The notes beneath the pieces are model-generated. The model did no database searches. It saw nothing but the letters and a program-made list of their open reading frames with translations, and had not been told where the DNA came from. From assembly GCA_012270555.1 (NCBI GenBank), contig JAAXIC010000004.1, positions 1-43,131 of the forward strand: 43,131 bases of DNA. Direction: 5' to 3'. The position numbers and the translations under genes are program-made. Positions 1 through 43,131 of this stretch are shown here, one piece after another. Every line of letters begins with the position of its first letter. Position 1 is the stretch's first letter. Source of the DNA: Chloroflexota bacterium (GTDB taxonomy: Bacteria > Chloroflexota > UBA11872 > VXOZ01).

Positions 1-26
1 TTTCTCAAGATATAAGGACGAACGGA
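1..26. repeat. Left arm of window-terminal inverted repeat
   Basis: The first 26 bases match the reverse complement of 43101-43126 at 25 of 26 positions, with the mismatch at position 22. The arms point towards each other, so both window edges run out into the same sequence. This suggests a dispersed repeat at which an assembly stopped. No transposase is visible next to it. Confidence 0.8.
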
Positions 27-153
27 AGGCATCGCGCAGGGTCTGATCTCCTACGATGAACGAGAGAGAGCAGTGTCGCCATTTGCATGTTGAAAAGAGG
101 CACGCAAATGAGCGAATGTAAGAGGGTAACGCGAGGGGCGCGTCGTTCGTCAT
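1..153 (-). CDS. Possible partial open frame running off the left edge
   Basis: A minus-strand frame stays open from an ATG at 151-153 to the window edge (51 codons, no stop). The last residues read FRSSLYLEK, encoded by the terminal repeat. The ATG lies inside a dispersed palindromic repeat (148-179), so it may be accidental. I do not recognise the peptide and no ribosome binding site supports it. It could be non-coding repeat sequence. Confidence 0.15.
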   Translation of the reverse strand, partial: MTNDAPLALPSYIRSFACLFSTCKWRHCSLSFIVGDQTLRDAFRSSLYLEK

Positions 154-179
154 TCCCGCGCAAGCGGGAATCCATCTTC
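148..179. repeat. Palindromic repeat, family E (short form)
   Basis: An ATTCCCGC / GCGGGAAT hairpin is flanked by CGTC and CCATCTTC. Two longer versions occur at 26010-26058 and 37369-37418, where a GC-rich mini-hairpin is inserted before the CT of the stem. It is a REP/MITE-like intergenic repeat. Confidence 0.75.
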
Positions 180-213
180 TCGTAAGATTCAAACCCTCAG
201 AGTTTCAAGTGAC

Positions 214-236
214 GCGGGACAAGCCCCCGTGCTACG
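214..236. repeat. Solo end of the MITE-like element (family D)
   Basis: The motif GGACAAGCCCCCG followed by a GCTACG-type end matches the right end of the element at 31615-31846. Another solo copy lies at 37321-37341. No full element is present here. Confidence 0.6.
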
Positions 237-292
237 GCATGCAACCGGAATCCGGATCGCCTAATGTAGCACTGAAGTCTCTGAAACGAGGA

Positions 293-1324
293 CTACAGCG
301 GCAGCGCAATCGCCTGACCGGTCTGCATGCTGCGCGTGACCGCCTCTGTGAATTCCATGTACTTCACGCCGGTTTCGGGCGGGGTGTGGGTGATCTTCTC
401 CAAGCCGCGAATGGCGTTGACGAACTCCTCTTCCACGCGCCAGGCGCCGGCCTCGTGGTCCGGGATGGGAATCTCTTCCAGGGCAGCATCGCCCTGCCTG
501 CCGCCGTAGAGGACATTCTCGCAGTAGCGTAGGGTGCCTTCGCTGCCAAAGAGGTACGCCTCCGGTGCGCCAGCGAGGCCGGTTACACTGGAGACCTGCA
601 TGTGCAATTGCGCGCCACACGCCATGTCGGCCACGACGTCCACGTGCTCCGGCACGCGCACCGCACGCAAATTGCCAGTTTCATCCGTACGCGTCGTCGC
701 AAACGTCTTGCCCATGGCCTGCACGCGGGTGGCCTCGCCGACCCACCGCAAAACGGCCTCGTACCAGATGCCCATGCTCATGATGTTGAAACCGCTCAGG
801 TCGAAGTCCTGCCGCCAGTGCAGCGACGCGTCGGCATCGAGGAAGTCACCGCCTACCCGCAGCTCGATGGCGAGCAGATCGCCCAGATAGCCTTCAGCGA
901 GCAGGCGCTTCAGAGTGGCGTCCACCCGCAGCGTCATGGGCGACGGCACTATTTGCACTACAAGATGCGGGTTCGCCTGAGCCGCAGCGTGCATTTCCCA
1001 GGCTTCATCCGCATTCATGGCCATGCGCGCTTCGCACAGCACGTGCTTACCGGCGGCCAGCGCCGCCAGGGTCGCCTGGCAGTGAAGATTCGGCCACGTG
1101 CCGATGACGACGGCGTTGGTGTCCGGCGCGTCGACCAGATCATTCCAGTTGTCGTACGTGGTGGAAATGCCAAACTGCTCCGCAGCCCGCGCGCTCGATT
1201 CAGGGCTGCGGTTGCACACGCTGACAATCTCCACGCCCTCGATTACCTGCAGACCGGGAATGTGTTTGCTGCGGGTATTTGCGCCCGCGCCGATGATGCC
1301 GACACGAATCGGTTCTGAACTCAT
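293..1324 (-). CDS. Gfo/Idh/MocA family protein lacking catalytic Lys and His
   Basis: Oxidoreductase of the Gfo/Idh/MocA family, 343 aa from ATG 1324. This start has GAGG nine bases upstream; a TTG at 1339 is the alternative. The N-terminal Rossmann motif GIIGAGANTR is intact, so NAD(P) binding is likely. The usual EKP motif is replaced by EAR (GKHVLCEARMA), and the usual D-G-x-H segment of the second domain reads SMGIWYEAVLRW, so both canonical catalytic residues are missing. The gene is monocistronic or follows the methylase on the same strand (36-bp gap). It may be a divergent dehydrogenase or a non-catalytic sugar-binding paralogue; the substrate is unknown. Confidence 0.88.
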   Translation of the reverse strand: MSSEPIRVGIIGAGANTRSKHIPGLQVIEGVEIVSVCNRSPESSARAAEQFGISTTYDNWNDLVDAPDTNAVVIGTWPNLHCQATLAALAAGKHVLCEARMAMNADEAWEMHAAAQANPHLVVQIVPSPMTLRVDATLKRLLAEGYLGDLLAIELRVGGDFLDADASLHWRQDFDLSGFNIMSMGIWYEAVLRWVGEATRVQAMGKTFATTRTDETGNLRAVRVPEHVDVVADMACGAQLHMQVSSVTGLAGAPEAYLFGSEGTLRYCENVLYGGRQGDAALEEIPIPDHEAGAWRVEEEFVNAIRGLEKITHTPPETGVKYMEFTEAVTRSMQTGQAIALPL

Positions 1325-1360
1325 TGTCGTTTGCCTCAATGTACTTTAAATGGAGACTCA

Positions 1361-2095
1361 CTAGCCCTCTATATCGCAGCCCAGGAAGACGCGATTCCGC
1401 TGGCGGCAAGCTTCCAGCACGGAGAAACTCCCCGCCGCCGGATCGATCACCACGTCTCCCGGATTGGTCACCGCCGCGATGAGCGCCCCCTGCAACTCTA
1501 CGGGCTTGCGGTGCGTCACCGCATCTCGCGGCACCGTCTCCGCCCACACATCCGGAATGTCGTGGATCATCCAGACGCCCTTGGCGCGGCGCGGCGTCTT
1601 TTGCAAGACCACCAAGTGTTCGCTTTTGCGCCGGGTGCGGTAGCCCATGCCGATGCGGCCCTTGTCCCAGGTTACGAGGTCAACTACCGCAAGTTTCGTT
1701 TCCGTGAGCCAGTGGGAGAAGCCGGTGCAGAGGTGGAACTTGTCCATCCACAGGAACAAGTGTCCGCTGGGCATCAGAGCGCGATCAATGCCGCGAATGA
1801 AGGCGGCTATCTTATCCTCGTCCATCTGGCGGAGCGCGGAACGTCCCCGGTTTCTGCTGCGTCCCTCATTGCCGTAGGACATCTTGTCCAGCAGGCCGCG
1901 GTACTGGGGATCGAGAAACGCTACCGGAAACTTGCCCTCAGGCAGGTGAGCGAGAAACTCCAAGCCATCCATCTGTAATCTGGTGTCGTACGCGAAGTGC
2001 TCAGGAAGCTCCAGCGCGGGCATGACCAAGCTGCGCACCGGCGAAAAGACCGAAGCGGCTTCGGTTTCCGGGTCATGCGGTGGTGTTTCTGCCAT
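1361..2095 (-). CDS. Solitary beta-class DNA methyltransferase (N4/N6 type)
   Basis: SAM-dependent DNA amino-methyltransferase, 244 aa. The catalytic motif IV comes first (DPQY, residues 62-65) and the SAM-binding motif I comes last (DPAAGSFSVLEA, from about residue 218). This is the beta-class order seen in CcrM/HinfI-type enzymes. DPQY replaces the common DPPY. The start is ATG 2095, with GGAAA upstream. No restriction endonuclease or specificity gene is nearby, so it looks like an orphan regulatory or phage-derived methylase. The target base and recognition site cannot be read from the sequence. Confidence 0.82.
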   Translation of the reverse strand: MAETPPHDPETEAASVFSPVRSLVMPALELPEHFAYDTRLQMDGLEFLAHLPEGKFPVAFLDPQYRGLLDKMSYGNEGRSRNRGRSALRQMDEDKIAAFIRGIDRALMPSGHLFLWMDKFHLCTGFSHWLTETKLAVVDLVTWDKGRIGMGYRTRRKSEHLVVLQKTPRRAKGVWMIHDIPDVWAETVPRDAVTHRKPVELQGALIAAVTNPGDVVIDPAAGSFSVLEACRQRNRVFLGCDIEG

Positions 2096-2315
2096 TGGCT
2101 ATTTTCCAACTGAGCTAGTGCTACGCTCGTGTCTCGGTCTCACACGCACCAATGTCATAAGGAGGAGTTGCCGCAGGTCACAAGCGCTATAAGCATTCTA
2201 CGATGCAAGACTCCTTGCAACAACCCAACGAGGCAAGAGTCAAGCAGGCCTTTCCCGTGAAAGTGCGTCCACGACGAGGGGTCTTCAAGCTAGGGCCCTG
2301 GCACGGCGCTGCACT

Positions 2316-2360
2316 CCTCTGCCGTTCATACTTCGACAAGCTCAGTACGAACGGCAGAGG
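2316..2360. repeat. 12-bp perfect hairpin (family B repeat)
   Basis: The arms CCTCTGCCGTTC and GAACGGCAGAGG (12 bp, perfect) enclose a 21-nt loop containing CTTCGACAAGCTCAG. Related copies lie at 14868-15012 and 41918-41973. It sits 20 bp beyond the stop of the PHP gene and could end its transcript, but there is no T-tract. The rest of the 2096-2380 gap shows nothing I recognise. Confidence 0.7.
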
Positions 2361-2380
2361 ACACAGTCTTCTACAACCAT

Positions 2381-3580
2381 TCAAGAGACAACCGGAAACC
2401 ACACCGGGCTCGACCATGCCGTGCGGCCGTCCTCCTGCACCGCGCGCACGTAGTAGTAGACCCAGTTCTCGCCGTTGCCGTTGCTGACGCTGGGGGAGAT
2501 CTTCTGCAGCCTCTCAAGCGAATCCGTGTCCTCTAAGACGCCCTCGTGATAGTAGTCGTCGGCGTAGAAGCGTTTCACGTCCACGCCGTTGCGGACGAGC
2601 GTCACCGTCTTAATACGCTCATTGCCGGAGACGCTGTACGCGATGGTGCGCGGCGTGTCGTCAAGGGCGGGACCCTCCGCGCCCATGGGCAAGCCGTTGG
2701 TCTCCGTCCAGAGCCCAATCTTACGGCCGGAGGCCGCAATGCAGCGCCGGGCGCGCAACGCCTCGAAGATGCCGTCGCGCGTTAGCTCCGTAACGTAAAG
2801 TCCGCCGAGACCGGTGCCCAAGGCGTTCATGCGGAAGCGACTCAGTCGCGCGAGGCGTTGGGAATTCGTTACGTTTGGCTGCTGGGTGTCGAAGTAATGC
2901 CCGCCAGCATGTCCAGTGTGGTTGTCGCCGCCGCCGATAACGCCGACGCGGTTGGCCTGCGCCAGACCGTCTTGGAGAAAACTGCCGGTGGCGCTCGGCG
3001 ACCAGTTGGGATCGCATTCATGGGGATTGCCTTGGTACTCGTAGTTGCCCCAAAGCGACGTCATCTCCACTACCGGCTCCCATTCTGCGCTGTGCTGCGA
3101 CCAGTCGTAGGGCGTAGCGTCACGGGCAAGATGGTGGGGGATGCTGAGAGCGGCATAAGGCAGGTCGGCAAGCTGCTGCCAGAGCTGGGAGAGTTCCGTC
3201 ACCGCCGAGCCACTGCGCAGGATAGGCGGCTCGTCGTGGTTGAAGATGGTGTTGCGGTGGCCCCACTGCCGGTCTTTGGGCGCGTTCCATTCATACGCCG
3301 GGACGCTCACGAAACGATCCGGCTCGTGGTACCGACGGTTGGCCTCGAGAATCTCCGCCCACTCGTCCTCCACGAGCATCCGGCCGTTGCCCGACCACGT
3401 GTGATCGGTCACCGCGCCGAAATCCATGCCTGCCACGTCCCGGGCATACCGATAGCAGTCCGCGGGCGAGCCGTCGAAGCCGTCGGGAAGCGTCTCCTCT
3501 CCCCAGTAGCATGAGGAGAAGTACGAATGAATGTGCAGGTCGCCCCAGACCAGGCGATAGTTTTCCGGTTGCTTCACCAT
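2381..3580 (-). CDS. PHP/DUF3604-like metal-dependent hydrolase
   Basis: Protein of 399 aa. It opens with a PHP-type metal site, GDLHIHSYFS, followed by GAVTDHTW, SIPHHLA and GGGDNHTG. These His/Asp clusters are typical of PHP-fold phosphoesterase-like enzymes and DUF3604 proteins. No signal peptide is seen from the chosen start. ATG 3580 is preferred because GGGAG lies ten bases upstream; the open frame continues 77 codons further but into low-complexity, non-conserved sequence. It is divergently placed from the PhyH gene. The C-terminal third (NERIKTVTLVRNGVDV) looks like a beta-sandwich. The physiological substrate is unknown. Confidence 0.8.
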   Translation of the reverse strand: MVKQPENYRLVWGDLHIHSYFSSCYWGEETLPDGFDGSPADCYRYARDVAGMDFGAVTDHTWSGNGRMLVEDEWAEILEANRRYHEPDRFVSVPAYEWNAPKDRQWGHRNTIFNHDEPPILRSGSAVTELSQLWQQLADLPYAALSIPHHLARDATPYDWSQHSAEWEPVVEMTSLWGNYEYQGNPHECDPNWSPSATGSFLQDGLAQANRVGVIGGGDNHTGHAGGHYFDTQQPNVTNSQRLARLSRFRMNALGTGLGGLYVTELTRDGIFEALRARRCIAASGRKIGLWTETNGLPMGAEGPALDDTPRTIAYSVSGNERIKTVTLVRNGVDVKRFYADDYYHEGVLEDTDSLERLQKISPSVSNGNGENWVYYYVRAVQEDGRTAWSSPVWFPVVS

Positions 3581-3854
3581 AGAACGCTCACTCCCACGCT
3601 GCTCCAAGATTCCATACACTATTGTACGTTTTCTCTCTGCCGTATGCAGTGGGGTAGCGGAAAGAGCAACCCGCAGGCGCAGGCATAGTCTTATTGCAGG
3701 TGACGGAGTAAGATACAAGCTGTGGCAGTTTGAACTCACGGCAGGGATTGCATGGGATAAGACTCGCCACGGTGATTCCTTGCATATTGTGTACATACCC
3801 GCAAAGCGCAACCGCGTAGCGCAAGACTCTACCGCAGACGAAAGGAACGGCAGG

Positions 3855-4682
3855 ATGTTCGATCAAGCGTTCAAAGATACGTTCGAGCAGCAGGGCTATG
3901 TGGTCGCGCACGGCTTATTCCCGCCCGACGAGGTAGCGGCGCTGACCGATCACTATATGCACTTGCGGCAGAGCGGCAGCTACAAGGGTGATTCTGCCGG
4001 TGTGGAGGCGCCGAACGGCGATCCGGCGGCAGACCCTCTCAAGCAGTTCCCCCGCATGATTCACATGCACCGCTGGGACGACTTGAGCCTGCAATGGATG
4101 CTGGACCCGCGCTTTCGTGACGGTCTGGCAACGCTCCTGGGCGCGGATCCGTTCGCGGTGCAGACCATGATCTACTTCAAGCCGCCCGGCGCGCGTGGGC
4201 AAGCCCTGCACCAGGACCAGTTCTATTTGCAAGTGCAACCCGGCACGTGCATGGCGGCCTGGCTGGCGCTCGATGACTGCGATGAGGCGAACGGCTGCCT
4301 GCAGGTGGTGCCCGGCAGTCACACGCTGCCGGAACTCTGCACGGAAGAAGCCGACACCTCCCAGAGCTTCACGGACGTCACGGTGCCTCTGCCGGAACAG
4401 GTGCACACCGTGCCGGTGCTGATGAAAGCCGGTGACGTGCTCTTCTTCAACGGCCAACTGATCCACGGCAGCTTTCCGAATCAGACCACCGACCGTTTTC
4501 GTCGCTCACTCATCGGCCACTACATCATGGGCAGCGCCGAGAAAGTCTCGAAGTACTACCATCCGGTATTGCGCATGGACGGCAGCGTGGTAGAGCTTGG
4601 CAACAGCGAGCGTGGCGGCCCCTGCGGCGTGTGGGTTGAGGAGGACGGACGGCCGGTGGTGGAGATGGCGGTTGGAGAGTAG
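3855..4682 (+). CDS. Phytanoyl-CoA dioxygenase (PhyH) family protein
   Basis: Fe(II)/2-oxoglutarate-dependent dioxygenase of 275 aa. The iron-binding HxD is in HQDQFY and the distal His in GQLIHGS; a downstream RRSLIGHY segment could supply the 2-oxoglutarate-binding Arg. Start ATG 3855 has AGGAACGGCAGG directly upstream; an earlier in-frame ATG at 3780 would add a poorly conserved 25-residue extension. The gene converges on cdsA with only 9 bp between stop codons and no visible terminator. PhyH proteins hydroxylate lipids or small metabolites, and the substrate here cannot be assigned. Confidence 0.9.
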   Translation: MFDQAFKDTFEQQGYVVAHGLFPPDEVAALTDHYMHLRQSGSYKGDSAGVEAPNGDPAADPLKQFPRMIHMHRWDDLSLQWMLDPRFRDGLATLLGADPFAVQTMIYFKPPGARGQALHQDQFYLQVQPGTCMAAWLALDDCDEANGCLQVVPGSHTLPELCTEEADTSQSFTDVTVPLPEQVHTVPVLMKAGDVLFFNGQLIHGSFPNQTTDRFRRSLIGHYIMGSAEKVSKYYHPVLRMDGSVVELGNSERGGPCGVWVEEDGRPVVEMAVGE

Positions 4683-4691
4683 GGTTTGGGC

Positions 4692-5600
4692 TTACTGCGC
4701 CCCGAGCTGCAGGCTGGCCCAGATCAGGGCCACGTAGAACATAAACGGCCCGGTGAAGAGCAGGCTGTCAATGCGGTCTAGGACGCCGCCGTGGCCGGGG
4801 ATAAGACTGCCCGACTCTTTCGCGTCCGCCCCGCGCTTGAGCAGCGATTCCACCAGATCGCCAAGTTGCGCTACCACCGCGGTGGCAAGTCCGATGAGTC
4901 CCGCCAGTATCGGGCTGAGCGGAAATGGGGTGAATTGCGCGTAAAGGGCCGCAGCCGTGACCGCGATGAATGCGCCGCCGAGGGTGCCTTCCAGGGTCTT
5001 ACCGGCGCTCAGGTGCTGGAAGACGCGCCGCTTGCCGATGCTTCTGCCGACGAGATACGCTCCGGTGTCATAGGCCCACGTGACCACAAGGGCAAAGATC
5101 AGCCACAGTTCGCCCCGCACGTAGATGTAATCGCGCAGCGCGACGGTGTGGCCCAGCAGCCAGCCCACGTACATCGCGCCCGCCACCGCCATGCCCCAGC
5201 CGGTGAACGCCTGGGCGTAACCGTCGCCTCGGGGCAGCAACAGCACCCATAGCGAGCACAGCACAATCAACGTAAAGAAGAGCGGCGGGAGTATCACCAA
5301 CTCGGCATAGCCTGCCCAGATCAGGCTGTAGGGCCACAAGAAGAAGCCGAGGGTAAGCGCGCCGGCGGTGATCCGATGCACCGCAAGCCCCATGCCGCGC
5401 ACGAGATTGACGAATTCCCACAGCGCAAGCCCGCCAAGCAGGAGCATGCCTATGAGCAGCCAGGGGTTGCCGAAATAGGCGAGGGCCAGCAAGAGGGGAG
5501 CGTAAACCACCGCCGACAGCGCGCGGATCACAAGATCCTGCCAGCCCGTGCGTTGCGCTGCGCGGCTCTTCGCGCCGCGCCTATTGCTTCGCTTTGCCAT
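4692..5600 (-). CDS. cdsA: Phosphatidate cytidylyltransferase
   Basis: CDP-diglyceride synthase, 302 aa, an integral membrane enzyme making CDP-diacylglycerol from phosphatidate and CTP. Many hydrophobic helices precede the C-terminal signature SLLKRGADAKESGSLIPG followed by HGGVLDRIDS. The family signature normally has K-D-x-G; here it is K-E-S-G, a conservative change at a metal/substrate position. The start overlaps the end of uppS by 20 bp, which suggests translational coupling. It is the last gene of the rpsB block; dxr, the usual next gene, is absent. Confidence 0.95.
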   Translation of the reverse strand: MAKRSNRRGAKSRAAQRTGWQDLVIRALSAVVYAPLLLALAYFGNPWLLIGMLLLGGLALWEFVNLVRGMGLAVHRITAGALTLGFFLWPYSLIWAGYAELVILPPLFFTLIVLCSLWVLLLPRGDGYAQAFTGWGMAVAGAMYVGWLLGHTVALRDYIYVRGELWLIFALVVTWAYDTGAYLVGRSIGKRRVFQHLSAGKTLEGTLGGAFIAVTAAALYAQFTPFPLSPILAGLIGLATAVVAQLGDLVESLLKRGADAKESGSLIPGHGGVLDRIDSLLFTGPFMFYVALIWASLQLGAQ

Positions 5601-6453
5601 TCCGGCTGCTGACGAGGCCGTCGCTTCCAGCGGAATCTTCGCCTACGGCGCAGTCGTCGCTTCCAGCGCAGTCGTCGCTTCCAGCGTAGTCGTCGCCTCC
5701 GGCAAGTCCGCCGAATTTGCGCTCGCGGCGGCTGTAGTTTGTGAGTGCGGCGTAGAACTCCTCGCGTCCGAAATCCGGCCAGTAGACCTGCGCCGCGTAG
5801 TACTCGGCGTAGGCGGCTTGCCAAAGCAGGAAATTGGAGAGCCGCATTTCGCCGGCCGTGCGGATAACCAGATCGGGGTCAGGCAAATCGCGGGTATAGA
5901 GATGCCGCGTAATTGTCGCTTCGGAGATGCGGGAAGCAGGCACGCCTTCCGCGACGATCTCTCGCACGGCATCGACGATTTCGCTGCGCCCGCCGTAGTT
6001 GAAGGCGAAGTTTATCGTGAGCCGGTCGTTGCCGCGCGTCGCTGCCTCAAGCTGGTCAATCGCCACCTGCAAGGTGGAAGGCACAGCGTCACGCCGTCCG
6101 ATGGAGCGAACTTGGATCTCGTTTTCCATGATCGCGCCCTGTTCGCGTTCGATTGAATCTTCGAGGAGCGTCATGAGCCCGCTGACTTCCGCCTCGGGGC
6201 GCGCCCAGTTTTCCGTGGAGAACGCATAGAGCGTGAGGACCTTGACGCCGAATTCCACCGCTGCCTCCGCCACTTCGCGCACGCAGCGCGCGCCCGCGCG
6301 ATGTCCCTCCAAACGCGGCAGTCCGCGCTGCGCCGCCCACCGACCGTTGCCGTCCATCACAATGCCGACGTGGACGGGCGTTACGGGCAGCGGGGGAAGT
6401 TCCTCTGCCACTTCGGGGGCAGTCTTCAGCGATTTGGCAGGTGTCGGTTCCAT
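5581..6453 (-). CDS. uppS: Isoprenyl diphosphate (undecaprenyl-PP type) synthase
   Basis: cis-Prenyltransferase of 290 aa that makes the polyprenyl carrier lipid for cell-wall sugars. Visible motifs are HVGIVMDGNGRWA, GHRAGA, TLYAFSTENW, the C-terminal DPDLVIRTAGEMRLSNFLLW and AEYYAAQVYWPDF. The catalytic core ends near FGGLAGG, and a tail of about 35 residues follows, built from six-residue GSDDxA repeats. In DNA this is an 18-bp unit repeated three times at 5648-5701. The family does not need such a tail. An N-terminal extension of about 25 residues (APEVAEELPPLPVTP) is also present. Confidence 0.95.
   Translation of the reverse strand: MEPTPAKSLKTAPEVAEELPPLPVTPVHVGIVMDGNGRWAAQRGLPRLEGHRAGARCVREVAEAAVEFGVKVLTLYAFSTENWARPEAEVSGLMTLLEDSIEREQGAIMENEIQVRSIGRRDAVPSTLQVAIDQLEAATRGNDRLTINFAFNYGGRSEIVDAVREIVAEGVPASRISEATITRHLYTRDLPDPDLVIRTAGEMRLSNFLLWQAAYAEYYAAQVYWPDFGREEFYAALTNYSRRERKFGGLAGGDDYAGSDDCAGSDDCAVGEDSAGSDGLVSSRNGKAKQ
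5648..5701. repeat. Three 18-bp tandem repeats inside uppS
   Basis: Units start at 5648, 5666 and 5684. The first two are identical and the third has three changes. On the coding strand each encodes GSDDxA, giving uppS an acidic C-terminal tail. The in-frame length makes slippage without frameshift possible. Confidence 0.85.
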
Positions 6454-6487
6454 CGCTCGTACTCAGTCAACCTAGGTCTGATGTTTC

Positions 6488-6548
6488 GCCCTCACCCCCG
6501 TATCGAGTACGGGGCAAGCTCTAGCCCTCTCCCCCAGGAGAGGGAACA
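6488..6548. repeat. Family C palindrome with nested 24-bp module
   Basis: A CCCTCACC...CTAGCCCTCTCCC / GGAGAGGGA repeat is interrupted at 6497-6520 by a palindromic module with arms CCCGTA and TACGGGG ending in CAAGCT. The element lies between frr and uppS, inside the housekeeping operon. The same module interrupts a different repeat at 41012-41035. Confidence 0.8.
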
Positions 6549-6591
6549 CATTCGGAGCCTTTGTATCTGCCAAACCCATCTAAATGCGTTA

Positions 6592-7149
6592 CTAGATGGT
6601 CAAAATCTCTTCTTCTTTTTCGGCAAGCACGGCATCGACGCGTTCTATCTCGGCGTCAGTAAGCTTCTGCAACTCGCCCTGCGCCCGGCGGACATCGTCC
6701 TCGGAGACACTGCCGCTCTTTTGCTGCTTGCGCATTTCGTCCTGCGCGGAACGCCGGCTGTTGCGAATGGCAACGCGGGCCTCTTCAGCGCGTTGCCGGA
6801 CCATCTTGGCGAGCTCTTGACGCCGTTCCGCCGTGGGTTGGGGCAACGCGATACGGATAACGGTGCCGTCGTTGTTGGGAGTGATGCCGAGCTCCGACTT
6901 CAGGATCGCCCGTTCGATAGCCGGAATGGACTGCTTGTCCCAGGGCTGAATGACGATGAGCCGCGGCTCAGGCACAAGGATGGTAGAGACCTGGTTAAGG
7001 GGCATCTCCGTGCCGTAGTATTCAACCGCAATTTCCTCGACGAGCGCGGTGGAAGCCCTACCGGTACGAATACGGGCAATATCGCGTTGCAGCGCCTCCG
7101 TAGCCAGGCCCATGGTGATTTCTGTGTCCTCAAGAATTGGCTCCAGCAT
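6592..7149 (-). CDS. frr: Ribosome recycling factor
   Basis: RRF, 185 aa, the normal family length. With EF-G it splits post-termination ribosomes. Typical segments are [10 protein letters not shown] near residue 30, [14 protein letters not shown], and the C-terminal coiled helix [19 protein letters not shown] 7149 overlaps the 3' end of pyrH by 20 bp, so the two are probably coupled. A 138-bp gap with a palindromic repeat separates it from uppS. Confidence 0.97.
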
Positions 7150-7876
7150 CGTCCCTCTCTCCTATCAGGGTCCCAACTGGTTCTCCTTGCAGCAACCGTT
7201 CCAATGCGCCGGCATTCTCCAGCTTGAACACGGCAATTGGCAGGTCATTCTCCATACAGAGCGAGATGGCGGTGCTGTCCATCACCTTCAAGCCCATGTT
7301 CAATGCGTCGAGGTACGAAAGGTAGTCGAATTTCCTGGCGTGCGGATTGACGATGGGATCGCTCTCGTATGCGCCGTCAACCTTCGTGGCCTTTATCAGG
7401 ACTTCAGCGTTGATCTCCATGGCCCGCAGCGCGCCCGCCGTGTCGGTGGTGAAGAAGGGATTCCCCGTCCCCGCGCTGAAGATGACGACCCGGTCCTGTT
7501 CCAGATGGTCGATGGCGCGCGCGCGGATGTACGGTTCGGCCACTTCACGCATCTCGATTGCCGTCTGGACTCGCGCGTCCAAGCCTTCCCGTGCGACAGC
7601 ATCCTGGAGCGCCAAGGCATTTATGACCGTAGCCAGCATGCCCATGTAGTCGGCGGTCGCGCGATCCATGCCCTGGTCGGCGGCCAACTCGCCCCGCCAG
7701 ATATTGCCCCCACCGATTACTACACCAATCTGTACGCCTAGGCGACGAGCGGAGGCAATCTGCTTGGCGATGTCGCGTGCGATAGCGAGATCTATGCCAT
7801 ACTCGCCCTTCCCTTTGCCCATAAGCGCCTCGCCACCGATTTTCAGCAGCACGCGCTTATAGCGTAGCTGTGCCAT
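7130..7876 (-). CDS. pyrH: UMP kinase
   Basis: Bacterial hexameric UMP kinase, 248 aa, converting UMP to UDP in pyrimidine synthesis. It shows the amino-acid-kinase N-terminus [12 protein letters not shown], the [12 protein letters not shown] loop, [15 protein letters not shown] and [11 protein letters not shown]. Start ATG 7876 has AAGAGG a few bases upstream. It is the first gene after the intrinsic terminator that follows tsf, so its expression depends on readthrough or on an unrecognised promoter in the 73-bp gap. Confidence 0.97.
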
Positions 7877-7922
7877 GGGTCCTCTTTGCTGGTGCAGCGC
7901 CGGTTCGCCAGCGCCTATTCAG

Positions 7923-7947
7923 AAAAAGCACGCGTCTTTCGCGTGCT
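7923..7947 (-). terminator. Intrinsic terminator after tsf
   Basis: On the minus strand an 8-bp perfect stem (AGCACGCG / CGCGTGCT) with a 5-nt loop is followed directly by a run of five T. It begins three bases beyond the tsf stop codon. It probably limits transcription from the rpsB promoter into pyrH-frr-uppS-cdsA. Confidence 0.85.
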
Positions 7948-7949
7948 CT

Positions 7950-8456
7950 CTACAGGCCCCGCTCGTAGCGGCAGAAGCGCCGCACGACGATGTTCTCGCC
8001 GGTTTTCGCAATGGTCTGCTTGACGAGGTCGGCAACGGTCAATGACGGATCACGCACAAAAGGCTGGGAAAGCAACACGGTCTCTTCAGCATTCCCCTCG
8101 TAGTCTTCCGGCAAGTCGTCTTCGCTCACGAATTCCGGACTCATGCCGGCAACGTGCAAGGCGATTTCGTGGACGAGATGCTGAAATTCTTCCGTGCGTG
8201 CCACAAAGTCCGTCTCGCAGTTCACTTCTACCAGCACGCCGACACGCCCGTCGCCGTGGATATACGAGTGCACCAAGCCCTGCGACGCCTCTCTGTCCGC
8301 GCGTTTCTCCGCTTTCGCCAGTCCTTGCTCGTCCAGCAGCTTCTTGGCGGCTGCATGGTCTCCATTAGCTTCTTCCAGAGCCCGCTTGCAGTCCATAATC
8401 CCTGCGCCGGTTTCCTCGCGCAGCGACTTGATGTCCGTAATTGTCACCGTTGCCAT
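7950..8456 (-). CDS. tsf: Elongation factor Ts (short form)
   Basis: Nucleotide exchange factor for EF-Tu, 168 aa. It has the N-terminal UBA-like domain (ITDIKSLREETGAGIMDCK) and the EF-Tu contact CETDFVARTEEF. It lacks the second core subdomain and long coiled coil of the roughly 280-aa E. coli type, as in other short EF-Ts proteins (Thermus, Chloroflexota). It ends QTIAKTGENIVVRRFCRYE, the usual end of the short form, so it is complete. It follows rpsB by 50 bp and is followed immediately by a terminator. Confidence 0.96.
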   Translation of the reverse strand: MATVTITDIKSLREETGAGIMDCKRALEEANGDHAAAKKLLDEQGLAKAEKRADREASQGLVHSYIHGDGRVGVLVEVNCETDFVARTEEFQHLVHEIALHVAGMSPEFVSEDDLPEDYEGNAEETVLLSQPFVRDPSLTVADLVKQTIAKTGENIVVRRFCRYERGL

Positions 8457-8506
8457 TTGTTGGAATCTAACTCCCTTTACCTAGTAGCGTTTCTCAGTTC
8501 AGCGGC

Positions 8507-9307
8507 CTAGCCCTCATCATCTTCAGCGGTCGCTTCCGCAGTCTCGGCGTCTGCTTCTGCGTCCGGATCGGCGGCCACCGCATCCACCGCACTTTCTGCC
8601 TCTGCCTCGGAGGCCTGGGCCGCGCGCAATTCCTGCCCGCTGTGAATGGCATTGGCAATGAGACGCGTGATAAGGCGGATTGACTTGATGGCGTCGTCAT
8701 TACCGGGAATTGAGTAGTCCACGTGATCGGGGTCACAGTTCGTATCCAGCAATGCGATGACGGGAATGCCAAGCTTCTGGGCCTCGGCAACCGCGATGTG
8801 CTCGCGGACGGTATCGACGACGTAGAGGGCGGAAGGAAGGCGGTGCATGTCCCGGATGCCATTGAGGAAACGCTGGAGTTTCGCCAAGCGGTCCTGGAGA
8901 CGGCCTACCTCCTTCTTGGAGAAACTCTGCCAGGCGTCATTCGCCTGCTCGGATTCCATCTCCTTCATCTTCGCCAGGCGTTGACTGATGGTGGCGTAGT
9001 TTGTCAACATGCCTCCCAGCCATCGCTGATTAACGAATGGCATCCCAACGCGGGAAGCCTCCTGCTCCACAATCTCCTGCGCCTGTTTCTTGGTGCCGAC
9101 AAACAGGACTTCCCGGTTGTTCAGGGCGAGGTCGCGGGCAAAGTCGCAGGCTTCCTGGAGTCCGCTTGCGCTCTTTTCAAGATCGATGATATGGATCTTG
9201 CTTCTCGCCATGTAGATGAAAGGCTTCATCTTGGGATTCCACCGGTTGGTCGGATGCCCAAAATGCACGCCCGCGTCAAACAAATCTTTCAGACTCGCCA
9301 CGGCCAT
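8507..9307 (-). CDS. rpsB: 30S ribosomal protein S2
   Basis: S2, 266 aa. Family segments include LFDAGVHFGHPTNRWNPKMK, FVGTKKQAQEIV, NQRWLGGMLTN and GIPVIALLDTNCDPD. The C-terminus carries an acidic Ala/Glu/Asp-rich tail of about 40 residues, common in actinobacterial and Chloroflexota S2. The start ATG has AAGGGG ten bases upstream. It is the first gene of the block, behind a promoter at 9427-9456 and a leader of about 113 nt with two hairpins. Confidence 0.98.
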   Translation of the reverse strand: MAVASLKDLFDAGVHFGHPTNRWNPKMKPFIYMARSKIHIIDLEKSASGLQEACDFARDLALNNREVLFVGTKKQAQEIVEQEASRVGMPFVNQRWLGGMLTNYATISQRLAKMKEMESEQANDAWQSFSKKEVGRLQDRLAKLQRFLNGIRDMHRLPSALYVVDTVREHIAVAEAQKLGIPVIALLDTNCDPDHVDYSIPGNDDAIKSIRLITRLIANAIHSGQELRAAQASEAEAESAVDAVAADPDAEADAETAEATAEDDEG

Positions 9308-9339
9308 TCGTTCGCGACCCCTTCTGCACTCCTGTGCCT

Positions 9340-9408
9340 ACGAGCGATCAGGCTCGTTGCTCATTTACACACATTAACAAGCCTCGCACGTACATTCCTC
9401 GTGCAGGC
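9340..9408 (-). promoter_or_regulatory. rpsB leader with two hairpins
   Basis: On the transcribed (minus) strand the leader folds into two local hairpins. The first (9381-9408) pairs GCCT-GCACG with CGTGC-G-AGGC, with one bulged G. The second (9340-9357) has a perfect 6-bp stem ACGAGC/GCTCGT with a 6-nt loop. S2 leaders are known autoregulatory targets in some bacteria; that role here is inference only. Confidence 0.45.
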
Positions 9409-9426
9409 CCGTTGGCTATCTAAGAC

Positions 9427-9456
9427 AGTATACCGCCTTCCGCGCGTGCGCGGCAA
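9427..9456 (-). promoter_or_regulatory. Predicted promoter of rpsB-tsf
   Basis: A -35 box TTGCCG (9451-9456, 4 of 6) and a -10 box TATACT (9427-9432, 5 of 6) are separated by 18 bp. Transcription would start near 9420, about 113 nt before the rpsB start codon. Confidence 0.6.
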
Positions 9457-9505
9457 CGCGCGTATACCGTAATGACACACATAACGGGCGCGCCACTGGT
9501 CTGAT

Positions 9506-10726
9506 TCACGGTCTCGGCTGGAGCCATTGAGCCGCCATGTCCGCCACGGCCGCGCCAATGCTCAGCGAGGCAGTCGCCGCCGGTGACGGCGCATTGAGCA
9601 CGTGGATCATGCGCGGTTCTTGCACAATGTGAAAGTCTTCCACCAGTTTGCCCTGCCGGTCAAGCGCCTGCGCCCGCACGCCCGCGCCCGCGCGTACCAA
9701 GTCCCGGCTGGTGACCTCCGGCACGAGCTTCTGCAACTCTTTCACCATCGCTTGTTTATGGAGCGAGCGGTACATTTCGCCTAAGCCAGTGCGCCAGTAC
9801 CGGGCCGCCATGCGCCAGAAACCCACGTAGCCCAGGATGTCCAACATATCGCCGGCGCTCACGTCCCGCCAGCGGTAGCCCTGACGCTTGAAGGCAAGCA
9901 CGGCGTTCGGCCCCACTTCGATGGCGCCGTTGATGCGCCGCGTAAAGTGAACGCCGAGAAAAGGGAAAGCGGGATTGGCTACGGGATAGATGAGGTTGCG
10001 CACCAAATAGCGTTTCTCCGGCACGAGTTCGGAATATTCGCCGCGAAAGGGCGCGACCTTTATCTCCGGCTGCAGGCCGGCGGCCATGCTGACGCGGTCC
10101 GCATACAATCCGCCGCACGTGATCACGTGTTTGCTCAGGAAGTCTCCCTGAGATGTCTGGAGGCGCAACGCATTGGGCTCCTCGACAATCGCGTTCACCT
10201 TAGCGCCTGTGCGGACCTCGCCTCCGGCGCGTTCCAGGAGTTTGCGATAGGTCTGCGCAACAAGGCTGTAGTTGACGATTCCTGCGCTCGGCACGTGAAT
10301 GGCGCGAATCCCGGTGGCATAGGGTTCCAATTCCCTAAGCTCTTCGGGGCCGATCATGCGCACGCCCGGCACGCCATTGGCTTGGCCCCGCCGCAGCAAC
10401 TCTTCCAGTGCAGGAACTTGCCCTTCTTCCGTGGCTACGATCACCTTGCCGCAGCGGTCGTAGGGAATGCCGTGCTCTTCGCAAAAGGCAACCATACGCT
10501 CGGACCCCTGCACGGCCATGCGGGCCCGCTGGGAACCGGGCCGGTAATAGATGCCGGAATGGATGACACCGCTGTTGTGACCCGTCTGATGCTGGGCAAT
10601 GTCGGGTTCCTTCTCGAAGATCGCAATGCCGAGACCACGGTAACGCTGGGCAAGCGTGCGCGCCGTAGAAAGACCGACGATGCCGCCGCCGACTATGGCG
10701 ATGTCAAGTGGAGACTTTCCGCTCAT
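9506..10726 (-). CDS. lhgO: L-2-hydroxyglutarate oxidase
   Basis: FAD-dependent oxidase/dehydrogenase of the DAO fold, 406 aa, which returns L-2-hydroxyglutarate to 2-oxoglutarate. The dinucleotide-binding motif IVGGGIVGLSTA starts at residue 10. The LhgO-specific HNSGVIHSGIYYRPGS follows. Other supports are VPSAGIVNYSLVA, PFRGEYSELVPEKRYLVRNLIYPV (in shorter pieces typical of the family) and NAPSPAATASLSIG near the C-terminus. The gene stands alone on this strand behind its own promoter with a palindromic operator. The csiD/gabDTP partners of E. coli are not here. Confidence 0.93.
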   Translation of the reverse strand: MSGKSPLDIAIVGGGIVGLSTARTLAQRYRGLGIAIFEKEPDIAQHQTGHNSGVIHSGIYYRPGSQRARMAVQGSERMVAFCEEHGIPYDRCGKVIVATEEGQVPALEELLRRGQANGVPGVRMIGPEELRELEPYATGIRAIHVPSAGIVNYSLVAQTYRKLLERAGGEVRTGAKVNAIVEEPNALRLQTSQGDFLSKHVITCGGLYADRVSMAAGLQPEIKVAPFRGEYSELVPEKRYLVRNLIYPVANPAFPFLGVHFTRRINGAIEVGPNAVLAFKRQGYRWRDVSAGDMLDILGYVGFWRMAARYWRTGLGEMYRSLHKQAMVKELQKLVPEVTSRDLVRAGAGVRAQALDRQGKLVEDFHIVQEPRMIHVLNAPSPAATASLSIGAAVADMAAQWLQPRP

Positions 10727-10773
10727 GCCTTTGCTGGACTTCCTGACGTGAATGCTGCCTATCGCTGCATCAG

Positions 10774-10800
10774 ATTATACTGTGATTGCTCACAGCGCAA
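10774..10800 (-). promoter_or_regulatory. lhgO promoter with 16-bp palindromic operator
   Basis: A consensus -10 TATAAT lies at 10774-10779 on the minus strand. It abuts a perfect inverted repeat CTGTGATTGCTCACAG (10780-10795; 6-bp arms, 4-bp centre) that fills the spacer. The -35 is poor (TTGCGC or TTTGCG, 15-16 bp spacing). An operator placed there would suit a repressor, or an activator compensating for the weak -35. The half site TGTGA resembles CRP/FNR-type boxes, but the centre is 4 bp, not 6. Confidence 0.6.
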
Positions 10801-10912
10801 AGACAAGCGACTGCAACCCCCTTACGAAATCTTGGCATTCCTAAATCTAAGACACATATATCCCTCTCCTGGGTAGACCCTTTCCCTAGCTCCAGACTGT
10901 GAGCCAAGAGAC

Positions 10913-10948
10913 TCCCTCTCGCTGGGGAGAGGACCGGGGTGAGGGGAA
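10913..10948. repeat. Family C palindromic repeat
   Basis: CCCTCTCGCTGGGGAGAGG followed by ACCGGGGTGAGGGGA. It lies in the 379-bp divergent region between lhgO and the hydrolase gene. Besides this repeat and the lhgO promoter I see only a weak plus-strand -10 (TACTGT near 11060). Confidence 0.75.
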
Positions 10949-11105
10949 GCTTCCTTTTTATTACCACCAGACGCTAACCGCTCATCTCAGTCAAGTAAGG
11001 GTCTGCCGGACAAGATTTCCCCAACCACGTCGTGGTTGCGCCACAGCACACTCCCGCGCTACTGTGCTAGTGAATTCATTCAAGTAAAGAAGGATTGCCA
11101 ACACC

Positions 11106-13385
11106 ATGGGCAAACTCGAAAGCGAACTATCCCGTCTGCCCGATACAGCCGCGCTCTCAATAGAAGGCGACGTTGCCGCGCAGATGATCGCCGGTATTCA
11201 TCGTTACTTGGACCGCGAACTGGCCGCTGCCGATAGCGATGCGGAGGAGGCTTTGCAGTCGCTAGCGGATTCCGCCGAAACATCCGACGCGCGCATTGCC
11301 GCAAAGCGACAGGAATTCGCACACAATATAGGCGTGATTGACGAACGAAAACCAATTGCGGCCCTGGAATTCGTGTGCTCCACCACGGATCCCTTCCGCG
11401 TCGCCGCCACGCGAACGTACGACGTTCACGCCATTCGCTGGCCGGTGCTGGAAGGAGTTGAAGGCGAAGGCCTGCTCCTGCGGCCCAAACAACCGCCCAT
11501 TGCCCACGTGATTGCGGTGCCCGATGCCGATTGTCCTCCAGAGATGCTCGCGGGCCTCGCGCCCGGCGTCCCGCCGGAGCAGCAGTTCGCGCGGCGCTTG
11601 GTGGAAATGGGGTGTCAGGTGGTGGTGCCGGTGCTCATCGACCGTGAGCACACGTGGTCGGGCAATCCCGCCATTCGCATGACCGACCAGCCCCACCGCG
11701 AGTATGTTTACCGCATGGCCTGCGAAATGGGACGGCACGTCATCGGCTACGAGGTGCAGAAGCTCTTGGCGCTCGTGGGCTTCTTTGCGGCGCAACCGGC
11801 GCCGGAAGACGTGCCGGTGGGGGTGTTTGGCTTTGGCGAGGGCGGCCTGCTGGCGCTCTACAGCGGCGCGCTGGACGAACGGATCGCTGCAGTGGGCGTA
11901 AGCGGTCATTTCCGCAACCGCACCCAATTGTGGCAAGAGCCGCTCTACCGCAACGTTTGGCGGCTCTTGCGCGGCTTTAGCGATGCCGAATTGGCTGCCA
12001 TGGTCGCGCCGCGCCCCTTGGTGATAGAGGCGGCGGCTGCGCCTACTGTGGTCGGCTTGCCGCCTATTACAGATTTAGAACGCGTGCGCGGACGGGTTGG
12101 CGCGCCGGGCAAAATCGAGCCCGCGCCTCTAGCGGAAGTTCGGGCGGAAGTTACCCGCGCGCAACCGGCCTATGCGGCCTGCGCTGCCGCTAACCGGCTC
12201 GTGCTGGTGGAGCCTCACGCAGAAGACCCCGGACCGGGCTCGGCGGCGGCGCTAACGGCGCTGCTGCATGGCTTGGGCGTGGGAGCAGGAGACAAAGCAT
12301 CGGCAAGCGCTCCCCGCGATTCGCGCACCCAATTTGACGCATCCGCCCGCATGCAAAGGCAGTTCAATCAAATCGTCACCCACGTGCAACAGCGCCTCGA
12401 ACTGGCGTGGCGCACGCGGGAAGACTTCTGGTCGGAGGCGGATACGTCTTCTTTGGAGGCATGGGAAGCATCCAACGCCACCTATAGAGAGCGGTTCTGG
12501 GAAGACCTCATCGGGCGCTGTCCCGATCCAAGTCTGCCTTTCAATGCCAAGAGCCGTCCGTACGGCCAGAGCGATGCGTGGATCGGCTACGAATTGACGC
12601 TGGACGTGCATCCCGACATCTTTGCCCACGGCATCTTGCTAGTGCCCAAAGACATTGCCCCCGGCGAACAGCGGCCGGTGGTGGTCTGCCAGCACGGACT
12701 CGAAGGACGTCCTGAGGACGTGATCAAAGAGGAAGAGGGCCCGTACCATGCCTTTGCCGCGCGGCTGGCGGAACGCGGCTATATCACCTACGCACCCCAG
12801 AATCCCTACATCGGCTACCACGAGTTTCGCACGCTCCAGCGCAAAGCCAATCCCTTGGGCTGGACGCTGTTCACCTTTGCCATTGCCCAGCACGAGCAAC
12901 AACTCCGCTGGCTGTCCTCGTTGCCGTTTGTCGATCCCGACCGCATCGGCTTCTACGGCCTCTCCTACGGCGGAAAGGCGGCCATGCGCATACCGACGGT
13001 GCTGACCCGGTACGCGCTTTCCATCTGCTCCGGCGACTTCAACGAATGGGCACGCAAGTGCGCGAGCACCGACTACTTCTCGGGCTACATGTTCAACCAT
13101 GAGTGGGAGATGCAGGAGTTCAACCTGGGGCAGACCTTCAACTACGCCGAAATGGCCTATCTCATGGCGCCGCGCCCGTTCATGGTGGAGCGCGGCCACC
13201 GCGACGGCGTGGCCTCAGACGAATGGTGCGCCTACGAATACGCGCGAGTCCAGCGCCGCTACGCCGACCTCGAGATCCCCGACCGCGCCGAAATCTACTA
13301 CTTCGACGGCGGCCACATGATAGAAAGCACGGGTACGTTTGCGTTTCTAGATAGGCATCTGAACTGGAAGCCACGCAAGAGTTAG
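11106..13385 (+). CDS. Tandem alpha/beta hydrolase, N-terminal domain degenerate
   Basis: Protein of 759 aa with two alpha/beta-hydrolase domains of the dienelactone hydrolase/acetyl-xylan-esterase type. The second domain is intact: RPVVVCQHGLEGRPED, nucleophile motif GLSYGG with S620, DRIGFYG before it and His737 in GGHMIES. In the first domain the nucleophile elbow reads GFGEGG (residues 242-247), with Glu245 where Ser is expected, so it is probably structural or works differently. No signal peptide is evident. The start ATG has AGAAGGA about 11 bases upstream. The following lipoprotein gene starts 7 bp after the stop, so they form an operon. An esterase acting on a carbohydrate or aromatic ester is possible. 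Confidence 0.85.
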   Translation: MGKLESELSRLPDTAALSIEGDVAAQMIAGIHRYLDRELAAADSDAEEALQSLADSAETSDARIAAKRQEFAHNIGVIDERKPIAALEFVCSTTDPFRVAATRTYDVHAIRWPVLEGVEGEGLLLRPKQPPIAHVIAVPDADCPPEMLAGLAPGVPPEQQFARRLVEMGCQVVVPVLIDREHTWSGNPAIRMTDQPHREYVYRMACEMGRHVIGYEVQKLLALVGFFAAQPAPEDVPVGVFGFGEGGLLALYSGALDERIAAVGVSGHFRNRTQLWQEPLYRNVWRLLRGFSDAELAAMVAPRPLVIEAAAAPTVVGLPPITDLERVRGRVGAPGKIEPAPLAEVRAEVTRAQPAYAACAAANRLVLVEPHAEDPGPGSAAALTALLHGLGVGAGDKASASAPRDSRTQFDASARMQRQFNQIVTHVQQRLELAWRTREDFWSEADTSSLEAWEASNATYRERFWEDLIGRCPDPSLPFNAKSRPYGQSDAWIGYELTLDVHPDIFAHGILLVPKDIAPGEQRPVVVCQHGLEGRPEDVIKEEEGPYHAFAARLAERGYITYAPQNPYIGYHEFRTLQRKANPLGWTLFTFAIAQHEQQLRWLSSLPFVDPDRIGFYGLSYGGKAAMRIPTVLTRYALSICSGDFNEWARKCASTDYFSGYMFNHEWEMQEFNLGQTFNYAEMAYLMAPRPFMVERGHRDGVASDEWCAYEYARVQRRYADLEIPDRAEIYYFDGGHMIESTGTFAFLDRHLNWKPRKS

Positions 13386-13392
13386 CCGCAAG

Positions 13393-14733
13393 ATGAAGCT
13401 CTCACGAAGATCAATGCTTGCAAGCACGGCGGCGCTCGCTGCCGGGTGTAGCTTTGCAGAGCCGCCGCTTGATGCGCCGAGCGTGCCGCAAGCGGTCGCA
13501 CTGAATGTAGCGGCGCCCTCTTACGGTTCCTTAGGCAATCCGCTCCTTACGGAGGAAAGGTCTGAGGACACGTACAGACGGGGGCTAACTACGCTTGAGT
13601 CAAATAGAGAGAGTCCTTACGGTCCAACGCGCGGCGGGTACAGCCTTGCGTTGCAGTTCTATGAGGAGTTGTATCCACACAATGTAGAGCCAATAACAAC
13701 CGAAGAAGCCCGAACGGCGGCGCTCGACACAGTCGAAGCATTGCTGGCAGACCTCGTAATCCTAGCTTCGCACGATGCGACGCGGCTGGGGCCGGAAGGA
13801 CTCCTGCTGCCCTTGGACCGCTTTAGCGGCCCGGCGGGAGCCGAGCTTAAGCGGGAATTCTTCCCCAGCGTTCTCGATCAGTTTCGGCGAGACGGCGCGC
13901 TCTACGCGCTGCCCATCGGCGCACGCCCGCTTATGCTCTACTACGACGAGGATCACTTTAAGTTGCATGGCGTGCCGCCGGTGGACGCAAGCTGGGATTG
14001 GGACGACCTGTTGGAAAGCGCCGTCAGGCTGACGACGCGCGAGGTGGACGGCACGGTGGCGCGTTGGGGGCTGATTGCCCATTTGCATGATCCCTGGTGG
14101 GCGCTGTGGCAAAACAGGGCTGAGGCGGTTGATCCGGTCACATTGCAGTGCCGCTTGCAGGAGCCGGCAGCGGTGGAAGCCCTGCAATTCGTGCACGACT
14201 TGATACACAAGTATCGCGTTTCGCCACCGGTGCCTTTAAGAGACCTGTTTGAGTTGATTCTTGGACAGCGATCGCCGCCGGCAATGTTGTATAGCCACGA
14301 TGCACTGCTTCACTCTGGGTTCCGTACGGCGGCGCTGCCCCGGGGCAGGGCGCGCGCGGTGCCGGTGCGAGGCCACTTTGGCATCGGCATTGCCGCGCGC
14401 ACAACGCATACCGAGGCGGCCTACACGGCGCTGCGGGGCCTGGCGCAGTCGTTGCAGGAGGAGGCGGCCGTGCCTGCGAGTAGAGCGGCAGTGGCGAGAC
14501 TGGAGGAGATTCGCACTGACCTCCGACCTGAAGAGGTTGCAGCGCTACAGCTCTCGCTGGAGCACGGCCGGGCGGAACCGCTGCCCGCGCCGCCATTGGG
14601 CACCTATTGGGAAGGGCTGCTGAGCTTCGAGGACGGTGACGACGTGGCGACCATGGTAAATCGCGCCTGCGATTACTTGCGCACGCATCAGCAACAAAGC
14701 GCGTCGCCACCGCTCTGGGGGCGAGCAGTCTAA
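13393..14733 (+). CDS. Extracellular solute-binding lipoprotein (family 1-like)
   Basis: Protein of 446 aa with a lipoprotein signal: MKLSRRSMLAS, a short hydrophobic stretch, and the lipobox LAAGC with Cys19. Sugar-binding-protein-like segments include DLVILASHDATRLGPEG, DGALYALPIGARPLMLYYD (Leu-Pro-x-Gly followed by a Tyr-Tyr-Asp) and VPPVDASWDWDDLLESA. This pattern fits ABC importer binding proteins of the MalE-like family 1. No permease or ATPase gene is adjacent. It lies 7 bp downstream of the tandem hydrolase, so binding of that enzyme's substrate or product is a reasonable guess. Confidence 0.8.
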   Translation: MKLSRRSMLASTAALAAGCSFAEPPLDAPSVPQAVALNVAAPSYGSLGNPLLTEERSEDTYRRGLTTLESNRESPYGPTRGGYSLALQFYEELYPHNVEPITTEEARTAALDTVEALLADLVILASHDATRLGPEGLLLPLDRFSGPAGAELKREFFPSVLDQFRRDGALYALPIGARPLMLYYDEDHFKLHGVPPVDASWDWDDLLESAVRLTTREVDGTVARWGLIAHLHDPWWALWQNRAEAVDPVTLQCRLQEPAAVEALQFVHDLIHKYRVSPPVPLRDLFELILGQRSPPAMLYSHDALLHSGFRTAALPRGRARAVPVRGHFGIGIAARTTHTEAAYTALRGLAQSLQEEAAVPASRAAVARLEEIRTDLRPEEVAALQLSLEHGRAEPLPAPPLGTYWEGLLSFEDGDDVATMVNRACDYLRTHQQQSASPPLWGRAV

Positions 14734-14770
14734 CTAACGCAGCACCCATCTAGCAATAGACAGTGTCTCT

Positions 14771-14796
14771 GGTAGCACAGGTTTGCAACCTGTGCC
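14771..14796. repeat. Family A palindromic repeat
   Basis: GGTAGC-ACAGGTTTGCAACCTGTGC-C, a near-perfect palindrome around TTGCAA. Other solo copies lie at 16852-16876, 20425-20450 and 31561-31586, with further copies inside the two MITE-like elements. Confidence 0.8.
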
Positions 14797-14867
14797 CCTA
14801 GCTTTGATCAAGCCGCCATCCGTCTGGCCCCACTGCTCATGCGCAATGAAGTGTCTATGCGTCACAC

Positions 14868-15012
14868 TTCACCCTTCGACAAGCTCAGGTTGAACGGGTG
14901 GATGGGATACCGTTCGTGCTGAGCCCGTCGAAGCATGAACGGGAGCACAGATACGAAAGTTAGTCTTCCCAACTCCACAATTGGTCCTTCGACAAGCTCA
15001 GGGCGAACGGTT
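14868..15012. repeat. Cluster of three family B repeats
   Basis: Copies at 14868-14902 and 14983-15012 read CCTTCGACAAGCTCAGG with GAACGG behind. A third at 14908-14943 is inverted (CGTTCGTGCTGAGCCCGTCG...). Neighbouring inverted copies can pair into one long cruciform between the lipoprotein and rqcH genes. This is the main content of the 305-bp gap. Confidence 0.75.
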
Positions 15013-15038
15013 AAGGTCTTAGTTCTCCAGACCAGGTG

Positions 15039-16796
15039 TCACCGTTCCGGCTGGGGTATAGGCATCGGCTTTACGCGGATGGTGTACTCGTTGCGGTAGG
15101 TGACGAGGCCGGGGGGTGAACGGGGAATGCGGCGCACGTAGCGGCGGCGGGTAACGTCCACTTCGGCGCTCGTGGACTCGCGCAACTTGCTGTAGTAGGC
15201 GGCGATCTGCGCCGCTTGGTTGATGATCTCGTCCGGCACGTCGCGGCCGCCGGAGCGCAGCAGGGTATGCGCGCCGGGCACGTTGCGGGCGTGCAGCCAG
15301 AGGTCGTCGGCGTCAGCGAGGCGCAGGGCAGCGTCGTTTTGCGCGCCGCTGCGGCCCACGAGCACCTGCACGCCGTCAAGCCAGAATGAAACCGGCTGCG
15401 CACCATCGTCAGCAGTCTTGCCGCGCTTACCTTTCCCCCGCTTCCCTTGAGGTTTATTGCTTTTGCCGTCCTGACCGCCGCCCAAAATGCCCTGTTCCCG
15501 CAACTCATTGCGCAGCACGTGCACGTCACTGGGCGTCTCCACTGCTTCCAGCAAGGCCTCCGCCTGCTCGCAGTAGGCGTACTCGCTCTCCACTCTCCGC
15601 AGCAGACCCGGCACCTCTTCCTGGGCCCGCTTCTTGCGCTTGTAGGCATCGAAATACGTGCCGGCATTTGCGGCGACAGACACCTGCGGATCGATCGTGA
15701 TGGTCTCGCCGTCAACTTGGATTTCGCCGCTGCCCGGCGCGACACTGTAGCCGAACGCCAGCACCAAATCGCCCTTCCGCCGCCACTCCTCGGCGTCGGC
15801 GGCATCACGCTCTTGGCGCTTCAAGGCACGTCGACGCTGCCTGAGTTGATCCATGCGCTCTTGCAAGGCCGTCTGTAGCGGCTTCTGGCCCAGGTCGCGC
15901 GTCTGTCGCTGCGGCGGCGCATCGCCCTGCTCGCGGTAGAAGCTCTCTATGGCCGCACTCATCAAGTTGAGAGACTCGCGTTGCGGGAACATGGTCAGGG
16001 CGTAGGGCGCATATGCGGAAACCGCACCGTCTTCATCACGCGCCAGGCATGGCGTGAGTTCGCCGTTCTCAACCTGTGTGAACATGCCCTGCGCCGCGTC
16101 GAGCACGTCCTGCCACGCCACGTCCGCCGCCAATGTCTCCGCAGCGCCTGTGGCACGGAAAACCGTTTCCCGCGCCAGCAGCGGCCCGCAGCCGCTCGTC
16201 TGTCCCATGAGCACGCGCCAGGCAGGCTGGCTCGGATTCTCACCGACGGCGGCCTCCAACTGAGCGGTCTGTGCGGAGAACGGATCGGGTCGGCTGAGTG
16301 GCGGCGGGGGGACGTACGGTTGCTTCGGCAGCACCTGCCGGTACCGGTTGATGGAGGCATCTACCCGCTTCATGCTGTCCAGAACCACGCCGTCGGCGTC
16401 CACCAGTATGAGGTTGCTCGTGCGTCCCATGATCTCGGCGACAAGCGCCGTCTCCACGATGTCGTCATCCACCCGGGCGTGCACGGTGAACTGCAAAACG
16501 CGTTCCCACGGCGGCTGCTCCACAGCGATGAGGCGTCCGTTGCGCACGAACTTGCGCAGCAGAAGAAGCAGCGGCGTGACGTTGTCGTCGGCGCGCGCCG
16601 GCCGCTCGCGGGTGAGATAGACACGCGGCGCCTGCGGCGCGGCGTTGATGATGAGCCACCAGGTTTCACCCCGCGCGTAAACCTCAAAGGCCACGACGAG
16701 ATTGCCCGGATGCAGCACGCGCTGAATGCGACCGCCGACGATTGTGTCGGCAATCTCCCGACGTAGAGCGGTGAGGGTGGCAACGTCTATGGTCAA
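15039..16796 (-). CDS. rqcH: NFACT family protein (RqcH / FbpA-like)
   Basis: Ribosome quality-control protein of the NFACT family, 585 aa from TTG 16796. AAAGGA lies nine bases upstream of that codon; a TTG three codons earlier sits directly against the same box. NFACT-N begins LLTIDVATLTALRREI and includes EIMGRTSNLILVDADG. Middle coiled-coil helices span roughly residues 290-420. The C-terminal NFACT-R domain holds VGRSGAQNDAALRLAD, DLWLHARNVPGAHTLLRSGG and RRRYVRRIP. Family members add Ala tails to stalled nascent chains on 50S subunits. The conserved Asp-Arg pair of NFACT-N appears as Glu-Arg (PWERVLQF). No rqcP homologue is adjacent. Confidence 0.92.
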   Translation of the reverse strand: MTIDVATLTALRREIADTIVGGRIQRVLHPGNLVVAFEVYARGETWWLIINAAPQAPRVYLTRERPARADDNVTPLLLLLRKFVRNGRLIAVEQPPWERVLQFTVHARVDDDIVETALVAEIMGRTSNLILVDADGVVLDSMKRVDASINRYRQVLPKQPYVPPPPLSRPDPFSAQTAQLEAAVGENPSQPAWRVLMGQTSGCGPLLARETVFRATGAAETLAADVAWQDVLDAAQGMFTQVENGELTPCLARDEDGAVSAYAPYALTMFPQRESLNLMSAAIESFYREQGDAPPQRQTRDLGQKPLQTALQERMDQLRQRRRALKRQERDAADAEEWRRKGDLVLAFGYSVAPGSGEIQVDGETITIDPQVSVAANAGTYFDAYKRKKRAQEEVPGLLRRVESEYAYCEQAEALLEAVETPSDVHVLRNELREQGILGGGQDGKSNKPQGKRGKGKRGKTADDGAQPVSFWLDGVQVLVGRSGAQNDAALRLADADDLWLHARNVPGAHTLLRSGGRDVPDEIINQAAQIAAYYSKLRESTSAEVDVTRRRYVRRIPRSPPGLVTYRNEYTIRVKPMPIPQPER

Positions 16797-16851
16797 GAGT
16801 TTCAATCCTTTGCCAGCTTTCGTTTCACGATTCTATTTTACTGCGAACTCC

Positions 16852-16876
16852 GGTAGCGCAGGTTTGCAACCTGCGC
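16852..16876. repeat. Family A palindromic repeat
   Basis: GGTAGCGCAGGTTTGCAACC followed by TGCGC. It is located 50 bp upstream of rqcH. Confidence 0.75.
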
Positions 16877-16937
16877 AAATGTGACGCTAGAGCCAAGATC
16901 TCGTTGACCCGCCCTCGTTGCCAATGCATAACGGATT

Positions 16938-16974
16938 CCCCCTCACCCTAGCCCTCTCCCTCAAGGGAGAGGGG
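16938..16974. repeat. Family C palindromic repeat
   Basis: CCCCTCACCCTAGCCCTCTC followed by CC, TCAA and a GGGAGAGGGG arm. It lies in the 424-bp gap between rqcH and the PfkB gene, together with a family A copy and the triple repeat at 17003-17091. Confidence 0.75.
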
Positions 16975-17002
16975 ACAAGATGTGCCGAGTATCAGGGGAA
17001 GA

Positions 17003-17091
17003 GATGGGCCGCACTTCGGGACGCGAAGGGCAGAATCTCAGCGAATCAGATAGGCCGCATTTCGGGGGGATACGATGGGCCGCACTTCAAG
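17003..17091. repeat. Three 18-bp direct repeats
   Basis: The unit GATGGGCCGCACTTCGGG occurs at 17003-17020, with variants at 17049-17066 (GATAGGCCGCATTTCGGG) and 17074-17091 (GATGGGCCGCACTTCAAG). Spacing is irregular (46 and 25 bp), so it is not a CRISPR array. The function is unknown. Confidence 0.65.
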
Positions 17092-17220
17092 AGCTTGTTC
17101 GCCACACTCCGGTGCGTCATGCGGCAGCGCTATATGCGCCATTGTCGATAGAACTCGTGATGGCAGACACTGGCGTCGCCTTGGCGGCGAGAGGTAGGCA
17201 ACTGCCGGGCGAACTAGGTG

Positions 17221-18081
17221 CTACTCCAGAGCGAGACGTAGACGCGCCTTAGCCTGCTGGAACGTCGGAATACCGCTCGCGCCGACGTGTTCGATGCTGC
17301 ACGCGGCGGCGGCATTGGCGTAATAGTGCGCGACGACTTGATCGCCAAATTCCGCGTAACACAGCATAAACGCGGCAGCAAAAATGTCGCCCGCCCCGGT
17401 GAGGTCGACGGGTTGCGCGGGTAGGGCGTCAAGTTCATAGAACTTGCCATCGTGGAAGCGCGATGCGCCATCGCTACCGCGCGTCATCACTGCAATGGGA
17501 GCGAGTTCGGCGTACGCCTCGGCAAGCAGCATACTGTTCCGCACGTCTTCAATCGAAAAGAAGAGCGCATCGTACGCCGGAAACTCATGCTCGGCGCGGT
17601 GCCAAAGCTGCTTGTACACGCGACCGCCGCGGTGGCTGCGCAGGCGGCCCTGAATCGTCATGCCGACCAGCGACTTCTCAGGAAAGAAGCCGCTAAATTT
17701 CGTCGAGACGTCATGCAGGATCGGTCCCACGAGCACAACGGGGGCGTCGCGCCACGCCGCCGGCACATGGTGCGGCTCGATCCGCGCGGCCTTAGCATGA
17801 AGGAGTTGCTGCCGCCCCTCATCCGTGTATATGTTCTCCATCGTTGTCGTCGCGGGCGACGGGATGGCGTGGAGGAGCACGTCATCGCCGAGAAGCGCTT
17901 GGTAGCCCGGTACGTCCTTCTGCGCCAATGATGTAACCACGGCAGTGCGCACGCCCCAAGTGCGCGCGAGCAGTGCCGCATAGGTTACCGTACCCCCCCA
18001 GCGCCAGCCGTCCGGCGTAATGTCCCGTGCGGCATGGCCAATGGTGAGAAACGACGGTGTGTTCTGCACAGTCGAAGTCAC
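17221..18081 (-). CDS. PfkB family carbohydrate kinase
   Basis: Sugar or nucleoside kinase of the ribokinase fold, 286 aa. It has the N-terminal FLTIGHAARDITPDGWRWGG substrate-binding region and the PfkB signature DLTGAGDIFAAAF with the catalytic Asp and anion hole. I choose GTG 18081 because it lies one base after the upstream gene's stop codon, which fits translational coupling; a GTG at 18129 would add 16 Arg-rich residues overlapping that gene. It is the last of four same-strand genes starting with the ATP-grasp protein. The substrate is unknown. The partner Gfo/Idh protein suggests a sugar or inositol derivative. Confidence 0.85.
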   Translation of the reverse strand: MTSTVQNTPSFLTIGHAARDITPDGWRWGGTVTYAALLARTWGVRTAVVTSLAQKDVPGYQALLGDDVLLHAIPSPATTTMENIYTDEGRQQLLHAKAARIEPHHVPAAWRDAPVVLVGPILHDVSTKFSGFFPEKSLVGMTIQGRLRSHRGGRVYKQLWHRAEHEFPAYDALFFSIEDVRNSMLLAEAYAELAPIAVMTRGSDGASRFHDGKFYELDALPAQPVDLTGAGDIFAAAFMLCYAEFGDQVVAHYYANAAAACSIEHVGASGIPTFQQAKARLRLALE

Positions 18082-18082
18082 G

Positions 18083-19138
18083 TCACTCTCTGTTCTGCCT
18101 CGCCGCGTCTTGCGCCTGCACGGCGGCACGAGCAGTTTGGAGCGCGTCCGCGGTGGCTTCCTCTCTCACGACGGCATCACCACCAAGGGTCGCAAGCGCA
18201 TCATCGAGCATACTTCCGACCGCATCGTAAGCGTTCTGGTCCGTTGCTTCAACAGGAGCGGCACCGCCGGGATCGCTCTGTGTAACGACAAATACGTGGT
18301 TCTCCATCGCAACCGGCAATCGTGATCCCAGTCCTTCCGACATGGCGCGCAATTTGCCGCCGCTGATCCACGCCGTGCCCTCAGTGCCGATGAATGTAAG
18401 TTCTTGAAAGGGTTCACCTGCCTCCAGCGCGAGCCAGTTGCAGACGACCACGCCCTCACCACCACGTGCAAACGTGCAGCGTACAACTCCCGCGTCTTCG
18501 AAATTCGGATAGTCTGTGACACCATGGCATTGAGTTACGGATTCGGTAACAGTGAGGTCGCCACCCAGCCGCCGCAGCACGTCAATGTCGTGAACGGCGA
18601 GACTAGTCAGAATCCCACCGTGTGTCGGGGAGTCATAGAAGGCCTGAGTCCGGGGCGTAGCCGCAACCTTCTGTGAATTGATAATCACGATCTGGCTGAT
18701 GGCGCCGAACTGCCCTGCGGCAGTCAACTCCCGTAATCGTACGTAAGCCGGCGTGAACCGCAGCGGATGCAGGGAAAGCAATCCCGCGCCGGAAGCCGCT
18801 TGGACCTGCGCCACGGCATCAAATTGTGCGACGGAAACCGCCAGCGGCGCATGGGCGATCACGTGCTTGCCCGCCCGCAGGGCCTCCTCGATAGCCGCCG
18901 CCTTGTCGCCATTCGCCGTGGCCACGAGCACGGCATCCACGGTGGTCTCCGCCAGGAGCGGCGTCAGGCGCGGGAAGACCGGCACGCGATACCGGCCGGC
19001 AGCGGCCATACGGAGACGTCCGCTTCGCTCGGCAATTGCCACCAAGTTTGCCGCATCGTGGCGGCGCAGCCGGTCAAGCACGCGATAGATCTCGTCGTGC
19101 TCCAATCCTACGGCGGCGATGCGAAGAGGAGAATTCAC
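18083..19138 (-). CDS. Gfo/Idh/MocA family protein with HAP in place of EKP
   Basis: Protein of 351 aa from GTG 19138, with AGGG eight bases upstream. The family layout is clear: an N-terminal nucleotide-binding half (IAAVGLEHDEIYRV, VDAVLVATANGDKAAAIEEAL) and the C-terminal GGILTSLAVHDIDVLRRLGG with the usual His-Asp. Two features are unusual. The glycine-rich turn lacks the G-x-G-x-x-G pattern, and the EKP motif reads HAP (GKHVIAHAPLA), so the catalytic lysine is absent. It is tightly coupled to the PfkB kinase downstream. Sugar dehydrogenase ancestry is clear; present activity is uncertain. Confidence 0.85.
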   Translation of the reverse strand: MNSPLRIAAVGLEHDEIYRVLDRLRRHDAANLVAIAERSGRLRMAAAGRYRVPVFPRLTPLLAETTVDAVLVATANGDKAAAIEEALRAGKHVIAHAPLAVSVAQFDAVAQVQAASGAGLLSLHPLRFTPAYVRLRELTAAGQFGAISQIVIINSQKVAATPRTQAFYDSPTHGGILTSLAVHDIDVLRRLGGDLTVTESVTQCHGVTDYPNFEDAGVVRCTFARGGEGVVVCNWLALEAGEPFQELTFIGTEGTAWISGGKLRAMSEGLGSRLPVAMENHVFVVTQSDPGGAAPVEATDQNAYDAVGSMLDDALATLGGDAVVREEATADALQTARAAVQAQDAARQNRE

Positions 19139-19221
19139 GGGGCATGCCCTAATCTAGGGAGGGGGTCTAGTGCGATTGCGGGAGGCAAGAGTGCCAATGC
19201 CAAAGGATGTTCGTCAAAAAC

Positions 19222-20388
19222 CTAGGTAGTGGCGCTGCCGTTTCCCTTGCCATTCGTTTGGGCTTGGGGCAACTTTGCTTCCCGCGCGTTCGGCACTTCG
19301 GAATCAATCGGATAGCGGTAGACCTTGCCCTCATAGTTCTTGAGGACGATCTCGTCGTCGGTGATTTCCTGAATGAAGTCGGGTGTCACGGGAATCTTGC
19401 CGCCGCCTTGTGGCGCGTCAATTACATAGTGCGGCACGGCCATGCCACTGGTGTGGCCCTGGATCGCCTTGATGATTTCGAGGCCCTTCTCCACAGCGGT
19501 GCGGAAGTGGCTGGTGCCGGTGACCAGGTCCGCTTGGTAGAGGTAGTACGGCTTGACCCGGATCATAAGCAGCTTTTGCACCAGTTCCTTCATCACTTCC
19601 GGATCGTCATTCACGCCCCGCAGCAATACGCTCTGGTTGCCGACCGGAATGCCGTGGTCGTTCATGAGTTCGCACGCACGGCTGGATTCCGGCGTAATCT
19701 CGCGGGGGTGGTTGAAATGCGTGTTCAGATAGACCGGATGGTACCGCTGCATGATCTTGCAGAGGTTGTCCGTCACGCGGTGGGGCAAGGTGACGGGCAT
19801 ACGGGAGTCGAGGCGGATGATCTCCATGTGCGGGATCGCCCGCAGCCCCTTCAAAATGTAATCGATCTGATGATCGAGCAGCATGAAGGGATCGCCGCCC
19901 GAAATGATGACGTCGCGCACCTCAGGATGCGTGGCGATGTACTCGATTTGCCGGTCCCAATCGTCTTTCGTGACAGCATTGCGGCTGCCCACCTCGCGGC
20001 GCCGGGTGCAGAAGCGGCAATACATGGCGCACTGCAACTGCACCACCATGAGCACCCGATCGGGGTAGCGGTGCGTCAGATAGGGCACCGGCGAGTCCAT
20101 ATCCTCCGCCAGCGGGTCCATGGTGGTCATGGTGTCGCTATGATCGAGCTCCATCTCGTCGGGGATAGCCTGACGCCAGATGGGGTCGTTTACTTCTTCG
20201 ATCAAGCCGAGGTAGTAGGGATTGATGCGTACCGGGAAGTTCTTGTGGAGGCTGGCCGCCGTCTCGTCATCCAGGCCGAGCCGCGCGCCAAGCTCGTCGA
20301 TGAGCTTATCCGGCCGGTTAATGCCCGCCGCGAGCAACTCTTGCCACTCATCTTTCTGTCGTTTCACTTGCGGTTGCGGTAATGCCAT
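19222..20388 (-). CDS. kamA: L-lysine 2,3-aminomutase
   Basis: Radical-SAM, PLP-dependent aminomutase of 388 aa that interconverts L-lysine and beta-lysine. The 4Fe-4S cluster motif CAMYCRFC places Cys120, Cys124 and Cys127. KamA-specific segments follow: ISGGDPFMLLD, YLNTHFNHPREIT, VLLRGVNDDPEV, YQADLVTGTSHFRT (substrate Asp), VIDAPQGGGKIPV (second Asp and the PLP Lys) and LKNYEGK. These favour true KamA over EpmB. ATG 20388 has AAAGGG six bases upstream. The ATP-grasp gene lies 67 bp upstream on the same strand. The usual partner ablB (beta-lysine acetyltransferase) is not adjacent. Confidence 0.93.
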   Translation of the reverse strand: MALPQPQVKRQKDEWQELLAAGINRPDKLIDELGARLGLDDETAASLHKNFPVRINPYYLGLIEEVNDPIWRQAIPDEMELDHSDTMTTMDPLAEDMDSPVPYLTHRYPDRVLMVVQLQCAMYCRFCTRRREVGSRNAVTKDDWDRQIEYIATHPEVRDVIISGGDPFMLLDHQIDYILKGLRAIPHMEIIRLDSRMPVTLPHRVTDNLCKIMQRYHPVYLNTHFNHPREITPESSRACELMNDHGIPVGNQSVLLRGVNDDPEVMKELVQKLLMIRVKPYYLYQADLVTGTSHFRTAVEKGLEIIKAIQGHTSGMAVPHYVIDAPQGGGKIPVTPDFIQEITDDEIVLKNYEGKVYRYPIDSEVPNAREAKLPQAQTNGKGNGSATT

Positions 20389-20424
20389 TGCGGTCCCTTT
20401 TTCTCCAAATCCCCTGTAGACTGC

Positions 20425-20450
20425 GCGCAGGTTGCAAACCTACGCTACCG
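20425..20450. repeat. Family A palindromic repeat
   Basis: GCGCAGGTTGCAAACCTACG with CTACCG, in the opposite orientation to the copies at 14.8 and 16.9 kb. It fills most of the kamA/ATP-grasp gap. Confidence 0.75.
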
Positions 20451-20455
20451 ACACA

Positions 20456-22006
20456 TCATAAGGCAAGCTCTACGCCATCCTCACTAATGGCCGCGGGCAC
20501 CATCACGGCGTCCACCATTCCGTGGATGAGCTTCTTGTCCGCAGGCACGATTGTCACCAGAATACCCGCCAGCGTCGCTTTGTCATCTACGACAAAGTAG
20601 TACGGGCTCATCCGCACCCTACCGTGCATTTTCCGCACCGTGTCCTGCGCAAAATCATAGTAGCGCGTGCCGTAGCGATTCCCGTGATGGAACTTTTGTA
20701 AGACGTGGGGGGTCGTCTCAAAGGCATCAAGCGCGGCCTGCACGGCGTTGTCCCATTCCGACTCCGGCTGATCGTGGCCGATGGTCACACCGCGGCTGCC
20801 CCAGGCGGTGGGCGCGAAGCCGGAAGGCTTGATCACGAGCCGCCGGTCGGCTTGGCCCAGTCCCTTGAGTTGTTCCCAATTCGTCACCGGGCGTTTGGCG
20901 ATTTCCAGTCCGGGCACGACTGCTTGCGGCGGCAGTGGGCGCGGGTCCAGTATCCAGGTCTCCGGGATCACTTGCTTCAAGGCGGCAACCGTCTTGGCCC
21001 CCATCTCCTGCACCCAGTATTCGGCCAGCACGGGATGGTGGAAGAGCGCAAAAAGCAGTTTTTCCTCCAGATACGCCTTCACCGGAGGCGTCATGGTGAC
21101 AAGCTGTTTGCGCACGGCGTAGAGAAGAATGTCGTAGTTCGGGATGTTCTTCAGGTCGAAGAGCTCGAAGAAGCGGTAGAGTGTATCAACGGGCCGGTCG
21201 TTGAGCATGAGACCGTTGCCACGCAGTTCAATGTCTTCGGGCTTGGCGCACGCGCTATTCATGCCAAGCTCGCGCAATTGATCGGACACCCACTGCATTT
21301 CGGGACGGTAGTCGTTGGACTCATCGGAAACGGCAATAGCAAGCTGCGGGTCGTCGCTCGTGGCACGGCTCCGTATCATGGCGGCAAAGCCTTCCACCAT
21401 GCCGTTCGCGCCGCCGACCATGGTGAATCCTAGGCTGTCGTAGTGTTGCTGCATGCTGCCGGTGAGGCCGATGCCGCCGGGGATGGAATCAAGCTCGGCG
21501 GCCTTCACGCCGTCGGTGGTCAAGAGGAGGTCGGGCCGGATCACGTCGGGCAGGTTGTGCCGGAAGCGGTTCATTCGACCGTAGTCAACCACGGACTCGC
21601 TCTTGCCGCTGTCGAGGTACTCGTGGAAAAACGCGGGGACCGTGCCGCGCACGCTGCGCTTGTAGAGGCGATTCGCGGCGCTATAGAAGGCCAGCAATTG
21701 ATCTCCCAATTGCTGCAACTGCCGGTGACTGTCCGGGGAGATCAGGAACGGTTCCGGCGCAATACGCCACGAGGCGCGCGACCCTTCCACGAGCGGCCGG
21801 TCCGCTTCGCCAAAGAGCCCGCTGGCGGGAACGCTGTCATTGAGCGCCAGGCTGCGGGCGCGGGCGTCAGACTCCTTAAGCACGCTCACCGCCGGCGAGC
21901 CCGCTTGCGCGCCATCTTCTTGGCTCTCCGCTTCAGCAGTCTGGCTTCCGGCTTCAGCCGTTTGGCTTCCGGTTTCAACCGTAGCACATTGCCCGTCTTG
22001 CGTCAT
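20456..22006 (-). CDS. Uncharacterised ATP-grasp-like (circularly permuted type) protein
   Basis: Protein of 516 aa. Residues 8-37 are a low-complexity Gln/Ala/Glu/Ser repeat (GSQTAEA-type units). A middle motif AELDSIPGGIGLTGSM (near residues 168-182) and a late lysine strand VIKPSGFAPTAWGSRGV (near 385-402), followed by VLQKFHHG, look like the permuted ATP-grasp layout of glutathionylspermidine-synthase-like ligases. This is my reading of the motifs, not a database result. The gene lies directly upstream of kamA, so ligation of lysine, beta-lysine or another amine is a natural hypothesis. The start ATG has no strong ribosome binding site. A possible promoter is at 22049-22075. Confidence 0.65.
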   Translation of the reverse strand: MTQDGQCATVETGSQTAEAGSQTAEAESQEDGAQAGSPAVSVLKESDARARSLALNDSVPASGLFGEADRPLVEGSRASWRIAPEPFLISPDSHRQLQQLGDQLLAFYSAANRLYKRSVRGTVPAFFHEYLDSGKSESVVDYGRMNRFRHNLPDVIRPDLLLTTDGVKAAELDSIPGGIGLTGSMQQHYDSLGFTMVGGANGMVEGFAAMIRSRATSDDPQLAIAVSDESNDYRPEMQWVSDQLRELGMNSACAKPEDIELRGNGLMLNDRPVDTLYRFFELFDLKNIPNYDILLYAVRKQLVTMTPPVKAYLEEKLLFALFHHPVLAEYWVQEMGAKTVAALKQVIPETWILDPRPLPPQAVVPGLEIAKRPVTNWEQLKGLGQADRRLVIKPSGFAPTAWGSRGVTIGHDQPESEWDNAVQAALDAFETTPHVLQKFHHGNRYGTRYYDFAQDTVRKMHGRVRMSPYYFVVDDKATLAGILVTIVPADKKLIHGMVDAVMVPAAISEDGVELAL

Positions 22007-22048
22007 TACAACCCGCTCGGATCTTCGGAGTGCTCCATTACTTCAGTA

Positions 22049-22075
22049 TTTATAGGATAACACGCACCCTGGCAA
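22049..22075 (-). promoter_or_regulatory. Possible promoter of the ATP-grasp/kamA genes
   Basis: TTGCCA (22070-22075, 5 of 6) is followed after 15 bp by TATAAA (22049-22054, 5 of 6). The spacing is short, so confidence is low. Confidence 0.35.
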
Positions 22076-22158
22076 CTGCCAATTGAACGCCGGTCAACGG
22101 ACGCGACGACTGCTCTACGAATAGAGAGCTTCTCGGCGCATGCTGTGCGGTCGCGCCG

Positions 22159-22338
22159 CTAAGAGTCTGGGTCTGTTGTCGATGGGCCAGCTTGGCTTTC
22201 ACGTTCCTCGCGCAAAGCGTTGACCTCGCGCCGCAGATCGGCAAGCTGCCGCGTAAGGAAGAAGAAGTAGCCAAAGACCACCACCCACAAGATGGCGAAT
22301 GCGGCAAACAGGTAGTCGAAGTTCTGTATCGTTTCCAT
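22159..22338 (-). CDS. ccmD: CcmD-like small membrane protein
   Basis: Small protein of 59 aa from ATG 22338, chosen because AAGGAAG lies seven bases upstream; an ATG eight codons earlier is less well placed. It has one membrane helix (YLFAAFAILWVVVFGYFFFL) followed by a charged helix RQLADLRREVNALREE. Size, topology and position directly after ccmC match CcmD, which links CcmC to the CcmABE complex during heme handover. Sequence similarity in this family is always low, so context carries the assignment. Confidence 0.75.
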   Translation of the reverse strand: METIQNFDYLFAAFAILWVVVFGYFFFLTRQLADLRREVNALREERESQAGPSTTDPDS

Positions 22339-22358
22339 GCAAATGCTTCCTTTCTCTT

Positions 22359-23063
22359 TCATCTCGCGGTCATGCGCAAATCAAGAAGCGTTTCCCGCAG
22401 TTCGTCGATGTGCAACCGCTGCCGCACCAGAAACAGCGCCAAGACCGTAAAGACCACAATGCAGTAGAGCACGGTGTACCACATGCTCATAGGCAGATCC
22501 GGACCCTCCGCCCTGGCGACGATGGGATCGGGGTGCAGCGTGCGCCACCAGCGCACCGACATGTGCACGATGGGCACGTCGATGAAGCCGATGATGCCGA
22601 CGATTGCCGCGTAGCGCCGGCCGCGCTCGGGATCGCCGACGAAGCCCCGCAGCATCAGATAGACCACGTAAATGATCCAAAGCAACAGCGTGGTGGTGAG
22701 GCGCGGGTCCCAACTCCAGTACGTGCCCCAAATCGGTTTACCCCAGATCGCGCCGCTGATGAGCGTGATAGTGGTGAATACTACGCCGATTTCCGCCCAC
22801 GCCCGCGCAAGGCGGTCTTTGGCGGCACTTGGCCGCCGGAGATAGAGAATGCTCGCCACGAAAACGATAAAGAAACTCAAGTATGCGTTCCAGATAGAGG
22901 CAAGATGAATATAGAAGACCTTCTGCACCGCCCCCTGCACCAACTCGACCGGCGTATAGATGAAGATGAGCCAGAGCGCCACCACCATGCCGATCAACGT
23001 GGCAACGCCGAGAACGTCGTCCACCCATCTCCGCGCGCCGCCTGCGTTCTTGCTTAGTGCCAT
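22359..23063 (-). CDS. ccmC: Heme transporter CcmC
   Basis: Integral membrane protein of 234 aa with about six helices. The tryptophan-rich heme-handling motif WGTYWSWDPRLT is at residues 112-123. The flanking axial histidines are visible in KVFYIHLASIW and PIVHMSVRWWRTLH. CcmC loads heme onto CcmE in System I cytochrome c maturation. ATG 23063 has AAAGGA upstream. A 257-bp gap separates it from ccmB; it holds a 16-bp inverted repeat (23247-23262), and no clear promoter. Confidence 0.93.
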   Translation of the reverse strand: MALSKNAGGARRWVDDVLGVATLIGMVVALWLIFIYTPVELVQGAVQKVFYIHLASIWNAYLSFFIVFVASILYLRRPSAAKDRLARAWAEIGVVFTTITLISGAIWGKPIWGTYWSWDPRLTTTLLLWIIYVVYLMLRGFVGDPERGRRYAAIVGIIGFIDVPIVHMSVRWWRTLHPDPIVARAEGPDLPMSMWYTVLYCIVVFTVLALFLVRQRLHIDELRETLLDLRMTAR

Positions 23064-23246
23064 TTAGATCCTTTCCGGCTACGCAATAGCGTTGCCTTGT
23101 GTTGCGTTCGATACAGTAGTTCTTACTCCTCGCGTAACCCTCCCGCCAATGTGCCCTACTTGGTGTAAAACACGTCCAATGTGAAACCAATAGTATCGCC
23201 GCCTGCCTCTCATCCACCAGTTCCCCATTAATGTATAACCAATCCT

Positions 23247-23262
23247 ATTAAGCAAGCTTAAT
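23247..23262. repeat. Short AT-rich inverted repeat between ccmB and ccmC
   Basis: ATTAAGC-AA-GCTTAAT, perfect 7-bp arms with a 2-bp centre. It is located in the only large gap on the ccmA-ccmD side of the operon, about 185 bp upstream of ccmC. It is a possible operator, without further support. Confidence 0.4.
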
Positions 23263-23320
23263 GCACCCGTTGGTTAGCTTTCGTGTAATTTCCAGTTGCT
23301 CTTGGCCGATCGGACAGCAC

Positions 23321-23989
23321 TCATCCTTCGATAGCGTACTCGAACAACAGGTACGCAAGTGTCAGGAAAATCACGTCGAAGGCGATCAGCAGGCCGAGCC
23401 ACGGCGGGCCGTCCGCGGCACCGCTGATTGCATTGCTCGTCGCCTGAACTGCGCCAATGATAATGGGCACGGTCGTGGGCAGAAGCAAGAGCGGCAGCAA
23501 CGCTTCCCGCGCCCGGCTGTGAGCCGCCATAGCGGAGAATATCGTACCAAGGATGGCTAAGCCCAACGTGCCCAACGCCGTAATGAGCAACACGGATGGC
23601 CGGAGCACCGGCAAGCCAAAGAGCAAGGCGAACATCGGCAGGGTGACCGCCTCCATAGTAAACAAAAAGAGCAGGTTCGCCACCAGCTTTCCGATGAAGA
23701 GCGCGCCCCGGTCGATGGGCGCAAGCAGCAATCCGGCAAGTGTGCCGCGCTCATACTCGCGCACGAACGTGCGTCCCATGCCCAGCATGGCGGCGAAGGT
23801 GATCGTCAGCCACAACAGTCCGGGCCCAACCCGTTGCACCACCGGCCCCCACAGATCCAACGCGAGGTAGAAGATAACCAGCGAGAGCACGGCAAAGGTA
23901 AGCATGAGGACGAGCAAGTCGCGCGCGCGCATCTCCACCGTGAGGTCTTTTTGCACTATCGCCAGCACTTGCTGTAGCGTCAGCTTCAC
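23321..23989 (-). CDS. ccmB: Heme exporter permease CcmB
   Basis: Membrane protein of 222 aa, the usual CcmB length. I use GTG 23989, whose GTGA overlaps the ccmA stop; a longer frame upstream is Arg/Pro-rich and lies wholly within ccmA. The protein begins VKLTLQQVLAIVQKDLTVEMRARDLL, carries the family segment FVREYERGTLAGLLLAPIDRG and has six predicted helices. With CcmA it forms the ABC module that releases holo-CcmE. Confidence 0.9.
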   Translation of the reverse strand: MKLTLQQVLAIVQKDLTVEMRARDLLVLMLTFAVLSLVIFYLALDLWGPVVQRVGPGLLWLTITFAAMLGMGRTFVREYERGTLAGLLLAPIDRGALFIGKLVANLLFLFTMEAVTLPMFALLFGLPVLRPSVLLITALGTLGLAILGTIFSAMAAHSRAREALLPLLLLPTTVPIIIGAVQATSNAISGAADGPPWLGLLIAFDVIFLTLAYLLFEYAIEG

Positions 23990-24723
23990 GGCGCTGCTCC
24001 CGCCAGGCGGTGATACGCGTCGTGCAGCGCCGCGCGGTCGAGGGCGGCGCTTGCGGCCTGATAGACGAGGCGGCCCTGAGCGAGCACGGCGACTCGACCG
24101 CATAGCTCCAGTGCGCGTTCCAGATTGTGGGTCGTGAGAATTACCGTCCGGGCCGGGATAGCCCTGCCCTGCACGAGCGAGGCCAAGAGAGCGAGGTGTG
24201 CTTGGTCCAGGCCGGTGTCGGGTTCGTCGAGCAGCAGCACGTCGGGATCGTGGACGAGGGCGCGCGCCAGCGCCACCCGCTGCTGCATGCCACGCGATAA
24301 GTTCGCGATCGGTTCATGGCGGCGCGGATAGATGTCCACGAGCTTCAGCAGCGTCTCCACGCGAGCCTCTAGGTCTTGCACACCATGGAGTCTGCCAAAG
24401 AACTGCAAATTCTCTCGCGCCGAGAGCTCCTCGTAAAGATAGGTTTGGTGCGCGACGACCCCAATGTGTCGCCGCACTTCGTTCGGCGCAGCGGCGCTGT
24501 CGTAGCCCATGACACGCAGCGTACCGGCCGACGGCCGCACGAGGGTTGCCAACACGGCGATGAGCGTCGTCTTGCCCGCGCCGTTGGGTCCGAGCACCGC
24601 CAAGCGCTCGTTGCGGTCCAGACAGAGGTCTAACTGATCCAAGGCGGTCTGGGCACCGTACCGTTTGGTGAGCCCCTGCACTGCAACGATAGGATCCATA
24701 CCGCTCGTCTCAGAATCACCCAT
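23986..24723 (-). CDS. ccmA: ABC transporter ATPase CcmA
   Basis: ATPase of 245 aa. Walker A GPNGAGKTT, signature LSRGMQQRVALARAL and Walker B VLLLDEPDTGLD are all intact, with the switch His in LTTHNLE. ATG 24723 overlaps the upstream gene's stop by 8 bp; ATG 24699 is another possible start. It is followed by ccmB with a 4-bp overlap. Gene context in the ccm operon gives the assignment over a generic ABC ATPase. Confidence 0.92.
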   Translation of the reverse strand: MGDSETSGMDPIVAVQGLTKRYGAQTALDQLDLCLDRNERLAVLGPNGAGKTTLIAVLATLVRPSAGTLRVMGYDSAAAPNEVRRHIGVVAHQTYLYEELSARENLQFFGRLHGVQDLEARVETLLKLVDIYPRRHEPIANLSRGMQQRVALARALVHDPDVLLLDEPDTGLDQAHLALLASLVQGRAIPARTVILTTHNLERALELCGRVAVLAQGRLVYQAASAALDRAALHDAYHRLAGAAP

Positions 24724-25990
24724 TGTCAGAATCTTCTTCCGGCGCTCGATGAAGCTCAATCAAGCGCTGCTTCTTCTCTTCACGTGAGCGCCGGTAGTCA
24801 TCTTCAGCCAAGCTCCCCGCCGCGAAGTCATCGTCGAGTTGGGCCAATTCGAGGAGCAGAGTCTCCCTGGCGTCCGGCGTATGAATGGCCGCCTCAGGCG
24901 CAGCCGTAGCCGCAGTCTTGCGGCGCAGACCGCCGCGCAGACGATAACCGGCATAGAGCAAAGGCAATGCCAGCACCACGCCGAGCAACACGAAGGGGCT
25001 GGCCTGGGCGCCGCGCACGCGCGCCAACAGCCGCTCGACACGCACCCGCAAGGAAGGCGCGGGCAAGCCTTCGACCCGTACTCGCACTTCCGCTCGCGCC
25101 GCCAGCGAGTCCGTGGACCCGACCACGTAGCTGCGGTCGCCAATCGGCGTGGCTTGCACTTTGAGTTGATCGGATACCATGCGCAGGTTGTGTTCTTCCA
25201 GCGCGAGGATGGCGAAGTTGTCCGTGGGGTAGACCGTCCGCTTGACCAAATCCAGGGAACTGCCGGCATACGGCACCTGGTAGCCGAATGCTACTTCACG
25301 CTCGCCCGGCAAGAGCGGCATGAAGACGCCGAAACCGCGATCGATCTGCACGACGTTCTCCGCATTCATCCCGCTGAGCATGGTGAGGTCCTGAGCATTG
25401 GCAGGCAGCGCAAAGCGCAGTATCCTGTCCATTATCGCCCCACCGCCCGCGGCACCCGTGGCGAGGTACGTCCGGTCACTTTCATTTGCGAACCGTACGA
25501 CCTCGATGACGGCGAGCATGCCGCTCTGCTCCTCTCCCGGCGAGATGATCAGCACATCCGTGATGACCCGCACCACGCTCGCGTCCTGGCTGGCTTCATA
25601 CACTATGAGCGGCGGCGCTTGAATTTCAGCGCTTTCTGCAAAGAGCACCTCCGGCGTGTTGTACGGCACTTGCATATAGGCGGCTACCACCACGAAGCCC
25701 AGCCCGGCGTCCGTGGGAACTTCGACGAAACGATACGCGCCCGCGGCGTCGGTGACTTGCGTGCGTTGCTCCACGATGTTGCCGTCGCGCAGGAAGTAGA
25801 GGGTTACGGCTACGTCCGCCGGTACGCTGCCTCCCTCAGTACCGTTGACGACGGTGCCGGTGATGACGCCGTCTGACGCCGCCAGGGGAGCGGTAGCAAG
25901 GAAACTGAGGAGAATCGCGAAGAGCAAGGATAAGGCGATGCGTCTTGGCGACAGGGAGTTGAGCTTAGCTCTTGAGACTTTGACGGCCAA
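24716..25990 (-). CDS. Secreted TTR/CarboxypepD_reg-like protein with membrane anchor
   Basis: About 424 aa. A signal peptide (ALSLLFAILLSFLATAPLAAS) leads to a beta-sandwich module resembling the carboxypeptidase regulatory/transthyretin fold (GVITGTVVNGTEGG ... DAAGAYRFVEVP). A long extracytoplasmic region follows, then a membrane helix near residues 330-351 and a cytoplasmic tail. The tail motif LLLELAQLDDDFAAGSLAED resembles that of the neighbouring CcmI-like protein. The start is unclear. No ATG lies next to the signal peptide; TTG 25990 is my choice, while ATG 26110 would read through repeat E. It is embedded in the ccm operon. The role is unknown, perhaps apocytochrome or heme handling. 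Confidence 0.7.
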   Translation of the reverse strand: MAVKVSRAKLNSLSPRRIALSLLFAILLSFLATAPLAASDGVITGTVVNGTEGGSVPADVAVTLYFLRDGNIVEQRTQVTDAAGAYRFVEVPTDAGLGFVVVAAYMQVPYNTPEVLFAESAEIQAPPLIVYEASQDASVVRVITDVLIISPGEEQSGMLAVIEVVRFANESDRTYLATGAAGGGAIMDRILRFALPANAQDLTMLSGMNAENVVQIDRGFGVFMPLLPGEREVAFGYQVPYAGSSLDLVKRTVYPTDNFAILALEEHNLRMVSDQLKVQATPIGDRSYVVGSTDSLAARAEVRVRVEGLPAPSLRVRVERLLARVRGAQASPFVLLGVVLALPLLYAGYRLRGGLRRKTAATAAPEAAIHTPDARETLLLELAQLDDDFAAGSLAEDDYRRSREEKKQRLIELHRAPEEDSDNG

Positions 25991-26009
25991 ACGACTTGCC
26001 GTGTCTGCG

Positions 26010-26058
26010 AAGATGGATTCTGCGCCCCGGCACGGGGCGAGCTTTCGTGGGAATGACG
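26010..26058. repeat. Family E repeat, long form with mini-hairpin
   Basis: AAGATGGATTC, then a GCCCCGGCACGGGGCGAGCT hairpin at 26024-26043, then TTCGTGGGAATGACG. Compared with the short form at 148-179, the hairpin is an insertion just before the CT of the stem. It sits in the leader of the TTR-like gene. Confidence 0.7.
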
Positions 26059-26184
26059 GATAAGATGCCGAAATAGATTCTCGCTTGGGCGGGAGCCCTG
26101 TAACCTCCATTTGGTCGGCTTTCTGTCCTAGCGGTAACGACAAACCTCTGAGGCCGCTGTCAAGCGTTGCTTGCACAGGAGATC

Positions 26185-27492
26185 TCACTGTTCGTTTCTC
26201 CACGCGATGCCGCCGTCGGTGCTGCGGTACACTTCTCCCGTCTCGGTTACGGCGAGCACCGTGCGGTCGGTCGCCGGGTCTACTGTCACTGCCACAAGCG
26301 GCTTGCGCAGGGGCAGATCCACCCACGTCTGGCCGTCCGACGTCGACATGTACAGTCCGGTGTGCGCCGCCGCGTAGAGCACCCTGCCGTCAGGCGCGCC
26401 GGTGAGGGCGCGGACGGGTCCCCGCAAGGCCATGGTGACCGCGCCGCTCGCCGCTCGCCACGTCTCACCCTCGTCGCTGCTCGCCAGCACTCTCCCCGAT
26501 TCTACGGCAATGAAAAGGAGCGGGGGGATGCTGCCCATGTGAATCGCCACGATTGCCTCGTTGTCCGGCGTCGCGACCGCTTCCCAGGTCCTGCCCCCGT
26601 CGCGTGAACGCTGCAATCCAACATCGGCGAAACTGGCGTAGACCTCCGTTGGCAGGTAGGGGTTGACGGCTGCCGCGAGAATCTCAGCGCCCGGCAACGT
26701 GCCGGTGATTGCCTGCCACGTGCGGCCGGCGTCAGCCGTTACGTGTACACCACTTTCGGAAAACACGTACGCGAAGCCTGCTCCGGCAGGCGATACTGCC
26801 ATGGCTATGGGTACAACGTCCAGCGAGCTTTGCGTCCACGCCCGGCCCCCGTCACGGCTCTCCAGCAAGCCGCTCGCATTCGCCAGGAGCACCTGATCGG
26901 GAGCGACATAGGCAAAACCCACGAGTACTGCTGCGTCGATCTGGGCTATAGGCGTTTGCTGCGTGAGTGTGCGGGAAGAGGCGCGATAGAGCTGAAAGAT
27001 ACCGCCAAATGCGATGAGGACGAGGAGGACGGGCACGCCGATCCACAGCCAGTGCATGCCTCGCGCCGTGGCGGGCGCCGGCACTTCTGCGGCAGACACT
27101 TGGTCGGCAGGCACTGACTGCTCCCCGCGACGCCGGGCGCGTATCCGCAGTATTTCGGCCTCGATAGCGTCGCTGAGCGCGTTCGTGTCGCCGCGCTCTT
27201 TGGCTTCGTCCAGAGCATCGGCTTCCCGTTGCCTGGTCTGAAGCAGGGCAAGCACGCGCTGCTTCTGGGTCTCGCGCAGAGAGGCGTACTCTTCCGCGGT
27301 GAGATCGCCCTGCTCGTGCTCCAGATCGATTTCCTCAAGTTCTTGATAGAGCAGCAGTGTGCGCTCCGCGATGTCGTCGCGTACACTTTCTCGCCGGTGC
27401 GTAGCGGGCGCCCCTTTGCGTTTGACAAGCGGCCACAGAATCCACAGCAACGCCGCTACGCCAAACACGCCGCCAAACACCACCATGCTCAT
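26185..27492 (-). CDS. CcmI-like membrane protein fused to an Asp-box propeller
   Basis: Protein of 435 aa. Residues 3-22 form a membrane helix. Residues 45-85 hold a CcmI-type cytoplasmic motif (YQELEEIDLEHEQGDLTAEE). A second helix spans 148-167. The extracytoplasmic part is a beta-propeller with six Asp boxes (S-x-D-x-G-x-x-W) at 212-219, 252-259, 296-303, 338-345, 383-390 and 424-431, similar in type to Ycf48/BNR proteins. CcmI normally ends in a TPR domain that binds apocytochrome; here a propeller takes its place. ATG 27492 overlaps the ccmH stop by 4 bp, supporting a joint role with CcmH. Confidence 0.85.
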   Translation of the reverse strand: MSMVVFGGVFGVAALLWILWPLVKRKGAPATHRRESVRDDIAERTLLLYQELEEIDLEHEQGDLTAEEYASLRETQKQRVLALLQTRQREADALDEAKERGDTNALSDAIEAEILRIRARRRGEQSVPADQVSAAEVPAPATARGMHWLWIGVPVLLVLIAFGGIFQLYRASSRTLTQQTPIAQIDAAVLVGFAYVAPDQVLLANASGLLESRDGGRAWTQSSLDVVPIAMAVSPAGAGFAYVFSESGVHVTADAGRTWQAITGTLPGAEILAAAVNPYLPTEVYASFADVGLQRSRDGGRTWEAVATPDNEAIVAIHMGSIPPLLFIAVESGRVLASSDEGETWRAASGAVTMALRGPVRALTGAPDGRVLYAAAHTGLYMSTSDGQTWVDLPLRKPLVAVTVDPATDRTVLAVTETGEVYRSTDGGIAWRNEQ

Positions 27493-28082
27493 GAACGCTT
27501 GTCCTGCTTGTAGCGCCCGAACTCTTCCTCGAAGATTTTTTCTAAGTCACCGGAGGGAGAATCAGTCGCCAGCACCGTTGCGGAAGCCGAATCAGGCCGG
27601 CTCTGATGCCAATTCCAGAGCACGATACCAACGATAGCCGCGCCGAAGACAAGCACGCCAATAGCGGTTACCCACAACAAAAGACTAAAGCCCTCCCGGC
27701 GCGGCTCGAGTAAAACGTCCTCGCCGTAGCGGTCGACGAAATACTGGATGATCGCTTCCTCGCTCTCGCCCTGCGCCACCTTTTCACGAATTACCTCACG
27801 CATCTCTTCCGCCAACTGCGACTGGGAGTACGCCACCGGGATGTTCTGGCAGACCGGGCACTTGAGTTGCTTGGCGATGGCCACGGTCTGTTCGTCGATA
27901 GATTGCGCCCTGATGGTGTGGGTACCGAGTTGGAGCAGCAACACGGCGAGCGCGAACGCGGCAAAGGCCCCTGTTGAGAACACCGTTACTCCTGCGTACC
28001 ACGGAGAGGAGCGGCGCGGTTCGCTACTGACCACAAACCTTGCCCCGTGCGCACGCTTTCCGGTTGTGCCGTAGAACGCCAT
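27489..28082 (-). CDS. ccmH: Cytochrome c maturation protein CcmH
   Basis: Thiol-disulfide protein of 197 aa that reduces the apocytochrome CxxCH site. The redox pair Cys75/Cys78 sits in LKCPVCQN, followed by the three-helix domain (SQSQLAEEMREVIREKVAQG, IIQYFVDRYGEDVLLEP). A membrane helix precedes it (AAFALAVLLLQLG) and a second follows (WVTAIGVLVFGAAIVGIVLW). GGAG lies eight bases upstream of ATG 28082. It starts 12 bp after ccmF and overlaps the next gene by 4 bp. No CcmG thioredoxin is encoded in the cluster. Confidence 0.93.
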   Translation of the reverse strand: MAFYGTTGKRAHGARFVVSSEPRRSSPWYAGVTVFSTGAFAAFALAVLLLQLGTHTIRAQSIDEQTVAIAKQLKCPVCQNIPVAYSQSQLAEEMREVIREKVAQGESEEAIIQYFVDRYGEDVLLEPRREGFSLLLWVTAIGVLVFGAAIVGIVLWNWHQSRPDSASATVLATDSPSGDLEKIFEEEFGRYKQDKRS

Positions 28083-28094
28083 CCCAGTTGCTCC

Positions 28095-30092
28095 CTAGGA
28101 CGATACCGTGCCCGGCGCCAAGCGGCCGGCGCGCACGTCAACAGTCGCAGGCACCGCCTCCGGCCACCAGGATATGAGCCCGCCGATGACGAGCAGCGCG
28201 CCGCCAAGCCAGAGAAAAGCCACCAGCGGGTTCACAAAGATGTGAAAGCTCGCCGTCCCGTCTTCGCCAAAAGCCGCCATCACGATGTACACGTCATCAA
28301 GCTGCGGGTAGACCGTTTTGATCACAACCTCGCTAATCGGCTGTTCTTCCCAATTCTCATAGACCACTTTTTGCGGCGCTACCTCGAACGACCGGTTGCC
28401 GTTGCGCACGAGCAGCGCGGCGATGGTGCGGTGCTTGCCCGGTTCGCTCCACGTGGTGAGCCCTTGGTAAGCCACCGTGTACTGGCCGACCTCCACGCTC
28501 TGTCCAGGACGCATGCTCACCGAGCGCTCCGTCTGGAAGAACGAGGAACCTACGATGGCGATGCCCATGATCGCCACCCCCACGTGAACAAGGTAACCGC
28601 CATAGCGGCGGCGGTTGTAGCGGAAGACCGCGAGCAGTGCGGTCGGATAGTGTGTCTGCTGGGCACGCCTTAGGGCCAGGGCCGTGCGATGAAACTCGCG
28701 CACGGCGACGACCAACGCAAACGCGCAAGCGGCGACGCTGAGTATCGTCCACGGCGAACGCGCGCCAAGCACGATGGCGGCAACCGTGATTATGGCAGTA
28801 GCAGCCAGAGTAGTGCGCAGTCCGCGCAAGAGCGCGCGCAGCGCGCCGCGCCGCCACGGCACGAGCATGCCCAAACCCATGAGGGCAACGATCGCCAAGA
28901 GCAGCGGGCCGTTGACTTGCTGGTAGAAGGGCGCGCCGACGTTGATTTTTCTCCCTTGGAGCGCTTCCGAGAGTAGAGGAAAAATAACACCGAGAAACGT
29001 CACGAGAATGACGGAGACGAAGAGGAGATTATTGAACAGAAACGAGGCTTCGCGCGACAGCATGGAGTCGAAGTTATGCTCGTCTTTCAGTTGCGGGAGA
29101 CGCAGCAGCAACAACGTGAGGGACACAATGAGGCTTACCGCCAGAAAGCCAAAGAAGTAGGGGCCGATCTCGGAGACCGCAAACGAGTGCACGGAGGAAA
29201 GGATGCCGCTCCGCACCACGAACGTGCCGAAGATGGCGAGGTTGAAGGCCACGATGATGAGCACCATGTTCCAGACTTTCAGCATCCCCCGCCGTTCCTG
29301 GACGAGAACGGAGTGCACGTAGGCCGACATCGCAAACCAAGGCATGATTGCGGCGTTCTCCACCGGGTCCCATCCCCAGTAGCCGCCCCAACCGAGGACA
29401 TGGTAGGCCCACCACGCGCCGAGCAGGTTACCGAGCGAGAGAAAGAGCCAAGCCAGCAACGCCCAATGGCGCGTCGCCTTGAGCCAGCGGTTGTCCACCT
29501 GGCCCGTGATCAACGCGGCCAAGGCAAAGGCAAAGGGGATCGATACACTCACGTATCCCGCCAGCAGCATGGGCGGATGCACCAACATGCCCGGGTCTTG
29601 GAGGAGCGGATTCAGCCCCCGGCCGTCGGGCGGCACCGGCGACACCGTCTCGAAGGGCGACGAGATGAAGTTGAGGACCGTGAGAATGAACGCCTCGATG
29701 GCCATGAGGACGGTAATGACGTATGGGATAAGCTGACGGTCGGTCCGGAAGTGGATCACTATGACGGCAGTCGAGAGCAACGCCAGCGTAAGCGACCAGT
29801 AGAGCAGGGAGCCGGCCTGACCGCCGTAAAAGCCGCTGAATATGTACGGCCACGGCTGGGAGCGCGTGGACTGGGCGACAACGTACTTCAGGCTGAAGTC
29901 ATGGGTAACGAACGCGTACATGAGGGTCAACGCCGCAAGCACCACCAACGCGGCCACGGCAAGCACGGCGTTGCGCGCGCTGACGACCAATTCCGGCACA
30001 CGCAGCCGCGCGCCTAGCACCGAGGCAACAGCGCTGTAGAGCGCCGCCAAGAGCGCGATGAAGAGGAGCGCTGTTCCGATGTTTGCCGTCAT
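28095..30092 (-). CDS. ccmF: Cytochrome c heme lyase CcmF
   Basis: Large membrane protein of 665 aa with about 15 helices, the heme ligation component with CcmH. The WWD motif WGGYWGWDPVENAAIMPW begins at residue 235, and PGMLVHPPMLLAGY shows the conserved periplasmic His. The loop often written G-x-E-G-S reads GGQAGSLLYW at residues 90-99, with Ala for Glu. The C-terminal periplasmic domain includes MRPGQSVEVGQYTVAYQG. ATG 30092 is separated from ccmE by 283 bp of apparently non-coding DNA. Confidence 0.95.
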   Translation of the reverse strand: MTANIGTALLFIALLAALYSAVASVLGARLRVPELVVSARNAVLAVAALVVLAALTLMYAFVTHDFSLKYVVAQSTRSQPWPYIFSGFYGGQAGSLLYWSLTLALLSTAVIVIHFRTDRQLIPYVITVLMAIEAFILTVLNFISSPFETVSPVPPDGRGLNPLLQDPGMLVHPPMLLAGYVSVSIPFAFALAALITGQVDNRWLKATRHWALLAWLFLSLGNLLGAWWAYHVLGWGGYWGWDPVENAAIMPWFAMSAYVHSVLVQERRGMLKVWNMVLIIVAFNLAIFGTFVVRSGILSSVHSFAVSEIGPYFFGFLAVSLIVSLTLLLLRLPQLKDEHNFDSMLSREASFLFNNLLFVSVILVTFLGVIFPLLSEALQGRKINVGAPFYQQVNGPLLLAIVALMGLGMLVPWRRGALRALLRGLRTTLAATAIITVAAIVLGARSPWTILSVAACAFALVVAVREFHRTALALRRAQQTHYPTALLAVFRYNRRRYGGYLVHVGVAIMGIAIVGSSFFQTERSVSMRPGQSVEVGQYTVAYQGLTTWSEPGKHRTIAALLVRNGNRSFEVAPQKVVYENWEEQPISEVVIKTVYPQLDDVYIVMAAFGEDGTASFHIFVNPLVAFLWLGGALLVIGGLISWWPEAVPATVDVRAGRLAPGTVSS

Positions 30093-30375
30093 CGTGCCTT
30101 ACTCACACTGCCCGGGAGTTTCGCTCATTTCGCATGCCACGTCGATACTCTCGCAGCCATTGCGGTACCCCAAAATTGCCCCGGCTTAAGGTAATTTGCG
30201 GCACCGCGCTCCATCCTCTTTTGGCATCGCCGCCTCGCGTGTTATCCCACCGGCGCATGCTGCATCCGGTGCCAGACAAAGATACCGCCCATCCCGATGT
30301 GCAGGATGAGCGGTCGCTTTCAGTTGCTTTTCTGCCAGACGCAATGGCCTGCAATTGAGCACATACACCTGCTTC

Positions 30376-30840
30376 TTACCCAGGTTGGGCGTAGTCTTTA
30401 CCGGCTGGGGCTGCTTCCTCGAACCGCGACGGACACTTCGCAAAGACCTGATCGGCGTAGTAGACGCCGTCTTGCCCTTGCTTTCCTTCTACGACCACCT
30501 GGACGTGGTCGCCAAAGATGTCGGAAAGGACACCACTATAGACAACCGTCAGCCTGCCGCTCTCATCCTCGACCTGGAAGCGCACGTCCTGGGATTCGGC
30601 GCTGCGCACGATTGTGCCGGGCACGACGTTGCCGGAGACGCGCGTCTGCTGCGTTTGCGCGCGCTCACCCATGTCCGCCAACTCGCTCACCGTGATGTAG
30701 TACGCCGTACCCGAGGGCAAAGCGGCCACAACCAGATACGCCACCGCCAGCAGGATGATGACGCCGCCCACGATGATCTTGATGTCGAAGACGCGACGGT
30801 TACGCCCGCCCGCGCGCTCCAACGCGACCTCACCTGCCAT
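30376..30840 (-). CDS. ccmE: Heme chaperone CcmE, Cys-type variant
   Basis: Periplasmic heme chaperone of 154 aa. It has an N-terminal membrane anchor (IIVGGVIILLAVAYLVVAAL) and an OB-fold beta-barrel with VRFQVEDESGRLTVVYSG and VQVVVEGK. The classical HxxxY heme-binding site is replaced by CPSRF at residues 136-140. Cys instead of His is known for CcmE of archaea and some bacteria (CxxxY), but Phe at the Tyr position is a further change. It starts 20 bp after the CopD-like gene. Confidence 0.92.
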   Translation of the reverse strand: MAGEVALERAGGRNRRVFDIKIIVGGVIILLAVAYLVVAALPSGTAYYITVSELADMGERAQTQQTRVSGNVVPGTIVRSAESQDVRFQVEDESGRLTVVYSGVLSDIFGDHVQVVVEGKQGQDGVYYADQVFAKCPSRFEEAAPAGKDYAQPG

Positions 30841-30860
30841 TTAGACCAGTCTTTCAGCTT

Positions 30861-31367
30861 CTATTGAGAACGCAATGCGCTCTCTGCAATTACCTTGAGC
30901 ACGTCAGCCAGTAACAAGACAACGCTGCCGATGACGGCGACCTGCACCACGGGCGAACGCAGCCGACGAAAGATGCCCTGCGACGCGGACGCATCCTGCT
31001 GCTGCGTGCTGATCGGCTTACGGACACCCGCTCGCCGCAGCCCGCCGGATATACATACCATCCATATAACCAATAGTACCTTAAGCACCAGAACGGCTAT
31101 ATAATCCAACCCCGGATTCACCGATGTCAGCCGGTCATACGTCAGGATGCCGCCGGAAATGAAGAACGTCCAGATGCAAAGCTGTACGATCTCATGAAAA
31201 CGTCGCTCAACCCCTTGGCGAAGCTTGCTCCAGCCGGCAGCCTTCTCCGCGGTATCCACCGCTGGTCGTATCACCAGCAGGTAGAAGAACGTGCCGCCGA
31301 TCCACATCACCGCCGCAGTCAGGTGCACCCAACGCAGTGCGACACGGAGCAGGTCTAGCGTGATCAC
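30861..31367 (-). CDS. CopD-like four-helix membrane protein
   Basis: Protein of 168 aa from GTG 31367, with GAGGAA ten bases upstream. Four hydrophobic helices are visible. The first holds WVHLTAAVMWIGGTFFYLLV, a His-containing pattern typical of CopD/DUF-type copper or heme membrane proteins; a further His lies in RRFHEIVQL. It is the first gene of the ccm operon. An extended -10 (TGCTACACT, 31417-31425) lies 50 bp upstream without a good -35. A role in copper or heme supply for cytochrome assembly is plausible. Confidence 0.8.
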   Translation of the reverse strand: MITLDLLRVALRWVHLTAAVMWIGGTFFYLLVIRPAVDTAEKAAGWSKLRQGVERRFHEIVQLCIWTFFISGGILTYDRLTSVNPGLDYIAVLVLKVLLVIWMVCISGGLRRAGVRKPISTQQQDASASQGIFRRLRSPVVQVAVIGSVVLLLADVLKVIAESALRSQ

Positions 31368-31560
31368 ACTCGGCGCATTCCTCGCTGCCGCGTTGCCCTA
31401 CGGTGAATTCCTTGCTAGTGTAGCATGGTGCAGTGGCGGGATGTGTCCGCGAGCCGACAATCTCGGCGGGGAGAAGCCCACGGTCGTATGCGGACGCGTG
31501 CGCTCGTAGCGCAACACGTTTGTATCGATGACTTTGCGCAAGCACATGCGTAGGGGCGAC

Positions 31561-31586
31561 GATAGCACAGGTTTGCAACCTGTGCC
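31561..31586. repeat. Family A palindromic repeat
   Basis: GATAGCACAGGTTTGCAACC followed by TGTGCC. It precedes the MITE-like element by 28 bp. Confidence 0.75.
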
Positions 31587-31614
31587 GTATCCCAGGCATT
31601 TTCTTTGCAAAGAG

Positions 31615-31846
31615 GCGGGAGACAAGCCCCAATGCTGTCGCATTAAGATTAAGACGGTACGCTCGTTGGGCGCGCTCTGCCCCCTCTCCCTAGGGAGAGG
31701 GCCGGGGTGAGGGGAAATGGCAGGCGCCAACAGGCGGGCGCAGGTTGCAAACCTACGCTACCGGGGATGTGAGGCGCGGTATTCATGCCATTTTGTCCGT
31801 GGGGGCGTTACCCCCTGATGCGACAAAATTGGGGACAAGCCCCCGC
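31615..31846. mobile_element. MITE-like element, copy 1
   Basis: Non-coding element of about 232 bp. Its ends form an imperfect inverted repeat of about 29 bp (GCGGGAG...CCCCAAT..TGTCGCAT). Inside are a family C palindrome (31679-31716) and a family A palindrome (31738-31762). A second, inverted copy at 40908-41164 is about 90% identical by eye. It carries no transposase, so it would need one in trans. With the solo family A copy it makes up most of the 527-bp gap before the sucrase/ferredoxin-like gene. Confidence 0.7.
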
Positions 31847-31894
31847 GCTACGTTTTGGATTGCGTTCCTCTGCATAGCAGCCGAGAAGAGGAGT

Positions 31895-32878
31895 ATGGTG
31901 GAGAGTACCGCAAGCATGGCCTTCTGTTCGCGTGTAGCGCAAGCAGCGGGCTTTCACCCAATCGGCACGGCACCGACCTACCTCACGCACCTTGCGTTGG
32001 AATGCGAGGTCCCGTGGGCGCGCGAAATAACGGAGTCCGCCACGTTTCCGGCTGAGGTTTGGGAGGTGATCGCGCGCGCGGCCAATGACGGCATTGAACC
32101 CCGCGTCACGGGCCTCATGCCCGATCCCGAGTATACGCACGCAGGCCTCACCCGCCTCTTCTCCTTTGCGCACACCGATGAACAGTCGCCAACCTACGCG
32201 AAGCGGGAATTCCTCGTGCCACCGGCGCAATTAGCGGCGCTTGTAGAGGCACTGCTCTATAGTCCAAGCGAAATCCAGCGGTTCGGCGCATATGAGCAAG
32301 CAACCGGCCACATCCGCGAACTCTTGGTGTGCAACCACGGCAGCCGCGACCGCTGCTGCGCCACCTTCGGCTTTGAAATCTACCGTGAACTGCGCGAAGT
32401 CTACGCGCGCGCCCAGCCGGACGCGCTGCGTGTCTGGCGGTGCAGTCACCTGGGCGGACATCGTATGGCGCCGACCCTGCTCGACCTTCCTGAAGGCCGC
32501 TACTATGCCTATGTTACCGCCGATGCTTTGCCCAATCTGGTCACGCGTGAAGGATCGTTCACTGCCCTTGACCGGCAATATCGCGGTTGGGGCCGGCTTT
32601 CGCCTTTGGAACAAGCCGCCGAGCACGCCGTATTGATGGCTGAGAATTGGCCGTGGACAACATACCGCGTGAGGAGTGAAACGACCGCTAGCAATGCGGA
32701 CGACGGCAGCGCCACCGTGACGCTTGCTTACACGGCACCCGATGCTTCACATGCCGGCACCTATCGGGTCGTCGTGCGCGAAGCGGCCGAACGTATGCTC
32801 ACGTTTCCAAGCTCCTGCGGCAAGGAGGACGAGCCGCAGCCGCAGTATGTGGTAGAGAGCGTGGAGAAACTACAATAG
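31895..32878 (+). CDS. Sucrase/ferredoxin-like family protein
   Basis: Protein of about 327 aa. The N-terminal FCSRVAQAAGFHPIGTAP and VPWAREI and the C-terminal thioredoxin-like ferredoxin region (VCNHGSRDRCCATFG, then VWRCSHLGGHRMAPTLLDLP) match the sucrase/ferredoxin-like family. The Cys and His residues probably bind a 2Fe-2S cluster. The start is uncertain: ATG 31895 follows GAGGAG too closely, GTG 31898 is better spaced, and ATG 31916 is also possible. Longer readings begin inside the MITE-like element. Its stop overlaps the convergent SCO gene by 9 bp. The function of the family is poorly known. Confidence 0.85.
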   Translation: MVESTASMAFCSRVAQAAGFHPIGTAPTYLTHLALECEVPWAREITESATFPAEVWEVIARAANDGIEPRVTGLMPDPEYTHAGLTRLFSFAHTDEQSPTYAKREFLVPPAQLAALVEALLYSPSEIQRFGAYEQATGHIRELLVCNHGSRDRCCATFGFEIYRELREVYARAQPDALRVWRCSHLGGHRMAPTLLDLPEGRYYAYVTADALPNLVTREGSFTALDRQYRGWGRLSPLEQAAEHAVLMAENWPWTTYRVRSETTASNADDGSATVTLAYTAPDASHAGTYRVVVREAAERMLTFPSSCGKEDEPQPQYVVESVEKLQ

Positions 32879-33538
32879 TTGCCGCACGCGCTCCACGATG
32901 ATGTCCTCCAACGCGGCGCCCACCGGCGTGGGATAGGTTATGAGTATCCGCAGTTCGCCGCTCCGATCGATCAAGAACACCACGTCTTGGTGCAAGACCT
33001 CGCCCGGCTTGCTGGGTTTCGGCTCGCCCGCGGATACATAGTACGCAGCGACGACCTCTGTCACTGCTTCCCATTCTCCGCTGAGAAAGTGCCAGGCCGG
33101 ACTCGCGTCGAGCCCTTGCCTCTGGAGAAATGTCTGCATCGCTTCCTGGGTCTGCTCGGCGGGATTGATGTTGATGGCCAGCACCACCAGGTCTTCCGCA
33201 TCCACCCCTAAATCGCCATACGCGGCGGCAATATGCTGCGCCAGAATGAGGCAGTTATCGGTGCAGAGCGGGTCGAGAAAGGTGAGCAGCACCACCTTCC
33301 CTTGCTGGTCCGCGAGGGAGACCGCCGCGCCGCGCTGGTCCAGCAGTGTAAAGGCAGGCGCGGGCGCGCTTTCGAGCTCCGTGCCGGTGTAGGTCAAAGT
33401 GCCCCCCGTCACGTAGGGCCAGATATACGGCATGAAGGGAAAGACGTTCGGATTTGCTTGCGTAAGGGCGAACGAGGTAATCAGGAATACCACAACCGCG
33501 AACGCAAGCGCTTTGACGTGTCGTATTGGGTCTCGCAT
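32870..33538 (-). CDS. SCO1/SenC family copper chaperone-like protein
   Basis: Membrane-anchored thioredoxin-fold protein of 222 aa. An N-terminal helix (ALAFAVVVFLITSFALTQA) acts as anchor. The SCO copper site is complete: Cys92 and Cys96 in LCTDNC, and His183 in VLHQDVVFLIDRSG. SCO proteins deliver copper or reduce cysteines for the CuA site of cytochrome c oxidase. No oxidase genes are in the window. Upstream reading beyond ATG 33538 runs into repeat family C and is not genuine. Confidence 0.9.
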   Translation of the reverse strand: MRDPIRHVKALAFAVVVFLITSFALTQANPNVFPFMPYIWPYVTGGTLTYTGTELESAPAPAFTLLDQRGAAVSLADQQGKVVLLTFLDPLCTDNCLILAQHIAAAYGDLGVDAEDLVVLAININPAEQTQEAMQTFLQRQGLDASPAWHFLSGEWEAVTEVVAAYYVSAGEPKPSKPGEVLHQDVVFLIDRSGELRILITYPTPVGAALEDIIVERVRQLL

Positions 33539-33632
33539 GGATTCAGCATAGCAGAATCCGCCATATGCATAACGCTGCGCTCTCCCAGAGCGGAGACTGT
33601 TGCATAACTTCGGACGGTGGCAAAAGAATATC

Positions 33633-33669
33633 TCCCTCTCCTTTGGGGAGAGGGTCGGGGTGAGGGGAA
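33633..33669. repeat. Family C palindromic repeat
   Basis: TCCCTCTCCTTTGGGGAGAG followed by GGTCGGGGTGAGGGGA. It lies in inverted orientation to the copy at 33754-33791. The pair can form a stem around the 84 bp between them. Confidence 0.75.
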
Positions 33670-33753
33670 ATCTTGCAAATCGGGTTCCCAGCCTTTGTGG
33701 GACTTCCACCATCGGAGACAAACCACCGAAATGGGACCAAACCAGAGGAGATT

Positions 33754-33791
33754 CACCCTCACCCTAGCCCTCTCCCATCGAGGGAGAGGGG
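33754..33791. repeat. Family C palindromic repeat
   Basis: ACCCTCACCCTAGCCCTCTC followed by CC, a short loop and a GGGAGAGGGG arm. Inverted partner of 33633-33669. These repeats and the hairpin at 33941-33979 are the main content of the 490-bp gap 33539-34028. Confidence 0.75.
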
Positions 33792-33792
33792 A

Positions 33793-33978
33793 CTATCCGG
33801 CTTCGGCGAGGGTATCGCAAAAGTCTCCCAGAGCGAGAGTGCGACGGTAGCCCGCCAGTGATCGCAGACGCCGCGCGGTTTCCAGTAGCCGGTAGAGTCT
33901 CTGTGCGTGACGCACCGCCCCTTGCACCCTCTCATCAATGAATGACCGCACTAGCGAAAATGTGGCTAGTGCGGTCAT
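33793..33978 (-). CDS. Possible small helical protein of unknown function
   Basis: An open frame of 61 codons encodes an Arg/Leu-rich, probably all-helical peptide (RHAQRLYRLLETARRLRSLA). The ATG lies inside the right arm of a 15-bp hairpin, no ribosome binding site is present, and I recognise no family. It may be chance or a degraded fragment. Confidence 0.2.
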   Translation of the reverse strand: MTALATFSLVRSFIDERVQGAVRHAQRLYRLLETARRLRSLAGYRRTLALGDFCDTLAEAG

Positions 33979-33979
33979 T
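33941..33979. terminator. 15-bp perfect hairpin downstream of the propeller gene
   Basis: AATGACCGCACTAGC (33941-33955) and its exact reverse complement (33965-33979) enclose a 9-nt loop. It lies 50 bp beyond the stop of the secreted propeller gene, so it may end that transcript, though neither side has a proper T-tract. It could equally be a mobile palindrome. Confidence 0.45.
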
Positions 33980-34028
33980 ACTCATTTCTCTGCTGCGCTG
34001 TTGTGCTGCCAACCCGGGCCGCTAGTCT

Positions 34029-35891
34029 TTACTCCACCGCTACCGCCCGGAGCGCATCGTCATGAATGTCGGAATTTGCGGTCTGGTACGGCCGCCAGAC
34101 CCCGCTAGTTAACAACACGCTGGCGCCTTCATCAGTGGCCGCCCAGACCTGCCCCGCCGCGTCTATGGCGATGCTATAGACGTCATTGCTCGTGATGCCC
34201 GAGGCAAAGCTGTTGTAATTTGTCCATCTGGCGCCATCGTACACGCTGACACCGTTTGACGTTGCCAGCCAGACTCTTCTGTCCGGGCCTATGGTGATGT
34301 CGCGTATCGTATCGCTGGCGATGTCGGAATTGGTGGTTGTATAGTCCGTCCATGTCACACCATTGTATACGCTGACGCCGTGGCCGTTCGTGCCTACCCA
34401 TACCTTGCCCGAATGAGCCGCCAGACTCGTGGTGTCGATGTTCTGGAATGGCTGCCAGATGCCGTCATTGAAAATCGCGGCACCACTGGCCGTGGCCAGC
34501 CACACGCGGTTGAGTCGCTCGTCAATTATCAGCACGTCTCGGACGATATCGGACAGGATATGGGAGTTGTCCCTGTCCAATTTCTCCCAGCGAATGGTGC
34601 TACCTGAAATAATCCCAAATGAAGCGCCGTCGCCGTCCGTGCCGATCCAGACCAGATTACCAAGTACGTGCACGGAAGTGACCTCGTTGCCGGCAAAGCC
34701 CGCCGTGCTGGTGTCGAATAGCCACCAAGTAGTGCCGTGCAGCCGCGCCAGACCACTCTGGGTCGCAAACCACTTCGATCCGTCAGCGGCAATGAAGATG
34801 TCGTTAATGGCGTCGTCCGGTAGTATCGGATCCTTGAAGGTGCGGTAAGTCCTCCAGTTCGTGCCGTCAAAGTGAGCGAGTCCCCTGTCAGACGTCCCAA
34901 ACCAGACGCTCGCGCTTTGCGGTGTCACCGGAACCTGTGTGGGCGTAGCCGTAGGTCCCGGCGTAGCCCCAGGCGCCGGCGTGGCGGTGGGCGCAACCGG
35001 CGTGCCAGGCCGCGGCGTGGGCGTAGGATCAGGAGCCACGGGCTGTCCAATTGAATTAAATCCTCGCATCACACGTTGTACTACGTAGCGCTGCCCGAGA
35101 GCCAGCGGAGTCGCAGCCCTGAACGCCGCATAAGTCCCCCAACTGTCTCTCGGATAGTTTAGGTTGCGAAGATCGTCCCCGAGCAGCCGCAATTGGACCG
35201 GCTCCGGGCTGCCTTGATGGAATTCAAGCACGGCTGCCTGGAAGTACTGGCGAATGAAGCCAGGTGTCGCCGCTTCAATATACAGCGTGCCCAGCGAGCG
35301 GCTATCAATGCGCGCATCCGTCTTGGGGAAGCCGAAAGCCTGGATGCCGCCAAGGGATTCGAAGAAGCTCTTGAACCCCGTATAGATTCCCTCGCTTGAG
35401 AAGTCGGAAACCTTATGACCCCACGGCCCGATCTCTTCTCCGGGATGGGGATTGAAGCGGCCCGGCTCGACTCCGAGATCAACACTCCCGCCGGAGCCGC
35501 CGCCAAAGAAGTCCCACGCCAAGCGGCGTTCCATCACGTAGCGCCCCAGGTCCTGCCGCCAGTGCCAATCAACCACGCCGCGCTGGTAGTATTGGGCGAG
35601 ATTCCCGGTCTCCTCTTCCACCACCTCAGAGGTTGGAAACCCCCAGCGTGTGAGCCCGCCGGTGGCATTGTAGTGGTCGAGGAAGTTTACCTCGTGCGTT
35701 TGACCGTTCCTAATCACGCGGAGATTCGGAATATTGTGCTCCAAGGTCTCATCGTAGTAGTTCTTGGTGACCACGGCCGACGTAAAGGTCGTCGTTTCTT
35801 GCGCATGTATCGGCGCCGTCGCCAGCCCGAAAAGAAGCACCGTGAGGGCAAGCGCCCCGACTATGGGACGTACCCGGTTCAGACATCGCAT
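34029..35891 (-). CDS. Secreted two-domain protein with regulator-type beta-propeller
   Basis: Protein of 620 aa with a signal peptide (residues 1-31, cleavage after APIHA or HAQ). Residues 60-270 hold at least two repeats of a G-F-P module followed by a YYQRGVVDW- or YFQAAVLEF-like segment, seen in extracellular LGFP-type domains. A Pro/Thr linker (about 285-324) leads to a propeller of repeated VWFGTSDRGLAHFDGTNW-like units. These match the sensor propellers of hybrid two-component regulators, but no kinase domain is present. It is probably cell-surface or secreted, binding a polymer or ligand. GAGGAG lies 12 bases upstream of the start. Confidence 0.82.
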   Translation of the reverse strand: MRCLNRVRPIVGALALTVLLFGLATAPIHAQETTTFTSAVVTKNYYDETLEHNIPNLRVIRNGQTHEVNFLDHYNATGGLTRWGFPTSEVVEEETGNLAQYYQRGVVDWHWRQDLGRYVMERRLAWDFFGGGSGGSVDLGVEPGRFNPHPGEEIGPWGHKVSDFSSEGIYTGFKSFFESLGGIQAFGFPKTDARIDSRSLGTLYIEAATPGFIRQYFQAAVLEFHQGSPEPVQLRLLGDDLRNLNYPRDSWGTYAAFRAATPLALGQRYVVQRVMRGFNSIGQPVAPDPTPTPRPGTPVAPTATPAPGATPGPTATPTQVPVTPQSASVWFGTSDRGLAHFDGTNWRTYRTFKDPILPDDAINDIFIAADGSKWFATQSGLARLHGTTWWLFDTSTAGFAGNEVTSVHVLGNLVWIGTDGDGASFGIISGSTIRWEKLDRDNSHILSDIVRDVLIIDERLNRVWLATASGAAIFNDGIWQPFQNIDTTSLAAHSGKVWVGTNGHGVSVYNGVTWTDYTTTNSDIASDTIRDITIGPDRRVWLATSNGVSVYDGARWTNYNSFASGITSNDVYSIAIDAAGQVWAATDEGASVLLTSGVWRPYQTANSDIHDDALRAVAVE

Positions 35892-36095
35892 CGTGGGTTA
35901 ATTCTCCTCTTCACCGTGATGGCGTGGCCGCCGGAATGGTCTGATCGCATTTCGCAGGAGCCGACACTGCGCCCTAAGCGCACCTACGGAAAATCCCCTA
36001 TCCCTGCTGAGGCTCGTACGGGAGACGCACGCGAGAAACGTACTTCATGAGAGTACCATAGTTTTTGGAGCATGTCAGCTAACGACAGGCGCGCG

Positions 36096-36125
36096 TTTAC
36101 GTATGGCGGTAGGGGTGACTATAAT
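36096..36125 (+). promoter_or_regulatory. Predicted promoter for the M55 peptidase gene
   Basis: A -35 TTTACG (36096-36101, 4 of 6), an 18-bp spacer and a consensus -10 TATAAT (36120-36125). Transcription would start near 36132, leaving about 265 nt before the start codon. Confidence 0.55.
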
Positions 36126-36131
36126 AACCTA

Positions 36132-36397
36132 TCTTTGTCCAACTTGAGCGCGGTCGCGGTCATGCCTTGCCGTAGCCAGGCGCCTGGCAAGGTGAAGCGA
36201 ACCCGCTGCGCGGAGACCATGTTCGTTCAGTGCGAGGAAGCAGACCAACCGAGATTCAGCGCCACTGCGGGGTAGAACGGACGGCGCCCTCACGCACCCT
36301 GGCGGAAGACTCCCGCACGGCGGAAAACTCCCGACAGAAGTAACCGCTGTCGTTCGGTGCGAAACGCGTGGCATATCTTCACTAAGGACGTGCGAAG
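36132..36397 (+). promoter_or_regulatory. Long, possibly structured 5' leader
   Basis: The leader contains a stem CCTTGCC/GGCAAGG (36165-36171 with 36186-36192) enclosing a competing 14-bp palindrome GCCAGGCGCCTGGC (36175-36188). It also has two tandem 18-bp units GGCGGAA-A/G-ACTCCCG.. at 36301-36336. I could not match it to a riboswitch consensus I know; a GCCACTG at 36260 recalls cobalamin riboswitches, but the other boxes are missing. No convincing gene is seen in this 506-bp gap. Confidence 0.35.
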
Positions 36398-37225
36398 ATG
36401 AAAGCGTACATTGCCGTTGACATGGAAGGGATCAGCGGAGTCGTCATCCCGGAGCAACTCGGGCACGGGCGGCTCTTCTACCAGGAGGCCCGGCGCATGC
36501 TCGTGAACGACACCAATGCCGTGGTTGCCGGCGCATTGGCCGGCGGCGCGGACGAAGTGCTCGTGGAGGATGCGCATAGCTCCGGTTTCAACTTCATCTA
36601 TGAGGAACTGCATCCTGACGCCGAGTACATTACCGGCGGCGCCCATCAGCAGCGGTTTCCCTTCTTGGAGGGTGCCGACGTTATGTTCTTGGTGGGCTAC
36701 CACGCCATGTCCGGCACCGCGAACGCCGTGCGCGACCACACTATGAGTTCGGCCTCTTATCAGGATATCTGGATCAACGGCGCGCCGGCAGGAGAGATCA
36801 TGATCGACGCGCTGATCGCAGGCGCCCATGGGGTGCCGGTGGGTCTCGTTACCGGCGATGACAAGGCATGTGGGGAAGCCCGTGCCCTGCTGGGCAACAT
36901 CGAGACCGCACAGGTGAAGCAAGCTATCGGACGCCACGCGGCACGGATGCTCTCACCGCAGCGGGCGCGAGAACTGCTCCAAGCGAAGGCGCGCCGAACA
37001 GTGGAGCGGGTATCAGAACTGACTCCCTTGGGCGCGCCGCCCACGAACACGGTGCGGATCCGCTATAACAGTACGGATCTCGTCGACCGCATCTACTTTG
37101 ACGGCAAAGCCTGCACCAAGATCGACTCGAGAACGGTCGAGTATCGCGGTGACGGCGTGCTGGAAACACTGAGCGCCGCAAAGCTGATCCAGCCATATTC
37201 CGCGCCGGGTGAAGCTACTCTCTGA
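36398..37225 (+). CDS. dppA: M55 family D-aminopeptidase (DppA-like)
   Basis: Zinc peptidase of 275 aa, self-compartmentalising in known members. The start AYIAVDMEGISGV gives the metal-binding Asp-x-Glu, followed by EDAHSSGFN and FLVGYHAMSG with the metal His residues. GLVTGDDKAC is also typical. DppA-type enzymes cleave N-terminal D-amino acids from short peptides such as D-Ala-D-Ala. AAGGA lies nine bases upstream. It leads a plus-strand group with a creatininase and an enolase-superfamily gene, suggesting use of cell-wall or D-amino-acid material. Confidence 0.92.
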   Translation: MKAYIAVDMEGISGVVIPEQLGHGRLFYQEARRMLVNDTNAVVAGALAGGADEVLVEDAHSSGFNFIYEELHPDAEYITGGAHQQRFPFLEGADVMFLVGYHAMSGTANAVRDHTMSSASYQDIWINGAPAGEIMIDALIAGAHGVPVGLVTGDDKACGEARALLGNIETAQVKQAIGRHAARMLSPQRARELLQAKARRTVERVSELTPLGAPPTNTVRIRYNSTDLVDRIYFDGKACTKIDSRTVEYRGDGVLETLSAAKLIQPYSAPGEATL

Positions 37226-37320
37226 TGCCAATGTCACGAGAAGAACGAAGTAGTATTGACATTCCATTCCATTCCGAGCGCGGCGGCGAACAGGGTTCGC
37301 GGAATCTAGAGGAAGATATA

Positions 37321-37341
37321 GCGCGGGGGCTTGTCCCCCGC
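37321..37341. repeat. Solo end of the MITE-like element (family D)
   Basis: GCGGGGGCTTGTCCCCCGC lies here, matching the ends of the elements at 31615-31846 and 40908-41164. Confidence 0.65.
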
Positions 37342-37368
37342 CGGGCCCGGCGTTCAGTTGACAGAGAG

Positions 37369-37418
37369 AAGATGGATTCCGCGCCCCCGCACGGGGGAGA
37401 GCTCGCGCGGGAATGACG
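37369..37418. repeat. Family E repeat, long form with mini-hairpin
   Basis: AAGATGGATTC, a CGCCCCCGCACGGGGGAGAG hairpin (within 37381-37403), then CTCGCGCGGGAATGACG. Same layout as 26010-26058. Confidence 0.7.
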
Positions 37419-37505
37419 AGCCGCCGGTGACGCGGGATTGGCGAAGAATCTTGGAATAGCCTAAAGGTACAGTTACACGAGTGCCGGATATATAAGGAGA
37501 GACTC

Positions 37506-38264
37506 ATGGAACGATACGTATGGCAACACATGCGGCGGGAGGAGATCGCGGAGATGCGCGATCACGGCGCCGTCGTGATCCTGCCGGTGGGGTCGATCGA
37601 GCAGCACGGCCGCCATTTGCCGGTGGACGTGGACATCTTCATGGCGGAGACCGTAGCGCTGTCGGCGGCGCAGGCCCTCTTATCGGAGATTCCGGTACTG
37701 GTGGCCCCGTCATTGTGGACTGGGGTTTCGCCGCACCACATGCACTTTACGGGCACGCTTACGCTCTCAGTTGACACCTTCTCGCAGGTGATTAGCGAAA
37801 TTGTCACCTGCATGTGGCAACACGGCTTTCGGCACATAATCCTGCTCAACGGCCACGGCGGGAACGACAATACGATGAAGTCGACTACTCTAAAGCTCGG
37901 CGCCGAGGGCATCGAAGTAGCCGCAACGACCTACTGGGACCTGGCAGCGGCAGAGTTGGCGGAACTGGTGGAGGGCGAGCGCAAGAAGGTCGGGCATGCC
38001 TGCGAAATCGAGACCTCGATGATGCTCTACCTGCGGCAGGAACTGGTGGACATGAGCACGGCGGTGAAAGACTTGCGCATTCCGCCCACGCGTATGCCCA
38101 CGGGCGGGCCGGTCTACTTCTGGCCGGTGTTCGATCCGGGCACGACCGGCGTATCGGGAGACCCGACCCTGGCTACCGCCGAGAAAGGCAAGGCGTTCCT
38201 GGACGTGATAACGAAGAACCTCGTCGAATTCATACGCACGTACCACAAAGCGCAAATCCCATAA
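37506..38264 (+). CDS. Creatininase family amidohydrolase
   Basis: Metal-dependent amidohydrolase of 252 aa. Diagnostic segments are LPVGSIEQHGRHLPVDVD, NGHGGNDNTMK and GHACEIETSMML, which supply the two-metal site. The start has an excellent AAGGAGAG four bases upstream. Family members hydrolyse creatinine, formamides or lactam-like amides; the actual substrate is unknown. It is followed after 4 bp by the enolase-superfamily gene, forming an operon. Confidence 0.93.
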   Translation: MERYVWQHMRREEIAEMRDHGAVVILPVGSIEQHGRHLPVDVDIFMAETVALSAAQALLSEIPVLVAPSLWTGVSPHHMHFTGTLTLSVDTFSQVISEIVTCMWQHGFRHIILLNGHGGNDNTMKSTTLKLGAEGIEVAATTYWDLAAAELAELVEGERKKVGHACEIETSMMLYLRQELVDMSTAVKDLRIPPTRMPTGGPVYFWPVFDPGTTGVSGDPTLATAEKGKAFLDVITKNLVEFIRTYHKAQIP

Positions 38265-38268
38265 GCGC

Positions 38269-39453
38269 ATGAAGATCAAGGACATCCAGACCTATATTGT
38301 CGACGGCCAGTGGTGGAACTGGGTCTTTGCCAAAGTCACCACCGACGCCGGTCTTCACGGCTGGGGTGAAGCGCCGCTGGCATGGAAAGAACACACCGCG
38401 GCTACCGCCATCGAGGAACTCGGCGCCGTAGTCATCGGCGAGGACCCGCGGCACATTGAAGCCAATCTGCAGCTCTTGCACCGCGGTGAGTACGGCGGCA
38501 CCGGGCCGGTCTACAACACCGCAATCAGCGCGTTGGAGCAGGCGTGCTGGGACATCAAAGGCAAGGATGCCGGTCTGCCGGTGCACGCGCTGCTGGGCGG
38601 TCCGTGCCGCGACCATGTCCGCGTGTACGCCAATGGGTGGTTCGAGGGCGCGAGCACGCCGGACGAATTTGCCACGGCAGCGCAAGCGGTGGTGGCGCAA
38701 GGCTACACCGCGCTGAAGTGGGACCCCTTTACCGCGTGGATCACGGCTTCGGAGCAGGAGATCAGGGAAGCCGCAGCCAGCGTGGCGGAGGTGCGCGAGG
38801 CGGTCGGTGACTCCATCGATCTTTGCGTGGAAGTGCACGGTCGCCTCAACGTCACCAGCGCGATAGCGGCGGCGGAAGCGCTGCGGCCCTACCGGCCCTT
38901 CTTCTACGAGGAACCGCTGCGACCGGATAATCCCGCCGCCTATGCCAAGCTGGCGCGGGCGCAGATCGGCATGCCCATCGCGGCGGGCGAGCGCTTCTTC
39001 ACCCGCTGGGGCTTCCGCGAATACATCGAGCAACAACTCCTCGACATCATCCAGCCCGACATCAGCCACACCGGCGGCATTCTGGAGGCCAAGAAGATCG
39101 CCGCGTGGGCCGAAACCTATGACATTCCGGTAGTCCCCCACAACCCTTACGGCCCGGTGGCGATGGCGGCAACTCTGCAAGCAGTCGGCTGCATCCCCAA
39201 CGTCCCTATTCTCGAGTCCTTCTTGTTCGGCTGCCCCTGGCGACAGGATATCGTAAAAGACTCGCTGGAGGTCCTCCAACCGGACGGCACTTTGCGCATC
39301 CCGGATGCGCCGGGACTGGGCATTGAACTGGACGAGGAGGCGCTCCGCAAGCATCCCTACCGGCATATTCCCACCCCGTGGAGCAAGCCAACCGTGGACA
39401 CCTGGGGCGGGACAATCTTCAATGATCCAACTGCAGCGCAGCCAAAGGAGTAG
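38269..39453 (+). CDS. Mandelate racemase/galactonate dehydratase family enzyme
   Basis: Enolase-superfamily enzyme of 394 aa, closest in pattern to D-galactonate-type dehydratases. The capping domain ends near residue 110; the barrel follows. Metal ligands appear as Glu188 (in VEVHGR, where Asp is usual), Glu214 (YEEPLRP) and Glu241 (AAGERF). Catalytic His190 and His291 (VVPHNPYGP) are present. It likely dehydrates a sugar acid to a 2-keto-3-deoxy acid, though the substrate is unproven. It follows the creatininase gene by 4 bp and is followed by a GNAT gene. Confidence 0.9.
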   Translation: MKIKDIQTYIVDGQWWNWVFAKVTTDAGLHGWGEAPLAWKEHTAATAIEELGAVVIGEDPRHIEANLQLLHRGEYGGTGPVYNTAISALEQACWDIKGKDAGLPVHALLGGPCRDHVRVYANGWFEGASTPDEFATAAQAVVAQGYTALKWDPFTAWITASEQEIREAAASVAEVREAVGDSIDLCVEVHGRLNVTSAIAAAEALRPYRPFFYEEPLRPDNPAAYAKLARAQIGMPIAAGERFFTRWGFREYIEQQLLDIIQPDISHTGGILEAKKIAAWAETYDIPVVPHNPYGPVAMAATLQAVGCIPNVPILESFLFGCPWRQDIVKDSLEVLQPDGTLRIPDAPGLGIELDEEALRKHPYRHIPTPWSKPTVDTWGGTIFNDPTAAQPKE

Positions 39454-39457
39454 CGCA

Positions 39458-40000
39458 GTGAGCGCGTCGAATCCACAGTTGGTAATGGTACGCCCGCACT
39501 TGGACGACCTGCCTCCACTGCAGGTGCCGAAGCCGTACCGCATCCGCTCCTACCAGCCCGATGACGAAGTCCTTTGGACGGAGCTTGTAGGGGTAGCAAT
39601 GAACTCTCGTTGGACGGTGGAGGCGTGCCGCGAGAACATCATCTCAGCACCGGGATTCGATCCTGGCGGCATGTTCTTCGCCGTCATGGGTGAAGAGGCC
39701 GTGGGAACCGCCACTGCGTTTCACGAAGAGAACAACCCACCCGAACGCGGCACCGTGCATATGGTCTGCGTGCATCCGGACCATCGCGGCCAGGGTCTTG
39801 GCTATTGGCTCTCACTTGCGGTTCTGCACCGCTTCCGCGAGCGTGGCCTTCAGTCCGTGCAACTCCTCACCGACGACGTGCGCCTGCCCGCCATACACAT
39901 CTACCTGAAGCTCGGCTTCGAGCCGCACATGAGTCATCCCAGCTATCCCAAGCGCTGGGAGGCAATCATGGAGACGCTCCGCAAGACCGGCTTTGCCTAG
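39458..40000 (+). CDS. GNAT family N-acetyltransferase
   Basis: Acetyltransferase of 180 aa. The acetyl-CoA loop is clear in VHPDHRGQGLGYWL, followed by VQLLTDDVRLPAIHIYLKLGF. GTG 39458 is chosen because AAGGAG lies seven bases upstream. It starts 4 bp after the previous stop, so it belongs to the same operon. Its stop overlaps the convergent permease gene by 4 bp. The substrate is not known. Confidence 0.88.
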   Translation: MSASNPQLVMVRPHLDDLPPLQVPKPYRIRSYQPDDEVLWTELVGVAMNSRWTVEACRENIISAPGFDPGGMFFAVMGEEAVGTATAFHEENNPPERGTVHMVCVHPDHRGQGLGYWLSLAVLHRFRERGLQSVQLLTDDVRLPAIHIYLKLGFEPHMSHPSYPKRWEAIMETLRKTGFA

Positions 40001-40755
40001 AAAAGCCCGAGACCCGAGGTGATCGAGAGCAGCCCGGTGCAGAGCACGATCAGCAACACCAGGCGTTTGAAGTACTCCTCCGGCACCTTGCGCGAAAGCC
40101 AGATACCCAGCACCATGCCGGCAGCAAGCGTTGGCAAGAACAGCAGCGCATACCGCACAACCTCTCCCGTGAACAAACCGCTCACCGCATGGGCGGGAAT
40201 AGTAACGGCGTTGAGAAACACGAAATACGCGGCTAGGTTCGCGCGAAAGACCTGCTTTGGCATGCCTTGGTTTGAGAAGAAGAGGATGACGGGCGGCCCG
40301 GCCATGGCAATGCCAGAGGCGAGTAGCCCGCTCGCAATACCCACCGGCGCGAGCGCAAGCTTTTCATTCTTGATCTCAAGGTTGATGCCCAGCAGCAGCG
40401 CCAGCGCAAAGAACACGATGACAACGCCGACGATGGCCTTGAGCGCGCCCTCGCTCAGGACAAGCAGCACGTAAACGCCGAGTGGCAGACCAATAAGGCC
40501 GGTTGCCATCATGGGCCAAATGCGCCGGAGGTTGACCTCTTTGATGACGTCTAAAAGTATGAGGAGCGAAGTCAGAAAGATGTGCGTCGTGACAGCGGGC
40601 ACCACGACGCGCGGCGGCAGCACGAGCATCAACAACGGTACACTGACAAGCCCGTAGCCAAACCCGGCCAAGCCCGCGACGGCGGCTGCGAAGAACGTCA
40701 CCAGGCCGCCGGTGAGGAGGAGGATTTGAAAGTCGGTCAGGCCAAGCAGCGACAC
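39997..40755 (-). CDS. TauE/SafE family permease
   Basis: Membrane protein of 252 aa with about eight helices in two homologous halves. GLAGFGYGLVSVPLLMLVLP and SGLLASGIAMAGPPVILFF are the characteristic family repeats. Members export sulfite, sulfoacetate or other organosulfur anions, or import substrates. The start is GTG 40755 without a strong ribosome binding site. It converges on the GNAT gene with a 4-bp overlap. Confidence 0.9.
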   Translation of the reverse strand: MSLLGLTDFQILLLTGGLVTFFAAAVAGLAGFGYGLVSVPLLMLVLPPRVVVPAVTTHIFLTSLLILLDVIKEVNLRRIWPMMATGLIGLPLGVYVLLVLSEGALKAIVGVVIVFFALALLLGINLEIKNEKLALAPVGIASGLLASGIAMAGPPVILFFSNQGMPKQVFRANLAAYFVFLNAVTIPAHAVSGLFTGEVVRYALLFLPTLAAGMVLGIWLSRKVPEEYFKRLVLLIVLCTGLLSITSGLGLF

Positions 40756-40907
40756 ACACGACCATCCATGCTGAGAAATACTGCGAAACGGGCTGCATCT
40801 AACTGTGCCGAATAGTCCGTGTGAGATGCAACTGTGCTACCCGCCGAGACTTGATCGACATGCTCTGGCCGTCAATGCAAGCTCGAGCAATAATAACCAG
40901 CAGTTGT

Positions 40908-41164
40908 GCGGGGGCTTGCCCCCAATGTTGTCGCATGCGGGGGCGTTGCCCCCGCGGACAAAGTGGCAATGAATACCGCGCCTCACGTCCCCGGCAGTGT
41001 AGGTTTGCAACCCCGTATCACGTACGGGGCAGGCTCTGCGCCCGCCTGTCGGCACCTGCCATTTCCCCTCACCCCGGCCCTCTCCCCAGGGCGAGGGGGC
41101 AGAGCGCACCCAATGAGCGTACCGTCTTAATCTTGATGCGACAGCATTGGGGCTTGTCCCCCGC
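40908..41164. mobile_element. MITE-like element, copy 2 with nested module
   Basis: Inverted copy of the element at 31615-31846, about 90% identical by eye. The terminal inverted repeats are 29 bp and match at 23 positions, starting GCGGGGG and ending TGTCGCAT. It is 25 bp longer than copy 1; 24 of these are a palindromic module at 41012-41035 (arms CCCGTA/TACGGGG) splitting the internal family A palindrome. It fills half of the 518-bp gap 40756-41273; I see nothing else there. Confidence 0.7.
41012..41035. repeat. 24-bp palindromic module inserted in a repeat
   Basis: It matches 6497-6520 at 21 of 24 positions. In both places removing the module restores an uninterrupted host repeat: GCAAC+CTGCGCCC here, CTCACC+CTAGCC there. 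Confidence 0.75.
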
Positions 41165-41273
41165 TTCCCGATGTCGGGCGCAGGACAGGCTGGGGGCATA
41201 AACACCATCTTGGGCAAGGCGCGTAGCAAGAGAGGGACTGTTGGCAATAAGCAGTCTCGCGCACCCTCGTTGC

Positions 41274-41858
41274 TTATGGCATGCGCTGAGTAACTATTTC
41301 TACCGCAACGTCTTGCTGCGCCACGGCTTGACCGAGGGGCCGCCGGATCGTGCCGCATTCCCGCTGCAAGACCCTACCGTTACACACCCCAAAGGTGACG
41401 GCATAGAACCGGCCCTGGGGGGATTCCTGCGGTGCTGCGCCCCCTTCCCGCTCACGCCGCCGCGTAACCGTGAAACGTAGAGTTACCCGCAGCTTCTCCG
41501 GATCGTAGTCTATGCTGGTTTCCAGTAGTTCTTCCATTCCAATTCTAATGCACGCGCTCTCACGGTTTGGCACACGCCTCTGCTCCGACAATACCGGAAC
41601 GTGTTCGATCAGGATTTCCGTGAGCGCACTCGGCGCGCCATCGTAAGCGGCGAGCATGGCGCGTTCATCCATGCGCTGCCGCACCGCAGCCATCGTGCTG
41701 AGACCGAATGCCGCAAGCAACTCCCATTCGGGAGCAGTTAGCGACGGATTACGCGGTTCGCAGAGACACGATCGCTCCAAGCGCGACAAAGTCTGGGAGC
41801 TTTTAGCCCACATCGCTGCAGCACTGTCAGGGCACTGCTCCGGCATAGCGTCCTTCAT
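41274..41858 (-). CDS. Hypothetical protein
   Basis: Open frame of 194 aa from ATG 41858; ATG 41846 with AAGGA close upstream is an alternative. I recognise no family. The sequence has a mixed, protein-like composition, with helical parts (PEWELLAAFGLSTMAAVRQR) and a strand pair (DYDPEKLRVTLRFTVTRR). It stands alone between repeats. It could be a lineage-specific gene or a chance frame. Confidence 0.45.
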   Translation of the reverse strand: MKDAMPEQCPDSAAAMWAKSSQTLSRLERSCLCEPRNPSLTAPEWELLAAFGLSTMAAVRQRMDERAMLAAYDGAPSALTEILIEHVPVLSEQRRVPNRESACIRIGMEELLETSIDYDPEKLRVTLRFTVTRRREREGGAAPQESPQGRFYAVTFGVCNGRVLQRECGTIRRPLGQAVAQQDVAVEIVTQRMP

Positions 41859-41917
41859 GCTTGGGCAAGCCTTTGAGTGTAAGTGTGTACGAGCAAGTAA
41901 TAGGTTGAGGAGCACCG

Positions 41918-41973
41918 GCTTGTCCTGAGCACTTCGACAGGCTCAGTCCAGGCTTTGCCGAAGGGTCGAAGGA
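41918..41973. repeat. Family B-like repeat
   Basis: CTTGTCCTGAGCACTTCGAC, then AGGCTCAG and a further GAAGGGTCGAAGGA. Related to the repeats at 2316-2360 and 14868-15012. It lies in the 273-bp gap before the last gene. Confidence 0.6.
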
Positions 41974-42131
41974 TGGACCGAAACTGGGACTAGAGCGCTT
42001 TCCCCGAGTAGCGGCGCTGGAACGTGTGCTGCGGGCAGTGCCGCGCGTTCCAATAGATACCGGCCGGCAGGCACAATTGCCCTGCGTCGCCGGTATTGTA
42101 CCATGAAGACAGAGACTGCCCAGGAAACCGG

Positions 42132-42848
42132 ATGAAATCTATGGGATGTTTGTGGCAAACTTATAAGGCGCTGTCTGTACTCTTCTTCACCCTATTTCTC
42201 TTGCTCATCCTCTTGGGCGTGATCCTGCTTGCGGGCATTGGCGTTGTGGAAGTGCCGGGGCTGAGCGCGCTCTTTGGTCAAAGCGTTGCGCCAACCCCAA
42301 CGCCAACAATCGTCAGAGAATCAGCGCAAACCGGCGCCTCCCAGGACGGCGCAAACGAGTCCGGCACGCCTACGCCAGGGTCAACGGCGACCCCAGAAGT
42401 AGTCTCAGAGCAAACCGCGGCCATTCAGCGAGCCGAGGACGCCATCAAACAAGCCGACGAACCCGGCCGCTTCACCATCGAGGTTTCCGATAGCGATCTT
42501 ACGGCGCTGCTGGGTGAGCTCATCGCTTCACTCGATAATCCGCCCGTATCCAATCTGGTGGTCACGTTCGAGCAGGACGAGTTTGCGGCCAGCGGCACGA
42601 TCATCGCGCCCTTCCGCGCCAACATCCAGGCAAAGGGGCACTTCGTCGTCAGCGAGGATACTGTGCGGATAGAGTTTACCGAGGCTAAGTTGGGCGCATT
42701 GACGATGCCGGAAGCGTTGCGGGACCAACTGACTGCGCAGGCTAACGAGTACCTGGATGCGAACGTCGGCGAAACGCAAGGACTGCGCATCGAGAGTGTC
42801 GAGATCATGCCGGGCAAGATCATCGTTACCGGCGAACGGCTAAACTAA
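42132..42848 (+). CDS. Membrane-anchored LmeA/DUF2993-like protein
   Basis: Protein of 238 aa from ATG 42132, with AGGA six bases upstream. One N-terminal membrane helix (residues 14-37) is followed by a Pro/Thr/Ser linker to about residue 110. The extracytoplasmic domain has alternating strands and turns (DSDLTALLGELIASL, TIIAPFRANIQAKGHF, GLRIESVEIMPGKIIVTG). The pattern resembles LmeA-like lipid-binding proteins, but I am not certain. It is monocistronic here. The 283 bases after it contain no gene I recognise. Confidence 0.65.
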   Translation: MKSMGCLWQTYKALSVLFFTLFLLLILLGVILLAGIGVVEVPGLSALFGQSVAPTPTPTIVRESAQTGASQDGANESGTPTPGSTATPEVVSEQTAAIQRAEDAIKQADEPGRFTIEVSDSDLTALLGELIASLDNPPVSNLVVTFEQDEFAASGTIIAPFRANIQAKGHFVVSEDTVRIEFTEAKLGALTMPEALRDQLTAQANEYLDANVGETQGLRIESVEIMPGKIIVTGERLN

Positions 42849-43100
42849 GTGTACCTGATTTCTGACTACCCTAGAGTGCTTTAGCAAGCGTGCATTGGCT
42901 TTGCAATCTCAGCGAGCGTCCGGCAAAAAACTGGGCATTCCACTACAAGACGGTGTGTAAAACCCTCTGCCAATCGTCGTACACGGTTCGAACCCTCGGC
43001 AATTCCAGACCAGGCAAGCTCACCACCTAATGCAAACTTGTAGTTGCACCTTATTAAGAATGAGCCCCTCAGAAGTGGAAGCCCGACTAAAGAGCTGGAG

Positions 43101-43126
43101 TCCGCTCGTCCTTATATCTTGAGAAA
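43101..43126. repeat. Right arm of window-terminal inverted repeat
   Basis: Reverse complement of 1-26 with one mismatch. It lies 5 bases from the right edge. Confidence 0.8.
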
Positions 43127-43131
43127 GGGAG

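Follow-up and report, generated by a model that had tools for sequence, protein, structure and literature searches.

The spread of very short palindromic repeats is an old open question. One such repeat is SDR5, a small dispersed repeat of Nostoc that was reportedly described by Elhai and colleagues in 2008 and is said to measure about 24 bp. Its insertion takes place precisely between nucleotides 3 and 4 of HIP1 (PMC4390886). REPs are assigned to superfamilies by their GTAG or CGTC tags (Di Nocera et al. 2013, PMC3733652), and TnpA-REP cleaves single-stranded REPs at a CT that flanks the hairpin on its 5' or 3' side and also carries out strand transfer (PMC8266576). REPs are also found nested in palindromes, for example the GTAG-23 repeats of T. 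roseum in CCGSSCC palindromes (PMC3733652), with further cases in A. variabilis and H. neapolitanus. Rickettsia palindromic elements (RPEs), are palindromic and inserted in genes in frame; in the account cited here they are about 150 bp long and occur in Rickettsia only (PMC10969869).

The window analyzed here is the whole stretch of 43,131 nucleotides from a 3.2 Mb Chloroflexota assembly, and it contains two copies of a 24-bp module, M1 (CCCGTATCRAGTACGGGGCARGCT; Table 1). M1 folds into a hairpin with a 7-bp stem when the flanking C is counted (CCCCGTA-TCRAG-TACGGGG), followed by the tail CARGCT; the DNA-folding energy of the hairpin is -6.8 kcal/mol (z -3.5, AA loop variant). The positions of the two copies and their identity at 21 of 24 bases agree with the original prediction, as does the observation that excision of the module leaves intact hosts, GGTTTGCAAC^CTGCGC for host A and CCCTCACC^CTAGCCCTCTCCC for host C. 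These are the only copies in the window at up to three mismatches, and 100 shuffles gave none. Scans of the window for Rfam families at gathering score and for tRNAs gave no match.

Table 1. Features of the window and consensus sequences of the M1 hosts (^, point of insertion)
Feature	Coordinates	Strand	Description
M1 copy 1	41012..41035	+	CCCGTATCACGTACGGGGCAGGCT; within host A, in MITE-like element
M1 copy 2	6497..6520	+	CCCGTATCGAGTACGGGGCAAGCT; within host C
Host A palindrome split by M1	40993..41041	+	REP-like; GGCAGTGTAGGTTTGCAAC^CTGCGC; GTAG tag drifted to GCAG
Host C palindrome split by M1	6489..6546	+	CCCTCACC^CTAGCCCTCTCCC...GGAGAGGG
136-bp segment containing host C and M1	6456..6591	+	between uppS-type gene and frr
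MITE-like element, filled (carries M1)	40908..41167	+	approximate boundaries
Same MITE-like element, empty (without M1)	31612..31846	-	clean 24-nt gap in alignment
Host E variant, shorter hairpin CCCCGGCACGGGGCGAGC	26009..26057	+	CGTC-tagged, REP-like; not counted as M1
Host E variant, hairpin CCCCCGCACGGGGGAGAGC	37368..37416	+	not counted as M1
Host A consensus			GGTAGCGYAGGTTTGCAAC^CTGCGC; starts with GTAG
Host C consensus			CCCTCACC^CTARCCCTCTCCC
Host D consensus			CCGTTCGCC^CTGAGCNTGTCGAAGGGTGAACGG
Host E consensus			GGAYTCCGGC^TTTCGCCGGARTGACGG; other strand starts with CGTC

The source assembly has 75 copies of M1 at up to two mismatches, including 53 at none, and no match to a control pattern in which M1 was read backwards. 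From the flanks of these copies, no fewer than four host palindromes can be recognized that are unrelated to one another (A, C, D, and E). Hosts A and E resemble the two REP superfamilies, as judged from the GTAG start of the former and the CGTC start of the latter on its other strand. Within the source genome M1 takes one position per host family. Each of the three common loop variants, AA, GA, and AC, is found in hosts A, C, and D. The 136-bp segment with host C is missing from four congeners (G001, G002, G004, and G005), where the uppS-type gene and frr abut.

The unique sequences on either side of 24 source-genome copies were placed on the genomes of the two closest congeners, giving 20 sites for comparison. 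At L004, a host C repeat, M1 is present in the source genome (...TTTCCCCTCACC-M1-CTAACCCTCTCCCAGAGGGAGAGGG) and the repeat is plain in both G005 (L283; ...TTTCCCCTCACCCTAACCCTCTCCCTCTGGGAGAGGG) and G004 (L260; ...TTTTTCCCTCACCCTAACCCTCTCACTTTGGGAGAGGG), the difference being exactly 24 bp. The same exact difference was found at L023, a host E repeat that is filled in the source genome (GGACTCCGGC-M1-TTTCGCCGGAGTGACGG) and plain in G004 (L270; GGACTCCGGCTTTCGCCGGAGTGACGG). Three sites are filled in both species compared, L012 and L018 with G005 and L014 with G004. Altogether, clean 24-bp pairs comprise two orthologous, one paralogous, and two gene cases; they are few because most of the sites checked are, in the relatives, without the whole host region and not without the module alone. 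The empty and filled orthologous sites that the original prediction called for were thus found, with exact 24-bp boundaries and with CT or TT to the right of M1, and they support its reading of M1 as a minute unit inserted or removed precisely, with carriage on MITEs adding copies. Two further differences between the species concern the host repeats: at L004 vs L283, the C repeat has a 3-nt loop that reads AGA in one species and the reverse complement TCT in the other, a hairpin loop inversion, and host D with M1 lies at orthologous places in the source genome and G004 in opposite orientation (L027 vs L278), which reflects either separate insertions or an inversion of the repeat as a whole.

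The paralogous pair is formed by the two MITE-like elements of the window. When the filled element is aligned with the reverse complement of the empty one, a single clean 24-nt gap falls exactly at M1, and one unrelated 1-nt indel is found elsewhere. The length difference of 25 bp originally ascribed almost entirely to the module therefore consists of the 24-nt gap, which is the module, plus that separate indel. The window pair belongs to a family of MITE-like elements, about 220-270 bp long and bounded by GGGGACAAGCCCCAATG-type inverted repeats, which also includes L007, L021, and L022; whole elements of this family are absent from relatives at orthologous sites. The members of a second MITE-like family (L002, L003, L019, and L024) measure about 250 bp and have ends that resemble AGACCTTTGCGTAAC...GTTACGCAAAGGTCTC; they contain two C repeats in opposite orientation and are missing from G004 or G005. 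At many of the other sites compared (L002, L007, L013, L019, L021, L022, and L024), the relative lacks the MITE or host region entirely, so M1 also moves as a passenger. MITEs that bring M1 along with them account for part of its copies.

The insertion site of M1 follows a rule. In counts that are inflated by related copies and not fully independent, the base left of M1 is C in 189 of 198 non-redundant contexts and the two bases on its right are CT in 150 and TT in 18 of them, and the host C junction reads CT in all 24 hosts with M1 vs 35 of the 100 listed without it (Fisher 8e-10). In other Chloroflexota, C hosts of the form CCCTCACCCCAGCC^CTCTCCC, which have CCAG and no CT at the usual site, bear M1 at the next C^CT (L138, L147, and L153). 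The insertion point in host E is unambiguous (C^TTTC). In the other hosts the first base of M1 could belong to either side, which limits any target duplication to one base at most. When the flanks are joined with M1 left out, their folding is more stable than that of random C^YT sites of the same loci, with means of -8.7 vs -5.7 kcal/mol at the loci of the source genome and -7.6 vs -5.3 kcal/mol at loci elsewhere (p about 1e-8 and 1e-9). This preference for palindromes could in part be tolerance, given that M1 also occurs in genes.

The 24 bp of M1 correspond to eight codons that are open in all or nearly all frames. In a transposase gene from Dehalococcoidia (L184; GAGGTCAC-M1-CTTCCAGGAAGC, peptide EVT[PYQVRGRL]FQEAR), the insert is exactly 24 bp and in frame, and the Methylobacterium homologue (L323) is uninterrupted. 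Similarly, an IS1380-type transposase (L224) reads LAIQ[SLPRTRYG]VMAHNLAR vs LALAVIAHNLAR in L325, again an exact 24-bp in-frame insert. A candidate case is a tetrapyrrole methylase gene (TP_methylase, L220) with an otherwise complete frame; the stretch in question is lacking in precorrin-2 methyltransferases of known structure, consistent with in-frame insertion. Another candidate is a short phage frame with PVSSTGQA (L321). An insert in a GH3 gene (L141) was set aside as unproven, since the PDB matches do not extend over that place. If M1 is mobile, existing annotations carry its eight-residue translations (PVSSTGQA, RIKYGAGS, PYQVRGRL, and ACPVLDTG).

In a scan with one genome per species, the exact M1 pattern was found at a minimum of 115 loci; by our own calculation, chance alone would give about 0.03 matches in 257 Gb. 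Among the matches listed, the lineages are Chloroflexota, Pseudoxanthomonas, Lysobacter, Syntrophaceae, other Deltaproteobacteria, and Nitrospirae, as well as Brocadiaceae, Bipolaricaulota, Patescibacteria, and Alphaproteobacteria. At least 114 contexts fall into at least 38 flank clusters, which together with the four or more hosts of the source genome shows that M1 is not mostly part of one fixed longer repeat, the possibility raised at the outset. Among Chloroflexota M1 is patchily distributed, occurring in 14 of 301 genomes and in 4 of 179 genera. Pseudoxanthomonas and Lysobacter, both cultivable genera, are represented by isolate genomes, and most carriers are metagenome-assembled. A 30-mer query of plasmid and phage record collections gave no full-length exact match; three exact matches were found in IMG/VR contigs.

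Similar to REPs, M1 is within the 20-40 bp size range, combines a hairpin with a short unpaired end, reaches high copy number, and is non-autonomous; CT lies beside the REP cut site and likewise beside M1. It differs from REPs in having neither a GTAG nor a CGTC tag, its tail being CARGCT with the minus-strand unpaired end AGCCTG (AGCYTG), and in being inserted into REPs of both superfamilies and in frame in genes while remaining identical across phyla; unlike in REP/RAYT systems, many M1 hosts are without a matching resident transposase. M1 has neither the two subterminal hairpins of an IS200/IS605 derivative nor the fixed 4-5-mer target to the left, as it forms one hairpin and its left flank is conserved as C only. 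Nor does it look like a product of IS110, since CT stands on its right only, with no shared two-base core, and TT hosts occur. Like SDR5, with which it was compared by description, M1 is a very small hairpin-type module that inserts precisely into other short repeats at a fixed point, and for M1 both filled and empty sites are seen; the sequences are probably different, and SDR5 is described in cyanobacteria whereas M1 is cross-phylum and occurs at C^YT in palindromes and genes. With RPEs it shares in-frame palindromic gene inserts (two transposase genes, with the TP_methylase gene consistent), although M1 is 24 bp long and spread across phyla and RPEs, in the cited account, are about 150 bp long and confined to Rickettsia. 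It resembles MITEs in being non-autonomous, dispersed, and hairpin-forming, and differs in being several times smaller, without the terminal inverted repeats of a known transposon and without target duplication. Each property of M1 thus has a separate precedent in nested REPs, in SDR5 within HIP1, or in RPEs within genes; we know of no described unit that combines all of them in one 24-bp sequence common to many phyla. A search of paper texts in the open literature, which takes in few subscription papers, gave no match to the M1 sequence or its peptides.

We conclude that M1 is probably a non-autonomous, REP-like mobile unit of 24 bp that inserts at C^YT, frequently within hairpins, and is carried by MITEs as well; the evidence for its movement is comparative. 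The comparisons show that M1 is added exactly between C and YT, mostly CT, with no target duplication beyond one ambiguous base, that it enters several unrelated palindromes as well as genes, there in frame, and that it is widely distributed by horizontal spread. In this reading its spread follows two routes, new insertion at C^YT sites and passive increase when a carrying host repeat or MITE multiplies. Since hairpin-prone CT sites are preferred and no duplication is left, we infer by analogy that a folded single-stranded M1 may be cut and joined beside CT by a nuclease acting in trans, TnpA-REP being the nearest biochemical case. Such an enzyme need not be resident in the genome now.

Another scenario, which we regard as possible rather than probable, has M1 founded by rare insertions and later spread within genomes mainly by recombination or gene conversion between host repeats and by MITE amplification, with no activity of its own today. 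It is in line with the many copies in MITE-like elements that are wholly absent from relatives (the seven loci named above) and with the fixed position per host family in the source genome, and conversion would also yield clean 24-bp changes in orthologous hosts. It leaves unexplained, however, the 38 or more contexts across many phyla, the second C^CT site in host C, the inserts in transposase genes, and the several loop variants per main host. Tentatively, and with a similarly low expectation, one may also suppose that M1 is the first of a new class of mobile DNA. In that case a cross-phylum 24-bp hairpin would be moved at C^YT either by an enzyme not yet described or by host replication or repair, with other palindromic repeats as landing pads and an in-frame eight-residue insert in genes.

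It is rather unlikely that M1 is a REP moved by TnpA-REP/RAYT or another Y1 (IS200/IS605) transposase, with the hairpin cut at CT and rejoined elsewhere. Cutting by TnpA-REP at CT (PMC8266576) and the structure of M1, a hairpin and tail beside CT without target duplication, would fit, but M1 has no GTAG tag, its left end begins directly at the hairpin, and no Y1_Tnp (PF01797) match was detected in 9 of 15 M1-bearing relatives, including G025 with its 106 copies. In the source genome itself, Y1_Tnp gave two weak matches only. Ancestral presence of M1 in the host repeats followed by precise deletion is very improbable: two species share filled sites at L012, L014, and L018, as deletion would allow, but there are no direct repeats around M1 to mediate precise loss, L004 is empty in both relatives, C hosts free of M1 mostly do not have CT at the junction, and copies within genes interrupt motifs that are intact in homologues.

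IS110 recombinases are known to target REPs and use a CT core. The presence of CT at the junction and the preference for REP-like palindromes might suggest that an IS110-family (bridge-RNA) recombinase leaves M1 behind, insertion sequences in REPs being the subject of Tobes and Pareja 2006 (PMC1525189). This origin is extremely unlikely, as there is no CT left of M1, which a two-base core would require, and no match to an IS110 transposase in 7 of 14 M1-bearing genomes, including the source genome with its 75 copies. Neither a Y1 nor an IS110 transposase is consistently present in M1-bearing genomes, and both were rejected as the resident mobilizer. Finally, an adaptor or assembly artefact might be suspected because M1 recurs unchanged across phyla and chiefly in metagenome-assembled genomes, but it is a negligible prospect given the isolate genomes of Pseudoxanthomonas and Lysobacter, the loop and tail variants, the filled orthologous loci L012, L014, and L018 in different assemblies, and the absence of M1 from most of the 301 Chloroflexota genomes.

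In its behavior M1 resembles a mobile DNA unit, among the smallest seen. If it is mobile, some activity in different phyla must cut and join hairpins of 24 bases. M1 offers a sequence-exact test case with defined boundaries, the target C^YT, filled and empty pairs, and many unrelated hosts.

The two shorter hairpins of the window (at 26024 and 37383) had been taken as the same type of module. They do exist, but as a roaming unit they were rejected: in 471 kb of redundant source-genome DNA, all hairpins of the shorter shape are in host E (GGATTCCGCG...), and they are thus a fixed variant of one repeat. Plain E repeats stand at the orthologous places, in G004 for the first site and in G002 for the second, and variation within a single repeat is the better reading of this. 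The shorter hairpins give no support to a general class of such modules.

Some copies of M1 show additional rearrangements. Five in the source genome (L058, L061, L064, L067, and L051) have a further hairpin of 18-20 nt nested within M1's own loop (CCCCGTATC(GTGTCGATACGCTGTATC)GAGTACGGGG), a second level of nesting, and at one orthologous pair (L290 vs L025) this hairpin is present in G005 and absent from the source-genome copy. At L218, M1 is placed at C^TT of an inverted M1 copy, and at L187 and L154 the copies appear to stand in full or partial tandem. Among the other repeats of the window are an imperfect 18-bp tandem repeat (CGTCGCTTCCAGCGNAGT, 5619-5708) close to the 3' end of the uppS-type gene and a 26-nt inverted repeat (96%) formed by the contig ends (1-26 and 43101-43126), so that the assembly probably breaks at a dispersed repeat.
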